From Bacteroidota bacterium (GTDB lineage: Bacteria > Bacteroidota > Rhodothermia > Rhodothermales > UBA10348): a DNA stretch of 64,000 nt. The notes under the pieces are model-generated. The model searched no databases and had not been told where the DNA came from. It saw only the letters and a list, made by a program, of their open reading frames with translations. A program made the translations under genes and the position numbers. The stretch lies in the NCBI GenBank assembly GCA_022567305.1, contig JADFHF010000002.1, positions 1 through 64,000 of the forward strand, in the 5' to 3' direction. Shown piece by piece: positions 1 through 64,000 of the stretch (its first letter is position 1; each line of letters opens with the position of its first letter).

Positions 1-1148
1 CGATAGACGAATCCCTCCATCCACCTATTCATGGCGAGATAGGCAATCGGAATTGCCAGTACGATCGCAATCAGAACGAGTTTGGTGAAATCGCGGGACA
101 GCAGGATCAGAATCTGGGCAATCAACTGACCTCTATCAGAACCGACCACCTTTCGAATACCCACTTCCATCGCTCGCGTAGAAGCCCGCGCAGTGGACAG
201 GTTCATAAAATTGATACACGCCAATAGCAGGATGAACAATGCGATGGCGATAAAGAGATAGACGTAAACGATATCGCCAGTGGGGTTCAGGTCAATCGAA
301 AAGTTGGATCTGAGATACACGTCTCTGATTGACTGGAGATGGTAATTGATGACGTTTCCATCGGTCATCACCTCAGCATATGGTTTACCAAATGCAGCAG
401 CGATCTGGGGTCCTACATAAGATGCGTAAAATTCAGGGATTTTTGCCTCCAACTCAGACGGGTCGGACGCCGGTGCCATTTTCAGATAGGTGAAATTGTT
501 ATTTGAGATCCAGTTCTGATTCTCCACGCCAATGTTCGGGAGACCCACCGTCGTCCGAAGCAGGTTGAACTTGATGTGAGAATTTTGTGGTGGATCTACC
601 ACAATACCGGTGACCTCATATTCAGTAGTGTCCCCTACGACGAACATCTCGCCAAGCGGATCATCCGCTCCAAACAGTTTCTTAGCCAGGGTCTCGGTGA
701 GGACCGCCGTATACGGTCTGTTGAGAGCACTACTGGCACTACCCTGAAGAAAAGGAAAGGTCAATACATCGAAAAAGGTGGAATCAACGATCATCACCTT
801 GTCTTCGAGGAAACTGACATCGTCTTTTCTGACCATGAGTTTACTGGTGAATGGAAAGATGCGCGTTGCGACTTCGATCTCCGGGAAATCAGCGACGAGC
901 GCGGCCGCCATCGGAGCAGGGGTTACGGGCGCGTTGAGCTTGGTACCGGAGAAATTGCCGTCCAGTGTAACCCTGTAAATGTCTTCCGAGCGATCGTGAA
1001 AAGAATCGTAACTAAGCTCATGTTGAACGAACAGGAATATCTGGAGCGTTACGGTAAGACCGACCGCCAGTCCAATCAGATTGATGGCTGTGAAACCAGG
1101 GTGCTTGCTAAGATTTCGGACAGCCGATTTGAAATAGTTACCGAGCAT
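1..1148 (-). CDS. ABC transporter permease, MacB/FtsX family (partial, C-terminus runs off the window start)
   Basis: Reverse-complement translation from ATG at 1148 reads MLGNYFKSAVRNLSKHPGFTAINLIGLAVGLT..., the typical MacB-core N-terminus. The window start reads ...VLAIPIAYLAMNRWMEGFVYR, typical of the FtsX C-terminus. Absent from the ORF track because it is truncated by the edge. Confidence 0.85.
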   Translation of the reverse strand, partial: MLGNYFKSAVRNLSKHPGFTAINLIGLAVGLTVTLQIFLFVQHELSYDSFHDRSEDIYRVTLDGNFSGTKLNAPVTPAPMAAALVADFPEIEVATRIFPFTSKLMVRKDDVSFLEDKVMIVDSTFFDVLTFPFLQGSASSALNRPYTAVLTETLAKKLFGADDPLGEMFVVGDTTEYEVTGIVVDPPQNSHIKFNLLRTTVGLPNIGVENQNWISNNNFTYLKMAPASDPSELEAKIPEFYASYVGPQIAAAFGKPYAEVMTDGNVINYHLQSIRDVYLRSNFSIDLNPTGDIVYVYLFIAIALFILLLACINFMNLSTARASTRAMEVGIRKVVGSDRGQLIAQILILLSRDFTKLVLIAIVLAIPIAYLAMNRWMEGFVY

Positions 1149-1259
1149 AGATAGAGAATTCAGGCGGACAGTCTGGGCGCCCTTTACGATCGTCCGAAGG
1201 AACAGTTACTCTTCCCGATCTGGTGCCGCACCTAGACATGCACGTAGACATCTGAACAA

Positions 1260-1961
1260 CTAAGCATCGATAGCTGCGGCTGTTTTCCGTGCCGTGTCGC
1301 TCTCGATTCGCCCATCCAGTAGCTGAATCACGCGTTTGCCATAGGAAGCCCAGTGATCAGAATGGGTGACCTGGATAATGGTAACGCCGTCTTCTTCGTT
1401 GAGTCGTCTGAACCAGTCCATGACGACTTCTCCCTGGCTTGTGTGCAGATTGCCCGTTGGTTCATCAGCCAGAATAAGTTTGGGCTGCATGATGAGTGCT
1501 CGGGCTACTCCAACCTGCTGTTGCTGTCCGCCGGAGAGCTGACTTGGGAAGAGGTCTTTCTTGGCGACCATATTAAATCGATCCAATTGTTCGGCGACCA
1601 TGCTCTTGCGCTCCCCGCCTCTGATCTTCTTGTAGAGAAGCGGGGTTTCCAAATTTTCATACACCGTCAAGTCGTCGATCAGATGATACGCCTGGAATAC
1701 AAATCCGATGTACTCCCGGTGAAGCTCAGTTCTCTTGCGTTCACTGAACTTGTGCACGGGTTTGTCGAAGAAGAAGTATGAACCGGTCGTGGGTTCGTCC
1801 AGCATTCCAATAATGTGGAGTATGGTTGATTTGCCTGAACCGGACGGCCCCATGATCGTCAGGAATTCACCCTCCTCTACTTCCAGGTTAATATCTCTTA
1901 ACACAAAGCTTCGATTGAAACCGTGTAAATACGACTTGCTGATACTTTCCAGTTTGATCAT
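1260..1961 (-). CDS. ABC transporter ATP-binding protein (MacB/LolD-like)
   Basis: Walker A GPSGSGKST, signature LSGGQQQQV, Walker [12 protein letters not shown]; adjacent to FtsX permeases. Confidence 0.93.
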   Translation of the reverse strand: MIKLESISKSYLHGFNRSFVLRDINLEVEEGEFLTIMGPSGSGKSTILHIIGMLDEPTTGSYFFFDKPVHKFSERKRTELHREYIGFVFQAYHLIDDLTVYENLETPLLYKKIRGGERKSMVAEQLDRFNMVAKKDLFPSQLSGGQQQQVGVARALIMQPKLILADEPTGNLHTSQGEVVMDWFRRLNEEDGVTIIQVTHSDHWASYGKRVIQLLDGRIESDTARKTAAAIDA

Positions 1962-2006
1962 GGTGAGAATGATACGATTTGAAAATGAATGAGTCTCGCA
2001 GGCGCC

Positions 2007-4412
2007 CTACTCATGATGCAGGGCGTCGACGGGATTGGCGGTGGCAGCACGGCTGGTTTGGAATATGACCGTTGCCAACGAGATAACGAGCGCTGCCAAA
2101 CCAACCAGAATCAGGGTTCCAAAATTGAAATCAATCCGATAAACAAATGTGTCCAGCCAACGCTGCATCGCGAAATACGACAGGGGTGCCGCAACAACAA
2201 AGGACAAGAGTACATAGATCGCATATTCACGAGTCAGCAAGAGAATGACGCTATTAACTGACGCTCCCAGCGCCTTTCGAATGCCGACCTCCTTCGTTCG
2301 CTGCTCGGCAGAAAACGAGGCGAGGCCGAACAGTCCGAGGCATGCGATAAAGATGGCCAACGACGCAAATCCGCCAAACATGCTACCCAGTTGCTGATCC
2401 GAAGAATACAGTCTCGCCACATCGTCATCCAAATAGGTGTATTGATACACGTACGCGGGGTAGAGGTCGTTCCAGATCTGTTCCACACCGGTAATTGCTT
2501 CGGCGGTTCTGCCACTCAGCGTCCGAACGATCAGATAGAAATAGGCCTGTTCATTAATAATTGTGATAACCGCTGGCTCGATGGACTGATGAAGGGATTC
2601 GGCGTGAAAGTTTTTTACGACCCCAACAACCGGTCCTATCAGGCCCTGCCCCCAATCTATTCTTTGGCCGATGGCACTTTCGGCCGAGTCCCATCCGAGG
2701 GTCTTTACCCCTTCCTCATTGAGGATAAACGTGCCGAGGGTATCGGATGGAAAGTCGCGGGAATGAGACCGTCCTGCAACGATTTCCATGCCCATGGTTT
2801 CTATGAAATCATAATCGACCATGAAGGATTGAGCAAATGTTTGCTCGTCTTGGGCTGCGCTTTCCGGCCGAATGAATTGACGCTGAATGAGAAATCCCGG
2901 CGCGCTCGACGATGCCGATGCGCTGGCAACAGATGGCAAGGCGGCTACACGTTCTCTGAGCGCTTGATAATTGTTTCGAATCTGAGGATCAGAAAGTTCA
3001 ACGACGACGACGTTCTCTTTGTCAAAGCCCAACTGCTTGCTCTGTGCATATTCCAGCTGTTGAAAAACGACAACCGTTGCGGCAATAAGTGCGATCGACG
3101 TTGCAAATTGGAAAATGACCAGAACCTGCCGAACTCGAGTCGATCCCATTGAACGGCCAGACGATCCTTTCAGAACGGTAACCGGTTTGAATGCCGACAG
3201 AAAAAGAGCCGGGTAGCTTCCAGCCAAAATTCCACAGACGACTACGATTCCCAGAAAAACTCCGACCGAAGGCAATAGGCCTGCTGATAACAAGGTCAGT
3301 GATTTTCCGGTGAGGGTGTTAAAGCCGGGAAGAGCCACAAATAGAAACAAGACAGCGAGCACGACGGCCAAACCCGAGAGAACCGTCGATTCGCCCAGGA
3401 ACTGGCCGATCAGCTGTCGTCGATTTGCGCCGAGCACTTTTCGCATACCCACCTCGCGCGCCCGACTGGCAGACCGGGCGGTTGCCAGGTTCATATAGTT
3501 GATGCACGCGATCAGCAGGAAGAAGAGCGCTATAGCAGAAAGCGTCAATACATTTCCCATGCTGCCGTTCGCCTGAATCTCGTTGTCCAGGTGCGACCCC
3601 AGATGGATGCTCGTAAGTGGCTGGAGAACAGGCTCGATCGTGATGCCGACAGCTTGTAAAATCGATCCCAATGTACTCTGAATGGACTCGTCGATTTTTG
3701 CCGTGACAACCCCCGGATCCGCTCCCGGTGACAACAACAGGTATGTAAAGATCTGAATCGTGAGTGGCCGCGTCAGAAAATTGTTGCCATAAATCGGTGT
3801 TCGAAGTGTCGACATGGAGGCTACGAAATCGGCATCGAAATGAGATTGTTCGGGGATGTCTTTCATAATCCCCGTCACCGTGAAGTCGTACGTCGCATCC
3901 AGGCGCAAGAGTTTACCCAAAGGATCTTCGGTACCGAAGTATTTTTCTGCCATGGATTCTGTAATGATCACAGAAAATGGCACGGCGAGAATCTCATCCG
4001 GAGAGCCCTGGACGATCTCAAAATCAAAAACGTCCAGCACCGTCGAATCAGCGAAAATGAACCCTTTCTCAAAAAACTTGCGGTTTTCGTTCGCAACCAA
4101 CCACATCTGCTGGGGTGGTTTGAGCCGAACCGCCCTTTCGATCTCCGGAATCGTACTCTCGAAAAGGGGTGCCCAGTTTGTCGCCGACATGGCCGAGTTC
4201 AGCGGGCCGTCTCTGGACGTACCCTCCAGAACTACCCGATAGATGCGATCCGCATTTTCATGATGGCGATCGTAGGACAACTCATCCCTAACGAACAGCG
4301 AGATCAAAAAGAAGGCCGCCATTCCAATGGCCAGGCCCAAAATGTTGATGAACGAGTACCCCCTATGCGATCTCAGATTGCGAAGGGCGACAGAGACGTA
4401 GCTTTTGATCAT
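2007..4412 (-). CDS. ABC transporter permease, MacB/FtsX family
   Basis: 801 aa; N-terminal MIKSYVSVALRNLRSHRGYSFINILGLAIGMAAF; two FtsX domains (SRAREVGMRKVLGANRRQLIGQFL; RTKEVGIRKALGASVNSVI). Confidence 0.93.
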   Translation of the reverse strand: MIKSYVSVALRNLRSHRGYSFINILGLAIGMAAFFLISLFVRDELSYDRHHENADRIYRVVLEGTSRDGPLNSAMSATNWAPLFESTIPEIERAVRLKPPQQMWLVANENRKFFEKGFIFADSTVLDVFDFEIVQGSPDEILAVPFSVIITESMAEKYFGTEDPLGKLLRLDATYDFTVTGIMKDIPEQSHFDADFVASMSTLRTPIYGNNFLTRPLTIQIFTYLLLSPGADPGVVTAKIDESIQSTLGSILQAVGITIEPVLQPLTSIHLGSHLDNEIQANGSMGNVLTLSAIALFFLLIACINYMNLATARSASRAREVGMRKVLGANRRQLIGQFLGESTVLSGLAVVLAVLFLFVALPGFNTLTGKSLTLLSAGLLPSVGVFLGIVVVCGILAGSYPALFLSAFKPVTVLKGSSGRSMGSTRVRQVLVIFQFATSIALIAATVVVFQQLEYAQSKQLGFDKENVVVVELSDPQIRNNYQALRERVAALPSVASASASSSAPGFLIQRQFIRPESAAQDEQTFAQSFMVDYDFIETMGMEIVAGRSHSRDFPSDTLGTFILNEEGVKTLGWDSAESAIGQRIDWGQGLIGPVVGVVKNFHAESLHQSIEPAVITIINEQAYFYLIVRTLSGRTAEAITGVEQIWNDLYPAYVYQYTYLDDDVARLYSSDQQLGSMFGGFASLAIFIACLGLFGLASFSAEQRTKEVGIRKALGASVNSVILLLTREYAIYVLLSFVVAAPLSYFAMQRWLDTFVYRIDFNFGTLILVGLAALVISLATVIFQTSRAATANPVDALHHE

Positions 4413-4533
4413 TCGGAATTTCGATTCGGGTTGCGTGTTCGTCCCCGGCGTGCGTGTGAGGATGAAATATCTATACCTTTCAAACGATTTTCTGAATCGA
4501 TGGTTACAATAGATTTAAATCTAGTCAAAGCAA

Positions 4534-4551
4534 ATCGGTTTAGAAACCGAT
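4534..4551. promoter_or_regulatory. Perfect inverted repeat ATCGGTTT-AG-AAACCGAT in the divergent intergenic region
   Basis: 8-bp perfect arms with a 2-nt spacer between divergent starts at 4412(-) and 4572(+). Confidence 0.5.
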
Positions 4552-4571
4552 GATAGGCACGCATAGTACTC

Positions 4572-5801
4572 TTGGACCCCCGATGTCCGCGTCCTCCGCC
4601 AAGCTTTTCCATGTCTCGATTCGCACTCGCTTTCCCGTGTCTGCTTTTGCTTCTTTTGCTGCTCACGAGTTCCGCCTGTTCCGGTCCGGGTCAGGTAGCG
4701 TCAGATGCTCCGTCTCTCATCCCAGCGTTTAATACCGGCCGATTCCTGTGGGTGGACGATTCGGGAATCCGCCTGCGGGATTTGGCCCTGGACAAGAATC
4801 AGGAACTTGGCGAAGGAGGGGATCTCCATTTCGCCTCCGTTTCTCCGAACGGATCGCACGCCGTTCTGGCTATCGGTACTGGGTCCGAGTCCCGGCTGTT
4901 GCTGCTCTCAACTAAGTCCGGCCCATTGACCAGACTGCATTCGGGAAGTGAAACGTTGATTTACACCGGACGCTGGTCGCCGGATGGGTCCCAATTCGCC
5001 TTTGGTTATTATGAACCGACCACCGCGAACGACAGACCGGCCCTGGGATCGGGGGATATTAAGATTATCTCGTTGACCGACAACGCCGTCCGACGGCTGG
5101 GATGTTCTTCTTCGAAGGCGGTCATTTCCTGGCCATCTTCTGCGGAACTCGTCGTCCGATCAACTGACCATCTCTATCGCGTCACCTCAACCGACTGCGG
5201 CACGCTACAGACAACAGACATCCGCCGGTGGACGCTCATCACACCTTCGCCCAACGGGCAGCATCTGGCCTACACCTTTCGGGAACTTGCGTTCAACAGC
5301 ACGACTAGAGAATACGAACCCGATTCAGCACTATTCGTCGCGTCCGTGAACGATGGGGAGCCCGTCAAGATTGTGGGTGACCGGTATCGACCTCGCCATG
5401 CCAACTGGTCGGCCGATGGGACTGAGATCGCGTTTGATGTCCGTGTAGATCCTGATTCAGAAATAAGGACCATTTCCATTTACAGCCTGGCGACGGAAGA
5501 AGCCACGTTCGCATTTCCGCCGTCGGTCCATGGGTCTTCGAAAACCCATCCCGTCTGGAATTCGGACGGTCAGTCGCTCTCATTTCGGGAGGATGGGTCT
5601 CGTCTCTTAATCCAAACACCGGGAGCATCGTTTTCTCAAACCGTCACCTTGGGCGACGCGCAATCCTTTGCGACCCGTCTCGTGGGCTGGCTCAGTCCAG
5701 TAACCGTCTTGGTTTCTGACGATCAGGATTCAGTTTGGATGTACCACGTCCCGAGCGAAGCAATCGAATTCGTAGGGATCGGAACAGGAATTCCGTTCTA
5801 G
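4572..5801 (+). CDS. WD40/PD40-like beta-propeller lipoprotein
   Basis: Signal/lipobox LLLLLLTSSAC; repeated TolB/PD40-like motifs (SPDGSQFAFGYY, SPNGQHLAYTF, SADGTEIAFDV, NSDGQSLSF). Confidence 0.8.
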   Translation: MDPRCPRPPPSFSMSRFALAFPCLLLLLLLLTSSACSGPGQVASDAPSLIPAFNTGRFLWVDDSGIRLRDLALDKNQELGEGGDLHFASVSPNGSHAVLAIGTGSESRLLLLSTKSGPLTRLHSGSETLIYTGRWSPDGSQFAFGYYEPTTANDRPALGSGDIKIISLTDNAVRRLGCSSSKAVISWPSSAELVVRSTDHLYRVTSTDCGTLQTTDIRRWTLITPSPNGQHLAYTFRELAFNSTTREYEPDSALFVASVNDGEPVKIVGDRYRPRHANWSADGTEIAFDVRVDPDSEIRTISIYSLATEEATFAFPPSVHGSSKTHPVWNSDGQSLSFREDGSRLLIQTPGASFSQTVTLGDAQSFATRLVGWLSPVTVLVSDDQDSVWMYHVPSEAIEFVGIGTGIPF

Positions 5802-5805
5802 AAGA

Positions 5806-8148
5806 CTACGAACTGTCCTCAGAGAGTTTTCGTTCAAACGATTCCCTCGCGACCTGCGGATTGGCTTTTCCGTTCGTCTTAGACATCAGTTGGCCCACAA
5901 AAAAGCCAATAAGCCCGGTTTTTCCGTTTCGATACGCCTCTACGCGATCAGGGTGTTCGGTCAATACGGTATCAACCAAAGCGTCGATGGCATCCGGATC
6001 GGATATCTGAGCGAGGTCCATCTTTTCGATGACCACGTCGGGATCGAGACCGGAATCCAGCATCTCGGTAAAGACGTTCTTGGCGATCCGACTCGAAATG
6101 GTTTTCTTCACCAGTAGATCGATGAGCGAGGCGACTTGCGTAGCCGAAACCGACGTTTCAGCCGGATTTTCGTCTCCTACGGCTGGGCGCATTTCGTGAA
6201 TCAACCAGTTTGCGACGGCCCCTGGATGGCCACCTTCTGCGGCACGCACGAAGTAATCAAACCAAGCGTCGTCTGCACCGAGTAGGGCTGAATCGTTCAT
6301 GGATAGCTGATAGCGCTCCGACATTTCCTTCACCCTCGCGGCCACCTCGCTGCTTAACCCTTCGAGTGGATCATGCGCGACGTTTTCCTGGGCTGGCGGG
6401 TCGTTATTCAGAGCAGACTTTGCCGGTCTCGATGGCTCCTTCACCTTTTTCCACGTGTCCTTGAGAGGGATCGTCTGGTTGAATACCGGGTGATCCGGCG
6501 TTGAATCCACCGGATCCACGTAGAAATAACCCTGACGCTCGAACTGGAATCGATCGCCCGGCTTTGCGGATGAAACGCTGGGTTCTACGATGCTGGAGTG
6601 AAGTTCCTGCAGCGAATTCGGATTCAGGTAATCCTTAAAGGTCTTGCCTTCTTCAGTGTCATCAGGATTGGCGACGGTAAAGAGTCTATCGTAAAGGCGG
6701 ACGTGAATGGGAATCCCTTCACTGGCTGAGACCCAATGAATCGTTCCTTTCACGCGACGGGATGAGGAGCCGGTCCCGCTTTTGGTATCGGGATCGTAGG
6801 TGCAGCTCAGTTCGACGATTTCCCCGTCTTCATCGTGGATGACGGCATCGCACCGGATGATGTATCCGTATCGCAACCGCACCTCGGTTCCCGGGGCGAG
6901 CCGGTGGAATTTTTTGGACGGGTATTCCATAAAATCATCCCGTTCAATGTAAATCTCGCGCGTCAGTGGGACGGGCCGCGACCCTTCTTTGGGAATATCG
7001 TGCGGCCAATAGGGCGCGTCTATCCACTCCGGTTCGCCCGCCTCTGGAAAATTGCTAAGAACGACTTTGAGTGGTCTCAGGACGCACATTACGCGGGGGG
7101 CGCGTGTATTCAAATCGTCCCGAATGGCATATTCAAGCATGGAAATGTCCACTCTTGTATCCGATTTGGCGATACCGATCGTGTGCGAAAAGGCTCGAAT
7201 GGATTCCGCTGTCACGCCGCGACGCCGAAATCCTGCAAGGGTCGGCATTCGAGGGTCATCCCAGCCGGATACGAGTTCTTCCTCCACCAACTGGAGCAGT
7301 TTTCGCTTGCTGAGGACCGTGTACTCCAAATTAAATCGCGCAAATTCGTACTGGTGAGGCCGCGGAGAATCAAACAGGCGGTCCACGAGCCAGTCGTACA
7401 GAGGTCGATGAACTTCGAACTCCAACGAACATAGAGAGTGCGTAATGTTCTCAATGGCGTCCGAAAGCGGATGGGCAAAGTCGTACAGCGGATAAATGGG
7501 GAAATCGTTGGCACGACGGTAGTGAGAGGCGTGTTTAATCCGGTACAGGACCGGATCCCGCATAAGCATGTTGGGAGAAGACATGTCGATTTTCGCGCGA
7601 AGTACGTGACTCCCGTCCGGGAATTCGCCTGTTCTCATTTTTCTGAAAAGCGCTCTATTCTCGTCCGTGCTTCGATCTCGATGCGGGCTATTCGTGCCCG
7701 TTTCAGTAACCGTTCCTCGGTATTCGCGAATTTCATCTTCGCTCAAGCTGTCCACGTATGCATTTCCGTCCTCGATCAGTCTGAGGGCAAGCTCATACAG
7801 TTTTTCGAAGTAATCCGATGCAAAGTAGCGGTGTTCTCCCCAATCATAGCCAAGCCATCGGATATCCTCCTCGATGGCCTTGACGTAGGCCATGTCTTCC
7901 GTTTCCGGATTGGTGTCGTCGAATCGCAGATGACAGCGGCCTCCGTATTCCTCGGCTAGCGCGAAGTTTACCCAGATGGGGCGAACTCCGTGGCCAATGT
8001 GCAGGTAGCCGTTGGGCTCCGGCGGAAATCGGACAACGATTTCTCCCTGGACTCTACCCTCCTTTAGATCGTCGTCAATGATCTGTTGGATGAAGTGTCG
8101 GCTGGAAGTGTCAGACGGATCGTTGGAATATTCGTCGTTCCGATTCAT
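5806..8148 (-). CDS. glnS: Glutaminyl-tRNA synthetase with C-terminal YqeY/GatB-like domain
   Basis: RFPPEPNGYLHIGHG (class I HIGH motif), DDTNPETEDMAYVKAIEEDIRWLGYDW, VLSKRKL (KMSKS-like). Extra C-terminal ~150 aa with GatB/YqeY-like ...RIAKNVFTEMLDSGLDPDVVIEKMDL.... ORF opens at 8193; Met at 8148 (MNRNDEYSND) is the likelier start. Confidence 0.93.
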   Translation of the reverse strand: MNRNDEYSNDPSDTSSRHFIQQIIDDDLKEGRVQGEIVVRFPPEPNGYLHIGHGVRPIWVNFALAEEYGGRCHLRFDDTNPETEDMAYVKAIEEDIRWLGYDWGEHRYFASDYFEKLYELALRLIEDGNAYVDSLSEDEIREYRGTVTETGTNSPHRDRSTDENRALFRKMRTGEFPDGSHVLRAKIDMSSPNMLMRDPVLYRIKHASHYRRANDFPIYPLYDFAHPLSDAIENITHSLCSLEFEVHRPLYDWLVDRLFDSPRPHQYEFARFNLEYTVLSKRKLLQLVEEELVSGWDDPRMPTLAGFRRRGVTAESIRAFSHTIGIAKSDTRVDISMLEYAIRDDLNTRAPRVMCVLRPLKVVLSNFPEAGEPEWIDAPYWPHDIPKEGSRPVPLTREIYIERDDFMEYPSKKFHRLAPGTEVRLRYGYIIRCDAVIHDEDGEIVELSCTYDPDTKSGTGSSSRRVKGTIHWVSASEGIPIHVRLYDRLFTVANPDDTEEGKTFKDYLNPNSLQELHSSIVEPSVSSAKPGDRFQFERQGYFYVDPVDSTPDHPVFNQTIPLKDTWKKVKEPSRPAKSALNNDPPAQENVAHDPLEGLSSEVAARVKEMSERYQLSMNDSALLGADDAWFDYFVRAAEGGHPGAVANWLIHEMRPAVGDENPAETSVSATQVASLIDLLVKKTISSRIAKNVFTEMLDSGLDPDVVIEKMDLAQISDPDAIDALVDTVLTEHPDRVEAYRNGKTGLIGFFVGQLMSKTNGKANPQVARESFERKLSEDSS

Positions 8149-8288
8149 CTTTGTTGGGTGGGCGGATGCTGTGCGATCAGAGGCGAAATCCAACGCCGGC
8201 GAAAGTGAAAAAATCCCCGGCGATCAATCTGCACACTTATACGTACTTTTGCTCATTCAGTCGCCCGATCAACCTACCAAAAGTCAGA

Positions 8289-10463
8289 ATGATCAGTTCG
8301 AATCGATATTCTCAAATCCTTACGGCGCTAGCCGTACTCGTTCTTTCCTCGGTACCGGCTATTGCAACCGCCACTCCTGAACACGCCGTCGCCGACACCA
8401 TCAAGGCCGGTCGGTTTGATAACGGCAAAATGTGGGCGTTCGAGTACCCACCGCTTGACTACCTGGCGGAGACCTACGACTTCACGCCCGACGATGCCTG
8501 GTTTGAGCGGGCTCGCTTGAGCGTTCTCCGGATTCCCGGATGTTCAGCTTCTTTTATATCCCCGACGGGTCTGGTGGTCACCAATCATCACTGTGTTCGA
8601 GCCCGGGTCTCCGCCATTAGTGAACCGGGAGAAAACCTGCTCGATAACGGTTTCTATGCGCGTTCCCTGGGCGAGGAACGACGCATTCCCGGATACTATG
8701 CCGATCAACTGATTGCCATTGAAGACATAACGGATGAAGTAGATGAGGCCATGACGAGAATCGACGAAAGCGCGACGTTGGGCAATTCGCGCAAGGAAAT
8801 TCTGGAAGAGATTGAAGCCAGAATTCGGTCAGCGCACCAGGATGTTTCCAACTTACAGGTTCAGATCATTCCCCTGTATAACGGCGGTCGTCATTCTGCC
8901 TACGTGTTTCGTCGATACACGGATGTTCGACTCGTATTCGCCGTCGAACTGCAACTCGGATTTTTTGGAGGCGACGGCGATAACTTTACGTATCCCCGCT
9001 ATGCACTGGACTTTTCTTTTCTTCGCATCTACGGCGAAGATGGTACTCCGCTCGAATCGCCGAATCATTTTGGGTTCAGTGATGCCGGTGTGGAGGAAGG
9101 GGATCTGATATTTGTAATCGGAAACCCCGGGTCCACAAGTCGTCAAGCAACGGTTTCCCAGCTGGAATTCTTCAGGGACGTTTCGGTCGATCACACGCTC
9201 GGAACGTTGAACCGCCGTCTTATTGAGTTTCGGGCATTCTATGACGAGGACCCTGTAAGCGGTGAGGCACTGAATCTACGCAATACGATTTTCTCGATTT
9301 CCAACAGCCAAAAGGCATTCACGGGGCGAGACGAAGCGCTAAAAGATCCGATGCTGATCGCCAGAAGGGCGGATGGAGAGAGGCAATTTCGAGCGTCTAT
9401 CGAAGCAGATCTGGAATTGAATGCCCGATTCGGCCACGCTTTGGATGATATCGCAGCCATCCAGGTTGAGAAGCGAGTGTTTGGAAGCGAATACGGGGCC
9501 TTCCGCTATATCGAAAGCTCACTCTTCTCATCGGCCACGATTCGTCGGGGAATTCAGGCTGTCCGATATCTTCGCGCCGCGGGTGTGGATTCGGCCGCTG
9601 CGGCGTCGGCTTCAAGATCGCTCATGGCGGTGCAGGATCGTCCGGAAGGTCTTGAGAGGCGACTTCTTAAAGCAAGGCTCGACGAAATTTCCAATTTTCT
9701 CGGAGAAGATGACGCCTCCGTTCGCGCGATGATGCGAGGGCTGACGGCGGCCGAGAGGACCAGCCGAATCCTGAGCTCCTCCGTTCTCGCGAATGCAGAA
9801 AGAACACGAGATGCGGTCGATCGGGGTACGCTATCGGCATCAGACCCCGGCGTGGCGTTGGTAGAAGCCTTTTTTGACAGCTACGACCAGTTTATGATCG
9901 GTTTTGACCGATTGCTGGCCCGCGAACGAGAGCTCCAGGGTCAAATCGGCAAAGCCCGATTCGCGGTGTATGGAGTAACCGTTCCGTCCGACGCGACGTT
10001 TTCTCCTCGATTTACGGATGGGATCGTCAAAGGATATTCCTACAACGGAACGCTGGCGCCGCCGTACACGACTTTGTACGGGCTCATGGATCACTTCTAT
10101 TCCTATGGGGGTCACCCCGACTGGACCCTTCCGGCGAAGTGGCGCAATCCACCTGCGGATCTTCAACTTGGAACTCCGCTGAATTTTGTATCTACGTCCG
10201 ATACCATCGGTGGAAATTCCGGATCTCCTGCGGTCACTCGGAACCTCGAGATTGTAGGACTCAACTTCGATCGCAATATCGAAGGGCTGTCGAGGGATTA
10301 TATTTACCTTCCAGATCGGGGTCGGAATATCATGGTCGATATGCGGGCGGTAAAGGAGACCCTCGATAAAGTGTACGATGCTGACCGAATCGTGCTCGAG
10401 CTCACGACCGGAACGATGGCCGAGACGGAAGAAGCAGCCGACGCGATTCAGGATCGAAACTGA
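8289..10463 (+). CDS. S46 family peptidase (dipeptidyl-peptidase 7/11-like), exported
   Basis: GCSASFISPTGLVVTNHHC (catalytic His region) and GGNSGSPAVTRNLEIVGLNFD (catalytic Ser region). The start at 8289 gives a signal peptide; the longer ORF from 8151 would overlap glnS. Confidence 0.9.
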   Translation: MISSNRYSQILTALAVLVLSSVPAIATATPEHAVADTIKAGRFDNGKMWAFEYPPLDYLAETYDFTPDDAWFERARLSVLRIPGCSASFISPTGLVVTNHHCVRARVSAISEPGENLLDNGFYARSLGEERRIPGYYADQLIAIEDITDEVDEAMTRIDESATLGNSRKEILEEIEARIRSAHQDVSNLQVQIIPLYNGGRHSAYVFRRYTDVRLVFAVELQLGFFGGDGDNFTYPRYALDFSFLRIYGEDGTPLESPNHFGFSDAGVEEGDLIFVIGNPGSTSRQATVSQLEFFRDVSVDHTLGTLNRRLIEFRAFYDEDPVSGEALNLRNTIFSISNSQKAFTGRDEALKDPMLIARRADGERQFRASIEADLELNARFGHALDDIAAIQVEKRVFGSEYGAFRYIESSLFSSATIRRGIQAVRYLRAAGVDSAAAASASRSLMAVQDRPEGLERRLLKARLDEISNFLGEDDASVRAMMRGLTAAERTSRILSSSVLANAERTRDAVDRGTLSASDPGVALVEAFFDSYDQFMIGFDRLLARERELQGQIGKARFAVYGVTVPSDATFSPRFTDGIVKGYSYNGTLAPPYTTLYGLMDHFYSYGGHPDWTLPAKWRNPPADLQLGTPLNFVSTSDTIGGNSGSPAVTRNLEIVGLNFDRNIEGLSRDYIYLPDRGRNIMVDMRAVKETLDKVYDADRIVLELTTGTMAETEEAADAIQDRN

Positions 10464-10485
10464 CACGGCTATCGGACTTCCCACT

Positions 10486-11019
10486 ATGGAAAACCTGAGA
10501 CTCGAAACAGATCGGCTCATCATTCGCAACTGGCGCGAGTCGGATATAGAGCCCTACGCTGAACTCTCGGCGGATACGGAGGTCATGACTTATATCGGGG
10601 ACGGACTGCCTCGCAATATGGAATATGCCAGGACGTTTGTGCACCAAATGATGACCCTTTATGAAGAGCGAGGATGGATTCGATTCGCCGTCGAACACAA
10701 GGATTCAGGAGATTTCATGGGATTCTGTGGCTACGAGCTGGTCGACGAAGTCCTGGACTATGGCTGGCGCTATGTCCGGAAATATTGGGGAGGCGGGTAC
10801 GGTTCGGAGGCAGCCATCGCGGTTCTCGAATTGGGGCGAAATCGATATGGGCTCAAGAACATTCAGTCGAAGTCCTATCCCGAAAACGTAGGCTCCGTGA
10901 GGATCATGGAGAAGATGGGACTGTCGTTTCTCCGCGAATCAACAGAAAACGGCCGCCGCGTCGTCCATTACGGTTTTCCGGACGAAGCAGCGGCTGCTGA
11001 AGAACAAGGGACGATGTAA
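10486..11019 (+). CDS. GNAT family N-acetyltransferase (RimJ/RimL-like)
   Basis: MENLRLETDRLIIRNWRESDIEPYAELSAD... and GYGSEAAIAVLELG, AcCoA-binding region; ORF extends upstream to 10378. Confidence 0.85.
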   Translation: MENLRLETDRLIIRNWRESDIEPYAELSADTEVMTYIGDGLPRNMEYARTFVHQMMTLYEERGWIRFAVEHKDSGDFMGFCGYELVDEVLDYGWRYVRKYWGGGYGSEAAIAVLELGRNRYGLKNIQSKSYPENVGSVRIMEKMGLSFLRESTENGRRVVHYGFPDEAAAAEEQGTM

Positions 11020-11025
11020 ACGGGC

Positions 11026-12159
11026 TTATCGGCCGCGCCGTATGGTGATGTCGCCGTTGATCGTTTTAATCTTAATGCGGTGTTTGCCGCCGCCAATCGT
11101 TCCCGTGGCCACGATGAGCGCTTTGTCTCGTCGTCGTCGTTCGCCGGCCGGAGTCTGCTCAATGCGCAGTTCGAAATCCGACCTGACTTTAAAGTCGTCG
11201 ACGTCGTATCGGCCAGTAACTGTAATTTCAGCTTCGATGTCCATCGACAAGCCATCCGGAACCGTCAATACGATATCGCCGCCCATGGAAGACAGATCCA
11301 CGTGACGATCCCCCTTGTTTGGATCGCCAACCATGTGAACTTCTATTTCGCCACCCATGGTTGACGCTTCAACCCAACCGTCGATTTCTTCGATGATAAT
11401 TTCTCCGCCCATCGTGGATACTTTCACGTGGTCTCGCGCGGAGCCGACATGAATTTCACCACCCATGGTTTCGAGGTCAGCACCGTAGTCTGCTCGATCG
11501 ACCGTAATCTCACCGCCCATTGTGCTGATCTGTACCTCAGCGTCACGACCTGAACTCGAACGCTGACGAACATGGTTGTAGGAGACGTCGCCTCCCATCG
11601 TGTTCGCTTTCACGTTACCGGTTACGTTGGTAACCGTAATTTCGCCACCCATCGTGCTGACGCGCCCGTCGACATCGGAGTCTTCGAGAGTGATTTCGCC
11701 ACCCATGGTCTCGAAATCTATCGTGCCCTTCAGGCCGCGAAGCTCGAGTTCGCCGCCCATGGTCTCGCCAACAAGTTTTCCTTCGACGCCAATGACGCTG
11801 ATTTCACCGCCCATGGTTTCCACGTCGATGTTAAAGACGTTGGGTACCATGACCTCAATTCTGACGTTTGCGCGACTGTGTCGTCTTTCGAACTCCGTCG
11901 TGATGGATACGCCGTTTCGAAGCTCTTCAATATCAAGAATGAGTTCGTCGTCGTCACGACCGCGAACGTAAACTTTAATTTCAACTTCACTCCGATTCCA
12001 GCCCGTGATAGTCACCGAGCCACCGGTCTCAAGATCCAGTCTCAGATCTCCGCCGGACGAAACTGAAAACGTACGTTCGAAGTCCTGAGCTGAAGAGGAC
12101 ACGACTGGAATGAGCAACACGGCCGCAAATAGGCTCAGGAGTTGCGAAATGCGTTTCAT
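11026..12159 (-). CDS. DUF4097-type beta-strand repeat protein, exported
   Basis: Signal peptide MKRISQLLSLFAAVLLIPVVSSSAQ followed by ten TMGGE/D-containing short beta-strand repeats. Confidence 0.75.
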   Translation of the reverse strand: MKRISQLLSLFAAVLLIPVVSSSAQDFERTFSVSSGGDLRLDLETGGSVTITGWNRSEVEIKVYVRGRDDDELILDIEELRNGVSITTEFERRHSRANVRIEVMVPNVFNIDVETMGGEISVIGVEGKLVGETMGGELELRGLKGTIDFETMGGEITLEDSDVDGRVSTMGGEITVTNVTGNVKANTMGGDVSYNHVRQRSSSGRDAEVQISTMGGEITVDRADYGADLETMGGEIHVGSARDHVKVSTMGGEIIIEEIDGWVEASTMGGEIEVHMVGDPNKGDRHVDLSSMGGDIVLTVPDGLSMDIEAEITVTGRYDVDDFKVRSDFELRIEQTPAGERRRRDKALIVATGTIGGGKHRIKIKTINGDITIRRGR

Positions 12160-12340
12160 AACTATTTAATCTTAGGGTGGTTGAGGCAGAGCCTCGTATG
12201 GTGTATTGCCGGATGGATAAACGTCCACCCACCTTCATTCGATTTCGTTCGTTCGGATTCCTCAATCATTGAAATCTCCGTTACGCAGGTTGGACATTAC
12301 GATGGCCCGGATGGTTTGCAGTGTGAGCAGGAGGATCGGA

Positions 12341-13153
12341 TTATCGTAGTTTTGCCGGGTAAACGCGCCGCAATACGAAGCGATACAGCTGCGGTAAAAA
12401 CCGGTACACATAGACCGCCCCAACATGAGGCCACCCGATTTTTACAACGGATCGCTTTCTCTTGATGGCACGAACGATTTTCCCCGCGCAGATATCTGCA
12501 GGCATTCCTTTTACGTGCGTCATATCCATTCGAGCGTGATCTCGACCATCACCGCGGAGCGAGTGCAGCGGAATTTCGGTTTTTACGTATCCGGGACAAA
12601 TCATTGTAACGTTGATCCCCTCGGGCCACAATTCTGCCCGAAGAGATTCGAAATAGCCATGCAGTGCATGCTTAGACGCGGCATATGATGACCGACCGGG
12701 CGTACTTACGTATCCCATCAGACTACTGATCACCGCGATGTGACCGGAACGTCGCTCAACCATCTCCGGCAGTACGCAATGGGTGATGGAAATCGTTCCG
12801 AAATAGTTCACCTCCATAATTCGCCTTTCTACTTCGGGCTGCGTATCAAGAATATTCGACCGCTGGCTGATTCCCGCGTTGTTGATCAGAAGATCTACAC
12901 GCCCATATCGCTCGATGACGGACCGGTGGGCCTGGCTGTGTGTATCCTCACGTGTGACGTCGAGTGGAAGTATGAAGTGATTTTCTGGATGGCGACACAC
13001 GTCAACAACATCCTGGAGGCGATCGGCCCGTCTTCCGGACAGGACGACGGAAGCTCCGCGCTTGTCGTACGCACGCGCCAGCGCGGCTCCAATTCCCGAA
13101 GAAGCGCCGGTAATCCAAACGACTTTATCAGAGAAACTCATCTCCGAAGGCAA
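12341..13153 (-). CDS. SDR family oxidoreductase
   Basis: VWITGASSGIGAALA (TGxxxGIG), NNAG, and YAASKHAL (YxxxK). Confidence 0.9.
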   Translation of the reverse strand: MPSEMSFSDKVVWITGASSGIGAALARAYDKRGASVVLSGRRADRLQDVVDVCRHPENHFILPLDVTREDTHSQAHRSVIERYGRVDLLINNAGISQRSNILDTQPEVERRIMEVNYFGTISITHCVLPEMVERRSGHIAVISSLMGYVSTPGRSSYAASKHALHGYFESLRAELWPEGINVTMICPGYVKTEIPLHSLRGDGRDHARMDMTHVKGMPADICAGKIVRAIKRKRSVVKIGWPHVGAVYVYRFLPQLYRFVLRRVYPAKLR

Positions 13154-13271
13154 GCAGGGGAAAAATGCACGAGCAAGGATCTGACGGGTAAGAGATCCTC
13201 AGTTAAAAAAGAACAGAATAGGAAAACCCGGAACGAGTTTTTTGGAAATACGGACTAATTGTAAAATCCGG

Positions 13272-13541
13272 CTAAGAGGTGTTTTGGACCCGCTGACGAA
13301 ACATCACGGGCACCAAATGCCCATCGGGTGAACCAATCTGAACCAATTCCCATTGAGGGTCATACGAATTGATCATAGATCGCAACCGATCAATCCGTTG
13401 TTCCGGATCGGTGCCACCGAGTGTCCAGTCGAAGGATTTTACACGGTAATTCATCAAGCGGGTTTTACCGTTGACGGTGACTTCGACTTCCACGGTTTGA
13501 TCCTCGCCCAGCGAGGGGACGTGTATGCAGATCTCATTCAT
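13272..13541 (-). CDS. Conserved small hypothetical protein
   Basis: 89-aa ORF in line with flanking minus-strand genes; no recognised domain. Confidence 0.5.
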   Translation of the reverse strand: MNEICIHVPSLGEDQTVEVEVTVNGKTRLMNYRVKSFDWTLGGTDPEQRIDRLRSMINSYDPQWELVQIGSPDGHLVPVMFRQRVQNTS

Positions 13542-13577
13542 AAATCCGATCGTGTATTACACGCGTTTTATCCGCTA

Positions 13578-14279
13578 CTAGTCTGCGTGATGAATGTAAT
13601 GACTCTGAATGAAGTTCTCGGTAACCACGTGGCCGTCGAACAGGTGGATGACCCTCCGAGAATACTCAGCATCGGCAGGCGAGTGCGTAACCATGACGAT
13701 GGTTGTTCCTGCCTCGTTCATCTGAGTCAGCAGATTCATGACCTCCTCGCTATTCGTAGAATCCAGGTTTCCTGTGGGCTCGTCAGCGAGGATCAGTTTT
13801 GGTCCAGCGACTACAGAGCGGGCAATTGCGACGCGTTGCTGCTGGCCACCAGAAAGTTGCTGCGGAAAATGTTTCTGCCGGTGCACGATCTGAACGGATT
13901 CAAGGGCGGCGTTAACTCGAGCCTTTCGCTCGTCCGCCCCCATGCCCAGGTAGAGCAAAGGTAGCTCGACATTTTCATATACCGTCAGTTCATCGATCAA
14001 GTTAAAGCTCTGAAAAACGAAGCCAATGTTGCCTTTTCTGAGTTGGGCTCGCTGTCTCTCAGACAGATTGGATACTTCCGTACCCATAAATTCGAACTCA
14101 CCGGCAGTCGGATTGTCGAGTAGTCCGAGGATATTCAACAGAGTCGATTTACCGCAGCCCGATGGACCCATCACGGAGACGAATTCGCCTGCCTTGATCT
14201 CGATATTAACATTGTTCAGCGCAGTCGTTTCGACTTCTTCAGCGATATACGACTTTTTGAGGTTATTCGTTTTAATCAT
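13578..14279 (-). CDS. ABC transporter ATP-binding protein (MacB-like)
   Basis: [35 protein letters not shown]. Confidence 0.93.
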
Positions 14280-14400
14280 TGTGTTTGATAGTCCAGGTGA
14301 GTCACGTCTATAAAATGGTTACGTCGTCGGTATACATACCATAGAGACAACCGAAAAGGGTACAATTGTTTGCACCGCCGCTACGTTTTTTTCGTTCAAG

Positions 14401-15762
14401 TTATTTGAAAACCAATCGATCCGCCTCGTTGAAGGTGTCATACGAAGACGTAACAACCCGCTCGCTGGGTTCCAGTCCCTCCAGGACTTCGTACACTTCC
14501 AAATTTTTACGACCGATCCGAATAGATCGTTTCTCAGCAAAATTGCCAGACTCGTCGACGACGTAGATCCAGTTCCCTCCTGTTGTCTGATAGAATCCTC
14601 CAAGGGGTATTACTGTCGCTTCGGCCGGTTCACTCATTTCTAATCGGAAGCGAATGGTTTGGCCGCGACGAATGCCTTCCGGTGTTTCAATGAAGTCGAG
14701 ATCGATCATAAATCGACCGGCCGTCACTTCCGGATAAACGCGACGGACGACCATTTCGTACACCTGACCGGCTATTGCGAATGAAAGGGCGCGTTGGCCC
14801 CGATTGACCCTTCGAATGTGAAATTCGTCGATCCCAGCCTCTACCTTGACGCCGTCAAGCATGTCAATCTGCCCGAATCTGAATCCCGCAGACTTCTGTT
14901 GGCCAAGCTCAGCATTTAACTGAGATAGCTGACCGGACACCGGTGCGCGAACGACCAGATTCGTGAGACGGCTCTGAACGAGCTGGTAATTCTCCTCCAT
15001 TCTACCGATCGCAGCCTCCATCTGATCGATCTGAATGGCTTGCCGAAGGGAATCTCCCTGATAGGCCTGGATCGTCAACGATCTGTTTCGAACCCAATAA
15101 TCGTATTCGTCCTTGACGCGGTGATACTCCTGTTCTGAAATCGCTTTTCGAACGAACAGGTCTTCGTTGCGATCCACATCCCGTTTCAGGGTCTTGATTC
15201 GATAATCCATATTCGTCAGGTCCTGACGGGTACGGAGGTTATTCTGTTCGACCGAAAATCGAGTCTGCTCCAAGCGGTTGATCTGTTCGATCCTGGATGT
15301 CTCGGAGCTGAAGAGCTGCATCTGAAGCGATGCATTGTCCAGCCTCAGAATGGGCTGCCCTTTCTCGACGATTTCACCCTCGATGACAAAAATTTCTTCA
15401 ATCCGGCCTCCGGACTCGGCGTCCAGAAAGACGGTCGTGCTTGGAAGTACATTTCCCGTTCCTGGAATCATTTCCTGGAAGGGTGCGAATTGCACCTCGG
15501 TAATGGAGAGGCGTTCTAGATCAACATTTAACTTCCGTCCGCCCGCCGTTGTGGACCATCCCCAGGCAATGAGTCCGAAAAACGCCATTCCGCCGATCAC
15601 CATTAGAATGCGGCTCGTATTCCAAAACTTCTTCTCGATCTTCCGGTCCATGCCGGCACCGCCACCCATTCCCGGTTTCAGGTCGGATGCCTGGTAACCG
15701 GATCCTCGAGGAGCCAGAAGCGGCGCAATTGAACTCTTCGGAGGTTTTGTTTCAGTCGTCAT
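14401..15762 (-). CDS. HlyD/MacA-type periplasmic adaptor (efflux membrane fusion protein)
   Basis: Single N-terminal TM, barrel-sandwich and coiled-coil pattern (VEKGQPILRLDN; VRAPVSGQLSQLNAELGQ); directly upstream of the ABC ATPase in transcription order. Confidence 0.85.
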   Translation of the reverse strand: MTTETKPPKSSIAPLLAPRGSGYQASDLKPGMGGGAGMDRKIEKKFWNTSRILMVIGGMAFFGLIAWGWSTTAGGRKLNVDLERLSITEVQFAPFQEMIPGTGNVLPSTTVFLDAESGGRIEEIFVIEGEIVEKGQPILRLDNASLQMQLFSSETSRIEQINRLEQTRFSVEQNNLRTRQDLTNMDYRIKTLKRDVDRNEDLFVRKAISEQEYHRVKDEYDYWVRNRSLTIQAYQGDSLRQAIQIDQMEAAIGRMEENYQLVQSRLTNLVVRAPVSGQLSQLNAELGQQKSAGFRFGQIDMLDGVKVEAGIDEFHIRRVNRGQRALSFAIAGQVYEMVVRRVYPEVTAGRFMIDLDFIETPEGIRRGQTIRFRLEMSEPAEATVIPLGGFYQTTGGNWIYVVDESGNFAEKRSIRIGRKNLEVYEVLEGLEPSERVVTSSYDTFNEADRLVFK

Positions 15763-16061
15763 GATGTGGTGCTCTCGTAGGCCGTCCGTATGGCCTGGGC
15801 GTGCTTTCGATGATGTTCAAAACGAAATTGGCTGTTCCGGTGGAAATAAGGAACGATTCCCTTCACGAAGAGACTGACACTTTGTTGCAACCATTCGAAA
15901 AGGACCGAAATGGGTCCATTATCGAGCATTCATTTGATCGAGTTGCCGCTTTCAAGATACATAACCCGCGGTATTCGGAGAAAGGGGTCTTCAGGCTAAT
16001 CACTTTAATTGCTACCTTCGGGCTTCCAAAGCATCAAACTCTCGCACGTCAATCGTCCCGG

Positions 16062-16505
16062 ATGAGTCGAATTATCAATACAGGTGACACGGCGGCCAAA
16101 CGCCGACGCGCCCACCGGCGCTCGTGCGCCGAAGTGCTCCGCTTGCTGGCGAGTGGAAATTCGTTTGATGAGGAGGCCCAGGACATGACCGCCTTTATGG
16201 TCTTCAGCCTTCGAGGCATTTCGAAAACGATTGAGGAGAGCGCCCAATCCTGGGATGACAAGAACTATTGGAAAAAAGCGGAAGCCCTTCGTCAAAAATG
16301 GCGGTGGGCTCATCTTGCTGCAAACGATCTACAGAATCTGGTTGCGACCGGCAAGTGGCAACTGGTGCCACCGGCGCTCATCGAACTGATCCCATATTTT
16401 TCGGATGTTCATATCGAGATCATGACCCGGAGTCCCGACTGGTGGGTTGGCGCCCGGAGATCACTTCTTAAGGAATTGCAGGGGGAGGAAGGAGTGATCT
16501 CGTGA
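16062..16505 (+). CDS. Hypothetical protein
   Basis: Coding-like ORF overlapping the start of the yqgE-like gene; Met at 16062 is the likely start (ORF track opens at 15801). Confidence 0.55.
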   Translation: MSRIINTGDTAAKRRRAHRRSCAEVLRLLASGNSFDEEAQDMTAFMVFSLRGISKTIEESAQSWDDKNYWKKAEALRQKWRWAHLAANDLQNLVATGKWQLVPPALIELIPYFSDVHIEIMTRSPDWWVGARRSLLKELQGEEGVIS

Positions 16506-17068
16506 AAGACAAACCTGAAATCGCCCTTGCGGCCGGAGTCATACTCGTGGCACCACCGGTTCTGGTCGATCCAAATTTTCGTCGAGCAGTCGTGTTTCTG
16601 TGCGAACATTCAAGCGAGGGAAGCTTCGGCCTCATACTCAATCACGACATATCGCTGGGTATGTCGGAACTCGTCGATGAGCTTTCTTCCTTTCCTGATT
16701 CCGTTCGAATCGGTGGGCCGGTTCAGCTCGATACGCTCCACTTTCTGCATCGATACGGGGACGCCATTCCAGGAGCCCTGGAAATCGCAGACGGGATTTT
16801 CTGGGGCGGAGAGATGACGGATCTTCAGCACCTACTCGACGAACAAAAACCGTCGGGAGAAGATCTTCGGTTCTTTCTCGGGTATGCGGGGTGGACCGAG
16901 GATCAGCTCGAAAACGAGATCAATGCTGGAGGTTGGTTATTGCTTCCACCGAATGAGAATTTGGTGTTTGACGTCGATCCATCTGCTCTATGGCGCGAGT
17001 CCATGCTGCTCCTCGGTGGGGAGTACAAGTTGCTGGTCAATTTTCCAGATAATCCGCTGATGAACTAA
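16502..17068 (+). CDS. YqgE/AlgH family protein
   Basis: GVILVAPPVLVDPNFRRAVVFLCEHSSEGSFGLILNHDISLGMSELV; FLGYAGWTEDQLENEINAGGWLL. Confidence 0.92.
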   Translation: MKDKPEIALAAGVILVAPPVLVDPNFRRAVVFLCEHSSEGSFGLILNHDISLGMSELVDELSSFPDSVRIGGPVQLDTLHFLHRYGDAIPGALEIADGIFWGGEMTDLQHLLDEQKPSGEDLRFFLGYAGWTEDQLENEINAGGWLLLPPNENLVFDVDPSALWRESMLLLGGEYKLLVNFPDNPLMN

Positions 17069-17140
17069 TCGCCGGGAGATTCGATCGGTGAATGAATTCG
17101 TTTGGTGAAGGGACGCGTGGCCGCCCGAGTCGGACCCGGC

Positions 17141-17857
17141 CTAGATATCTCCGAGCTGCGGCCTCAACAGAATCTCCTCGACGACCGTGCGGTCGCTCAT
17201 CTGATACGCTCCTAGGACGGCCGCCGCAATGTCTTCTGGTGGCATAAGACGCTCATCCGGAAATCCAGAACCGTCCCAACTAGCCGTGCGCGTGGCGCCC
17301 GGAAGAAGCACAGTGACTTTGATCCCGTTCTCTTTGGTTTCTTCTCTTATGGCTCTCGCGAGTCCCAAGAGGCCGTGTTTGGACGCACAGTAAGCGATTC
17401 CGCGGGGATAACCTCTTATGGACGCTACGGAAGCCATAAATATCACATGCCCGCTGCGAGCTGATATCATCTCCGGAACGATCCGAGAACTGATTAAAAA
17501 CGCACTCGTGAGATTTACATCCATCTGAAATCGATACTGCTCAAGAGTCGTATCGCTTATTCCTCCGGGTTGAAACATACCGGCATTGTTAATCAGCGCC
17601 GTTGGCGTTCCAGAATCAGACAAGAGCTCATCACATACCGAACTCACCGCATCCGGATCGGTAAGATCACACGGGTATATATGTGCGTTTGCGCCAGCCG
17701 CAATACAGGCATCCGCGACCGAGCGAAGGCGCTCTCTATTTCGAGCCAGAAGTGACAACGTAGCCCCCGGAAGAGCTTCGGAAAACGTTCGGGCAATGGC
17801 CTCGCCCATTCCTTGACTGGCGCCCGTGATCAGAATGTGTTCCTTCTCTTTCCCCAA
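17141..17857 (-). CDS. SDR family oxidoreductase, sepiapterin-reductase-like by context
   Basis: ILITGASQGMGEAIA, NNAG, YCASKHGL; co-directional with folE and PTPS, with a 35-bp gap to folE. Confidence 0.85.
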   Translation of the reverse strand: MGKEKEHILITGASQGMGEAIARTFSEALPGATLSLLARNRERLRSVADACIAAGANAHIYPCDLTDPDAVSSVCDELLSDSGTPTALINNAGMFQPGGISDTTLEQYRFQMDVNLTSAFLISSRIVPEMISARSGHVIFMASVASIRGYPRGIAYCASKHGLLGLARAIREETKENGIKVTVLLPGATRTASWDGSGFPDERLMPPEDIAAAVLGAYQMSDRTVVEEILLRPQLGDI

Positions 17858-17892
17858 AAGAGTTTCTCGAGTTGGCTAGCTGGATCCAGTGG

Positions 17893-18516
17893 TTAGACAG
17901 AAGATCCGTTTTTGATCAATCGCATGAATTCGGCGCGCGTGTTCGTGTTTTCCATAAACGCACCCGACATGGCGCTCGTTGTCGTGATGCTATGCTGTTT
18001 TTGAACACCACGCATGACCATACATAGGTGCGTCGCCTCAATGACCACCGCCACACCCTGAGGCTGAAGAACGTCGTCGATGATCTCCTGGATCTGAATC
18101 GTGAGTCGCTCCTGAACCTGGAGTCGCCTCGCAAATACATCGACGACCCGAGGAATCTTGCTCAATCCGACGATTTTTCCATCCGGGATATAGGCCACGT
18201 GTGCTTTCCCAAAAAACGGGATCATATGGTGCTCACATAGACTGTAGATCTCGATGTCTTTCACGAGAATCATTTCGCAATAGTCCTCATTGAAAACTGC
18301 ACTTTCCAGCATTGGACGTGGATCCATTTGATACCCCTGAGTCAGGAACAAGAGGGATTTTGCCATCCGCTCAGGGGTTCTCAACAGGCCTTCCCGAGAG
18401 GGGTCTTCTCCCATATGACGCAGGAGCGCCTCGACATGGGGTGCCATGGCCTCAGTTATTTCAGGATCGTAATCCTGGATCTTTCTATATCTCTTACCCA
18501 CCAGTTCTTCCATCAT
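17893..18516 (-). CDS. folE: GTP cyclohydrolase I
   Basis: [60 protein letters not shown]. Confidence 0.96.
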
Positions 18517-18548
18517 ATCAAGCTCACTTTCACTCCTGAAAATTCAGA

Positions 18549-18962
18549 TTACTCACCACGGTATTCGACCATATTCCTTTCCGTCTCCCACAGCTTCACC
18601 GAGTACAATTCTCCCTCCGGAATCGAATCCTCTAACTCACTCCAGAAGGCGATGGCCAGGTTTTCAGTAGACGTCAGAATGCCATTCAGAAAATTCACAT
18701 CCAGATTCAGATTAGCGTGGTCACACTTCTCTATGATTCGCTCCTCCACGATTCGTTTCAGGAGACCCAAATCAATGATATACCCGGTTTCCGGGTCGGG
18801 TGTCCCTGCCACGATCACTTCGAGCACATAATTGTGTCCGTGCCAGTTGGCAGAGTTACACTTCCCGTACGTCTTGGCATTCCATTCATCCGATTTATCC
18901 GGATTGTGAAGTCGATGCGCTGCGTTAAAATGTACGCGGCGCGACACGAAGGCTCGTGGCAT
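18549..18962 (-). CDS. 6-pyruvoyl-tetrahydropterin synthase family protein, eukaryote-like (PTPS-II) active-site motif
   Basis: AAHRL, YGKCNSANWHGHNY (C-x5-HGHNY), CDHANLNLDVNFL, STENLAIAFW, VKLWETERNMVEYRGE; close to animal PTPS motifs as I recall them. Confidence 0.92.
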   Translation of the reverse strand: MPRAFVSRRVHFNAAHRLHNPDKSDEWNAKTYGKCNSANWHGHNYVLEVIVAGTPDPETGYIIDLGLLKRIVEERIIEKCDHANLNLDVNFLNGILTSTENLAIAFWSELEDSIPEGELYSVKLWETERNMVEYRGE

Positions 18963-19134
18963 ATTGCGTGGTTTTTAGGGTTCGAATCGGACGCTTCTCT
19001 CGAACCGGGACCTGCTATCAACGTTCCAGCCACTTCGAGGCCGGTAGCGGTTCGAAGGTCTACACGTGTGCAGTACCTGACTCAAAACGCGGTTTTGATC
19101 TATATTCTATCGGCGAGAATCGTAAGGGGAAACC

Positions 19135-19479
19135 ATGCCTGAAAAAACGTTGTTTGAACGCATTGCTGATCGCGAGATACCGGCCGATCTGATCTGGGAA
19201 GACGACCTCTGTATTGCGTTTCGCGACATCAACCCTCAGGCTCCAACGCACGTTTTAGTCGTGCCTCGAAAGCCCATTCCATCGCTCGACGATCTCAGTG
19301 AGGAAGATGGACCGATCGTGGGACATCTCTTCCTGGTGGCGAAGACCATTGCCAAGAAAGAGGGTCTGTCGAATGGGTATCGAACGGTGTTTAATTGTGG
19401 CTCGGACGCGCTTCAAACGGTCCCACACATTCACCTTCACCTGTTGGGAGGAAGAAAGCTCGGGTGGCCACCGGGATAA
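19135..19479 (+). CDS. HIT family protein (histidine triad nucleotide-binding)
   Basis: LCIAFRDINPQAPTHVLVVPRKPI and HIHLHLLGG (HxHxHxx motif). Confidence 0.94.
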   Translation: MPEKTLFERIADREIPADLIWEDDLCIAFRDINPQAPTHVLVVPRKPIPSLDDLSEEDGPIVGHLFLVAKTIAKKEGLSNGYRTVFNCGSDALQTVPHIHLHLLGGRKLGWPPG

Positions 19480-19538
19480 ATCCTTATCGTACGCTGCACA
19501 GTGATTCGAAAATCCATTCCTGAAAGAGAAGAGCCGCC

Positions 19539-21530
19539 ATGGCTTCCGTGTATTACCGGGTCTCACGTCTTCTTTTCTTCGTCGCCGCGGTTGCACTGAT
19601 TCCCGTTACTTCGTCCACAGGCCAGGGACTGTTCTCCGGAGGATTTGAGCGCGACATAAACCGGTACCGCTGGACCGCCCGGTTTCAGCTTACTGAACCC
19701 ATTAAGGGATGGCAGATAGACCTCTCGAATACGTTTCGCTCAGACGCATTCATTCTGTTCGATGATCAGCTGAGTTTTCGTGACGAGAATCAGACCACTC
19801 TGACGGTTCAGAAGCCATTCGGCGAAAAGCGGATCGCGGTCTATGGTTCGATGGGATGGTATAGTCTGAGCCGGGTACTTCGTCAAGAACTGTTAGCGGG
19901 CTACCGTTTTCCTCTCGCAGAAAAATTCTGGATTGAACCACTGCTGGGTGCTTCTCTCGATCAACGGCCGGGATTTTCGGACGGGAGCGAAAGGGCTCCG
20001 CTGAGGACCGATGTCGGACCCGCCCTGGGTGTTCGCTTTGAGGTACCGACGACGACCGTTGACGCGTACAACGTATCCCTGTCGGGCGAAGGTCTTATTC
20101 AAAGCATGGCTCCACGCCGCGGGGAGATGTTCCGGGCCAATGCGGTGGCAGAAAGAACGTTTGACCGAACCCGTCTCAGAACACAGGTTCGGATTGCTCG
20201 CGTGCGGCGCGATGCTTATCAGGCGGCTTCGTTTCTGAACCGGGATGGCGAGAGTGCACGCGTAGCGGAAACCGTCGAGTCGACCCATAGTGATACGCTT
20301 ATTGTAACGATTCTCATTGATCGACCGATCGCAGCAAATACCGTTGTTGGCGGGCGACTGGATTTTTCCACGAACAGTCGAACCATAGAAACACTGCGGG
20401 CTCCGGACGAGGCCATATTCTTCGATTCCGATTTTCGGCGCCGCATTCTGGAAGGAGAACTGAGCTCCACGTTCGCACGCGATCAATCACTGGTCCGCGT
20501 TTCTCTCAGGGCGGGCGCCGAGGTGGAAGATCGTCGACTCTCGAACGCGGACGACCTACCCGCAGCTCAAGCCTCGCAAAAGCAAAATTTGCTTAGGCAG
20601 GCCGACTACGATCGAGGGTTTTTTCAGGCTCAACTCAATATTCGTATGCCGATCGGTCGGCGAACCGTTCTTCAGGCGGATGTCTCGGCAAGCATTCTTC
20701 ACCACGACACCCCTGATGTAAACCCTGACGATCGCGACGAACTGTATTACAACGGACTTTTTGGAGCCAGTTTCCAACTGACAAGATATCTCGAATTACA
20801 GCTACAGATTTTTGGAACCCACTATCATACGGTGTTCCTGAAAGCTGAGCGTTCGGCTGAAAACAGTGTGCAGCGCTCACTTCGATTCCGGCCGACGGTT
20901 ATTTGGAGACCTTCGCGGGCCACACGAATCAATGTGACCACAGAAGTTCGGGCCAACTACAGCATCGATGATTTTTTGCTGCCCGGTCGACGTCCGACCG
21001 ACCAATCCGCCCGTGAACTCAGTTACAAGCTGGACGCCGAGCATGATTTTGGAGACGGGGTCGGAATCCGCGTGACCGGCAGATGGAGTGATTTGCGATT
21101 GGGTCGATTCCTGGATGAGACCTTTGCGGAAATACCGTTCGATACACTTCGGACAACGAGCGCCTGGGTACGCCTCAATGTGGGCAGGAAAATTCGCGCC
21201 GAGATCGGGATTCGATTGTTTTTTCGTAGTGACTTTGATCGCGCGATTACCATTCGATATAATCGGGATGAGGGTTCAGCTCAGGCGTCAACCATATCGC
21301 GACCCGGCCGGCGGAAAATTGCTCAACTTGGACCGACTACGTCTCTCATGTGGCCGCTCAACGGAGGCGCATATCTACGATTTGACGGATGGGCTACCTT
21401 CCAAACCGTCAACTTCAACTTGTACGGTGATCTTCCGGAGGGCTCCGAAGGGGCCATACGAGCCGCGGCTCAAAAGGGCACCCGAACACTGATTCCGAAT
21501 CTGGCGGTCACAATGCACTGGCCGTTTTAA
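19539..21530 (+). CDS. Hypothetical exported protein, probable outer-membrane beta-barrel
   Basis: N-terminal signal peptide followed by alternating amphipathic strand pattern; no named family recognised. Confidence 0.6.
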   Translation: MASVYYRVSRLLFFVAAVALIPVTSSTGQGLFSGGFERDINRYRWTARFQLTEPIKGWQIDLSNTFRSDAFILFDDQLSFRDENQTTLTVQKPFGEKRIAVYGSMGWYSLSRVLRQELLAGYRFPLAEKFWIEPLLGASLDQRPGFSDGSERAPLRTDVGPALGVRFEVPTTTVDAYNVSLSGEGLIQSMAPRRGEMFRANAVAERTFDRTRLRTQVRIARVRRDAYQAASFLNRDGESARVAETVESTHSDTLIVTILIDRPIAANTVVGGRLDFSTNSRTIETLRAPDEAIFFDSDFRRRILEGELSSTFARDQSLVRVSLRAGAEVEDRRLSNADDLPAAQASQKQNLLRQADYDRGFFQAQLNIRMPIGRRTVLQADVSASILHHDTPDVNPDDRDELYYNGLFGASFQLTRYLELQLQIFGTHYHTVFLKAERSAENSVQRSLRFRPTVIWRPSRATRINVTTEVRANYSIDDFLLPGRRPTDQSARELSYKLDAEHDFGDGVGIRVTGRWSDLRLGRFLDETFAEIPFDTLRTTSAWVRLNVGRKIRAEIGIRLFFRSDFDRAITIRYNRDEGSAQASTISRPGRRKIAQLGPTTSLMWPLNGGAYLRFDGWATFQTVNFNLYGDLPEGSEGAIRAAAQKGTRTLIPNLAVTMHWPF

Positions 21531-21561
21531 TGTAGCTTCCGTGCAATCTGAAGGTCGTACA

Positions 21562-22152
21562 ATGAAGGTAGTGGGCGTAACGGGAGGGATCGGTTCAGGG
21601 AAGAGTACCGTTTGCGAGCTACTCGAAAAGGGAGGGGCACGTGTTTTTTACGCCGACGAAGTCGCGCGAGAGCTGATGGTTTCGGACCCGGGCGTTAGAA
21701 AACAGATTCAAGACGCGTTCGGAGCGGAGGCTTATTCGGAAGACGGTCTGCTCAATCGAAAGTATATCGCCGACCGAATCTTCTCATCTGATGCAGACAG
21801 GTCTGCGATCAACCGGATTGTTCATCCTGCCGTGGGTGAGGCTTTTCGTAGGGTCGTATCGCAAGCGCGCGAAGAGGGCGTCGAGTTACTGATAAAAGAG
21901 GCGGCGCTCTTACTCGACGACCACACCTCCGACCTGGACGTCGTTGTTGTTATCGATGCGCCTAAAAATATACGTATAGAGCGAATATCCCTACGAGACG
22001 GCCTTTCCGGGGAGCAGATTGAGGCGCGTATGGCGGGTCAGATGTCCCCCAACGAGATGCGGCAGAAGGCAGATCATGTGATAGAAAATGATCGTACCGT
22101 GATCGATCTGGAAGCCGCCGTCGAAGAACTGGTCAGATCACTGATGGCTTGA
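21562..22152 (+). CDS. coaE: Dephospho-CoA kinase
   Basis: VVGVTGGIGSGKSTVCELLEKGGARVFYADEVARELM; RMAGQMSPNEMRQKADHVIEND. ORF opens at GTG 21541; ATG 21562 likelier. Confidence 0.94.
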   Translation: MKVVGVTGGIGSGKSTVCELLEKGGARVFYADEVARELMVSDPGVRKQIQDAFGAEAYSEDGLLNRKYIADRIFSSDADRSAINRIVHPAVGEAFRRVVSQAREEGVELLIKEAALLLDDHTSDLDVVVVIDAPKNIRIERISLRDGLSGEQIEARMAGQMSPNEMRQKADHVIENDRTVIDLEAAVEELVRSLMA

Positions 22153-22304
22153 ACAGGTGAAAACGTCCGTTTCATGTCCGTTTCGCCCGATTATCCCAGT
22201 AAAAATACTTAATAAATGGGAATTCAAGCCGATCCATCTTAAGCAGAAAGATCTGCAGAACGATGTGGGGAGGATCAGTTCCGCCAATCCCATAAAACGA
22301 CCAA

Positions 22305-25091
22305 ATGGTCAAGATTTCATCATTATACGGGCGTACGGTATCGCTGATCGCGATCGTTTTTATAGGCTCCTTCGCGGTCCTTGTGCTTGCTTTTTTGTCG
22401 ATATCAGCGCATCAGACGCGGGACGTGGTTCGAGAGTTGGACCGCTCTATTCAAGTGGCGAATGGGGCAATACGGGATTTTGTCATAACACGCGACCCGG
22501 CGCACGCGAAACGGGCCAAAATGATACTGACAGAGGCCGATGAAACGCTCCAACGCCGCTTTAATGAGGAAGAATATGGCCGTTTCCACACCGAACTTCA
22601 TCTCTACTTTCACTCCGTAACGAACTTAATCGAGACGTACCAGGACCGTGGTTTCTACGAAGGAGACGGTCTTGAAGGAAAAATACGGGCTAATATGATC
22701 GCCTTGGAGGAAGAACTTTCGACCTTCAATGAACGACGGTTACTTTCTCACCTGCTCGAAATCAGGCGAAACGAAAAAAACTATCTCCTTCGACGTGACT
22801 CAGACTATCAGGATGGAGTCCATGCGAAAATCGATGCGATGACGGCCGAGATCTCGTTCTCAAAGCTATCCAGCGAGAAACGATCTTCCATGATTGCAAC
22901 CCTCACACGCTATCAACACGATTTCGACGAACTGGTTTATCTGACACAGAAGGCGGACTGGATTACGGACGAAATGAACACGGTTCGTACATATCTCGGA
23001 CAGACACTCGCGGATGTCATTGCGGATGAAGACGAGCAAGCCGAACTGTTTCTTTGGATCGCACTGGGTCTGATTCTCTTTTCATTCGTGGGCGGCATCG
23101 CGTACGCCGTCTATATCGCACGCGGAATCATCAAACCGTTGGAGCGGATGAGAACCCTGGTAAAGCAGCTCGTTGATGGAGAGTTGCGCGACGACCTGGA
23201 ATTTGATGAAAATGGCGAACTCGGCGAACTGGCGAATGCCTTTGGCGAGCTAGCTGAACAGGTTCGAATGAGAATCGAGGCTGAAAATCATGTAAAGGCC
23301 TCCCGCGCCAAACTTCAGGCCTATGCAGATGAACTCGAGACCACGAAGTCAGCACTGGAAGATCGCGCCCAAGAACTGTCGTCTATCGTGAGCGAGCTAC
23401 AAGAAGCTCAAAATGTGGCCCAGCACACGATCATCTCCAAGACACTATTCCTGGCCAACATGAGCCATGAGATCAGGACGCCGCTGAACGGCATCATCGG
23501 AATGACGAGTCTTCTTACGTCCGAAGAGCTCAGGCCAGATCAATACGAAATTGTAAACGTCATTCGGTCCAGCGGCGAGAGTTTGCTTGCGATCGTAAAC
23601 GAAATACTGGACCATGCCAAGATCGAGCAGGGCGGAGTCGATCTGGAAGAGGCGAAGTTTGACGTGACGAGCTGTATCGAAGACGCTCTTGATATGGTCT
23701 TTAAGCTGGCGGCGGACAAGGCCCTCGAGTTGTCTTATTTGGTTTCCGACGATTTTCCTCTCTACGTAGTTGGCGATCGTGCCCGGCTGCGTCAGATCTT
23801 GATCAATCTGCTTGCGAATGCAGTCAAATTTACAAAGTCCGGGGACGTTCAGGTTCGGGCAAAACTCGTCGCGAGAACGCAGCACGAAGTTGAACTCCAG
23901 CTGGAGGTCGAAGACACTGGAATAGGCATCTCGGAAGAAGCCCAGGAATATCTATTTGATCCGTTCCGACAGGCAGAGGCTTCGACTACCCGGAAGTTTG
24001 GCGGCACGGGACTCGGTCTCTCGATTGCAAGTCACCTGTGTGAACTTATGGGTGGAAAAATGTGGCTCGAAAGTGAAGTGGATAAAGGATCGACGTTTTA
24101 TTTCACACTCAAATTGCGCCGCGATCCTGAACACCTGACCGAAGACATGATCTCCGATTTTGCAACAGATCATCGCGTGCTTCTGCTCAGTCAGAATGTT
24201 CGGTTCGGAAGTTCCGTGACCACGATGATCCGCCAGGGCGGTGGTGAAGCGACGGCGGTCGAAAATCTAAAGAAAGCAAAAGTCGTTATTAAGAACGAAT
24301 CGTCCGTCGATCTAATATTGATCGACGACGGCGACCATAAAGAGTCGGCTCTAGAAAAAGCGAGCAAACTGAAAGAACTCGCGCCTGATTGTCGCATCGT
24401 GCTATTCAGGGCTATCGGACAGAGAACGAGCGACGAATTGGCACCCGATCGGATTTCGAAACCTGTCAAACGTTCTTCTATTAAGGCGCTTTTTTGCGAG
24501 GCAACATGCGAGGCAACCGAGGATGCAAGTGACGCTGGAACCGAGGAAGCAAGAGACGATGCAAGAGAGAAAGCAAGTGACGCTGGAACAGAGGAAGCAA
24601 GAAACGAAACGCCCATCTACGAGATTGGAAAGACCCCGCGACGAGCCGCAGACCGAAAAGCCGCTCAAAAGCTCGGGGTCCTAATTGTCGAAGACAATAC
24701 GACGAATCAGAAAGTGGCTCTGAAAATGCTCGAAAGGCTTGGCTATTCGGCTGATCTCGCTGAAAATGGAGAAGATGCCGTCAAAATGGTCGCGAAAAAC
24801 ATATATGACATCGTCTTCATGGACATGATGATGCCAGGGATGGATGGCCTAGAAGCGACGCGTGAGATTAGACGCAACAAGGACATAGCCCTTCAACCGA
24901 TAATCGTCGCATTCACGGCAAATGCCACCTCGAACGACAGAATAAAGTGCCTGGAAGCCGGTATGGACGACTACACATCCAAGCCTGTAAGCTCCGAAAC
25001 GTTCGCCAAAATCCTGGAGCGGGCAAGACTGGAACGAAAGACCCGACATGGGGCTCGGCTAAACAGCCCAACCGGTCCTTCGGTTGCCTAG
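22305..25091 (+). CDS. Hybrid sensor histidine kinase / response regulator
   Basis: Two TM segments, HAMP, HisKA (FLANMSHEIRTPLNGIIGMT), HATPase (NLLANAVKFT, DTGIGIS, GGTGLGLSI), a degenerate receiver and a canonical receiver (VLIVEDNTTNQ...DIVFMDMMMPGMDG). Confidence 0.93.
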   Translation: MVKISSLYGRTVSLIAIVFIGSFAVLVLAFLSISAHQTRDVVRELDRSIQVANGAIRDFVITRDPAHAKRAKMILTEADETLQRRFNEEEYGRFHTELHLYFHSVTNLIETYQDRGFYEGDGLEGKIRANMIALEEELSTFNERRLLSHLLEIRRNEKNYLLRRDSDYQDGVHAKIDAMTAEISFSKLSSEKRSSMIATLTRYQHDFDELVYLTQKADWITDEMNTVRTYLGQTLADVIADEDEQAELFLWIALGLILFSFVGGIAYAVYIARGIIKPLERMRTLVKQLVDGELRDDLEFDENGELGELANAFGELAEQVRMRIEAENHVKASRAKLQAYADELETTKSALEDRAQELSSIVSELQEAQNVAQHTIISKTLFLANMSHEIRTPLNGIIGMTSLLTSEELRPDQYEIVNVIRSSGESLLAIVNEILDHAKIEQGGVDLEEAKFDVTSCIEDALDMVFKLAADKALELSYLVSDDFPLYVVGDRARLRQILINLLANAVKFTKSGDVQVRAKLVARTQHEVELQLEVEDTGIGISEEAQEYLFDPFRQAEASTTRKFGGTGLGLSIASHLCELMGGKMWLESEVDKGSTFYFTLKLRRDPEHLTEDMISDFATDHRVLLLSQNVRFGSSVTTMIRQGGGEATAVENLKKAKVVIKNESSVDLILIDDGDHKESALEKASKLKELAPDCRIVLFRAIGQRTSDELAPDRISKPVKRSSIKALFCEATCEATEDASDAGTEEARDDAREKASDAGTEEARNETPIYEIGKTPRRAADRKAAQKLGVLIVEDNTTNQKVALKMLERLGYSADLAENGEDAVKMVAKNIYDIVFMDMMMPGMDGLEATREIRRNKDIALQPIIVAFTANATSNDRIKCLEAGMDDYTSKPVSSETFAKILERARLERKTRHGARLNSPTGPSVA
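24525..24606 (+). repeat. Short in-frame tandem repeat (48-bp period) in the inter-receiver linker
   Basis: gcaagtgacgctggaac(c/a)gaggaagcaaga occurs at 24525 and 24573; encodes ASDAGTEEAR twice. Confidence 0.8.
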
Positions 25092-25109
25092 TTTTCCGTT
25101 CCAACTTTA

Positions 25110-25403
25110 CTAGCTGCTCGACTCTTTCCCCACCACCGAGGACAAGGCACTTTTCTCGATTCGCAGCTTAGTATTGTTGTCTACTTGAACCAAGACTGAC
25201 GTCTCGTCTACCTGCGTTACGGTACCGTGGACTCCTCCGATCGTAATTACACGGTTGTTCTTTTGTACGGCCGCGATCATTTTCTTTCGACTGTCCTCTT
25301 TCTTCCTTTGGGGTCGAATAATGAAGATGTAGAAGACGACGAAGATCAGTACGAGAGGGAGAAACATCGCGAGCGGGTTCGCATTGCCGCCAGGCGCTGC
25401 CAT
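25110..25403 (-). CDS. yajC: Preprotein translocase subunit YajC
   Basis: VFYIFIIRPQRKKEDSRKKMIAAVQKNNRVITIGGVHGTVTQVDETSVLVQVDNNTKLRIEKSAL. Confidence 0.93.
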   Translation of the reverse strand: MAAPGGNANPLAMFLPLVLIFVVFYIFIIRPQRKKEDSRKKMIAAVQKNNRVITIGGVHGTVTQVDETSVLVQVDNNTKLRIEKSALSSVVGKESSS

Positions 25404-25509
25404 GGCCAGATAAACAGGAATACACATCTAGATTTCTTGAGTGGGTCTCAAAAGTCGGGGGTTGAACTCAGGCGACAAGATACACAGCACGACCAAGGCG
25501 ACAAAAAAA

Positions 25510-25607
25510 GGGCAAGCTTACCGTATCGCATCGCTACAACCTTCTACCGCTGCTGCCTTCCGGCCCTGACGGAGTTCAAAGGGAGCAGACCGCACGGGAC
25601 TTGCCCT
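25510..25607 (-). ncRNA. ffs: Bacterial small SRP RNA (4.5S-type)
   Basis: Minus strand contains GTCAGGGCCGGAAGGCAGCAGC, the SRP RNA apical core; ends pair AGGGCAAG...CTTGCCC. Confidence 0.92.
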
Positions 25608-25647
25608 AGCTGCCTCCAAACGACGGGTTATCAGGCAGGTTCCACGG

Positions 25648-28071
25648 TCACAATAGCCCCACCGGATCGACGTCGACGGCAATTCTGTATCCTTTCGGAG
25701 GAGTGCCAATCTGAACGTTCGTTCGGCGAATGACCTCACGAACACGCTTATGTGGATCTCCCCGGCCCCTTTTTATCATTACCTGGACCCGGTACAGCTT
25801 CCTCACCTTTCCGATATATGAGGCGGATGGTCCTAAGAGATGAATTTCGGGATCCAGCTCGGTGGCTATCTGGGACCACCGACGGGCAAAGGCCATCACT
25901 TGATGTTCTACCGGGCCGGAGAAGAGTACCGCCACGAGCTTGCCTTCGGGGGGGTATCCAAGCGCTCGGCGCTCATCCAGAAGCTCCCGGGCAAACCGTT
26001 CGTAATCGTGCCGAAGGGCGAATTGGATAATTCGATGCCCCGGATTTCGGGTTTGGAAGAAAACTTCACCTGGAAGGTCTGCTCGACCTGCTCGACCTGC
26101 GACTTGCGTCAAAAGATGAAACGAGCGCTCTTCGGCCCGAATGTCTGGTAGAGACAGACCCGTATCGGCATCGATCACGCCAACCAGCGTGACACGCTCA
26201 AAATCCAGTCCTTTGGCAACCATCTGGGTACCCAGCAGGATATCGGACTTTCCGTTCGCAAAATCCTCCAGAATCTTATGATGCGAGTCTTTCGCGGATG
26301 TGGTGTCAAGGTCCATGCGTACAACAACCGCATCTGGAAAAGTTGCTTCGAGTTCTTCTTCAACCCGCTGCGTTCCAATGCCGAGCTGGGAGACAGCCGC
26401 TCCGCAGTCCGGGCAGGATCTCGGGAGCCCGGCCGTACGCCCGCAGTAGTGGCAGCGCAGGTGCCCCTTCACTTTGTGGTATGTCATCGAGACCGAACAG
26501 TCCGGACATTCCGGCGCCCAATTACAGGCGTGACATCGAATGCTCGGGGCGTAACCCCGTCTGTTTTGAAGCAGAATGACCTGCTGGTTTTTAGTAAGAC
26601 GTAAGCGAATAGCCTCTCTGAGCGGTTTCGAGATGACACTGTTTGGCTCGTCAGGATTCCTTTCTGTTCGAAGATCCACGATTCGAACGTCTGGAAGGAC
26701 GGCTTTTCCAGTGTTTGTCTCGACCCTCTCTGGCATCGAAAGCAACGTATACTTTTGGTTTTCGGCGTTGGCAAGGCTTTCGAGGCTGGGCGTGGCGGAA
26801 CCAAGCACACAGATCGCATGACTCAGTTGAGCGCGCATGACGGCGACGTCCCTCGCGTGGTACCGCGGTGCCGGATCAAACTGCTTGTAGGAAGATTCGT
26901 GCTCTTCGTCGACCACAATGAGACCCAGGTTCGAAACGGGTGCGAGGATGGCCGATCGTGGTCCGATGACGATCGGGTATTGCCCCGACCGAATTCGTCT
27001 CCAGGCATCGAAGCGTTCTCCCGATCCCATTCGGGAATGAAGAACGGCGATCTCGTTTCCGAATCGGGATCTGAATCGTTGTACGGTCTGCGGGGTCAAT
27101 GAGATTTCGGGGACGAGGATGATCCCCGACTTCCCACATTCTCTAACCTTTTTGAGGGACTCGATGTAGACTTCTGTCTTTCCGGATCCAGTAATTCCGT
27201 GCAATAAAAACGTTCGATACCCGGACGCGTGAATGGCTGTCGTAATCGCATCGACCGCCACTTTTTGGTGTTCATTCAGCTCGATCCGGGACGTGGGTTT
27301 TCCACTGGACCCGTTCCGAGCGGATCGATCGATCTCCCTTTTTTCCACGGCAAGCAGTCCGAGATCGGCCAGTCTTCGGATGGTACTGGACGTGGCACCC
27401 GTCTTTTGGAGGAGCCGAGATTGGAGTATCCCGCTCGAAGCATCACTTTCCATCATCGCTTCCATAACTGCCTGCTGCCTGACGCCTCGCAGCGGATGCT
27501 CCGGCGCCCCATCGGCAAGCCGTACGAACTGGTCGTATCGAATCCGCGTGCGTGGAGCCCGGAGGCCGCGTTCAATGCGTAGGAATCCTCTCGATTCGAG
27601 ACCCCTGAGTCGATCCAATGACGCTTCGGGTACGGTTTTTCTTAGCCCTGTCAGCGAAACCGTTGAATCTGTCGGAATGAAGGATAAAAGCTGCTTCTGA
27701 ATATCTGACAACGGGCCCGTGTCTTCGAAGGGGCATTTTTGAATCCGATATTCTGAAACCGTATCCACACCCGGCGGCAAGGAGGCGCGCGCGGCCTCGC
27801 CCCAGCTGCAGAGATAGTACTCGGAAATCCACTTGGTGAGTTGGAGCTGCTCGGCGGTAAGGAGAGCCTTCTCGTCGACGGTGCCAATGATATCTTTGGC
27901 CTCGAAATCAGGAGCCTCATGGGTCACATCGGTGACAATACCTGTCAGCGTTCGCTTGCCAAACGGAACCACGACGCCATGACCTACATCCACCCGACTT
28001 TCTGATGACGGTACACGGTACGTGTATTGCCTTTCGAGTGGGAGGGGAAGGGCTACGTCTACGAACTTCAA
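25648..28071 (-). CDS. priA: Primosomal protein N' (replication restart helicase)
   Basis: HGITGSGKTEVY, VDEEHE, Zn-binding CHACNWAPECPDCSVSMTYHKVKGHLRCHYCGRTAGLPRSCPDCGA. Confidence 0.96.
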   Translation of the reverse strand: MKFVDVALPLPLERQYTYRVPSSESRVDVGHGVVVPFGKRTLTGIVTDVTHEAPDFEAKDIIGTVDEKALLTAEQLQLTKWISEYYLCSWGEAARASLPPGVDTVSEYRIQKCPFEDTGPLSDIQKQLLSFIPTDSTVSLTGLRKTVPEASLDRLRGLESRGFLRIERGLRAPRTRIRYDQFVRLADGAPEHPLRGVRQQAVMEAMMESDASSGILQSRLLQKTGATSSTIRRLADLGLLAVEKREIDRSARNGSSGKPTSRIELNEHQKVAVDAITTAIHASGYRTFLLHGITGSGKTEVYIESLKKVRECGKSGIILVPEISLTPQTVQRFRSRFGNEIAVLHSRMGSGERFDAWRRIRSGQYPIVIGPRSAILAPVSNLGLIVVDEEHESSYKQFDPAPRYHARDVAVMRAQLSHAICVLGSATPSLESLANAENQKYTLLSMPERVETNTGKAVLPDVRIVDLRTERNPDEPNSVISKPLREAIRLRLTKNQQVILLQNRRGYAPSIRCHACNWAPECPDCSVSMTYHKVKGHLRCHYCGRTAGLPRSCPDCGAAVSQLGIGTQRVEEELEATFPDAVVVRMDLDTTSAKDSHHKILEDFANGKSDILLGTQMVAKGLDFERVTLVGVIDADTGLSLPDIRAEERSFHLLTQVAGRAGRADLPGEVFFQTRNPGHRIIQFALRHDYERFARELLDERRALGYPPEGKLVAVLFSGPVEHQVMAFARRWSQIATELDPEIHLLGPSASYIGKVRKLYRVQVMIKRGRGDPHKRVREVIRRTNVQIGTPPKGYRIAVDVDPVGLL

Positions 28072-28194
28072 GAGCCAGACTGACTTGGGGTGAGGTGGAA
28101 TGACGAGATTCTCCGACGCAAGCCCGCTGAAACCGTTCCGCCGAAGCCGGGTTGAGAGGACGATTCAATCTTCCGATGGAAGTTTATCTCGACA

Positions 28195-29223
28195 ATGGCG
28201 CCCATACGCTGGTCACATCTAATCCTGCTGGCTGTTCTCCTTTCGGGCTGTCTCCCGTCCTCGTGCAATCGAAGCGAGTCACGAGATCTGTTTCCCCAGG
28301 ACTCGTTGTCGAAAGCCTTTGCGGCTTCGCTCCCGGTTGATACTCTGACCGTTCTCGACTGGATTGAGGTGAGCGACGAATTGACGATGGAATATCCGCG
28401 AACGCTCGGATACGATGCCGAGGATCGGTTATGGGTGTCGGATACAGAGTTACATACTCTGACCGCTCTCAGCGAGGACGGATCCGTAAAGGAGCGGATC
28501 GACGCGACCGAATTCCCGTTTCCATACATCGCCGGTTTCCGGGGTGACACGGTGATCGTGTTCAGCGCCGGTACGAGTGAAATCATAAAGGTCGTTTCCG
28601 GGGAAGCGGTCGCGCGTATTCCGGTTCCTGATGACGCTCCATCGAGAGGCGTATTCCGTTATGCAGCAGCGGATGAGGCACGGATCTTTATCAAAGTCAT
28701 CGCCGACGGGTTTGAGGGATATATCGCCGAGCTCGACAACAGTGGTGCGATACTCAACCGACGGGCGTTAAGAGGGCCTTACTGGCAATACGCCGGAATG
28801 CTACGGATCTGGGGTGATTCTCTGCTCAGTCTTTCAGGATTTCGACCGATCATTCATCTGCGGTCTTCTGCAGACTCGGTTCGAGTAATGCCCCTGGTGG
28901 GTTTTGATTCTCCAATGCTAGCCCGAACACGACTCTTTGTCCTCAACCATTTGGACCAACCGCCCATGTTGACAGCGTCCGCCGCAGCAGTCGGTGAGTT
29001 GCTCTTTCTGCTCAACATGCGTCCCGGATGGCTACGCGTGGATGTCTACGGTCACGATGGACATCTACAGAACATCCTTACACAGCCTTCTCCAGAATTC
29101 AATCAGGATTATTATCCTTCAGACATCGCCGTAAGACGGATCAGCGAGACCGAGTATGAGCTGGCCGTTTCTGTTATTGAACCTGAGCCGCGCATCGAAA
29201 GGTATCGATGGCAGCGTCGCTGA
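28195..29223 (+). CDS. Lipoprotein, 6-bladed beta-propeller-like
   Basis: MAPIRWSHLILLAVLLSGCLPSSC lipobox; propeller-like DAEDRLWVSDTELHTLTAL. The start-proximal sequence is GC-rich, so the start is uncertain. Confidence 0.65.
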   Translation: MAPIRWSHLILLAVLLSGCLPSSCNRSESRDLFPQDSLSKAFAASLPVDTLTVLDWIEVSDELTMEYPRTLGYDAEDRLWVSDTELHTLTALSEDGSVKERIDATEFPFPYIAGFRGDTVIVFSAGTSEIIKVVSGEAVARIPVPDDAPSRGVFRYAAADEARIFIKVIADGFEGYIAELDNSGAILNRRALRGPYWQYAGMLRIWGDSLLSLSGFRPIIHLRSSADSVRVMPLVGFDSPMLARTRLFVLNHLDQPPMLTASAAAVGELLFLLNMRPGWLRVDVYGHDGHLQNILTQPSPEFNQDYYPSDIAVRRISETEYELAVSVIEPEPRIERYRWQRR

Positions 29224-29240
29224 GCATCAGAGTTGTTTTT

Positions 29241-31352
29241 ATGCCCGAAGTGTCCCACTTGGAATTCCTATCTGGCCCGGTTCGGTTCGTGAAGGGTATC
29301 GGGCCGCGTCGTGCCGACGTTCTTTCGGAAGCGGGAGTCGATACGGTCAGGGATCTTCTGCAATATTATCCCCGGAAGTATTTGGATCGTACGTCGGTCA
29401 GCGCGATCAAGGACGTCAGCTCTGACTCAGGGCCCGTGACGATTATCGGAACGATCCTGACGCTCAAGGTCATTCCGGGCCGGCGGGGTAGGCGATTCGA
29501 ATTGGTGATCGAGGATGAGCCGGGTCGGCGGATTACGTGCGTTTGGTTCAAGGGTGTAGCGTGGGTTTCCAAGGTTTTTGAAAAGGATCAGCTCGTCGCC
29601 TTCCACGGGCGTCCTCAGAAATACAGCGGGGGAATCTCGTTGCCTCACCCGGATTTTGACGTGCTGGACGAGGAAGCACCGGCTCTGGCCACGGGTCGAA
29701 TTATCGCCCTCTATCCAGGAGGAGCGTCGCTTTCGAGAGTGGGGTTGACCAGCCGTTCGTTCCGAAGAACGCTCTTTCATTTGATTAAGGAGCACGGCGA
29801 ACGCCTTCAAGAAGTGCTTCCTGAGGGCATACAGGGCAAATACAACCTCCTGGACGGGCGTGTGGCCCTTCGAGCCGTTCATTTTCCCAAGAATGAAAAA
29901 GAACTCATAAGGGCCATCGCAAGACTGAAATTCGAAGAGCTCTTTTTCATTCAGCTCATGCTGGCGAGAATGAAACGGGATCAGACGGTCGAAGAAGGGG
30001 TCGTCCTCGAAACAAAGGACGGACTCGCCAGCCGATTTATCCACGATGTCTTGCCGTTTGAGTTGACCGGGTCGCAGACCGAAGCCATCACCGATATCAC
30101 TCGGGACACCGCCTCGGGAACGCGCATGAACCGCCTGCTGCAGGGAGATGTGGGGAGCGGGAAAACCGTCGTGGCGGTGGCGGCCATGCTCCACGCCGTG
30201 GACAACGGACTTCAGGCTGTTTTTATGGCTCCGACTGAAATTCTGGCCGAACAGCACTTCCGGAATTTGCTCACGTACTTCGAGCCTCTCGGTGTCCGGG
30301 TAAGATTGCTGCTCGGGGGCATGAAAAAATCGGAGCGCTCGGCCATCCTGGAGAGTCTTTCATCGGGCGACCTACCCATCGTCGTTGGGACCCATGCAAT
30401 CATTCAGAAGGATGTCTCTTTCAAGGGTTTGGGGATGTGCATCGTGGACGAGCAACATCGCTTCGGCGTGATGCAGCGGGCGACGCTCTTCAAGAAAGGC
30501 GACCGTCCACACACGTTGCTGATGACCGCTACGCCGATTCCTCGTTCGCTCGCTCTCACGGTTTATGGCGACCTTGACGTGAGTATCATGCGTGATCAAC
30601 CACCCGGAAGGCAGCCGATCCGCACTCGACTTGTTTGGGACCGGGACCGGGATAGCGCCACTGAGATTCTCCGCAGCGAATGTATAAACGGTCGCCAGGC
30701 CTATGTCGTTTATCCGCTGGTTGAAGAGAGCGAAAAACTTGACCTGAAGGATGCAGAGAATGGTTATGAGAAGCTTGTGGCCGAGTTTCCAGATATGACC
30801 GTGGACCTGATCCACGGCAGGATGTCTTCGGAGCAGAAAGAATCAGCCATGAAAAAATTCGTGGATGGCGAAACACAGATACTGGTTTCAACCACGGTTA
30901 TCGAGGTGGGTGTTGACGTCTCGAACGCGACCGTCATGATGATCGAACACGCCGAACGATTCGGGCTCAGTCAGCTCCACCAGCTCCGCGGACGAGTCGG
31001 TCGCGGGCCGCACCGGAGCACCTGTATTCTGATCGCTCACTTCAAAAGGTCTAGTGAGGCTGACGAGCGCCTCAGAACCATGGTCGAGACGAATGACGGA
31101 TTCAAAATCAGTGAGGTGGACCTGAAACTCCGAGGTGCGGGCGACTTTTTTGGAACGAGGCAAAGCGGTTTACCGGATCTCAAGATCGCAGACATCGTCG
31201 CTGACACGGAGATTCTTATTCAGGCGAGGGAAGCAGCCTTTGAGTTGGTGGCCAAGGATCCGAACCTGGACGATCCAGGAAACGAATCACTCGGAGCATA
31301 CTTTCGAGCGTTTTACGGACGCGAGGTAATGAATCTCTCCCGGGTCGGCTGA
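29241..31352 (+). CDS. recG: ATP-dependent DNA helicase RecG
   Basis: GIGPRRADVLSEAGVDTVRDLL..YYPRKYLDR, LLQGDVGSGKTVVA, VDEQHRFGV, LLMTATPIPRSLALTVYGDLDVS, QLRGRVGRG. Confidence 0.96.
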   Translation: MPEVSHLEFLSGPVRFVKGIGPRRADVLSEAGVDTVRDLLQYYPRKYLDRTSVSAIKDVSSDSGPVTIIGTILTLKVIPGRRGRRFELVIEDEPGRRITCVWFKGVAWVSKVFEKDQLVAFHGRPQKYSGGISLPHPDFDVLDEEAPALATGRIIALYPGGASLSRVGLTSRSFRRTLFHLIKEHGERLQEVLPEGIQGKYNLLDGRVALRAVHFPKNEKELIRAIARLKFEELFFIQLMLARMKRDQTVEEGVVLETKDGLASRFIHDVLPFELTGSQTEAITDITRDTASGTRMNRLLQGDVGSGKTVVAVAAMLHAVDNGLQAVFMAPTEILAEQHFRNLLTYFEPLGVRVRLLLGGMKKSERSAILESLSSGDLPIVVGTHAIIQKDVSFKGLGMCIVDEQHRFGVMQRATLFKKGDRPHTLLMTATPIPRSLALTVYGDLDVSIMRDQPPGRQPIRTRLVWDRDRDSATEILRSECINGRQAYVVYPLVEESEKLDLKDAENGYEKLVAEFPDMTVDLIHGRMSSEQKESAMKKFVDGETQILVSTTVIEVGVDVSNATVMMIEHAERFGLSQLHQLRGRVGRGPHRSTCILIAHFKRSSEADERLRTMVETNDGFKISEVDLKLRGAGDFFGTRQSGLPDLKIADIVADTEILIQAREAAFELVAKDPNLDDPGNESLGAYFRAFYGREVMNLSRVG

Positions 31353-31360
31353 GTGCCCCT

Positions 31361-32125
31361 CTAGTGGACGTAGCTCCCGGCGTTGATGTCGATGGAGGTG
31401 CCCGTCGCGTGATCGGCGAGGCCACTTGCCAGCAAAACGACTGTGGGTGCTATGTCTTCGGGTTCAGTGAGTCGGTTCAGCGCCAGGCCGTCCGATACAA
31501 AGTCTTCTCCGTAGGCGTCAATGAAACCCTGTGCCATATCGGTGCGGACAAAGCCCGGGGCGATGACGAATGATGTAATATTTTGCTTTCCGAATGCTCG
31601 TGCAATAGACCGGCTCATCGATACCACACCCCCTTTGGAAGCCGCATAAGCAATGCAATCCTCCGTGTCTCCCCGAAAGGCAGCTCGAGACGCAATATGG
31701 ATAATGCGACCCCCCTTCATGTCCTTCTTCTGAAAGTGATCGATTGCGGCTCGTGATAAGAGGCCGGGCGCGCGAAGATTAATATTCATGGTCGCGTCCC
31801 AGTCGCGAACCCACGCATCCGACTCCATATCGAGAGGGCTGTTGATTGAAATTCCGGCGTTGTTGACGAGCACATCTACGGATCCAAAAGAATCTACAAC
31901 GGACGAAAACAGGTTCTGGCAGGCTGACACATCGCCTAGATCGGCTCTGAATATCGACGACCCGTTTCCAGCTTCCTCGGCTACCTTTCGCGCTTTCGAT
32001 TCTTCCTTTCGATAGTGAACCGCCACGCGGGCCCCGGCTCCGCCCAGCGCAAGGCTAATGGCCCGACCAATTCCCCGGCTTGCCCCTGTGACGAGAATAT
32101 TCGTATTCGAAAGATCGATTTTCAT
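31361..32125 (-). CDS. SDR family oxidoreductase (FabG-like)
   Basis: LVTGASRGIGRAIS, NNAGIS, YAASKGGV. Confidence 0.9.
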   Translation of the reverse strand: MKIDLSNTNILVTGASRGIGRAISLALGGAGARVAVHYRKEESKARKVAEEAGNGSSIFRADLGDVSACQNLFSSVVDSFGSVDVLVNNAGISINSPLDMESDAWVRDWDATMNINLRAPGLLSRAAIDHFQKKDMKGGRIIHIASRAAFRGDTEDCIAYAASKGGVVSMSRSIARAFGKQNITSFVIAPGFVRTDMAQGFIDAYGEDFVSDGLALNRLTEPEDIAPTVVLLASGLADHATGTSIDINAGSYVH

Positions 32126-32175
32126 TTTGACAGATCCAGTATCGCCTCTTGGCGTGTTCTAGCCTTTTCGCGCGG

Positions 32176-32679
32176 TTACTTGCGTCTCCAGAGCGGGACG
32201 GATGAGCAGGGCTCGCCGTACATAATCTTCCGCGCCACGCCCTGCATCTGGTTCATCGCGTCGACATAGGCTTCTCTTGGCACAATACCCGATCCGCAGC
32301 CTTTGATTACGACTATGCTATCTTTGTATTCGCTCAAGTCCGTGGCTGCGATTCGCGCGGAGAAATAATTCTTGACGAGATCGGCCTTCTGGCCCAATGC
32401 TACGGAAGTGGCAATAGATTCAAGTTTGGACGCGACGAGCATGAATGCCCAGGTTGGCACGATTGCATCCGCAGAGCAGAAAACAGCAACGTGCTGGTCG
32501 AGATAGTCCGTCCACGGATGATCTTTCACAAACTCACGGAATTCCTTTTCACGGACAATCATGCCCTCGTAAAGCCACGGAGCGATGTCCAATTCAACAA
32601 CCTCTTTTCCGTCCCAGAGTTCTTCTAGATTGAAGACCATCAGGTCGCTCTCAGCCACGCGGTTAACAATCGGTTCCAT
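32176..32679 (-). CDS. DUF2480 family protein
   Basis: MEPIVNRVAESDLMVFNLEELWDGKEVVELDIAPWLYEGMIVREKEFREFVKDHPWTDYLDQHVAVFCSADAIVPTWAFML; recognised as the Bacteroidota family. Confidence 0.8.
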   Translation of the reverse strand: MEPIVNRVAESDLMVFNLEELWDGKEVVELDIAPWLYEGMIVREKEFREFVKDHPWTDYLDQHVAVFCSADAIVPTWAFMLVASKLESIATSVALGQKADLVKNYFSARIAATDLSEYKDSIVVIKGCGSGIVPREAYVDAMNQMQGVARKIMYGEPCSSVPLWRRK

Positions 32680-32688
32680 GTTATCCTC

Positions 32689-33849
32689 CTAGTCCTGCAT
32701 GGCAGGCTGACCCGCGTGTTCCTGGACATACTCCACCAGCAATCGGACTGCCTCGTCAACTTCGGCTTCAGTCGTGTTGCGCCCCATGCTGAAACGAATT
32801 GTTCCTTTCGCTTCGTCGGCACTTAGTCCATGGGCCGAGAGAACATGACTCGGCTTCGCCTTACCCGTACCACACGCGCTCCCCGTTGACACCGCGAGGC
32901 GTCCGATGTCTGAGATCATTTCTCCGACGTTAATACCTGGAAAGGTGATGTTGCTCGTTTGGGGAAGGCGATCGACATCGGCTCCGTTCACCTTTAGACC
33001 CGGAATGGCCTCGATGAGTGCGTTCTCGAATCGATTTTTGAGGGTCGTATGTCTCTCATGATCCAAACTGAGTCGGTTTTTTGCGATTTCCGCTGCCGCG
33101 CCCAGTCCGACGATTCCCGGGACATTGAGGGTTCCAGCTCGTTTTCCATTCTCCTGGGATCCACCGTGAATGAGTGGTGCGATTCGGATGAATGGGCGAG
33201 ATTCGCGGATGAAGAGAGCCCCAACCCCTTTAGGCCCGTAAAATTTGTGTGCTGAGCAGGCCAGAAGATCCACGCCTTCGACACTTACCGGAATTTTACC
33301 GACTGCCTGAGTGGCGTCCGTAAGAAAGAGGGCCTGATGACCGTCGAGCACCGATGCGATTTCTGCGACCGGGTGGATTACACCCGTCTCGTTGTTCGCC
33401 CACATGATGGCGACGAGAATCGTGTCCTCGCGGAGCGCATCGGCTACCGTATGTGCCGAAAGCAGGCCATTTTCGTCTACCGGTAGCGGGGTGATTTCGA
33501 AGCCGTCGAACTGAAGGCTCTTACAGGATTCAAGGACGGCGTTGTGTTCGGTCGCGCAGGTGATAATGTGCTTTCCTTTCGAACTTCGAGATTTCGCAAT
33601 TCCCTTAATGGCCATGTTGATCGCTTCCGTCGCGCCCCCAGTAAAAATAATCTCGTCCGGTGATGCCTGGATCAGCTCCGCCAGTTGCTCTCGCGCGATC
33701 GTCGCCGCCTCATCCGCTGCCCAACCGTACTGATGGCTCTTGTTTGAAGGATTTCCGTACTCGTCAAGGAAGTATGGAATCATTCGATCGAGAACCTCCT
33801 GACTGACGGGGGTTGACGCGTTGTAATCGAGATAAATAGTGTCGCTCAT
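32689..33849 (-). CDS. Cysteine desulfurase (NifS/IscS family)
   Basis: IYLDYNASTPVSQEVLDRM, TGGATEAINMAIKG, SAHKFYGPKGVGALF (PLP Lys), STGSACGTGKAKPSHVL (active-site Cys). ORF opens at 33987; start at 33849 preferred. Confidence 0.95.
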   Translation of the reverse strand: MSDTIYLDYNASTPVSQEVLDRMIPYFLDEYGNPSNKSHQYGWAADEAATIAREQLAELIQASPDEIIFTGGATEAINMAIKGIAKSRSSKGKHIITCATEHNAVLESCKSLQFDGFEITPLPVDENGLLSAHTVADALREDTILVAIMWANNETGVIHPVAEIASVLDGHQALFLTDATQAVGKIPVSVEGVDLLACSAHKFYGPKGVGALFIRESRPFIRIAPLIHGGSQENGKRAGTLNVPGIVGLGAAAEIAKNRLSLDHERHTTLKNRFENALIEAIPGLKVNGADVDRLPQTSNITFPGINVGEMISDIGRLAVSTGSACGTGKAKPSHVLSAHGLSADEAKGTIRFSMGRNTTEAEVDEAVRLLVEYVQEHAGQPAMQD

Positions 33850-33988
33850 TGCGCTCCGTGTGAAACTGTGGGTTCCGATGATGGAACTCCATAGAACGAG
33901 CGGAGAGAAAAGGGGTTTCGGAAGTGGGTTTGGGTGAACCGAAGCGGGGTTCAGTTCGTTGGCAGGCAAACATTTAAGCGCTTCCAAA

Positions 33989-35059
33989 ATGATTCGACGG
34001 GTACGAATTGGAATCCTCGTGATGGTCGTCGCAACCGTTGTCAGCGGATGTGAGCTCTATTCGCACGAGGGAGATGACCGTGTTGTCGAAGGCGTATCTT
34101 TTACGGAGCTTTTTCGTCCCCCGACAGCGAGCGAAATCCAAGCGATCGAAAGCGAATGGGCAGGCAGGAGTACGAGTGCGGTTGATGTGCAGCTTGTGGC
34201 GCAGTTCCGGATCTCGACGTCGACTCTGTCGATAATCTCTCACCTGGTCGATGGCGTCACCCATTTCGGCGGCATCCTCGCACCGGACGGCGCGAGTGTC
34301 GGCAGCCTCCCTGTCGTCGTCTATGCGCACGGCGGCGACAGTGGAGTCAGCATCGACGAAGAGGTACTACTGGTCCTATCGTTCCTGGGAGACGTGCGAA
34401 ATCAATTCGTGGTTGTAGTACCATCATTTCGGTCTGAGTCAATTCGATATCAGAGCAACATCTGGCTTTCAGACGGTCCGCCCAGTCCGTGGAATTACGA
34501 TGTAGACGACGCGCTGTCGCTTCTTAGTGCAACATCTATTCTCGTTCCGGCCGCAGATATGGAAAGAGTGGGTGTAGTAGGATTGAGTCGTGGAGGCGGA
34601 GTCGGTCTTCTGATGGGTATACGAGATCCGCGGATCAGCGTGGTGGTCGATTTCTTCGGTCCGACGGATTTTTTCGGGCCATTCATACAGGATGTGGTAG
34701 AAGAGGCGCTCCTTGGTTCGCGCCGGGATCTCCCAGGGCTCGACTTTCTTGACGAGCAGTTTATTCAGGCCGTCAAGCGTGGTGACATGACTGAGGAGGA
34801 AGTCCGCCCGGAGCTGATTCGGCGCTCGCCCGTGCTCTTCGTAGATCGGATCCCGGATCTCCAGATTCACCACGGAAACCTGGACATGATCGTACCGGTT
34901 TCCCAAAGCAAGAGTCTGGAAACGGCCATGCTTGCCGCGGGTAGAGGCCCTTCGGGGTTTGAGACGTATTACTACGAACTCGGCCAGCACAGCCCGATCA
35001 CCCTTGTGGGAAGTCTGGATCGGACCGTCGATTTTCTATCCAGGCTCCTGGAAAATTGA
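33989..35059 (+). CDS. Alpha/beta hydrolase (prolyl-oligopeptidase/dienelactone-hydrolase-like), lipoprotein
   Basis: VVATVVSGCELYS lipobox; VVVYAHGGDSGVS; GLSRGGGVGL nucleophile elbow; HGNLDMIVPVSQS. Confidence 0.85.
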   Translation: MIRRVRIGILVMVVATVVSGCELYSHEGDDRVVEGVSFTELFRPPTASEIQAIESEWAGRSTSAVDVQLVAQFRISTSTLSIISHLVDGVTHFGGILAPDGASVGSLPVVVYAHGGDSGVSIDEEVLLVLSFLGDVRNQFVVVVPSFRSESIRYQSNIWLSDGPPSPWNYDVDDALSLLSATSILVPAADMERVGVVGLSRGGGVGLLMGIRDPRISVVVDFFGPTDFFGPFIQDVVEEALLGSRRDLPGLDFLDEQFIQAVKRGDMTEEEVRPELIRRSPVLFVDRIPDLQIHHGNLDMIVPVSQSKSLETAMLAAGRGPSGFETYYYELGQHSPITLVGSLDRTVDFLSRLLEN

Positions 35060-35188
35060 ACGTGAAACAGGATATGTCCAACACGCGTTAACTGCGGCCG
35101 CTGCAAAAAGGCAGTGTGAGACTGCAGACCACAACTTCAGCACTGCACGGCTACCCAGAAAGGCTGCCCAGCAGTGTTGTCCAGAAAT

Positions 35189-35261
35189 GCCGCGTTCGTC
35201 TAGGGGTCCAGGACGCCGGCCTCTCACGCCGGCAACACGGGTTCAAATCCCGTACGCGGTA
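35189..35261 (+). tRNA. tRNA-Glu (anticodon CTC)
   Basis: Acceptor GCCGCGT/ACGCGGT, anticodon stem CCGGC-CTCTCAC-GCCGG, T-arm ACGGG-TTCAAAT-CCCGT, discriminator A; CCA not encoded. Confidence 0.93.
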
Positions 35262-35358
35262 CAAAGTCAAGCCCTTTCTGTAACTCCCTGCCTGGCAGGG
35301 GATTGCGGGGAGAGTTATTCTTCTTATCTGGAGCACGTCCCTATAGGAGGCCTACAAA
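35245..35358 (+). repeat. tRNA-Glu 3'-end att-like repeat, copy A (in the intact tRNA) plus downstream structured segment
   Basis: AAATCCCGTACGCGGTAC at 35245-35262, then AAAGTCAAGCCCTTTCTGTAACTCCCTGCCTGGCAGGGGATTGCGGGGAGAG...GTCCCTATAGG. Confidence 0.9.
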
Positions 35359-35430
35359 GTGCTTAATAAAATTCGTAGTTAATCGGAATGGACGGCTAGT
35401 ATGTCCCGGTAGGGAGTCAGGATCTTTCGG

Positions 35431-37587
35431 TCAGTTCATCAGAACGAACTCAATTGATCGATCCGCTGCTTTTCCAGTCACCTCGTCTAATAGCCGAACG
35501 GTGATAAGCATTCTATCTGCTGTGTCCCATTCGGCTAGATCCAACATCACATACTCGCGAGTTGTCAATGAGTAACCCGTATGGCTGGTAGACACAGCCG
35601 TTGTCACCAACTCTCGTCTACCGAGTAGACCTGCGATACCCTCCCGTTTTTCGTCATATGAGACTTCGTACGAAACGGTGTAATGTGTCTGGTCATCGTC
35701 GCCGAAGACCAAATTATACACTTCAAAATAAAGGGCCAGATTCGTTTGCGGAGTAATCGCTTTACGGACGTAAACGGGCGCGCGAAAGCCCTGCTCATCA
35801 CGGACCAAGTCCGTTTCTTCAATTGACCCAGCCACGAGCGGAACAAGATCGCTCATCACAAGCGTTCCGGGGCTCGGGTCGAGCGCCACCAGCGAATCCA
35901 CCCTTTGTACACCTCGTCTGATGAAAGAGTGGTCCTCCGGGTCCTCCACATTTCCTGTCTCATGCACCATGTATTGATCCCACTGAAGGGCGAGGTGATA
36001 GAGGCCGGTATCTCCTCTTACAATTGTCGTGTAAACTGGTGAATCTGCATCGTCTGAGTAGTTATCGGAAAGTCTGTACTTTCCCCGTGTAATCTTGCGT
36101 GTCTGGAAACCCATCTCCTGCTGCACGGCCGACAGGAGTATCATGTGCTCGTATGAAAGTCGAGGGTGTTTTCTCAGAATTTCTAGATGAACACCCGGCG
36201 GGGGCACTAACTCGCCGGCGGGTACAGCCCAGTAGACTTCAGTTCGCGTTGTGCCATCTGCATCTAAGAACCGAGCTAGTCGTAGTTCGACGGGAAGCGA
36301 AGGCGCGGTTGAGAATCCTGATGAGCTCCTCGGCACTTCCGCGCGGCGCTTCGTTTCGAGCTGCCGCTCTACGACTTTTGTTTCCTGCATGAGCATGCTT
36401 ACCACAATGAAGATCGGAATGGGCGGCCCTCGACCTTCTACAGCATCGTCTACACGCAAGTATGTCGCCGTGTATCCCGGATCGAGCCATGCGAGTTCAT
36501 ACAAAAATTCGCGCATAAGTTGGATCGACAAACTAGCGCGAAAACGGCCGCGATCCGATGAAGAGAAGCCACGTCTTAAGACATTGGGCATCATTCCCTC
36601 GAGTCCTGCGTGTCTAAACGCCCCTCGCTCCCAGGCGAACAGGTAACGCGCTGCACGTCCGAGGTGCGAGTATGTCCAAAACTCATTTCGGGGGAGGAAC
36701 GAGACGCCCGCAAACTCGGCATCGGCCATAAGTGCTTTACGGCTGTTCAAGAAGTAGCTCCTGATCCGCTCAACCTGCGAAGGTGCGCCTAGTCGAACAT
36801 AGAGTTTGCCTCGATCATCGAAACCAGACGGGCTTTCTAGACTTGCATAGCTTGCCCCCGCCTCTGTCACTCTCTCAAGATGCTCCGCGACGCGTTCGTT
36901 CCAAACCGACGCTGGCAGCGGGTCCTGACTGTGCCACCAATTTACTAGCAGTGCCCCCGCACCGCTGTCATACACCATCTTATCCCGCGGCTCTCCAAGC
37001 GTATCTACAACGCGTCGCCGCAACTCATCGGGCAAGAGGAATATCATCTGCCGCACATGCAGATCCACAACATTCTTTTCATGCGGCCTCAGTTTGCTGC
37101 CAACGACGTCCAGCATACCCAAATAGGCGTCGATCGCTCTGACGTATTCCGACTGGACGCGCTCTTTAAATACTGATCTTGTGTAAGCGTCAGCCAGTAG
37201 CACATCGAACGCCTCCTCTGATTCCAGCGCCCGGATCCCACCGCGCCATACATCCAACGCTTGCGAATGCTCGCTCCTTGCAGAATGCGCTTTTCCTAAC
37301 CAAAAGACTGCCGCTCCCTGAATATCGAGGCGAAAACCTGGGTTTTCCTTAACGATCGCACTGAACTGCTGAACGGCTTCGTCGTAGCGGGCAGCCTCAA
37401 AAGCCTCGCGCCCGGCTCGGAAACGGGACGTCAGTTCAGGTTGCGCCCATGCTTGTACTGAACTAAATAGCAACAATAACAGGAACGCAAAAGTCTTAAC
37501 GTACCTCAAGACATGGGTAAACTGAGAGAAAACCATAGCCCTGCAAGAGATAAAAAGCCCTTGAGAAACGTTGCGCCAACTGGTCAC
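35431..37587 (-). CDS. GWxTD-domain-like/TPR exported protein (cassette 1 cargo)
   Basis: Signal-like FAFLLLLLFSSVQAWAQ; TPR-like N-terminus; FDDRGKLYVRLGAPSQVERIRSY and NEFWTYSHLGRAARYLF resemble GWxTD-domain proteins. Confidence 0.6.
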   Translation of the reverse strand: MTSWRNVSQGLFISCRAMVFSQFTHVLRYVKTFAFLLLLLFSSVQAWAQPELTSRFRAGREAFEAARYDEAVQQFSAIVKENPGFRLDIQGAAVFWLGKAHSARSEHSQALDVWRGGIRALESEEAFDVLLADAYTRSVFKERVQSEYVRAIDAYLGMLDVVGSKLRPHEKNVVDLHVRQMIFLLPDELRRRVVDTLGEPRDKMVYDSGAGALLVNWWHSQDPLPASVWNERVAEHLERVTEAGASYASLESPSGFDDRGKLYVRLGAPSQVERIRSYFLNSRKALMADAEFAGVSFLPRNEFWTYSHLGRAARYLFAWERGAFRHAGLEGMMPNVLRRGFSSSDRGRFRASLSIQLMREFLYELAWLDPGYTATYLRVDDAVEGRGPPIPIFIVVSMLMQETKVVERQLETKRRAEVPRSSSGFSTAPSLPVELRLARFLDADGTTRTEVYWAVPAGELVPPPGVHLEILRKHPRLSYEHMILLSAVQQEMGFQTRKITRGKYRLSDNYSDDADSPVYTTIVRGDTGLYHLALQWDQYMVHETGNVEDPEDHSFIRRGVQRVDSLVALDPSPGTLVMSDLVPLVAGSIEETDLVRDEQGFRAPVYVRKAITPQTNLALYFEVYNLVFGDDDQTHYTVSYEVSYDEKREGIAGLLGRRELVTTAVSTSHTGYSLTTREYVMLDLAEWDTADRMLITVRLLDEVTGKAADRSIEFVLMN

Positions 37588-37768
37588 TATCCAATGGCAA
37601 AGCTGGAAATACTGTCTTTGAAATCATCATGCCACTGTCACCCCCAGTAGTTGGCAGAACCCCACTGGGGCAAAACGCATCCGCGGTATCATACTATCCT
37701 ATAAGCAGCATTATCTCAAAGAAGTTCCATACGAGAATAGGTGGAGAAACTGAATGATATACGTGCTC

Positions 37769-37880
37769 AAATCCCGTACGCGGTACAAAGTCAAGCCTTT
37801 TCTGTAACTCCCTGCCTGGCAGGGAAATACGGGGAGGGCTTTTCTTTTGTGTGTTGTCGTTTCCCTATAGGTTCCCCAAA
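37769..37880 (+). repeat. att-like repeat, copy B
   Basis: AAATCCCGTACGCGGTAC 37769-37786 identical to copy A; downstream CAAAGTCAAGCCTTTTCTGTAACTCCCTGCCTGGCAGGGAAATACGGGGAGGGCTTTTCTTTT also conserved. Confidence 0.93.
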
Positions 37881-37942
37881 ACGTAGCGTAGCAAAAACGA
37901 GAGTGGATGAGAGTTTCAAGCCTCGTAGAAGTGGAGAAGCTA

Positions 37943-40204
37943 TTAACCGCCGATGGTAGGTGGTGCCGAACGGATTGCGGATCTGCGGACGCGCATTAGC
38001 AGAAAGGCCATGACCAAAGCCAGGCTAAAGGAAAGCACCATCACCAGGGTAGACTGGGTCATTAGCCAGGCGGTTTCCGTGGAAAAGATGACAAATACCA
38101 CTAGCACACCGAACCACAGCCACTTGCTGAGAAGGTACTTGCGGAAGCGTATAAGCAGGAAGGCGATGACCAATACCGCGCCAACGTAAAGCGAAGTCTC
38201 CTTGATAGACTTGACCAGTACACCGGTTCTACTCTCTGGAAGTGCAAATGCGACAACGGAATCCCCGATGGGGGTACCTGACTTGCCGTGCCCTCCAGCG
38301 GCGATTACAACGAATTGCTTTCCATTCTCGCTCAGACGGTAGGTCATCGGCGTCGCCTGCCCGCCTGCGGGTAAACTCCCTTTCCAAAGTACCTCTCCGG
38401 TCTCCACGTCGAAGGCGCGCAGAAAGTTGTCCATCGCTGCGCCAATAAAGACCAGCCCTCCTCCAGTCACTATCGGACCGCCCAGGTTCGGAGTTCCGGT
38501 GATCAGGCCGAGGGGAACATCCCACGTCACCTCGCCAGTGGCCAGCTCCACCGCCAGGATGGTTCCCCAGGGCGGCTTAGTACAAGGCGGTCCCCAAGGC
38601 GAAACGAGGGGGGCCCGGCTCATACCGACAGGTGTGCCCAATTGCGGGGCGAATTCGGTATTTTTCGGACGCTTGGCCCTCTCCGCCTCATAGCGTTCGC
38701 GCGGAATGAGTTTTGTGATGAATGGAAGGTGGGTCATGTTTAACACCACCAATCCTCGCTCAGGCTCAAAGGCGACGCTTCCCCAGTTGGTCCCTCCGAT
38801 AATCCCCGGAGACTGGATGGTTCCGTCGAAGCCGGGCGGCGTGAAGATACCCTCGTACCGGTACCGCTCAATCAACTCGCGGCATTTTCCCCGATCCCAG
38901 AAGGTGAGGCCCCAGGCGTCGTTCGGGGTGAGTGTCAGCGGGGCGAGTGGGGGCGGAACGGTGGGGAAAGGTTGCGTGGGCCAGCTTTGCTCTCCCGGCA
39001 CCGTCGACCGGGGCACGGGCCGTTCTTCCACCGGAAAGATCGGCTTCCCGGTGTCCCGGTGGAGGAGAAAGAGGAACCCCATCTTGGTAGCTTGCGCCAC
39101 GGCGGGGATCTCCAGTCCGTCTTTTCGTACCGTGACCAGCGTAGGCTGGGCGGGCAGGTCGTAGTCCCAGAGGTTATGGTGGACTATCTGGTAGTCCCAG
39201 ACGACCTCCCCGGTGGTACCGTTGAGCGCAACGACCGAATCCGCATAGCGGTTGCTCCCTAGCCGCTCACCGCCGTAGTAGTCCGGGCTTGGACTGCTGG
39301 TCGGCACGAAAACAAGGTTCCGCTCGGGGTCCGCAGATATAGGCGCCCAGACGTTGGCCGCCCCCGTCCGTTCGGCGCTGTCTCCTTCCCAGGTCTCACG
39401 GGCTGGATCGTCAGGATCGCGCGGGATGGGATCAAAGAACCAGCGCAGCTCACCCGTGCGGGCGTCAAAAGCGCGCACGAGACCGCGCTCCAGCGTCACG
39501 GCCGAGTTGTCGCCAATGGCTGACCCCACCACCACCAGGTCGCCAATCACAGCGGGCGGGGAGGTCACGCCATAATGCCTTCTGTTTACCGTGTAGTCCC
39601 CTAAGTCAACCCCTTCGGAGAGATCGATCTGCCCGTTCAGACCAAAATCTGCGCAGGGCTTTCCGGTTAAAGAATCCACGGCAATCAACCGGGCGTCGCG
39701 GGTTGCGATAAAAATTCTGCGGTGGCAGGGCTCGCCTGTTTCACGCTGCTCATCCAGCCAGGTTGTGACGCCACGCGAGGCAATTTCAGACCGGTGGACG
39801 TCTCGATCGATCCCGGGGTCATAGGTCCAGAGCTCGGCCCCTGTCTCAGGGTCCAGCGAAATAATCCGGCTGTATGCCGTGCTGACGTAGAGCACACCAT
39901 CCACCAGGATCGGCGTGGCCTGGAAGGAGGTAGGCTGTCTGCCATCGGAGCCATCGGAAAAGTCGCCGGTATGGTATTCCCAGGCGATCTCCAACAGGGA
40001 TACATTTTCTCGGTTGATCTGGTCGACGGGAGAATAGCGTGTGCCTCCATGATCCCGACCGTAGACTGGCCAATCCGCGATGGAACCATCCGTAAATATG
40101 ATTTTCCCCGCACGGACGAAGTCAGTCGCAGCGATCACGACAATGATAACCAGACCGACCAAGGCAATTAAAACGTAAAGGCGATGGGTTGCACTCCATT
40201 TCAT
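37943..40204 (-). CDS. Pyrroloquinoline-quinone-dependent dehydrogenase, membrane-bound (cassette 2 cargo)
   Basis: DWPVYGRDHGGTRYSPVDQINRENV..LEIAWEYHTGD; FDARTGELRWFFDPIP; repeated PQQ propeller motifs; LGGPIVTGGGLVFIGAAMDNFLRAFDVETGEVLWK. Start 40204 (MKWSATHR) preferred. Confidence 0.92.
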   Translation of the reverse strand: MKWSATHRLYVLIALVGLVIIVVIAATDFVRAGKIIFTDGSIADWPVYGRDHGGTRYSPVDQINRENVSLLEIAWEYHTGDFSDGSDGRQPTSFQATPILVDGVLYVSTAYSRIISLDPETGAELWTYDPGIDRDVHRSEIASRGVTTWLDEQRETGEPCHRRIFIATRDARLIAVDSLTGKPCADFGLNGQIDLSEGVDLGDYTVNRRHYGVTSPPAVIGDLVVVGSAIGDNSAVTLERGLVRAFDARTGELRWFFDPIPRDPDDPARETWEGDSAERTGAANVWAPISADPERNLVFVPTSSPSPDYYGGERLGSNRYADSVVALNGTTGEVVWDYQIVHHNLWDYDLPAQPTLVTVRKDGLEIPAVAQATKMGFLFLLHRDTGKPIFPVEERPVPRSTVPGEQSWPTQPFPTVPPPLAPLTLTPNDAWGLTFWDRGKCRELIERYRYEGIFTPPGFDGTIQSPGIIGGTNWGSVAFEPERGLVVLNMTHLPFITKLIPRERYEAERAKRPKNTEFAPQLGTPVGMSRAPLVSPWGPPCTKPPWGTILAVELATGEVTWDVPLGLITGTPNLGGPIVTGGGLVFIGAAMDNFLRAFDVETGEVLWKGSLPAGGQATPMTYRLSENGKQFVVIAAGGHGKSGTPIGDSVVAFALPESRTGVLVKSIKETSLYVGAVLVIAFLLIRFRKYLLSKWLWFGVLVVFVIFSTETAWLMTQSTLVMVLSFSLALVMAFLLMRVRRSAIRSAPPTIGG

Positions 40205-40287
40205 GATTCTCCCCTTATATAGTGTGTTGATATGGACAGGTTGGGCCACCTAATAGCCATTCTATGGACAACCCGTCATCAATTCTT

Positions 40288-40425
40288 CAACGCAGGTACA
40301 ATCCCAAGTTGGTACAAGCGTAACAACCACAACTACTTAATCCAATATAGAGATACGACAACTCGGTCCCTGTCTGGGTATCACCAACCGGAGTTTCACG
40401 AATCTATTGATATTCACGCCATTGA
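40288..40425. repeat. Conserved cassette leader element, copy C'
   Basis: GGTACAAGCGTAACAACCACAACTACTTAATCCAAT...CGGTCCCTGTCTGGGTATCACCAACCGG; aligns with elements at 45.69 and 47.20 kb. Confidence 0.6.
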
Positions 40426-40439
40426 TCTGTTGGCTGGAC

Positions 40440-40497
40440 AAATCCCGTACGCGGTACCAAAACAGCCGACCCGGCTTCTTCCGGGTGGGCTGTTTTG
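40440..40497 (+). repeat. att-like repeat, copy C, with a different terminator hairpin
   Basis: AAATCCCGTACGCGGTAC 40440-40457 followed by CAAAACAGCCGACCCGGCTTCTTCCGGGTGGGCTGTTTTGA hairpin. Confidence 0.9.
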
Positions 40498-40609
40498 ATC
40501 TCGAGGTGCACGGGAGTTGAAGCTGTAGGGTTCACACGAGCGAGCAACCCGGACGGGAGTCAGACTGATCGTACTAGCGAGCGACTGTTGAGGCGCGATA
40601 GCGCCGAAA

Positions 40610-40723
40610 AAATCCCGTACGCGGTACAAAGTCAAGCCCTTTCTGTAACTCCCTGCGAGGCAGGGGATTGCGGGGAGGGCTTTTCTTTTGTTCAGAGCCG
40701 ATTCCCCGTAATCTCCCCAAAGC
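40610..40723 (+). repeat. att-like repeat, copy D
   Basis: AAATCCCGTACGCGGTAC 40610-40627 and near-identical downstream segment (TGCGAGGCAGG variant) to GGGCTTTTCTTTT. Confidence 0.93.
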
Positions 40724-40825
40724 GCCCTCACTATTATAGCGATAAATCCTATTAATATGCTTATCTCGACCCAGCGAATACCTCAATATTACCTCTCCCG
40801 AAGCTTCAGGCAGTTGTGCGAGCCC

Positions 40826-40862
40826 GCAACATCCGCTTGACATTGGTGGCCATAAGCGTGTT
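40826..40862 (-). repeat. Hairpin direct repeat H1 (attC-like?), copy 1
   Basis: + strand GCAACATCCGCTTGACATTGGTGGCCATAAGCGTGTT; matches 43996-44036; lies just 3' of the higA-like stop on the minus strand. Confidence 0.55.
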
Positions 40863-40880
40863 CTAGGAAACAAAAAAAAA

Positions 40881-41189
40881 TCACACAGATGATGCAGGAC
40901 GAATTTTTTTCAGCACTCTGGCTGATGGCGCCCGCATCGCGTGCCATAGATCCCAATTTCGCTGACCATTCAACCAAAACTCAGCCGACGTGCCAAGCAG
41001 AGCTGACAATCGCAAAGCTGTATCGGGAGTGATTCCTCTCTTTCCGTTGATTATCTCGTTCACGCGTGGATACGAGGTATGGATCGACTCAGCCAGTTGT
41101 ACTTGAGTCATGCCCATTGGCTTTAGAAATTCCTCAAGCAGCATTTCACCCGGATGAGTAGGCGGACGATTTGATGGAAGACGTGCCAT
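40881..41189 (-). CDS. higA: HigA family addiction-module antitoxin
   Basis: RPPTHPGEMLLEEFLKPMGMTQVQLAESIHTSYPRVNEIINGKRGITPDTALRLSALLGTSAEFWLNGQ. Confidence 0.95.
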   Translation of the reverse strand: MARLPSNRPPTHPGEMLLEEFLKPMGMTQVQLAESIHTSYPRVNEIINGKRGITPDTALRLSALLGTSAEFWLNGQRNWDLWHAMRAPSARVLKKIRPASSV

Positions 41190-41191
41190 GG

Positions 41192-41485
41192 CTAGTGATA
41201 GTCTGTAATTTCAACCTGATCCGATCCGCTCTCTGTCCAGACAAAGCAAACCCGGAATTGGTCATTTATGCGGATGCTATGCTGGCCGCTTCGATTTCCT
41301 TTTAGTCGTTCGAGCCGGTTTCCTGGTGGTGATTGAAGATCATCCAGCAGTTCGGCTTGATTTAACTGATCAAGTTTTCGGGTCGCCACTCTCCAGAGTG
41401 AAGCTGGACATGCCTTGCTCGCACGCTTGGACCTTTTGCCATCGAAGACGTCCTCCGTTGCTTGGTTAGAAAATGAAACGATCAT
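41192..41485 (-). CDS. higB: HigB/RelE-type toxin (type II TA)
   Basis: MIVSFSNQATEDVFDGKRSKRA...LDQLNQAELLDDLQSPPGNRLERLKGNRSGQHSIRINDQFRVCFVW; adjacent to higA. Confidence 0.95.
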   Translation of the reverse strand: MIVSFSNQATEDVFDGKRSKRASKACPASLWRVATRKLDQLNQAELLDDLQSPPGNRLERLKGNRSGQHSIRINDQFRVCFVWTESGSDQVEITDYH

Positions 41486-41658
41486 ATATAACGCATATCG
41501 TTATATATAATACAATCGTTTATCTTCTTAGTTCCGTAGAACGGCCGGGCAATCTGTGGCGAGGATTTCGCGACCTTTCCAGAACAAGTAGTGATCTGAA
41601 GTCGAAACCGGCTGTCCGAGCCCACAGAATTGCTTGGTTATGCGGCCTAAACACCCGA

Positions 41659-42264
41659 TCATCTCACCCGCTTTGCCAGCTGTGTCACCTGCTGCTCGGC
41701 TCCGCCTTCACGCTCCGTGTCGAGCTCGATTCTCTCCTCGTCTGTGATATCCTCAACCACATTCCGTGGCTGAAGAAGATCCCAGTCTTCACTCGTCACG
41801 ATGGCCTCTATGTGCTCGAGACGCTGAAGAATCCGTTCTTCCATCCTGGAAGACGTACCCCCTGTGGCGACTTCGGAAAGGGCCTGGTTCAGTACCTGCG
41901 TCAACTCCTCTTTCGTTAACCCCGTTTCGCTGTTTCGCAGCAACTCTCTGACCTTCTGTTCCTCCCAGGCTGGGCTCCCGAGGCCGAAGATGCCGAAGAC
42001 ACGCATGGCGTGGAGGCAGAGTCCGCCACCCCACCCGAGCAAGACCAGCAGCGGGCCGAAAACAGCTTCAGGGCCGGCAGCCAAGAAAAAAGTCGTAAGC
42101 ATGCCGGCGTTAATAACAATGTAAGAGATCAGATGGCCATAGAAGGTTTTTAAATCCTTTACTCGTGCTCGTGCTTCTTGCTCGATCATGACACCCCTCC
42201 AGGATTCTTGAATTTTCCTGAACAATATGCCCTGAGAGTCGAACTGTTTCCTCCGGTGGCGCAC
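41659..42264 (-). CDS. 2TM-domain-containing protein
   Basis: ARARVKDLKTFYGHLISYIVINAGMLTTFFLAAG...GPLLVLLGWGGGLCLHAMRVFGIFGLGSPAWEEQKVRELL, typical 2TM domain pattern. ORF start uncertain; MIEQEARARV at ~42189 likely. Confidence 0.75.
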   Translation of the reverse strand: MRHRRKQFDSQGILFRKIQESWRGVMIEQEARARVKDLKTFYGHLISYIVINAGMLTTFFLAAGPEAVFGPLLVLLGWGGGLCLHAMRVFGIFGLGSPAWEEQKVRELLRNSETGLTKEELTQVLNQALSEVATGGTSSRMEERILQRLEHIEAIVTSEDWDLLQPRNVVEDITDEERIELDTEREGGAEQQVTQLAKRVR

Positions 42265-42401
42265 GATTCAGGCTGCATAACGACTGGCGGATCTGCGGAA
42301 TGACCCGAGACGCGCGAGGGCCGGTTGGCGTGCCGAAAACGAGCCCGTGGTTGAAAACGGCCATCCGCATCATGCGCGGATCATCTGCGAGTCTCATATA
42401 A

Positions 42402-42610
42402 AAAGATTCGACCGCAGTCGGAGCACATATGGGCTTTCATCTGACCTTTCTCCTTGTACGCGGCTGACCAGAATCCTTTCCTGGCTTAAAACGGAGCATA
42501 AGACATTGCTACATGCCCTATTCCGTCCTGAATGAAATCCGGATGAGTTGCATCGATCATTCTGATCTCGTTCAGACTACCATCGCAATCGGGACAAGCT
42601 TTCAGTATTT
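42402..42610 (-). pseudogene. Small zinc-ribbon-like ORF interrupted by an in-frame TAA
   Basis: Reverse complement reads LKACPDCDGSLNEIRMIDATHPDFIQDGIGHVAMSYAPF*ARKGFWSAAYKEKGQMKAHMCSDCGRIFLY; CxxC pairs on both sides of the stop (TAA at 42486-42488). Confidence 0.5.
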
Positions 42611-43043
42611 CTTTCAGTCATGACGCCGGCAAACGGTTTTCAGATTGACGGAAGCGAAGCCGTACGTCACATGCGTTCTTACGCCGAGTTTCTGCTTGCG
42701 TTAATATTACCGTACAGCGAGCGTGTGACGATCTTTTCGTACACCGCCTTTCGATTCGTATTCAGTTCAATCTTTTGCAGGGCGTATTGCTGGATGACCA
42801 AGAGAGGTATCACGATATCTTCTCGAATCGCAATCGAATTCCTCGATACTGGTTCTTCTTCCATCAATTCCGTGTACCCGGAACCGAAAACCAACCCCCA
42901 CCTCCGCCCTGCAGGCAAGGATGCTGATCCGTCAGCAAATTGGTGTTTGCGCACGATTTGTTTTGGTGTTTGCTCTAGCGTCATGCACGCCGGCTATTGC
43001 GCCATTCAGCCAGTAGGCATACCTGTACGCCACGGAGCTCAAA

Positions 43044-43508
43044 GTGGAATCGCTCAAGCTGATGGAGCAGGCTGAAACCCCTTTTCAGGAAAATCTGAGT
43101 AGGGTCGACGAGCTGAGGACGGAGCTGGACAAAGCGTACGAATTCGCAAAGGCAGGCCTCGCAATGACCATCTTCTACGAAATAGAAGACATCGGCCGCT
43201 TTGCTCGCGGGCAGCAGTTCGCGTCTTACGCCCGGCTCGTGAAGGGACAAAAGTCCTCTGCCGTTAAACGGCTCGGAACGCAAAGTGCAAAGATGGGCAA
43301 TCGACATTTGAAATGGGCCTTCTCAGAGGCGTTGGTGCTCTACATGCGCGAAAGTGAGCGAGCCAAGAAATATGTCGCCCGGCTCGAAGCCAAGCACGGC
43401 AAGGGAAAGGCGATCTCGATTCTGTCTGCCAAAATCGGACGTGCCATCTATTTCATGCTGCGCAGGCGGGAAGCATTCGATGAGGAACGCTTTTTCGCCG
43501 CGGCGTAG
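43044..43508 (+). pseudogene. IS110-family transposase remnant (C-terminal domain only)
   Basis: MTIFYEIEDIGRFARGQQFASYARLVKGQKSSAVKRLGTQSAKMGNRHLKWAFSEALVLYMRES..., typical IS110 Tnp C-terminal part; N-terminal DEDD/RuvC-like part missing. Confidence 0.8.
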
Positions 43509-43590
43509 AGTGTGGACGCGGTGCCGGTCGAGCCGGACGCATAACTGTAGCTGTACGGGTCGACTCTGACGACACAGATCCTTGTGCATT

Positions 43591-43640
43591 GGGCTACGAG
43601 CCCGGAACAGGACTGCCTTGGAGCAAGGAGGTGCGCCTCC
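43591..43640 (+). ncRNA. Three consecutive short hairpins 3' of the IS110 remnant, possible structured RNA
   Basis: GGGCT-ACG-AGCCC (43591-43603), CCTTG-GAG-CAAGG (43616-43628), GGAGG-TGCG-CCTCC (43627-43640). Confidence 0.35.
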
Positions 43641-43995
43641 ATGCTGACTATGCGCACTTGAATGGACGCCGGCTCCATGCCCACCAATACTAACGAACTT
43701 GATGCCTGTCGCGCGCGCATCAATGCTGCTGACTTACCGGCGAAACCAGATTGATAACGGGAGCGCCCTCGGGGGAAGCCAACCCTTTGAGCGGACGCCG
43801 GTGAGAACGGGACTAATTCTAGGGGCGCATCGTACATCCTTCGATGCCCCTGAGCGAAAAAGGACAGCGCAGACCCTCAAAACGTGTATGGTACAGCCGC
43901 TGGCTGTAACCGAAAAAAGAACACTCCCGCAATACCGGCAACGATGAAGGGCCAGACGATCAAGAATCCGGCGGGTGTGCCACCCGCCATGGGAT

Positions 43996-44036
43996 GCTAC
44001 GCCCGCTTGACTTTGGGGGCCATAAACGGGTTATGC
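43996..44036 (-). repeat. Hairpin direct repeat H1 (attC-like?), copy 2
   Basis: + strand GCTACGCCCGCTTGACTTTGGGGGCCATAAACGGGTTATGC; same pattern as 40826-40862 with stem substitutions that keep pairing. Confidence 0.55.
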
Positions 44037-44151
44037 GGCGACCATTCCTTTACTTCAGCGGCGAAGCCGCGCTTCGTAAACCGTGTGGTAGCCGCACTCA
44101 ACATGATTTCACAAGCATCTGGACTCCAATGATTTATCCGCCATGTGTACT

Positions 44152-45480
44152 TTACCGTTTATCCACCACAACCCGCCCCTCTTGGATCACCAACCGGATT
44201 GTTCGCACATCACTGATTTGTTCCCAGGGTTGTCCGTCAATCAGCAAAAGGTCAGCGATTTTGTCTGACTCAATCGTTCCTAAGTCCTTATCAGCTTGCA
44301 GCGCAATAGCGGCATCTCGGGTTGCAGCAAGAAGCGCTTCTTCAGGTGAGAGTCCGGATTGCACCAGTAGTTCTAGTTCGCGATGGACACCGCTACCGAA
44401 GGACATGTGGGGGCCTGAAGTGTCGGTACCAGAACCTATCCGAACCCCACCATTCTTTGCAGCCTTCGTGTTGTCCATTAATAGTATTATCGCCGGGTCT
44501 TCAGGTCCCAACTTTGCTTCAACAACTGCAAGAGTAGGAATAAACGTGACATTCTTTTCCCTCAATAGCTCAATCGTTTCGGAATCTAAATGACTTCCGT
44601 AAGTAACACCGTGTTCTATTGTGTTCGCACCGGCCTGCACCGCATCGCGGACCTCTTCCAATGAACCCGTATGTACAGCAACCCAAAGTCCCCGCTTATG
44701 GGCCACGTCAATGACGGCTTGTAAAACATCAAGAGACAGACGCGGGAGTCGCCCTTCCCTCCCCCCGTATACAGCTTTAATACCATCGACTCCTTCTCGG
44801 GCTAATCTCTCTACCTCAGCCGCTGCTTCCTCCGGGTCAGTAACCTGGCGTGCTGCACCTTTAATCAGCCATGGGTTACCCTTCAAGTGTGTTGCGACGG
44901 GGTGGCCACCTGGTGCGGTGAATATCGGCCCGACGCAGTAGACACGGGGACCTGCAAGTTCACCCGATGCAATTTGCTTCTTAAGCCTAAGGATAACATC
45001 CTTTACATCTCCTACTGAACGGATGGTGGTCACTCCAGCTTCAAGAAGTGCTCTGCGTACCGCAGGACGCTGGCGGACATAATCCCATATCATCAGCGGA
45101 AATGACAGCCCCGCGTTCTCTTTGCTGGGTGCACCAAAGTGGACATGCAGATCGATCAGCCCCGGCATGATAGATAGGCCCGTGGCGTCGATCACGGTTG
45201 CGTCGGAAGGAATTTCACACTCATTTCCAACGCAGACAATACGCTCTTTGTTAATGACGATTGTTGAACTCTTATAAGGTGCGCTTCCGGTGCCGTCGAA
45301 CAGAGTTCCACCACGAATAACCAGTGTGCCCTCATTGATAGATTGCCCTTTGTATAAATCATGGTTGTACGCCATGAACAAGAGGATAGCCGCAACGAGA
45401 ATAAGACCAATACCACCGAGCAAGACGCGGAGTAGACAGCCGAATTTCCCGCGTTTTTGTCTACTCGTGTCAGTTGTCAT
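44152..45480 (-). CDS. Amidohydrolase family protein (imidazolonepropionase-like), membrane-anchored (cassette 4 cargo)
   Basis: IDATGLSIMPGLIDLHVHFGAPS, VAVHTGSLEEVRDAVQAGANTIEHGV, GSGTDTSG; N-terminal TM. Confidence 0.92.
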   Translation of the reverse strand: MTTDTSRQKRGKFGCLLRVLLGGIGLILVAAILLFMAYNHDLYKGQSINEGTLVIRGGTLFDGTGSAPYKSSTIVINKERIVCVGNECEIPSDATVIDATGLSIMPGLIDLHVHFGAPSKENAGLSFPLMIWDYVRQRPAVRRALLEAGVTTIRSVGDVKDVILRLKKQIASGELAGPRVYCVGPIFTAPGGHPVATHLKGNPWLIKGAARQVTDPEEAAAEVERLAREGVDGIKAVYGGREGRLPRLSLDVLQAVIDVAHKRGLWVAVHTGSLEEVRDAVQAGANTIEHGVTYGSHLDSETIELLREKNVTFIPTLAVVEAKLGPEDPAIILLMDNTKAAKNGGVRIGSGTDTSGPHMSFGSGVHRELELLVQSGLSPEEALLAATRDAAIALQADKDLGTIESDKIADLLLIDGQPWEQISDVRTIRLVIQEGRVVVDKR

Positions 45481-45691
45481 GATCTTTCACTTCTTTTGGC
45501 TGTGAATTTCACACTCTCACAGACTCCATAAAACCCTTTTCCAACACGCGGCCAGTCATGTTGAGTGGGGATAACTCGTTTATAGATGCAATGTAGATGG
45601 AATAATAGACGGACTTTTTTCCTTTACTTATATTTTAGTATCAAAAACCATTCTTCATTCCTACACAAATCATAAGACTTGAACAGCCACA

Positions 45692-45850
45692 TAACAGGTA
45701 ATCTACGGACCGAGCGCACCGATGATGCCACGAGTCATACGATCCTGATTTCGTACAAGTGTAACCGCCACAATAGCCTGGTGCAATGGAAGGAGGTAAC
45801 TATTCGGTTTCAATCTGGGTATCACCGATCGGCATATCACGGGTCCGCGT
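45692..45850. repeat. Conserved cassette leader element, copy E'
   Basis: AGGTAATCTACGGACCG...GATCCTGATTTCGTACAAGTGTAACCGCCACAATAGCCTGGTGCAATGGAAGG...GGTTTCAATCTGGGTATCACCGATCGGCATATCAC. Confidence 0.8.
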
Positions 45851-45913
45851 ATTGCACCGGCCGCTTATTATAACTCCAATGATGGACCATTCAATGACCT
45901 AGAGGTCGAACTC

Positions 45914-46028
45914 AAATCCCGTACGCGGTACAAAGCCAAGCCCTTTCTATAACTCCCTGCCTGGCAAGGGATTACAGAGATGGCTTTTCTTGTGTATGAC
46001 GGTCGCCCACTATACGCCCCCCAAACTG
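45914..46028 (+). repeat. att-like repeat, copy E
   Basis: AAATCCCGTACGCGGTAC 45914-45931; diverged downstream segment CAAAGCCAAGCCCTTTCTATAACTCCCTGCCTGGCAAGGGATTACAGAGATGGCTTTTCTTG. Confidence 0.92.
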
Positions 46029-46219
46029 AGCCTAGAAAAATAGAAAGTAGAAAAGGGCCTAATGCCTGTAAATGCCTCAGATGCTATCGACTTCGGACCT
46101 CTAGTCACGGCATTACGGATTTACGATTCTGCTGCGCGACCAAGATGTACAAATCGCTGCTCGTACTCAATTCCCTAATGATCGCACTACCAGCAATGGC
46201 TTGTTACGAAGCCTGCTTC

Positions 46220-47182
46220 CTAAGGCTGGCACATGTCAGATAGGACTCGGATCGGAGTTCGGTAGAGATCTCCTGGCGGCCGTATTGAATCCGGCGAGGG
46301 ACCAACGATGCCAGGGCGTTCCGACGTGTAGTAGAGGTAATCACCGGCTATCGCTGGGGCGAATTCGGCGAATCGAGAGTTCACTGGATCGGGAAGGGCG
46401 CGAGGGCGGCTCCACCCCTTCTCGATTCGGCATGCGACCATCAGGTCGGAGGATCCGTCCTCACTCGTCGCGGACACGACCATGAGGGTCCCGTCGGGAC
46501 TGATCAAGGGATTGGATGCGTCTGGAGCTCCTTCTAGAGTCAGAAGCTCCGGATCTGACCATCCACTCGGACTCGGCGATGAGATGTAGATCCCGAGGGT
46601 TCTGTTCCGTGTGGAGCTGAAGGCCACCGTCCCGTCGGTAGCGAGCGAGAGGAAATAGTCGGTGGAGTCCGAGTTGATCGGCTCCCCAATCTCCTGGAGT
46701 TCGCTCCAACCCGAGTGAGTGCGCTCTACAAACCAGATGCTGAGCGATTCATTGCCGGAGATCTCGCGGACTCGAGGAGTCGCGAAAAAAAGTCGCCGCC
46801 CGTCTGAGCTTAGAAACGGGTCGATCGCCGTAATCCCCTGAGTAGGTGGGAACGGGCGCGACTCAGACCAACCACTGTCCGTGTGAACGGAATAAAACAG
46901 TCCGATCGAGGAGCGGTCAGAAGGGGTACGATTGAAATAAATTGTGTCGCCATCGGGTGAGAAAGCGCTGGCGAACTCCGGTAGCTCTGTGGAAATGACG
47001 CCGGGGCCAACCACCTCGACCTCGATTCCACCGGTTCCGTCCGCTGCAGTGGATTCGCGATTGGCGGTCCTGTCGCAGCCGACCAGAGCCAGCAATGCTA
47101 TCCAGACGATTCGGTTTGGCGCTCGAGTTCTCGTCACTTCTTTCCATTCCCTCTCAGTTACTTCCGAAGAAAATCCGGCCAA
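46220..47182 (-). CDS. PD40/TolB-like beta-propeller lipoprotein (cassette 5 cargo)
   Basis: IVWIALLALVGCDRTANRE lipobox; FASAFSPDGDTIYFNRT, DPFLSSDGRRLFFAT, NPLISPDGTLMVVSAT. Confidence 0.8.
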   Translation of the reverse strand: MAGFSSEVTEREWKEVTRTRAPNRIVWIALLALVGCDRTANRESTAADGTGGIEVEVVGPGVISTELPEFASAFSPDGDTIYFNRTPSDRSSIGLFYSVHTDSGWSESRPFPPTQGITAIDPFLSSDGRRLFFATPRVREISGNESLSIWFVERTHSGWSELQEIGEPINSDSTDYFLSLATDGTVAFSSTRNRTLGIYISSPSPSGWSDPELLTLEGAPDASNPLISPDGTLMVVSATSEDGSSDLMVACRIEKGWSRPRALPDPVNSRFAEFAPAIAGDYLYYTSERPGIVGPSPDSIRPPGDLYRTPIRVLSDMCQP

Positions 47183-47202
47183 ACCGGTTCCTTCGGGGCT
47201 TC

Positions 47203-47370
47203 CTAGTAGGTAATCTACGGACCGCTCGCTCTCAAGTCTTCAAAACGTGTACGATCCTGAATTCGTACACATGCAACCGCCACAAAAGCTTGGTGCAATA
47301 GAGAAAAGTGACAATTGGGTTCGAGTTTGGGTATCACCAATTATCAGATCCCCGGTCTGCATATCACACG
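47203..47370. repeat. Conserved cassette leader element, copy F'
   Basis: AGGTAATCTACGGACCG...GATCCTGAATTCGTACACATGCAACCGCCACAAAAGCTTGGTGCAATAG...GGGTTCGAGTTTGGGTATCACCAATTATC...GCATATCAC. Confidence 0.8.
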
Positions 47371-47457
47371 CGGTAATGGTGACATGATCGGCATATCACG
47401 CAGACCGCATATCATGACTCTAGTGATATCCGGTCCAGTGATCCGATAGTCTCACAC

Positions 47458-47577
47458 AAATCCCGTTCGCGGTACAAAGTCAGCCCATTCCCGTAAGTCC
47501 CCGCTTGGCAGGGGATTACGAAGAGGGCTTTTCCTGTTTCTGTTATGCACCCCCAATAGGTTCCCAAAAATATGCTC
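47458..47577 (+). repeat. att-like repeat, copy F (most diverged)
   Basis: AAATCCCGTTCGCGGTAC 47458-47475 (one mismatch), then CAAAGTCAGCCCATTCCCGTAAGTCCCCGCTTGGCAGGGGATTACGAAGAGGGCTTTTCC. Confidence 0.88.
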
Positions 47578-47723
47578 AGCAATAATTAGAGTAGAGACGA
47601 ATTTTAACCCTGCGAGAAGAGAAGAGGCTGTTGACCGCCAATTCTTGGTGGCGACTTGACGTTTCCGGCATCAGTTGTGGCGCGAAGCACCGTCAGTCGC
47701 AGCAGATCGTTAGATGGGTCGCG

Positions 47724-48200
47724 CTACCTCAAGCCCTGTGCAGTAAAGCGGGTGATCTCGTCGGCCAGGCACACCAAAACCTCAAGAGGGAGTTCGATGA
47801 CCTCACCTTCCGTCGCAAGGTTCAAGGTGTAACCGGGAAAAGTCGTAGGGAGCTGATTGCGATCAGACTTCCGCAGCTCAAGACGGAAGCTGTGCGATAG
47901 GTAGTTCACAAGAATCCTAGCGAACGAGTACCACGACTGAGCCTTTAGCTTGTCGGTCTGATCCGTTCTATCACAGCACGCCTGTGTGAGACGGAAGCTC
48001 TCTTTGAGGAGACCTCCGGGCAGGACCAGGTCAATCGCTATACGAGCGGGGTGAACCGCTCTATAAAAGGCAAAAACTGATCGACCGCTGGATTTCCAAG
48101 TCAAGCGCCCGTATTCGAGCACCGTGATAGTCGAACGCCATAATGAACGCCCCGGTTGACAGGTCGTATTTCCTCGCTTTGCGATGATGTCGAGAATCAA
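47724..48200 (-). CDS. Hypothetical protein (weak four-helix-bundle-like), possibly degraded
   Basis: 158-aa ORF; KESFRLTQACCDRTDQTDKLKAQSWYSFARILVNY...PLEVLVCLADEITRF; N-terminus does not look coding. Confidence 0.35.
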   Translation of the reverse strand: MILDIIAKRGNTTCQPGRSLWRSTITVLEYGRLTWKSSGRSVFAFYRAVHPARIAIDLVLPGGLLKESFRLTQACCDRTDQTDKLKAQSWYSFARILVNYLSHSFRLELRKSDRNQLPTTFPGYTLNLATEGEVIELPLEVLVCLADEITRFTAQGLR

Positions 48201-48301
48201 AAAGTCAAAAAAACCCGGAAGATCCTGGCAGCAAGGGAAAGCTCGCGATCGTTTTGCATCGAACGGGTGGTTCTGGTCTGACGATCCTTATCGTACTGCT
48301 A

Positions 48302-48988
48302 TCAGATATTATCGCGTCTCGTCGTATCGTTTCTCCGATAGATTGCGCGAATCTCGACATGAATTCGCACCTCCTCGCCGATGAGGGCGCCCATCACGCT
48401 ATCAAAGGACAACCCCACATCGCTCCGTCGAAACGAAAAATCAGATAAGATCGTGATTCCATCCTGGGGCTTCGTGCCGGGAACGATCTGAATGGGGAAA
48501 TCGAACGGGAAAGATTCTCCATGCAGCCCGATTTCACCCTGCACGTCATAAGAGCCGGTAGCGGCGCTGGCATCCGTGTTGTTACCGGAAAACACCACGC
48601 GCCGACTCTCGAATCGAATCCTTGGAAATCGCTCCACATCGAGAAACGCGTCTGACCGCAGGCTGCGATCCCTGAGACTGTGGTCCGTATCGAGACTCCG
48701 GGTCTGGATCTCCAGTTCAGCCCGCATCGAATCGGGGTTTTGGGGATCGAAAAACACGGTCCCAGTGACCTCCTTAAATACCCCGTCGACCGTCAGAATT
48801 CCCATGTATTTTATCTTGAACGCAAGGGTCGACGTACCCGCATCGATATGGTAGGTTACGGGCTGTGCGGGCAGCCGCCCTGCTGCTCCCATTAGCAGCA
48901 GAGCGACCGGAACCCACAGAAACCCGGCCCTTCTTGACCACAAATTAACCGGGATATTCACTCTCATTGTCCCGTGAATTAACTGCAA
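48302..48988 (-). CDS. YceI family protein
   Basis: VTYHIDAGTSTLAFKIKYMGILTVDGVFKEVTGTVFFD...SLRSDAFLDVERFPRIRFESRRV. Confidence 0.92.
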   Translation of the reverse strand: MQLIHGTMRVNIPVNLWSRRAGFLWVPVALLLMGAAGRLPAQPVTYHIDAGTSTLAFKIKYMGILTVDGVFKEVTGTVFFDPQNPDSMRAELEIQTRSLDTDHSLRDRSLRSDAFLDVERFPRIRFESRRVVFSGNNTDASAATGSYDVQGEIGLHGESFPFDFPIQIVPGTKPQDGITILSDFSFRRSDVGLSFDSVMGALIGEEVRIHVEIRAIYRRNDTTRRDNI

Positions 48989-48989
48989 C

Positions 48990-49610
48990 TTACTCCGACC
49001 GAACAGCGAGTACGCTGATCTCTATTTCGACATCAAACCCGATAAGAGGAAGACCTGACGCCAGCACCCGGTCGAACGTTATTCCGTAGTCGCGTCGATC
49101 GATTACGAGGCTACCTGAAATGGCTATCGTTGTCAGGCCGGTCGGGTCCTTTTCAGGTCCTTTGACCTCGAAAGGCATGTGAATAACATTCGTTTTTCCG
49201 TGAATCGTCAACTCCCCGACGGCTTCGTTTCGGAAGCCATCGTTAATCACAGAAGTCATTTTGAACGTTATCTCCGGATAATTTTCCACATCCAGAAACA
49301 CCGGGCTCTTGATGGCAAGGTCCCGATCTTCTGAGATTCCCATGTATAAACTCTCGGTCTGAATGATTACTTCAGAGGTCGTTGAAAGTGGTTCCGAGGC
49401 ATCGTACGTAACACTTCCGGCGACTTCGGGGAAAAAGCCGACGACGTTTACGAGTGCAAATCGATTTACTTTCATCGTCACGAACGAATGCTCCGGGTCG
49501 ATTTCATAGTTGGATTGAGCGGATGACAGGATTGGACTCAAGGCGGTCGCAACCGTTACAGCGGCCGTCATGGTGAACAAAAGCAAATCCTTTGTAAAAC
49601 GTGAACACAT
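48990..49610 (-). CDS. YceI family protein
   Basis: NYEIDPEHSFVTMKVNRFALVNVVGFFPEVAGSVTYD...IKSPVFLDVENYPEITFKMTSV...IDRRDYGITFDRVL. Confidence 0.94.
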   Translation of the reverse strand: MCSRFTKDLLLFTMTAAVTVATALSPILSSAQSNYEIDPEHSFVTMKVNRFALVNVVGFFPEVAGSVTYDASEPLSTTSEVIIQTESLYMGISEDRDLAIKSPVFLDVENYPEITFKMTSVINDGFRNEAVGELTIHGKTNVIHMPFEVKGPEKDPTGLTTIAISGSLVIDRRDYGITFDRVLASGLPLIGFDVEIEISVLAVRSE

Positions 49611-49785
49611 AGTTGACCTCCAGAAAATTTTAAGGTGGATTTGGGAACTCCGACGCTTGAGTATTCAGATCGTTACACGCTTTTGGGCTCGGCATCGGAT
49701 GGCGTGACGAGCGCACATCTGGAAGGGATGAACTGCTTTCTAGTAGCAATTCCGATCGGTCGTGGCAAGCCGAAAGAGAGCCGGA

Positions 49786-50571
49786 TTACCGTTTTCCCCT
49801 GATCAGCTGCCGCAAGGCCTTTCCGTAACCTCGACTAACCATCAAGTTTGTCCCGTCTCTTAAGGTCAGTTGAAGCCGTCCGCCTGGAACGGCGTCAAAG
49901 CGGCCAATGCGATCCAGGTTCACGATGGTGGACCGGTGCACACGAATAAAGCGCTCGCGGGGGAGCCGGTTTTCCAAGGCTGACATTGTTTCGCGGATTA
50001 AATGCCTGTTCTCCCCTGCGTGTAACTCAGCGTAGTTCCCGGCGGCCCCGATCCAATCGATTTCCTCAATATCGACGATCTCAACGCGCCCGATCGTCCT
50101 GACGAAAAAACGACGAACGATTCCCGATCGGTCCGCCTCTTTCGAGGTAAGCGCTTCCGCCACGCCGTCATGAACTCTCTCCTGATATTCTGCGAGGCGA
50201 TTGGACCGAATCTTTTGTCGGGCGCGAGTTAGCGCGTCGTAGAATCGATCCCGGTCAAACGGCTTGAGTAAATAGTCCAGCGCATTTACATCAAAAGCAC
50301 GAATCGCGTATTCGTCGTATGCGGTAGCGAAAATGATTAGAGGGATTTCGTGGCTTTCCAGTTGTGCGAGTGCCTCGAAGCCATCCATGCCCGGCATCTG
50401 GATATCCAGGAATACAAGATCCGGCCGGTCGGTACGAATGTGTTTCACAGCCAGGCGACCATTCGGACATTCGGCAATGATTTCAACGTCTACTTCTTTC
50501 TCCAACAGAGTCCGGATCCGAGAGCGTCCCAGCGGCTCGTCGTCAACAATGATGACACGGATCCTATCCAT
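49786..50571 (-). CDS. LytTR-family response regulator
   Basis: VIIVDDEPLGRSRIRTLL...DLVFLDIQMPGMDGFEAL receiver; FIRVHRSTIVNLDRIGRF...LRDGTNLMVSRGYGKAL LytTR. Confidence 0.95.
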   Translation of the reverse strand: MDRIRVIIVDDEPLGRSRIRTLLEKEVDVEIIAECPNGRLAVKHIRTDRPDLVFLDIQMPGMDGFEALAQLESHEIPLIIFATAYDEYAIRAFDVNALDYLLKPFDRDRFYDALTRARQKIRSNRLAEYQERVHDGVAEALTSKEADRSGIVRRFFVRTIGRVEIVDIEEIDWIGAAGNYAELHAGENRHLIRETMSALENRLPRERFIRVHRSTIVNLDRIGRFDAVPGGRLQLTLRDGTNLMVSRGYGKALRQLIRGKR

Positions 50572-51653
50572 TAAGCGGCCTCCTCGGTCGGTAGCGTTAT
50601 CCGAACTTCGAATCCGCCCTCATCAGGACGTGCAAATTCCATACTGAATCGGTCTCCAAAGAGCTGCTCCAGTCTTCTGCGCGTATTTGAAAGTCCTATT
50701 CCGGGGCGAAATCCTGACGACGATGGGTCAAATCCGGGGCCGCTGTCCCTGACGATTAACTCCAGTTGATCGTCGATGAGCCTTGCCTGAACATCTACTG
50801 TCCCCGGCACTTCAAACGGGGCGATGCCATGAGCAACCGCGTTCTCGACCAGCGGCTGCAGAATGATCGGTGGAATCTGTATTTCGGCGAGCGGAGGGTC
50901 GTATTGAATCGAGATCCGGAGTCGGTCCTCAAAACGGGTTTGCTCGATCTCGAGATAGTGCCTGGCAAATTTCATCTCGGACCGAAGCGAAACGGTACGT
51001 TTCCCGTCTCCGTCCTGAGACATGCGCAGGAGTTCACTGAGCTGCGCGAGCATTTTCTCGGCCGCCACGGGATCCTTCGTGACGAGCGCCGATATGCTGT
51101 TGAGCGTATTAAACAGAAAGTGAGGCCGGAGCTGTGCCCGCAGATTCTGCAATCTGGCTGCGGAAAGACTCGCCTCAAGACGGCTAGTATTGAGTTCGCG
51201 CGTCTGCAGCTTGCGGTAGTAGTGGAACGCGTACACAACCCCGACAATCATCCAGTACGTCAACGCGCTATCAAAACTCGCTGTCAGAACCTGGCCAGCG
51301 ATCGCGTCTAGCGAGGCAGACATTCGATCAGCATCAATCACGGACGTTGCGTAAAGGCCAAACGTGCGGATAACCGAGGCAAGTACAAACTGAACCGGCG
51401 CGATGATGAATGCTGCCGCGACAAGCCGGGTAACGCTCCGGCCGCGGCGACCGTCATCGAGCGGGTTTCGCCTCACGATCCATGTAATGATCGGAGCCAT
51501 TAGCCCCCATGTATACCAGTATCCCAATTGATAGACTAGCGGAGCCGTCCATAAAACTTCGCGCCCCTGAGAGGTATACGTGATAACTGACTGTACGGCA
51601 AAGAACAGCCCGAGCGCGCTCCAGAAGACAAACAGGGATACCAGTTTTTTCAT
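50571..51653 (-). CDS. Sensor histidine kinase, LytS/YehU-type (HisKA_7/His_kinase)
   Basis: LRAQLRPHFLFNTLNSISALV, PPIILQPLVENAVAHGI, DSGPGFDP; overlaps the response-regulator start by 1 nt. Confidence 0.94.
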   Translation of the reverse strand: MKKLVSLFVFWSALGLFFAVQSVITYTSQGREVLWTAPLVYQLGYWYTWGLMAPIITWIVRRNPLDDGRRGRSVTRLVAAAFIIAPVQFVLASVIRTFGLYATSVIDADRMSASLDAIAGQVLTASFDSALTYWMIVGVVYAFHYYRKLQTRELNTSRLEASLSAARLQNLRAQLRPHFLFNTLNSISALVTKDPVAAEKMLAQLSELLRMSQDGDGKRTVSLRSEMKFARHYLEIEQTRFEDRLRISIQYDPPLAEIQIPPIILQPLVENAVAHGIAPFEVPGTVDVQARLIDDQLELIVRDSGPGFDPSSSGFRPGIGLSNTRRRLEQLFGDRFSMEFARPDEGGFEVRITLPTEEAA

Positions 51654-51888
51654 ACGGATGTGGTTTCGACATTGAAGTGCACGATATACCGTTTCCTGTT
51701 GCCAGACAAGTACCGAGTGATCATTCGCCGTCTGGCCGGGACCAAACGTGGGAAAGTCCTGATCCAGTGTGGCTCGCGCGGGATCGAACCACTACAAACC
51801 CATTCGTCACAAATTGTGACTCCGGAGGACACGATCGAACGACATTCTGCTTTTCGCGAGCGTGAATACCGAGTATGATCGGAGATCC

Positions 51889-52422
51889 TTACGAAACGCT
51901 CTCCCCAAACTCTTCCAGCAGCATCTTGAGTGTCGAATGTAGCTGCGTCATGCGGCGCTGGCCGACAACTTCAGTGTAGCGCTCCGTAAGGTCGCGCATA
52001 ATGCCGACACCGGTCAGAAGAAGCTCAATTCCATTCTCAGTCACTAGGACGAGCTTTGCCCGCCCGTCCGATGGATCAGGGTAGTACGCCACTAAACCAA
52101 GTTTCGCCATCTGACGCACGAGCGATCCGACCGTTTGTTTGGCCAGACCCGATCGCTCCGCTAGTCGTGTTATACGAATGCCGCCAAGATCAGTGGCAAG
52201 ATCCAGACTGAACAGAAGGAGCAGGTGATTCTCTGTGGTGTGACCACGACTGCTTTCCCTTAATTCAGCGAGTATCGCCGATCGGTACATTTCAGATACA
52301 CGGCTCAGGAGGCTGCCGAAATTATTCGGAAGTGCATCGGCGGGTTCTCGCTGGTCAATCTCGACTGAACGCTGAGGCAACTGATACGAGGTCGTACTAT
52401 TCTTACCAATTAGTATGGACAT
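51889..52422 (-). CDS. MarR family transcriptional regulator
   Basis: GGIRITRLAERSGLAKQTVGSLVRQMAKLGLVAYYPDPSDGRAKLVLVTENG wHTH. ORF opens at 52542; Met at 52422 or 52290 likelier. Confidence 0.88.
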   Translation of the reverse strand: MSILIGKNSTTSYQLPQRSVEIDQREPADALPNNFGSLLSRVSEMYRSAILAELRESSRGHTTENHLLLLFSLDLATDLGGIRITRLAERSGLAKQTVGSLVRQMAKLGLVAYYPDPSDGRAKLVLVTENGIELLLTGVGIMRDLTERYTEVVGQRRMTQLHSTLKMLLEEFGESVS

Positions 52423-52443
52423 CATACTATCTCTACTAAGTAG
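52411..52443. promoter_or_regulatory. Candidate MarR operators: TAGTATG-GACAT-CATACTA and CTACT-A-AGTAG
   Basis: Perfect inverted repeats at 52411-52429 and 52433-52443 near the likely MarR start. Confidence 0.45.
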
Positions 52444-52686
52444 TACGGAACCAGCACGATATCTCCGACAATCGTCGCCCTGGCACTCGTCCGTGTAGTC
52501 TGGCGCGTCCGAAGTGGACCATTGTGAAAAGGCCGGCTGCAAGATCTAACAGATGTTCAAGGACGCGTTTTCGTTTTCGATGGAGGCCAGGATTTGTTCG
52601 ACGCTCTTCCACGGCATGGAAATCCAACAGATACGGACGCCGCCAGGATGATATGAATCATCGACTCTGACGCGGGGCGTTCCGGT

Positions 52687-53268
52687 CTACGGATTCCTGG
52701 TGTGCTCGTGGCGCATGCGCGAGAAGGGATGACCATTGCAGCCGGTCTTGGGATTCTCCCGCTGTGCGATCGTAGTCGCTTCGGCTTCAGCTGCCGTAGC
52801 CGCGGCATAAGCGCTCATGCAGAATGCCCATTCATAGGGTGCCATTTCAGACAATTCTATCCAGTCGATACGGGTCCATAAGTTCGGGTCGCTTGGATTG
52901 CCTGTGCCGTTCTGAGCTATCATGTTCTGCGCATCGGCTTGCCATCGAACGACGCGATACCTGGATTCCGGGTGCTGGTGCCACTCTTCGTCTGAGATTG
53001 AATAGTGGATGCCGTAATCATCCACAAATTCTCCTAGCAATAGGACGGTGCTGTCCGGGTTGGATCCATCACTTTTATGGAGAGTCAATGTCACACCTTC
53101 CGTTACAAATTCCGTCCAACCGGGCGACTCGAACTTCAGTGGAATTCCTAATACGTCTCGATAAAACGATATGGAGGGCGCCATATCACTTACAAAAATA
53201 ATCGTGTAGTTCACTCGCATTGAAAACCTCCTATTGAATTCGAGACCTGAGTGCCGCTTCCCAGACAC
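52687..53268 (-). CDS. VOC (glyoxalase/bleomycin-resistance) family protein
   Basis: MRVNYTIIFVSDMAPSISFYRDVLGIPLKFESPGWTEFVTEGVTLTLHK; likely start is the MRVNYT Met. Confidence 0.82.
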   Translation of the reverse strand: MSGKRHSGLEFNRRFSMRVNYTIIFVSDMAPSISFYRDVLGIPLKFESPGWTEFVTEGVTLTLHKSDGSNPDSTVLLLGEFVDDYGIHYSISDEEWHQHPESRYRVVRWQADAQNMIAQNGTGNPSDPNLWTRIDWIELSEMAPYEWAFCMSAYAAATAAEAEATTIAQRENPKTGCNGHPFSRMRHEHTRNP

Positions 53269-53274
53269 TGCGAT

Positions 53275-53880
53275 TTATGATACAACCGCAGGCTTCTCCG
53301 CCACGTACCAGCCGAATCCTCCCGGCATTTCTTTCGAATCAATGACATCGAAACCCATCGCCTCCATCGCAGCACAAAATTGCTCATGAGTGAATCGATC
53401 CTCCTGCGGATGCACTGTCAGTCGCCGCACCAACCAATGGGTAATTAACTTCTTTAAGCCCTCCTCTGCGTAAAAACGTCCACCGGGTTTTAAGACGTGG
53501 TACACTTCGGACAGCGCCAATCGCCAGTCCGGGACGTGATGGACGACCCCGAAGTCGAAAACGGCATCGTATTGATCTTTATTAGCTTCGATGGCTGTTA
53601 CGTCCCCGTTCCAAAGCCGAACCTGTTTTGCCCGATGTCGAAGACGGTTTTGGGCCCTTGAGATCATCCGAGCATCGAGATCGAAGGCATCGACATGTTT
53701 GGCTTCGAAAAGATCTAAGATAATTTCGACACCGATGCCTCGACCGCAGCCAATTTCAAGAACTGTTCCGCCGGGAACGGGCCCGCCCATTCTGAGGAGT
53801 CGTTTAGCCACCCAATGACGCTGCATGGTAGCCCGGACGGGGTTGTTCACTACGGCGTATTCGAGCCGATTGAGAATCAT
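53275..53880 (-). CDS. Class I SAM-dependent methyltransferase
   Basis: VLEIGCGRGIGVEIIL; DAVFDFGVVHHVPDWRLALSEVYHVLKPGGRFYAEE. Confidence 0.92.
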   Translation of the reverse strand: MILNRLEYAVVNNPVRATMQRHWVAKRLLRMGGPVPGGTVLEIGCGRGIGVEIILDLFEAKHVDAFDLDARMISRAQNRLRHRAKQVRLWNGDVTAIEANKDQYDAVFDFGVVHHVPDWRLALSEVYHVLKPGGRFYAEEGLKKLITHWLVRRLTVHPQEDRFTHEQFCAAMEAMGFDVIDSKEMPGGFGWYVAEKPAVVS

Positions 53881-54108
53881 GGAATTGGACTCGAATACTA
53901 TTCTGGAAGCATGGTGGAATGCCGATCAACCGAGATGCTTGACGCACTTCAGCAAGATCATTTTGTATGACAGGATGGGATCCTCCATTTCCAGAAGGTA
54001 CAAATATAGACCGCTTGCCAGATGCTGTCCATCGAAAAGAAGGCTCTGGGCGTCCGGCCGGAAGAAGCGGCCCAGCTCGGTCGTGATCAGTGATAACAGG
54101 GCATGTAG

Positions 54109-56523
54109 TTAATCATGTCTCAGCGCTTGCACCGGATTGGATCTGGCCGCGCCAATGGTCTGGTAGCCGATGGTTAGAAAGGCTACAACCAAGCCAGCTA
54201 CGAGAGCAAGTGGAAAGTCGAGAAGCCGAATATCTGTACGGAAGACGAAATTCTGAAGCCAGTTGCTCATCACGATGTAAGCGATTGGCCAGGAAATGAT
54301 GTTCGCCAACAGTATCCATTTGCCAAAGTCTCTGAAGAGCATCAGTACAATCCCGGTCGCAGAAGCGCCTAAAGATTTGCGAATTCCGATCTCCTTCGTC
54401 CTCTGTGTGGTTACAAATGCGGCCAGCCCGAACAAGCCCAGGCACGCAATCAGTACGGCGATACCAGCGAATACAGTCAGAGTCTGACCAACACTTTTCT
54501 CAGACAAATAGCGTTCTTCGAACACGGTGTCGAAGAATTCATATTCAAACGCCTGGCCATTGGAGATTTCATTCCACTCCTTTTCTATCGATTGGATCAC
54601 GCCCGAAAAATCGTCAGATGCCACCCGGACAGACAGATTTCTTCCGCGTCCGTTCTCACCGTAATACATGAATCCGAAGGGTCTGATCTCATTTTGAAGA
54701 GATTCAACATGAAAATCCTTAACGACTCCGATCACGGTCAGCTCCTGATCCGAAAAGAGCGAAGTGAGATTTTTCCCGACTGGATCCGACAATCCCAGCA
54801 ATGACACCGCTGTTTCGTTGAGAACAATGCCGTGTTCATCACCTGGGCGGTCGCGCGAGAAATACCGTCCGTCGGTTAATTCAAGCTGATACGTCTCAGC
54901 GAAACCTTCGTCCGTTCGGTTCAGAAAAATGAGCTTATTCTCCGATTCGGGTTGATCAGAGACGCGAAACAGATTGTCGTTCCTGATCTCACCAAATAGG
55001 CTTTGGCTATTGGCTACGGACAAAACGGACGCCTGATTCAGTACGATCTGCTTGAATGCATCGAGTCTATCGCCGAGGTCGTCTACTTTCTCAACCACAA
55101 TGACCTGATCTCCAGAGAAGCCCAGATCCGTGTTCTGGATAAAATTCAGCTGCCCGTAGACCACCAGTGATGCGAGAACCAAGACCGCAGAAATGGAATA
55201 CTGAAACACGATCAATCCATTTCTGAGTGCAGATCGAGACTTTCCTGCAGGTCCACTCCCTTTCAGTACGGCGGCCGGAAGGAACGAGGAAAGAACGAAG
55301 GCCGGGTAACTACCCGCGATCAGACCAATAATCAGTGCCAGACCCATGGCCGCCGGTATCACAAACGGTGAACCGAAGATGGGTAGCTGGAGATCTTTTC
55401 CGGTGAACGTGTTAAAGGGTGACAAAGCCAGTTGGACGACCAGCAACGAAATTCCCATCGAGATCAAACTCAACACCACACTGTCGGAAAGGAATTGCGC
55501 GATCAACTGGCCGCGGGTAGACCCAACGGCTTTCCGAATTCCCACCTCTTTGGCCTTTTGAGAGGATATAGCGGTAGAAAGATTGACGTAGTTGACGCAC
55601 GCGATGAGAAGAATGGCAATGGCGATACCGGAGAACAGGTAGACGTAGAGAATATTTCCGTTGGGCTCGAATTCTGCACGAAGGTTTGATTTGAGGTGAA
55701 TGTCCGTGAGAGGATGGACCAGATATTCGAATTCTGCCCCGCTCGCGTACATCTCTTCGACACTAACATTGAAAAGCTCGCTGATCTCCGGATTTACATA
55801 CGTCACTACGAGGGATTTCAGCTTTTCCTGAAAAACATCGGCGTGTGTACCCGGGTCCAGGACGAAATATGTGTTGAAATTATTTTGAGTGGCCCACGAA
55901 GTATTTCTACTTCGATCCCTCGCCGACATAGCTGCCAGAAAATCGTAGTGAAAATGAGAGTTCCTAGGTGCGTCTTCGATTACACCTGTGATGGTATAGT
56001 CCTGTCGGCCGTCCATATTCACCATTTTGCCCATCGGATTATCTCCTCCGAAATACTTTCTGGCCATGGACTCGGTGAAAACCACTGAATACGGTGCAAC
56101 AAGAGCGGTCTTTGGATCACCCGCAAGGAAAGGCATCGTGAATACGTCAAAAACCGTCGAATCGGCCCAGTAAAATCGTTCTTCACTAAATGCTTTGTCG
56201 TCGTAGCGCAAAACTGGAAAGCCGCCTCTGGACAGTCGGGTCGACGCCGATACTTCCGGAAAATGCTCCACGAGCCCCGCAGCAACCGGTGCAGCTACGG
56301 TAGCGAAGTTGGATTCTGTCCCATCCAGAAAGATGTGCAATCCCACGCGGTGGATCTCGTCGGCTTTCTCGTGGTGTCGATCATAGCTGAGTTCATCCTG
56401 TACGTACAGTCCGATCAGAATGAAGCAGGTGAGTCCGAGGACCAGTCCGCCGACATTAAGAAGGGCGAATCCGCTTCTTGCTGCTAGATTTCGAATAGAC
56501 GTTCGAAGTACTTGTTTGAGCAT
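54109..56523 (-). CDS. ABC transporter permease, MacB/FtsX family
   Basis: 804 aa; MLKQVLRTSIRNLAARSGFALLNVGGLVLGLTCF; QKAKEVGIRKAVGSTRGQLIAQFL; RTKEIGIRKSLGASATGIVLML. Confidence 0.93.
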   Translation of the reverse strand: MLKQVLRTSIRNLAARSGFALLNVGGLVLGLTCFILIGLYVQDELSYDRHHEKADEIHRVGLHIFLDGTESNFATVAAPVAAGLVEHFPEVSASTRLSRGGFPVLRYDDKAFSEERFYWADSTVFDVFTMPFLAGDPKTALVAPYSVVFTESMARKYFGGDNPMGKMVNMDGRQDYTITGVIEDAPRNSHFHYDFLAAMSARDRSRNTSWATQNNFNTYFVLDPGTHADVFQEKLKSLVVTYVNPEISELFNVSVEEMYASGAEFEYLVHPLTDIHLKSNLRAEFEPNGNILYVYLFSGIAIAILLIACVNYVNLSTAISSQKAKEVGIRKAVGSTRGQLIAQFLSDSVVLSLISMGISLLVVQLALSPFNTFTGKDLQLPIFGSPFVIPAAMGLALIIGLIAGSYPAFVLSSFLPAAVLKGSGPAGKSRSALRNGLIVFQYSISAVLVLASLVVYGQLNFIQNTDLGFSGDQVIVVEKVDDLGDRLDAFKQIVLNQASVLSVANSQSLFGEIRNDNLFRVSDQPESENKLIFLNRTDEGFAETYQLELTDGRYFSRDRPGDEHGIVLNETAVSLLGLSDPVGKNLTSLFSDQELTVIGVVKDFHVESLQNEIRPFGFMYYGENGRGRNLSVRVASDDFSGVIQSIEKEWNEISNGQAFEYEFFDTVFEERYLSEKSVGQTLTVFAGIAVLIACLGLFGLAAFVTTQRTKEIGIRKSLGASATGIVLMLFRDFGKWILLANIISWPIAYIVMSNWLQNFVFRTDIRLLDFPLALVAGLVVAFLTIGYQTIGAARSNPVQALRHD

Positions 56524-56684
56524 CGAGATCGTGTTGCAGAGATTGGATGAGTGATTCCCGTCGGGGCGTACACGTGTCTTAGCCGGAAATGGTTACAATG
56601 GGATGGTCGCGATTGCCGATCTCGAAGACTGCACCCTAACTTCACCCGTGTCTAACCCCTTGGTTCTCAACGCATGAAAGCACG

Positions 56685-57488
56685 ATGCCATTGACATCTC
56701 TAGGTTTTTCGCGCTCATATTCGAATTTCTGCGGGCCGACAGGTGGATGGACTCTCATGGTATTGGCCGCCTTCGCCTTCAGCCCCTTGAACGCCTTCGG
56801 CCAGACGGAGGGTGACTATCTGTACAACATCACGATGCTCCGTGCGGCACCAGGACACTTCACGGAGCTCGTTTCTGCACTCGAAGAGAGCTTTGTGCTT
56901 CATGAAGAAGCGGGTGACCAGGCACCTTTCTGGATCCGGCATTCACAGGGAGATCAATGGGATTTCATGCTCATCTACCCCATGGGCGATTTCCTATCTT
57001 ACTACAGCCTGGATCGGATCGGGCAGAGGACCTCGGTTTGGGAGAGCAGTCGCGGCCAGATGCTCGTGAAGCGAATTTCGGAGTTCACGTCATACCGAGA
57101 GGAGTGGTTTTCGCGTTCATCACCCGTCGATGAACTCGCTCGTCGGTTTGAAGGGATGGGGTTCTTTCACGTCGAACTGTTTGCCGGACTTCCAGGTAAG
57201 AGAGATGAGCTCATCGAGCAGCGCCGAATGGAGAACCGATATTACGAGCACTTAAACCGGCAGCAGAATGTGCTGTTTGTCCGTGAGACCGGCTCGAATT
57301 GGGATGCCATGACAATCGGGTTTCATGAAAGTCTGCAGGCATTTGCCGCAGCGGGCAGTCTTTACTCCGAAGCAGAGCAGGATGAGGCAGCTAAAGTGGC
57401 GGGATTTGAGAGTGTCGGCGCCATCGGTCCATACCTTCGCTCGCTGCTCAGTTACCACCACGACACATTAGGCGTACTCGCGCAATAG
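56685..57488 (+). CDS. Hypothetical exported protein
   Basis: Signal-like MVLAAFAFSPLNAFGQ; no family recognised. Confidence 0.6.
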   Translation: MPLTSLGFSRSYSNFCGPTGGWTLMVLAAFAFSPLNAFGQTEGDYLYNITMLRAAPGHFTELVSALEESFVLHEEAGDQAPFWIRHSQGDQWDFMLIYPMGDFLSYYSLDRIGQRTSVWESSRGQMLVKRISEFTSYREEWFSRSSPVDELARRFEGMGFFHVELFAGLPGKRDELIEQRRMENRYYEHLNRQQNVLFVRETGSNWDAMTIGFHESLQAFAAAGSLYSEAEQDEAAKVAGFESVGAIGPYLRSLLSYHHDTLGVLAQ

Positions 57489-57641
57489 TACCCTTCATTA
57501 TCCGAAAAATATTATCCGCCCGTACAATTGCCGGGGATTCATGCTTCTTGTACATGCCGGATATTGTGTGTTATATAGGCCACCCGGACGCCTAAATCTT
57601 TCTCGTTTTCGCCCGGGGCGTACGTCAAGCCAGATCCGATT

Positions 57642-60140
57642 ATGATTGGCACCACGATTGAGCACTACGAAATTCTAGACCAGCTCGGAAAAGGCGGGAT
57701 GGGCGTCGTCTATAAAGCCCGTGACACAAAACTTGATCGGATTGTCGCACTGAAATTTCTGCTGCCCGAGTTTAGCCGGGACGAACGGGCCACGCGACGT
57801 TTCATGCAGGAGGCTCGCGCCGCCTCGGCTTTGGACCACGCCAACATTGCCACGGTTTTCGATATCCGAGAATCCTCAGACGGCAATCTCTTTATCGTAA
57901 TGGGTTACTACGAAGGCCGCTCGCTAGGAGACCGCTTGGGAGATGACGACCCTTCAGAACAACTGGATCTCGACTTTCTGCGGGATATCGCCACGCAAAC
58001 GGCCAGCGGATTGGCCGCTGCTCACCAAAAGGGCATCGTACACCGGGACATCAAGCCCGACAACATTATGGTGACCCATTCCGGAAACGTGAAAATTCTC
58101 GACTTCGGCATTGCCCGAATGGGCGACATGCAGGTGACGCAAACCGTGTCGACAGTTGGAACCCCGGCGTACATGGCTCCAGAACAACTTACCGGTGAAG
58201 ACCTCGATGTTCGTGTGGATGTCTGGGCTTTCGGAGTGCTCCTCTATAAAATGCTCACGGGTAAACATCCGTTTGCGGGCGCGTACGCCCAGGCGCTCAT
58301 GTACGCCATCTTGAACACGGACCCCGAGCCGGTTCAGAATCTTCGTCCTGATTGCCCAGAGGACTTGGTGCAGATCGTAAATCGGTGTCTTGTAAAAAAG
58401 CCGGGGCAACGCTTCGCTAGCGCTGAGGAAATCTACCAACAGCTCAAGGGAACGACCGATACCCTACCTGTTGCACCTGCTCCTGTTGGTGACGCTGAAT
58501 CCTCAGGTCGTAAATCAGTTGCGGTATTCGACTTCCAGAATCTGTCCAAAAACGAAGAGATGGAGTGGATTGCCAGTGGTATCGCCGAGACGATGACGGT
58601 AGACCTCAGGAAATTGGGCGCTATTACCGTCGTAAGCCGCGAAAAAGTCCTGTCACAGGTAGGGAGCCGTGAAGAAAAGACAGATCTGATTGCTTGTGGA
58701 CGCTCTCTCGGAGTCGATTGGATCGTCTGGGGTGCGTTTCAGAGCATGGGATCGATGCTGCGTGTTACAGCCCACGTAACGGACGTCTCATCGGGCTCGA
58801 TCAAGGAATCGACCCGAGCGGATGGTAAGCTGGAAGATATTTTCAGTCTTCAGGATAAAATCGTTTCGGAGTTGGCGCGCGTCATGGATCTGGAACTGTC
58901 CGAGACGGCAAGACTCCGAGTTGCTCTACCCGAAACGGATAAAGTGGACGCGTACGAGCTCTACATCAAAGGGAGACTTCTCTTCCACCGATTCGAAAAA
59001 GAAAGCTTTGCAAAAGCCCTCGTTCTCTTTGAACAGGCCATCGAACTGGATCCGCATTACGCCTTGGCCTACTCCGGACTTGGCAGTATCTACACATTTC
59101 GGTACATCGCAACAACGGACAGGGCCGACTTGGCGAAGGCCAAGGAGTACCTGGACAGGGCAGTTTCAATTGATCCACATATCAGTGAGCCGTATGTCTG
59201 GCTTTCATATATCGCTGCGCGAAAAAGTGATGCAGACGGATCCCTGACGGCAGCCGGAAAGGCTACCGAGTTGGATCCCGATAATTATATGGGGCATTAT
59301 TTTTCGGGTGTGGCGTATGCGATAAAAGCCAGCCAGGCTGAGTCTGGAAAATTTCTAAAAGATGCACAGATGGCGCTTCGCGAATCACTCCGTCTCGAAC
59401 CCGATCAGGGCAGTACGCACATGGTTACAAGTGTTATCTATATCGTACTGGGTCGGCATGACCTGGCCGAATCCCTCTTGGGCGCGGCGGAGAAACTCGA
59501 GTTTTCTACTCTCACAGCAACGAACACGCTGGTGGGAAGCTGGAGCCTGCAGGCTCACTCAATGATGCGCAGTGGAGAGATGGAGAAAGCGGAATCGCTC
59601 TTTTACAAATCGCTCGAAAACCTGAAGAACTCTGATCATGTCTACGCGGCATCCTTCACCGTTTGGACGTATGCGCTTTTGGGAAATCTTTTCATCCAGA
59701 ACAGTCGAATCGACGAGGCCATTTCAGCCTTTCGCACCGCTCTTTCGCTGATCGAGAAAGACTCCAAGATGACAGGGGCCGGGCATCTGGCAGTTCGTGT
59801 TACTTTTCAATTGGCGGTTGCGACCCGCCTGGTCGGACTGAAGAAAGAAGGAATCGCACTCTTGCAGCGTGCACTGAAACTACTTGAGAACCCGGGCGAG
59901 GGCGATTTCTTCTGGGCTTGGGATGTATTCAATATCGAGTTACTCTATGAGGCAGCCGCTGCGCACGCCGTGTTCAAAAAGGCAGATGCGGCCTTGGAGT
60001 TCCTGAATCGCGCAGCCAATGCTGGTTGGTCGGATGTGGCGTATTTGGATCGAGACGTTCGTTTCGATCCGATAAGAAACGATCAACGGCTCGGCGAACT
60101 CATCGAAAAGATGGCGAACACGGACCTGGTGCCCACATGA
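57642..60140 (+). CDS. Serine/threonine protein kinase with TolB-like and TPR domains
   Basis: YEILDQLGKGGMGVVYKARDTKLDRIVALKFL, HRDIKPDNIMVT, DFGIAR, APEQL; KSVAVFDFQNLSKNEEMEWIASGIAETMTVDL; TPRs. Confidence 0.94.
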   Translation: MIGTTIEHYEILDQLGKGGMGVVYKARDTKLDRIVALKFLLPEFSRDERATRRFMQEARAASALDHANIATVFDIRESSDGNLFIVMGYYEGRSLGDRLGDDDPSEQLDLDFLRDIATQTASGLAAAHQKGIVHRDIKPDNIMVTHSGNVKILDFGIARMGDMQVTQTVSTVGTPAYMAPEQLTGEDLDVRVDVWAFGVLLYKMLTGKHPFAGAYAQALMYAILNTDPEPVQNLRPDCPEDLVQIVNRCLVKKPGQRFASAEEIYQQLKGTTDTLPVAPAPVGDAESSGRKSVAVFDFQNLSKNEEMEWIASGIAETMTVDLRKLGAITVVSREKVLSQVGSREEKTDLIACGRSLGVDWIVWGAFQSMGSMLRVTAHVTDVSSGSIKESTRADGKLEDIFSLQDKIVSELARVMDLELSETARLRVALPETDKVDAYELYIKGRLLFHRFEKESFAKALVLFEQAIELDPHYALAYSGLGSIYTFRYIATTDRADLAKAKEYLDRAVSIDPHISEPYVWLSYIAARKSDADGSLTAAGKATELDPDNYMGHYFSGVAYAIKASQAESGKFLKDAQMALRESLRLEPDQGSTHMVTSVIYIVLGRHDLAESLLGAAEKLEFSTLTATNTLVGSWSLQAHSMMRSGEMEKAESLFYKSLENLKNSDHVYAASFTVWTYALLGNLFIQNSRIDEAISAFRTALSLIEKDSKMTGAGHLAVRVTFQLAVATRLVGLKKEGIALLQRALKLLENPGEGDFFWAWDVFNIELLYEAAAAHAVFKKADAALEFLNRAANAGWSDVAYLDRDVRFDPIRNDQRLGELIEKMANTDLVPT

Positions 60141-60187
60141 CGAATTCAATTGTGTGACGGCGAAGGGAATGCACGGTTAGAAACAGC

Positions 60188-62518
60188 CTAATGTACCAAC
60201 ACCATCGTCCCGGTCCTGGATGCACGGTCCACTTCGATTCTGTAATAATATACACCTGACGGCAGGTCGTGTCCGTGGACGGTAACCGAGTATTCTCCTG
60301 CTTCTTGTTGCGCATCAACAAGCGTCATGATCTCGCGGCCAAGCGCATCAAATACAAGCAGCCGAACATGCACTGACTGGGGAACGCGATACTGGATGGT
60401 CGTCTCGTCAGAAAACGGATCGGGGAAATTATGATTGATTGCGAGATCAAATGACGGATCCGGTTGATGTTCGACCTCCGGTATGAGAGCTGAAAAACCG
60501 TCAAAACCTTCCGAAAAAATGCTCTGAACTCCTTGCACGGCCCTTTTCAACGCAGTGACGGAGTCAAGATGATCTTTTCCTTTAGCCCAGATAATAGCCA
60601 CGGTGAAATCAGTGTCGTCGCCGGGCCCTATCGAAAAAGGTCCGCTTGATACGAGAAATCTCCGATCGCCAGGACTGTTAGCTGTTCCTAGCCCGTCCCG
60701 ATTATTTTCTGACCAAAACTGCCTGGAAACCGGATCACCAGAATATGTGAACCGCTCCGGTATCTCCGAAAATCGCCAGCCAAAGGCCCCCAGAGTTCTT
60801 GGCTCCCCATTCAGCCATCTGGCTTGCATGTGGTGATAGTAATCTGGACCATGTTGTGGATCACCCCACATATCGCCATCACCGGTGTGGGTAATGAACG
60901 ACGTCATGCCAAGGCGTTCTTCTGTTTCGTCCACTTCACCGTCTCCATCGTTATCCCTGCCGTCCTTGTCAGCCCTGGGTCCTGAAGCGAAGAAAACGCC
61001 TAAAGCAGGTGGAGGTGTACCATAACCAGAAACGCCTCCATCAACGTTGTCAGCGTTGTATACAAATCCGAGTCCGATTATCGGGTCTGATCCGATGTAG
61101 TCGTCGTCAAAACTACCCAGATCCACATCTACCCAGAACCCGATATAAACCTGTTCAAGTGCAGAGTCGTTTCGATTGAATACTCGATACTTATAAAACG
61201 TTGAGTTGTTGACTGCTGCAATTCCACTAGCAACCGCAAACGCCTGCCCATGGACCTCAACACCCATCGGAAGTGAGTGCGTCGATTCATGTTCGTTTCC
61301 TCTGTCGTTCATGATCCACCATACGTCCTGGGTGCCATATAATTGTGGTCGTTCTCCAGCGGCAAGATTGATAACCCGTTCAGCTCTTTCGGAAAGCGGT
61401 AGACTCATCAGGTCTAAACGCTGGCCTTCAGAATCGAGAGTGGGTGCTCCCAAGCCGGTCGGCCAATCGCGTAAATCCGCTATCGCGATCCCGGTTGTTT
61501 CGTACAACTCCAGATCTTCCAGACTGAGACTATAAATGCGATCGTAATCAGAACAAGGCTCGGGACTCCGACCCGCCTCGTCAATCGGACCCGCCCAGAA
61601 TTCCCATCGCGAATACCTCGCCGCGGCAGCTCTAAGTTCGCCATTCTTCAGTCCGGCGATCCAGAACGCGGCTGAGAAAATGGCATGCGAATCTGTATTC
61701 TTCGGAACGTTATAAACGTGAGGCTCTCCCCGATAAAACAAACCACCTGTATTTAAAATGCGCGCTCGAACGTTGTTCGTGTTGAGCTCCGCTTCGGCCA
61801 AAGCCGCCTGGCATGTCCCGGTGTGCTCAACTCCAAAGACGGGAGCCGTGCATCCGGTAGTCCCGATGACATTAATCCCGGCAATCCAAGATAGGAAGGT
61901 GGCATCAAGAGGCACACAGAGATCGGTGCCAGCAAATCCAAGCGTGCCCAGGTTTTCAAGTTTTGGCAAGTCTAGTGGGAGTGTACCCGTCAGTTCTTCA
62001 TTTCCGCTTAGCTGAAGGAATCCGATTGAGCGAAGAAAAATGAAAGTGGAGGGTAATTTGCCGCTCAGACGATTATCCGCGAGGTTTATGTGTGTCAGTC
62101 GCCGCAGATAGCCCAGTGTTGGTGGAATTTTTCCTGAGAAATCGTTGTCATGAAGGTGGAGAACTCGAAGGCCCCAATAATTGAGGAGCGTCGGAATCTC
62201 ACCCGACAGATTATTGTTGTCCAGCGATAGTCTTTCTAATTTTTCAAGACCCGCTTCGATGAACGGGAGTTGTCCTGACAGGTTATTATTCGACAACGAT
62301 AGGAGTTCGATTCGATCTCGACGATCCACCCTAACTCCATACCAGGTTTCCACAGGACCAGTCAACCAGTTGTTGTTATGCATCCAGTTCGGACCGTCTG
62401 TGGCGTCGTAAATAGCAACGAGGGCCAGCGAGTCTTTAACGGATCCCTGCGGACAAGAGTCGCGAGGAATGGAAACGAAGAGCAGGATGGGTAATATGGC
62501 CTTGAAACTGAGCTTCAT
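60188..62518 (-). CDS. Secreted LRR protein with T9SS type A sorting domain
   Basis: LRRs (LSLSNNNLSGQLPF, LSLDNNNLSGEIPT, LHLHDNDFSGKIPPTLGYL, INLADNRLSGKLPS); C-terminal NFPDPFSDETTIQYRVP...GVYYYRIEVDRASRTGTMVLVH. Confidence 0.9.
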   Translation of the reverse strand: MKLSFKAILPILLFVSIPRDSCPQGSVKDSLALVAIYDATDGPNWMHNNNWLTGPVETWYGVRVDRRDRIELLSLSNNNLSGQLPFIEAGLEKLERLSLDNNNLSGEIPTLLNYWGLRVLHLHDNDFSGKIPPTLGYLRRLTHINLADNRLSGKLPSTFIFLRSIGFLQLSGNEELTGTLPLDLPKLENLGTLGFAGTDLCVPLDATFLSWIAGINVIGTTGCTAPVFGVEHTGTCQAALAEAELNTNNVRARILNTGGLFYRGEPHVYNVPKNTDSHAIFSAAFWIAGLKNGELRAAAARYSRWEFWAGPIDEAGRSPEPCSDYDRIYSLSLEDLELYETTGIAIADLRDWPTGLGAPTLDSEGQRLDLMSLPLSERAERVINLAAGERPQLYGTQDVWWIMNDRGNEHESTHSLPMGVEVHGQAFAVASGIAAVNNSTFYKYRVFNRNDSALEQVYIGFWVDVDLGSFDDDYIGSDPIIGLGFVYNADNVDGGVSGYGTPPPALGVFFASGPRADKDGRDNDGDGEVDETEERLGMTSFITHTGDGDMWGDPQHGPDYYHHMQARWLNGEPRTLGAFGWRFSEIPERFTYSGDPVSRQFWSENNRDGLGTANSPGDRRFLVSSGPFSIGPGDDTDFTVAIIWAKGKDHLDSVTALKRAVQGVQSIFSEGFDGFSALIPEVEHQPDPSFDLAINHNFPDPFSDETTIQYRVPQSVHVRLLVFDALGREIMTLVDAQQEAGEYSVTVHGHDLPSGVYYYRIEVDRASRTGTMVLVH

Positions 62519-64000
62519 TTCACCACGATCATCGATTTCGTCTCGGTAAATTGGCCAGCCTGGAATCGATAGAAGTAAACACCGCTCGGGAAATTGGTCA
62601 CGTCAAGCGGAATGCGGTGTCGTCCCGGATTCAGCTCGTGATCCAAGAGCCGTATCACGCGACGCCCCAGAAGATCATAAACGTCTATCCTGACCTGCAA
62701 TGGGGTGAACAAATCGAAAGCGATCGTAGCGTTAGCCCTGGTTGGATTTGGATAGTTGGAAAGCGAGGAGACAATTGGAAATGGAGAGTCTGAATCGTCG
62801 CGAAGAGACTCCACGATATTGAAGCTCCACGTTTCGGACCAGTCGCTCCCGTACCCTTTGACTCGCCAGTAGTACGTCCCGACTATTTCGAGAACTACGT
62901 CCCAATTGGGGTCAGCGGAGTCGGAGTCGTTGATACTAGATTCAAATCCGGGTGAATCGGCTATCTGGACTCTGAATACATCCATACTCGTCCCGGACCA
63001 ATAAAATGAGATATTACCCGGCAAGAACTCGGTATCCTGGCTGGGGGCAGCGAGAATTGGAGGCGGTGGCTTGGCGGTAGAGATACGAAAAATGGTTCCG
63101 GTCTCAGGCAAGGAAACATCGTAGGGTGGTCCATCACCGCCATTCCAATTAACGAGCACCATGCTGTTCAGGACTTCGTCGCCCAGGTCGGATGATCCCG
63201 CGATTGCCTCTTTATACCCCAGGTCGCCCGGGCCGGTGTTTGACGGGTTCATCCACGAAAAATAGTCTGTTGCAGGATCATTCAGACTACCCGAGATGAG
63301 GTGATCACCTCCGATGTCGAACACGCCGTCCGTAGTCCCGGCGCCACACGCCGATTCGCACAGAACCGGAATCATCCGGTAGTCGTCCGAATGGTTGTCC
63401 AGCGAAGTCTCACCAATATTCCAGAGCTCAAAAGGCACATTGATTGTATTTGAAGTACCGAGAATAAAGGCTAATCCGGGCGTGTTCGTAAAGCGAATTT
63501 CATAGTCGTACTGCCCAATAGCGTCCAGATTTGCACCCATGCGAGTTACGCGGCCAAGAAAGCTCAGGCTGTCGGAAATCGGGCCGTAGGCCGGCTTGGC
63601 TCCTCCAGCATGAATCCCCCAGCTGGAAGAGTTTGATGACTGCTGATAACCTCGTGTCGGCCTGCTGCACAGTTCATCGGAATCCATCCTGCATGGTACG
63701 CGAGGGAATCCCGGGGAACTGAAAGCCAGTGCTGCCATGTCCGGTGGGTCCAGCGGGCCCGCCGCGTTCTGAACAACCTGGAATTGAGAGAATATCGGCG
63801 TAAGTCCCACAAATGAAACGTCCCCCGTCTCAAAAGACCAGACATCGGAAAAGGGACTGAATCCAAAAACGTTGACGCCTCTAACCGTCCAGAAATACCG
63901 CTGGAAGACTTCGAGATCTTTTAGGTAGAGCGAGGGCGCTAGGCTGCGATACGTTAGTGTCGTATCCGTAGTCCAGAGCGAGATATCGTAGGCTTCTGCA
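62515..64000 (-). CDS. Secreted protein with FnIII-like segments and T9SS type A sorting domain (partial)
   Basis: C-terminal SNYPNPTRANATIAFDLF...GVYFYRFQAGQFTETKSMIVVK. Frame stays open upstream of the ORF-track start to the window end (AEAYDISLWTTDTTLTYRSLAPSLYLKDLEVFQRYFWTVRGVNVFGFSPFSDVWSFE). Confidence 0.88.
   Translation of the reverse strand, partial: AEAYDISLWTTDTTLTYRSLAPSLYLKDLEVFQRYFWTVRGVNVFGFSPFSDVWSFETGDVSFVGLTPIFSQFQVVQNAAGPLDPPDMAALAFSSPGFPRVPCRMDSDELCSRPTRGYQQSSNSSSWGIHAGGAKPAYGPISDSLSFLGRVTRMGANLDAIGQYDYEIRFTNTPGLAFILGTSNTINVPFELWNIGETSLDNHSDDYRMIPVLCESACGAGTTDGVFDIGGDHLISGSLNDPATDYFSWMNPSNTGPGDLGYKEAIAGSSDLGDEVLNSMVLVNWNGGDGPPYDVSLPETGTIFRISTAKPPPPILAAPSQDTEFLPGNISFYWSGTSMDVFRVQIADSPGFESSINDSDSADPNWDVVLEIVGTYYWRVKGYGSDWSETWSFNIVESLRDDSDSPFPIVSSLSNYPNPTRANATIAFDLFTPLQVRIDVYDLLGRRVIRLLDHELNPGRHRIPLDVTNFPSGVYFYRFQAGQFTETKSMIVVK

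Follow-up and report, generated by a model that had tools for sequence, protein, structure and literature searches.

The segment that follows the 3' end of a tRNA-Glu gene on contig C93 of genome G000 is, in our reading, the left end of small integrative units stacked in tandem at this gene. Most of these units appear to be integrase-less mini-integrons, each equipped with a replacement terminator, and we put the probability of this reading at roughly two in three. The sequence studied here, which we call the window, is a stretch of 64,000 nt (G000:C93:1-64000) from a 3.76-Mb genome in 115 contigs. Integrons are usually viewed as one fixed platform with one integrase; in the array described below the attI-promoter module seems to have been multiplied without an integrase and packed into tandem tRNA units, with cargo genes receiving a promoter of their own.

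Repeated tRNA-Glu ends and the units between them

A search of the window located six tRNA-Glu 3'-end cores (AATCCCGTACGCGGTAC) within 35246-47475, every one on the + strand, the first (A) starting at 35246 inside the tRNA gene itself. As in other tRNA-targeted elements, the tRNA 3' end stands as a direct repeat at both boundaries and the tRNA is restored. Cores and cargo are arranged as follows:

35189..35262, + strand: tRNA-Glu(CTC), the single tRNA gene in the window; its last ~18 bp (AAATCCCGTACGCGGTAC) are the repeated exchange core A
35431..37587, - strand: 718-aa open reading frame, cargo of unit 1, no Pfam match
37770..37786, + strand: core B
37943..40249, - strand: PQQ-dependent dehydrogenase cassette gene of unit 2 (PF01011, 6e-232)
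40441..40457, + strand: core C, followed by a simple native-type terminator
40458..40610, + strand: native-type tRNA-Glu downstream block with terminator; its counterpart lies directly 3' of tRNA-Glu in G005 (77.5% over 249 bp)
40611..40627, + strand: core D
40881..41485, - strand: HigA/HigB-type toxin-antitoxin pair, unit 3
43044-43508: IS110-type transposase piece, unit 3
44152..45480, - strand: amidohydrolase gene, unit 3 (PF01979)
45915..45931, + strand: core E
46112..47180, - strand: PD40 beta-propeller cassette of unit 4 with attC-like 3' end; an 88% identical copy on contig C23 is without unit ends
47459..47475, + strand: core F, with one mismatch

With the exception of the transposase piece, all cargo genes lie on the - strand and point toward the hairpin that follows each of the cores A, B, D, E and F. 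Unit 3 further carries a 2TM protein; toxin-antitoxin pairs of the HigBA type are a usual kind of integron cassette. No tyrosine recombinase is encoded on contig C93, and an integrase inside the element was found in the related element of genome G018 alone, a 7.2-kb insert which encodes a 388-aa tyrosine recombinase, a small HTH protein and cargo. Similarly, no recombinase for the tRNA-Glu core was identified in G000, where the closest relative of the G018 integrase is 31% identical and located elsewhere. An integrase on contig C102 was considered as recombinase of the array and rejected, being XerC/D-like, adjoining a tRNA-modification (IPP transferase) gene and not tied to the array.

The stretch between cores C and D departs from the remaining array. 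Core C retains the core, but its adjoining terminator is unrelated to the hairpin segment, and the same block (a native-type terminator, then a core) also occurs in G005, G018 and G019. A core downstream of a native-type terminator does not fit simple stepwise insertion. The block (~150 bp, 40458-40610) includes an inverted T-arm-like motif, GGGAGTTGAAGC.GTAGGGTTC, is conserved 3' of tRNA-Glu in several genera, and gives a spare landing core.

Integron parts at the unit ends

The region upstream of cores C, E and F recurs elsewhere in G000, and its counterparts in relatives lie beside intact intI, where GTGATATG-type iterons (in several genomes), a promoter-like TTGCACCAAGCC...TTATACTT (likewise in several) and an attI ending GTTAT-C follow one another in this order. 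A profile of attI and Pc, built from 11 intI-adjacent regions of other genomes, matched the window at 45796-45691 on the - strand (7.8e-8), contig C74 twice (4.5e-9 and 4.7e-6), C53 (5e-6) and further regions on C64, C67, C22 and C8, while the reversed sequence gave zero matches. The integron-related features of the window are:

37858..37882, + strand: weak block TTTCCCTATAGGTTCCCCAAAA with two TCCC-A motifs 11-12 bp apart, putative arm-type binding sites
37965..37990, - strand: attC-like 3' half CCGCAGATCCGCAATCCGTTC; the left-end conservation begins at its GTT
40249..40391, - strand: degenerate Pc-attI region of unit 2, recognised by homology to other copies and missed by the attI profile
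42278..42298, - strand: attC-like 3' half CCGCAGATCCGCCAGTCGTTA, inside unit 3
45691..45796, - strand: Pc promoter and attI (GCTCGGTCCGTAGATTACCT then GTTATG) of unit 3, without intI (profile E=7.8e-8); GTGATATG iterons run on to ~45880
47208..47367, - strand: degenerate Pc-attI region and iterons of unit 4, with homology to E and other copies

No recognisable attI was found at the right end of unit 1. In unit 3 the sequence diverges past the GTT of attI, and a comparable boundary exists at the left end of units. The weaker block behind the hairpin, already remarked on in the initial annotation, is real in most copies, G018 included, and its TCCC-A repeats probably represent arm-type recombinase sites. 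Behind it, copies B, F, C111 and C74 have a further ~100 bp in common, which start at GTT or a degenerate counterpart; with anchors picked by eye, identity among them is 0.62-0.75 after the GTT vs 0.06-0.44 before it. In B and C111 this GTT closes an attC-like 3' half, a feature found 16 times in the loci of G000 vs once in the reversed control. The window yielded 3' halves alone and no complete attC pair; a complete pair is seen on C23. Because attI-Pc homology on one side of the cargo is joined by drops of identity at GTT on both sides, we read the array as composed of mini-integrons.

Attention should be paid to what this reading includes. An attI and a Pc promoter are recognisable by homology, and no IntI is encoded in the window, beside attI or otherwise. 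The array resembles additive tRNA islands and contains integron parts, yet without intI it lacks a defining feature of a complete integron. Traces of IntI in G000 are confined to C8, where 67 codons remain, and C4, where a weaker match contains stops; the C8 trace (L203:6700-7380), an IntI C-terminus near an attI-like region, is the remnant of the genome's own integron. Intact IntI is present in 13 of 27 family genomes, most of them without the hairpin, and a tie between hairpin and IntI was dropped for want of a clean correlation.

Two further associations of these modules were observed. At several places (L013:2950-3190, L064:7139-7364, L066:6279-6456 and L067:9124-9331) the attI-Pc-iteron module is joined to the opening ~20 codons of Ser/Thr kinase genes, the two meeting at GGCATGGGGAT or an equivalent sequence; these fusions may mark a hot spot of recombination or a second type of landing site. 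G005 and contig C53 have in common another type of right end, in which GTTTCGC/GCGAAAC-like repeats precede the core (L099:442, L013:141).

The strongest competitor is an ordinary additive island, in which unrelated integrase-bearing elements were inserted serially at tRNA-Glu and decayed, so that the shared ends would be no more than what is left of one type of element, and the attI homology would reflect incidental sharing of a promoter. Islands of this kind are a known pattern: fGI1 of Alteromonas is an additive flexible genomic island at a tRNA gene (PMC4119200), and in fGI-2 of Methylopumilus the last 20 nt of tRNA-Lys are found repeated (PMC10872708). Both share with our array a conserved tRNA target, successive gene cassettes and repeated tRNA 3' ends, and the integrase-bearing G018 element at tRNA-Glu, together with several degenerate ends, would agree with such an origin. 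The present units differ, however, in that their ends are defined: one bears a covarying hairpin, the opposite one an integron attI-Pc module; the word 'terminator' is absent from the main texts of both papers. Moreover, five boundaries of identical end design enclose cargo of one to few genes, and iterons, Pc and attI are collinear with intI-linked regions and accompanied by the GTT boundaries on both sides. We therefore regard the additive island as unlikely, though it deserves consideration before any other alternative.

The hairpin and its conserved pairing

From cores A, B, D, E and F the sequence runs on into a common segment (79-94% identity, E = 4e-29 to 1.5e-15), which bears out the initial annotation on the sharing among these five copies; the range to which it had assigned the repeat contains A and B alone. 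The consensus CAAAGTCAAGCC with at most one mismatch has 5 matches in the window vs 0.2 expected, and none of 100 shuffles reaches 5. The string formerly given as shared holds as such a consensus but not as an exact string, since A ends GGGGAGAGTTATTC and E and F diverge further. Likewise, the outer and inner inverted repeats described as nested are both present, but they are parts of one stem rather than separate structures: columns 24-38 pair with 58-72 and columns 40-46 with 50-56, giving ~22 bp with one mismatch and a 3-nt loop. The stem closes with AGGGCTT and is followed by the T-run TTCTTTT. The copies in the window, all given on the + strand, are:

35269..35317, +: hairpin A, left end of unit 1; -25.6 kcal/mol on +, -14.1 on -
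37793..37841, +: hairpin B; -33.7 kcal/mol
40634..40682, +: hairpin D; -37.1 kcal/mol, the most stable among the five window copies
45938..45986, +: hairpin E; -21.6 on +, -26.6 on -
47482..47530, +: hairpin F, left end of a fifth unit; -23.2 on +, -25.0 on -

Folding z-scores on the + strand for A, B, D, E and F are -2.4, -5.3, -5.4, -2.2 and -2.1. Hairpins B, D, E and F are not preceded by a whole tRNA gene, and E and F, which sit at the 3' ends of - strand genes far from the tRNA, are more stable on the - strand; by these predicted energies sense-strand termination is not preserved uniformly. The far end of the fifth unit was not found.

Conservation of the pairing was examined in an alignment of 16 copies from five genomes (five genera), in which, with statistics inflated by relatedness among the copies, 92% of 351 cells are paired and 5 pairs have both sides changed. 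All five pairing measures exceed their shuffle means, four being reached by 0 of 500 shuffles and the fifth by 9 of 500, and paired cells are far more numerous than in slid controls. The copy on contig C22, for example, retains the inner stem despite largely different letters. On the tRNA-sense strand, G-U cells outnumber A-C cells by 74 to 10 (mean -28.9 vs -19.2 kcal/mol by strand), and the single departures from Watson-Crick pairing comprise 25 G-U vs 9 A-C. Absence of compensatory changes had been named beforehand as evidence against a functional structure; the doubly changed pairs speak to the contrary. Together with the T-run, the sense-strand G-U bias points to a function in RNA. A stable stem with a T-run on the sense strand (weaker on + in E and F), and signs of selection on the RNA strand, with G-U kept, A-C avoided and changes compensated, are features of rho-independent terminators, and support the view that the hairpin is an RNA terminator in shape.

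A scan with consensus promoters and terminators performed no better than on shuffles and missed the hairpin copies; the Rfam search matched the tRNA alone, two sub-threshold miRNA matches at hairpins being meaningless; and the single pattern match in a viral collection, without core or tRNA, is attributed to chance.

To follow the segment beyond the window, we used a covariance model of core and hairpin (R1). Among 114 genomes of the order, matches of at least 59 bits occur in G000 (12, counted on its genome contigs), G018 (2), G005 (2), G019 (1) and G022 (1); none was found in the other 109, and the remaining matches score ~50 bits or less. Those weaker matches that were inspected proved to be tRNA-Glu genes or copies of the core, followed by simple terminators unrelated to the hairpin. 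Five of the 12 strong G000 copies lie in the window, and one stands behind the second tRNA-Glu gene, tRNA-Glu(TTC), where contig C22 ends; C22, C53 and C102 are contigs that break close to copies of the core.

The initial annotation had left open whether the segment is the tRNA terminator, a structured recombination site, or both. In favour of a hairpin folded as single-stranded DNA and read by the recombinase itself, like the attC of integrons, one may cite that a long imperfect hairpin lies 3' of each cassette gene, that one strand folds better, and that integron parts are nearby. Flanks, however, are exchanged at the 18-bp core, outside the stem, and both C and C74_3416 are cores without a hairpin. 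Furthermore, the hairpin has neither a GTTRRRY box (nor the GTTRRRY/RYYYAAC pair) nor an internal crossover, R1 has no match in the integron-integrase contigs examined, separate attC-like halves exist, and the T-run and G-U bias suggest RNA. The recombination-site half of the earlier proposal is accordingly very improbable, while the terminator half agrees with stem, T-run, wobble bias and covariation. The remark that the repeat is longer than an att overlap needs finds its explanation here: the exchange core comprises ~18 bp, the hairpin segment being the element end rather than part of the overlap.

Origin of the hairpin and proposed stacking of the units

Relatives with an empty site indicate where the hairpin came from. 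In G009, a member of the genus of G018, the native terminator follows tRNA-Glu directly. In G018 the order is tRNA-Glu, hairpin, the 7.2 kb insert, then a second core and the native terminator (78% identity over 88 bp vs G009). As the native terminator of G018 now lies 7.2 kb away beyond the insert, the hairpin was evidently brought by the insert. Other native tRNA-Glu sites agree with this comparison, which had been proposed along with the first description of the repeat: they possess unrelated simple terminators, and the segment is not the ordinary tRNA terminator of the strain but is unit-borne and recurs in four other genera. That the segment is instead the tRNA-Glu terminator of the ancestor, which tandem duplication copied together with the tRNA end, would suit its position directly 3' of tRNA-Glu at A, C22, G018a and G022, but is largely contradicted, and the least probable of the alternatives, given these simple terminators, the displaced one in G018, the copies at D-type sites after a native-type terminator, and units with unrelated cargo and foreign ends.

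With the segment as the left end of tandem integrative units, their history is best read as follows. A unit would insert into the 18-bp 3' end of tRNA-Glu, successive units stacking there, and each insertion would leave the native terminator beyond the insert; the hairpin and T-run of the unit would then allow the rebuilt tRNA-Glu transcript still to end, and in G000 they would also keep the tRNA apart from the cargo gene that converges on it. The order within most G000 units is hairpin and 3' flank, attC/GTT boundary, - strand cassette gene, attI, Pc promoter, iterons and the next core. The sequences themselves show that the hairpin came with the element, that its pairing is conserved with a sense-strand bias, that the native terminator of G018 was displaced, and that attI/Pc homology and GTT boundaries exist. 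From these we infer termination at the hairpin, past loading of cassettes by IntI, and a tyrosine recombinase that acts in trans to excise and integrate the units (the related G018 element encodes its own). A system of two recombinases, in which IntI loads cassettes into attI and a tRNA-Glu-specific tyrosine recombinase stacks and unstacks the units, with the spare terminator hairpin sparing tRNA-Glu, is a tentative extension to which we give somewhat less than even odds.

Displacement of a tRNA terminator has a precedent in ICEKp1, whose insertion at tRNA-Asn moves the terminator to the far end of the element, and in which tRNA-proximal stem-loops attenuate tRNA-driven transcription, read-through driving the integrase gene (PMC13023037). 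Both systems combine a terminator displaced to the far end with a stem-loop structure at the tRNA-proximal end. Here, by contrast, one conserved hairpin with a T-run makes up the proximal module, and most G000 cargo genes are aimed at it. The hairpin suggests how cells tolerate repeated insertion behind a tRNA gene, namely by a replacement terminator that the insert supplies.

Integrons with a defective or absent integrase can be moved by other elements, for example as integron mobilization units, whose flanks are inverted repeats of the MITE type. Such units resemble ours in their attI, Pc, cassette with attC-like end, defective or absent intI and mobility by flanking sequences. They differ in that the flanks here are tRNA-Glu cores and a terminator, and that the units are stacked in tandem, most with an attI-Pc of their own.

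The hairpin also provides a sequence handle for locating similar arrays. In G018 (L100:5820-6230, 13260-13640), iterons and an attI-like GTTATAC stand directly behind the hairpin and read into + strand genes, a layout opposite to that of G000. Elsewhere in the window, a small SRP RNA is found at 25506-25613 on the - strand (Rfam RF04183, 92.7 bits).
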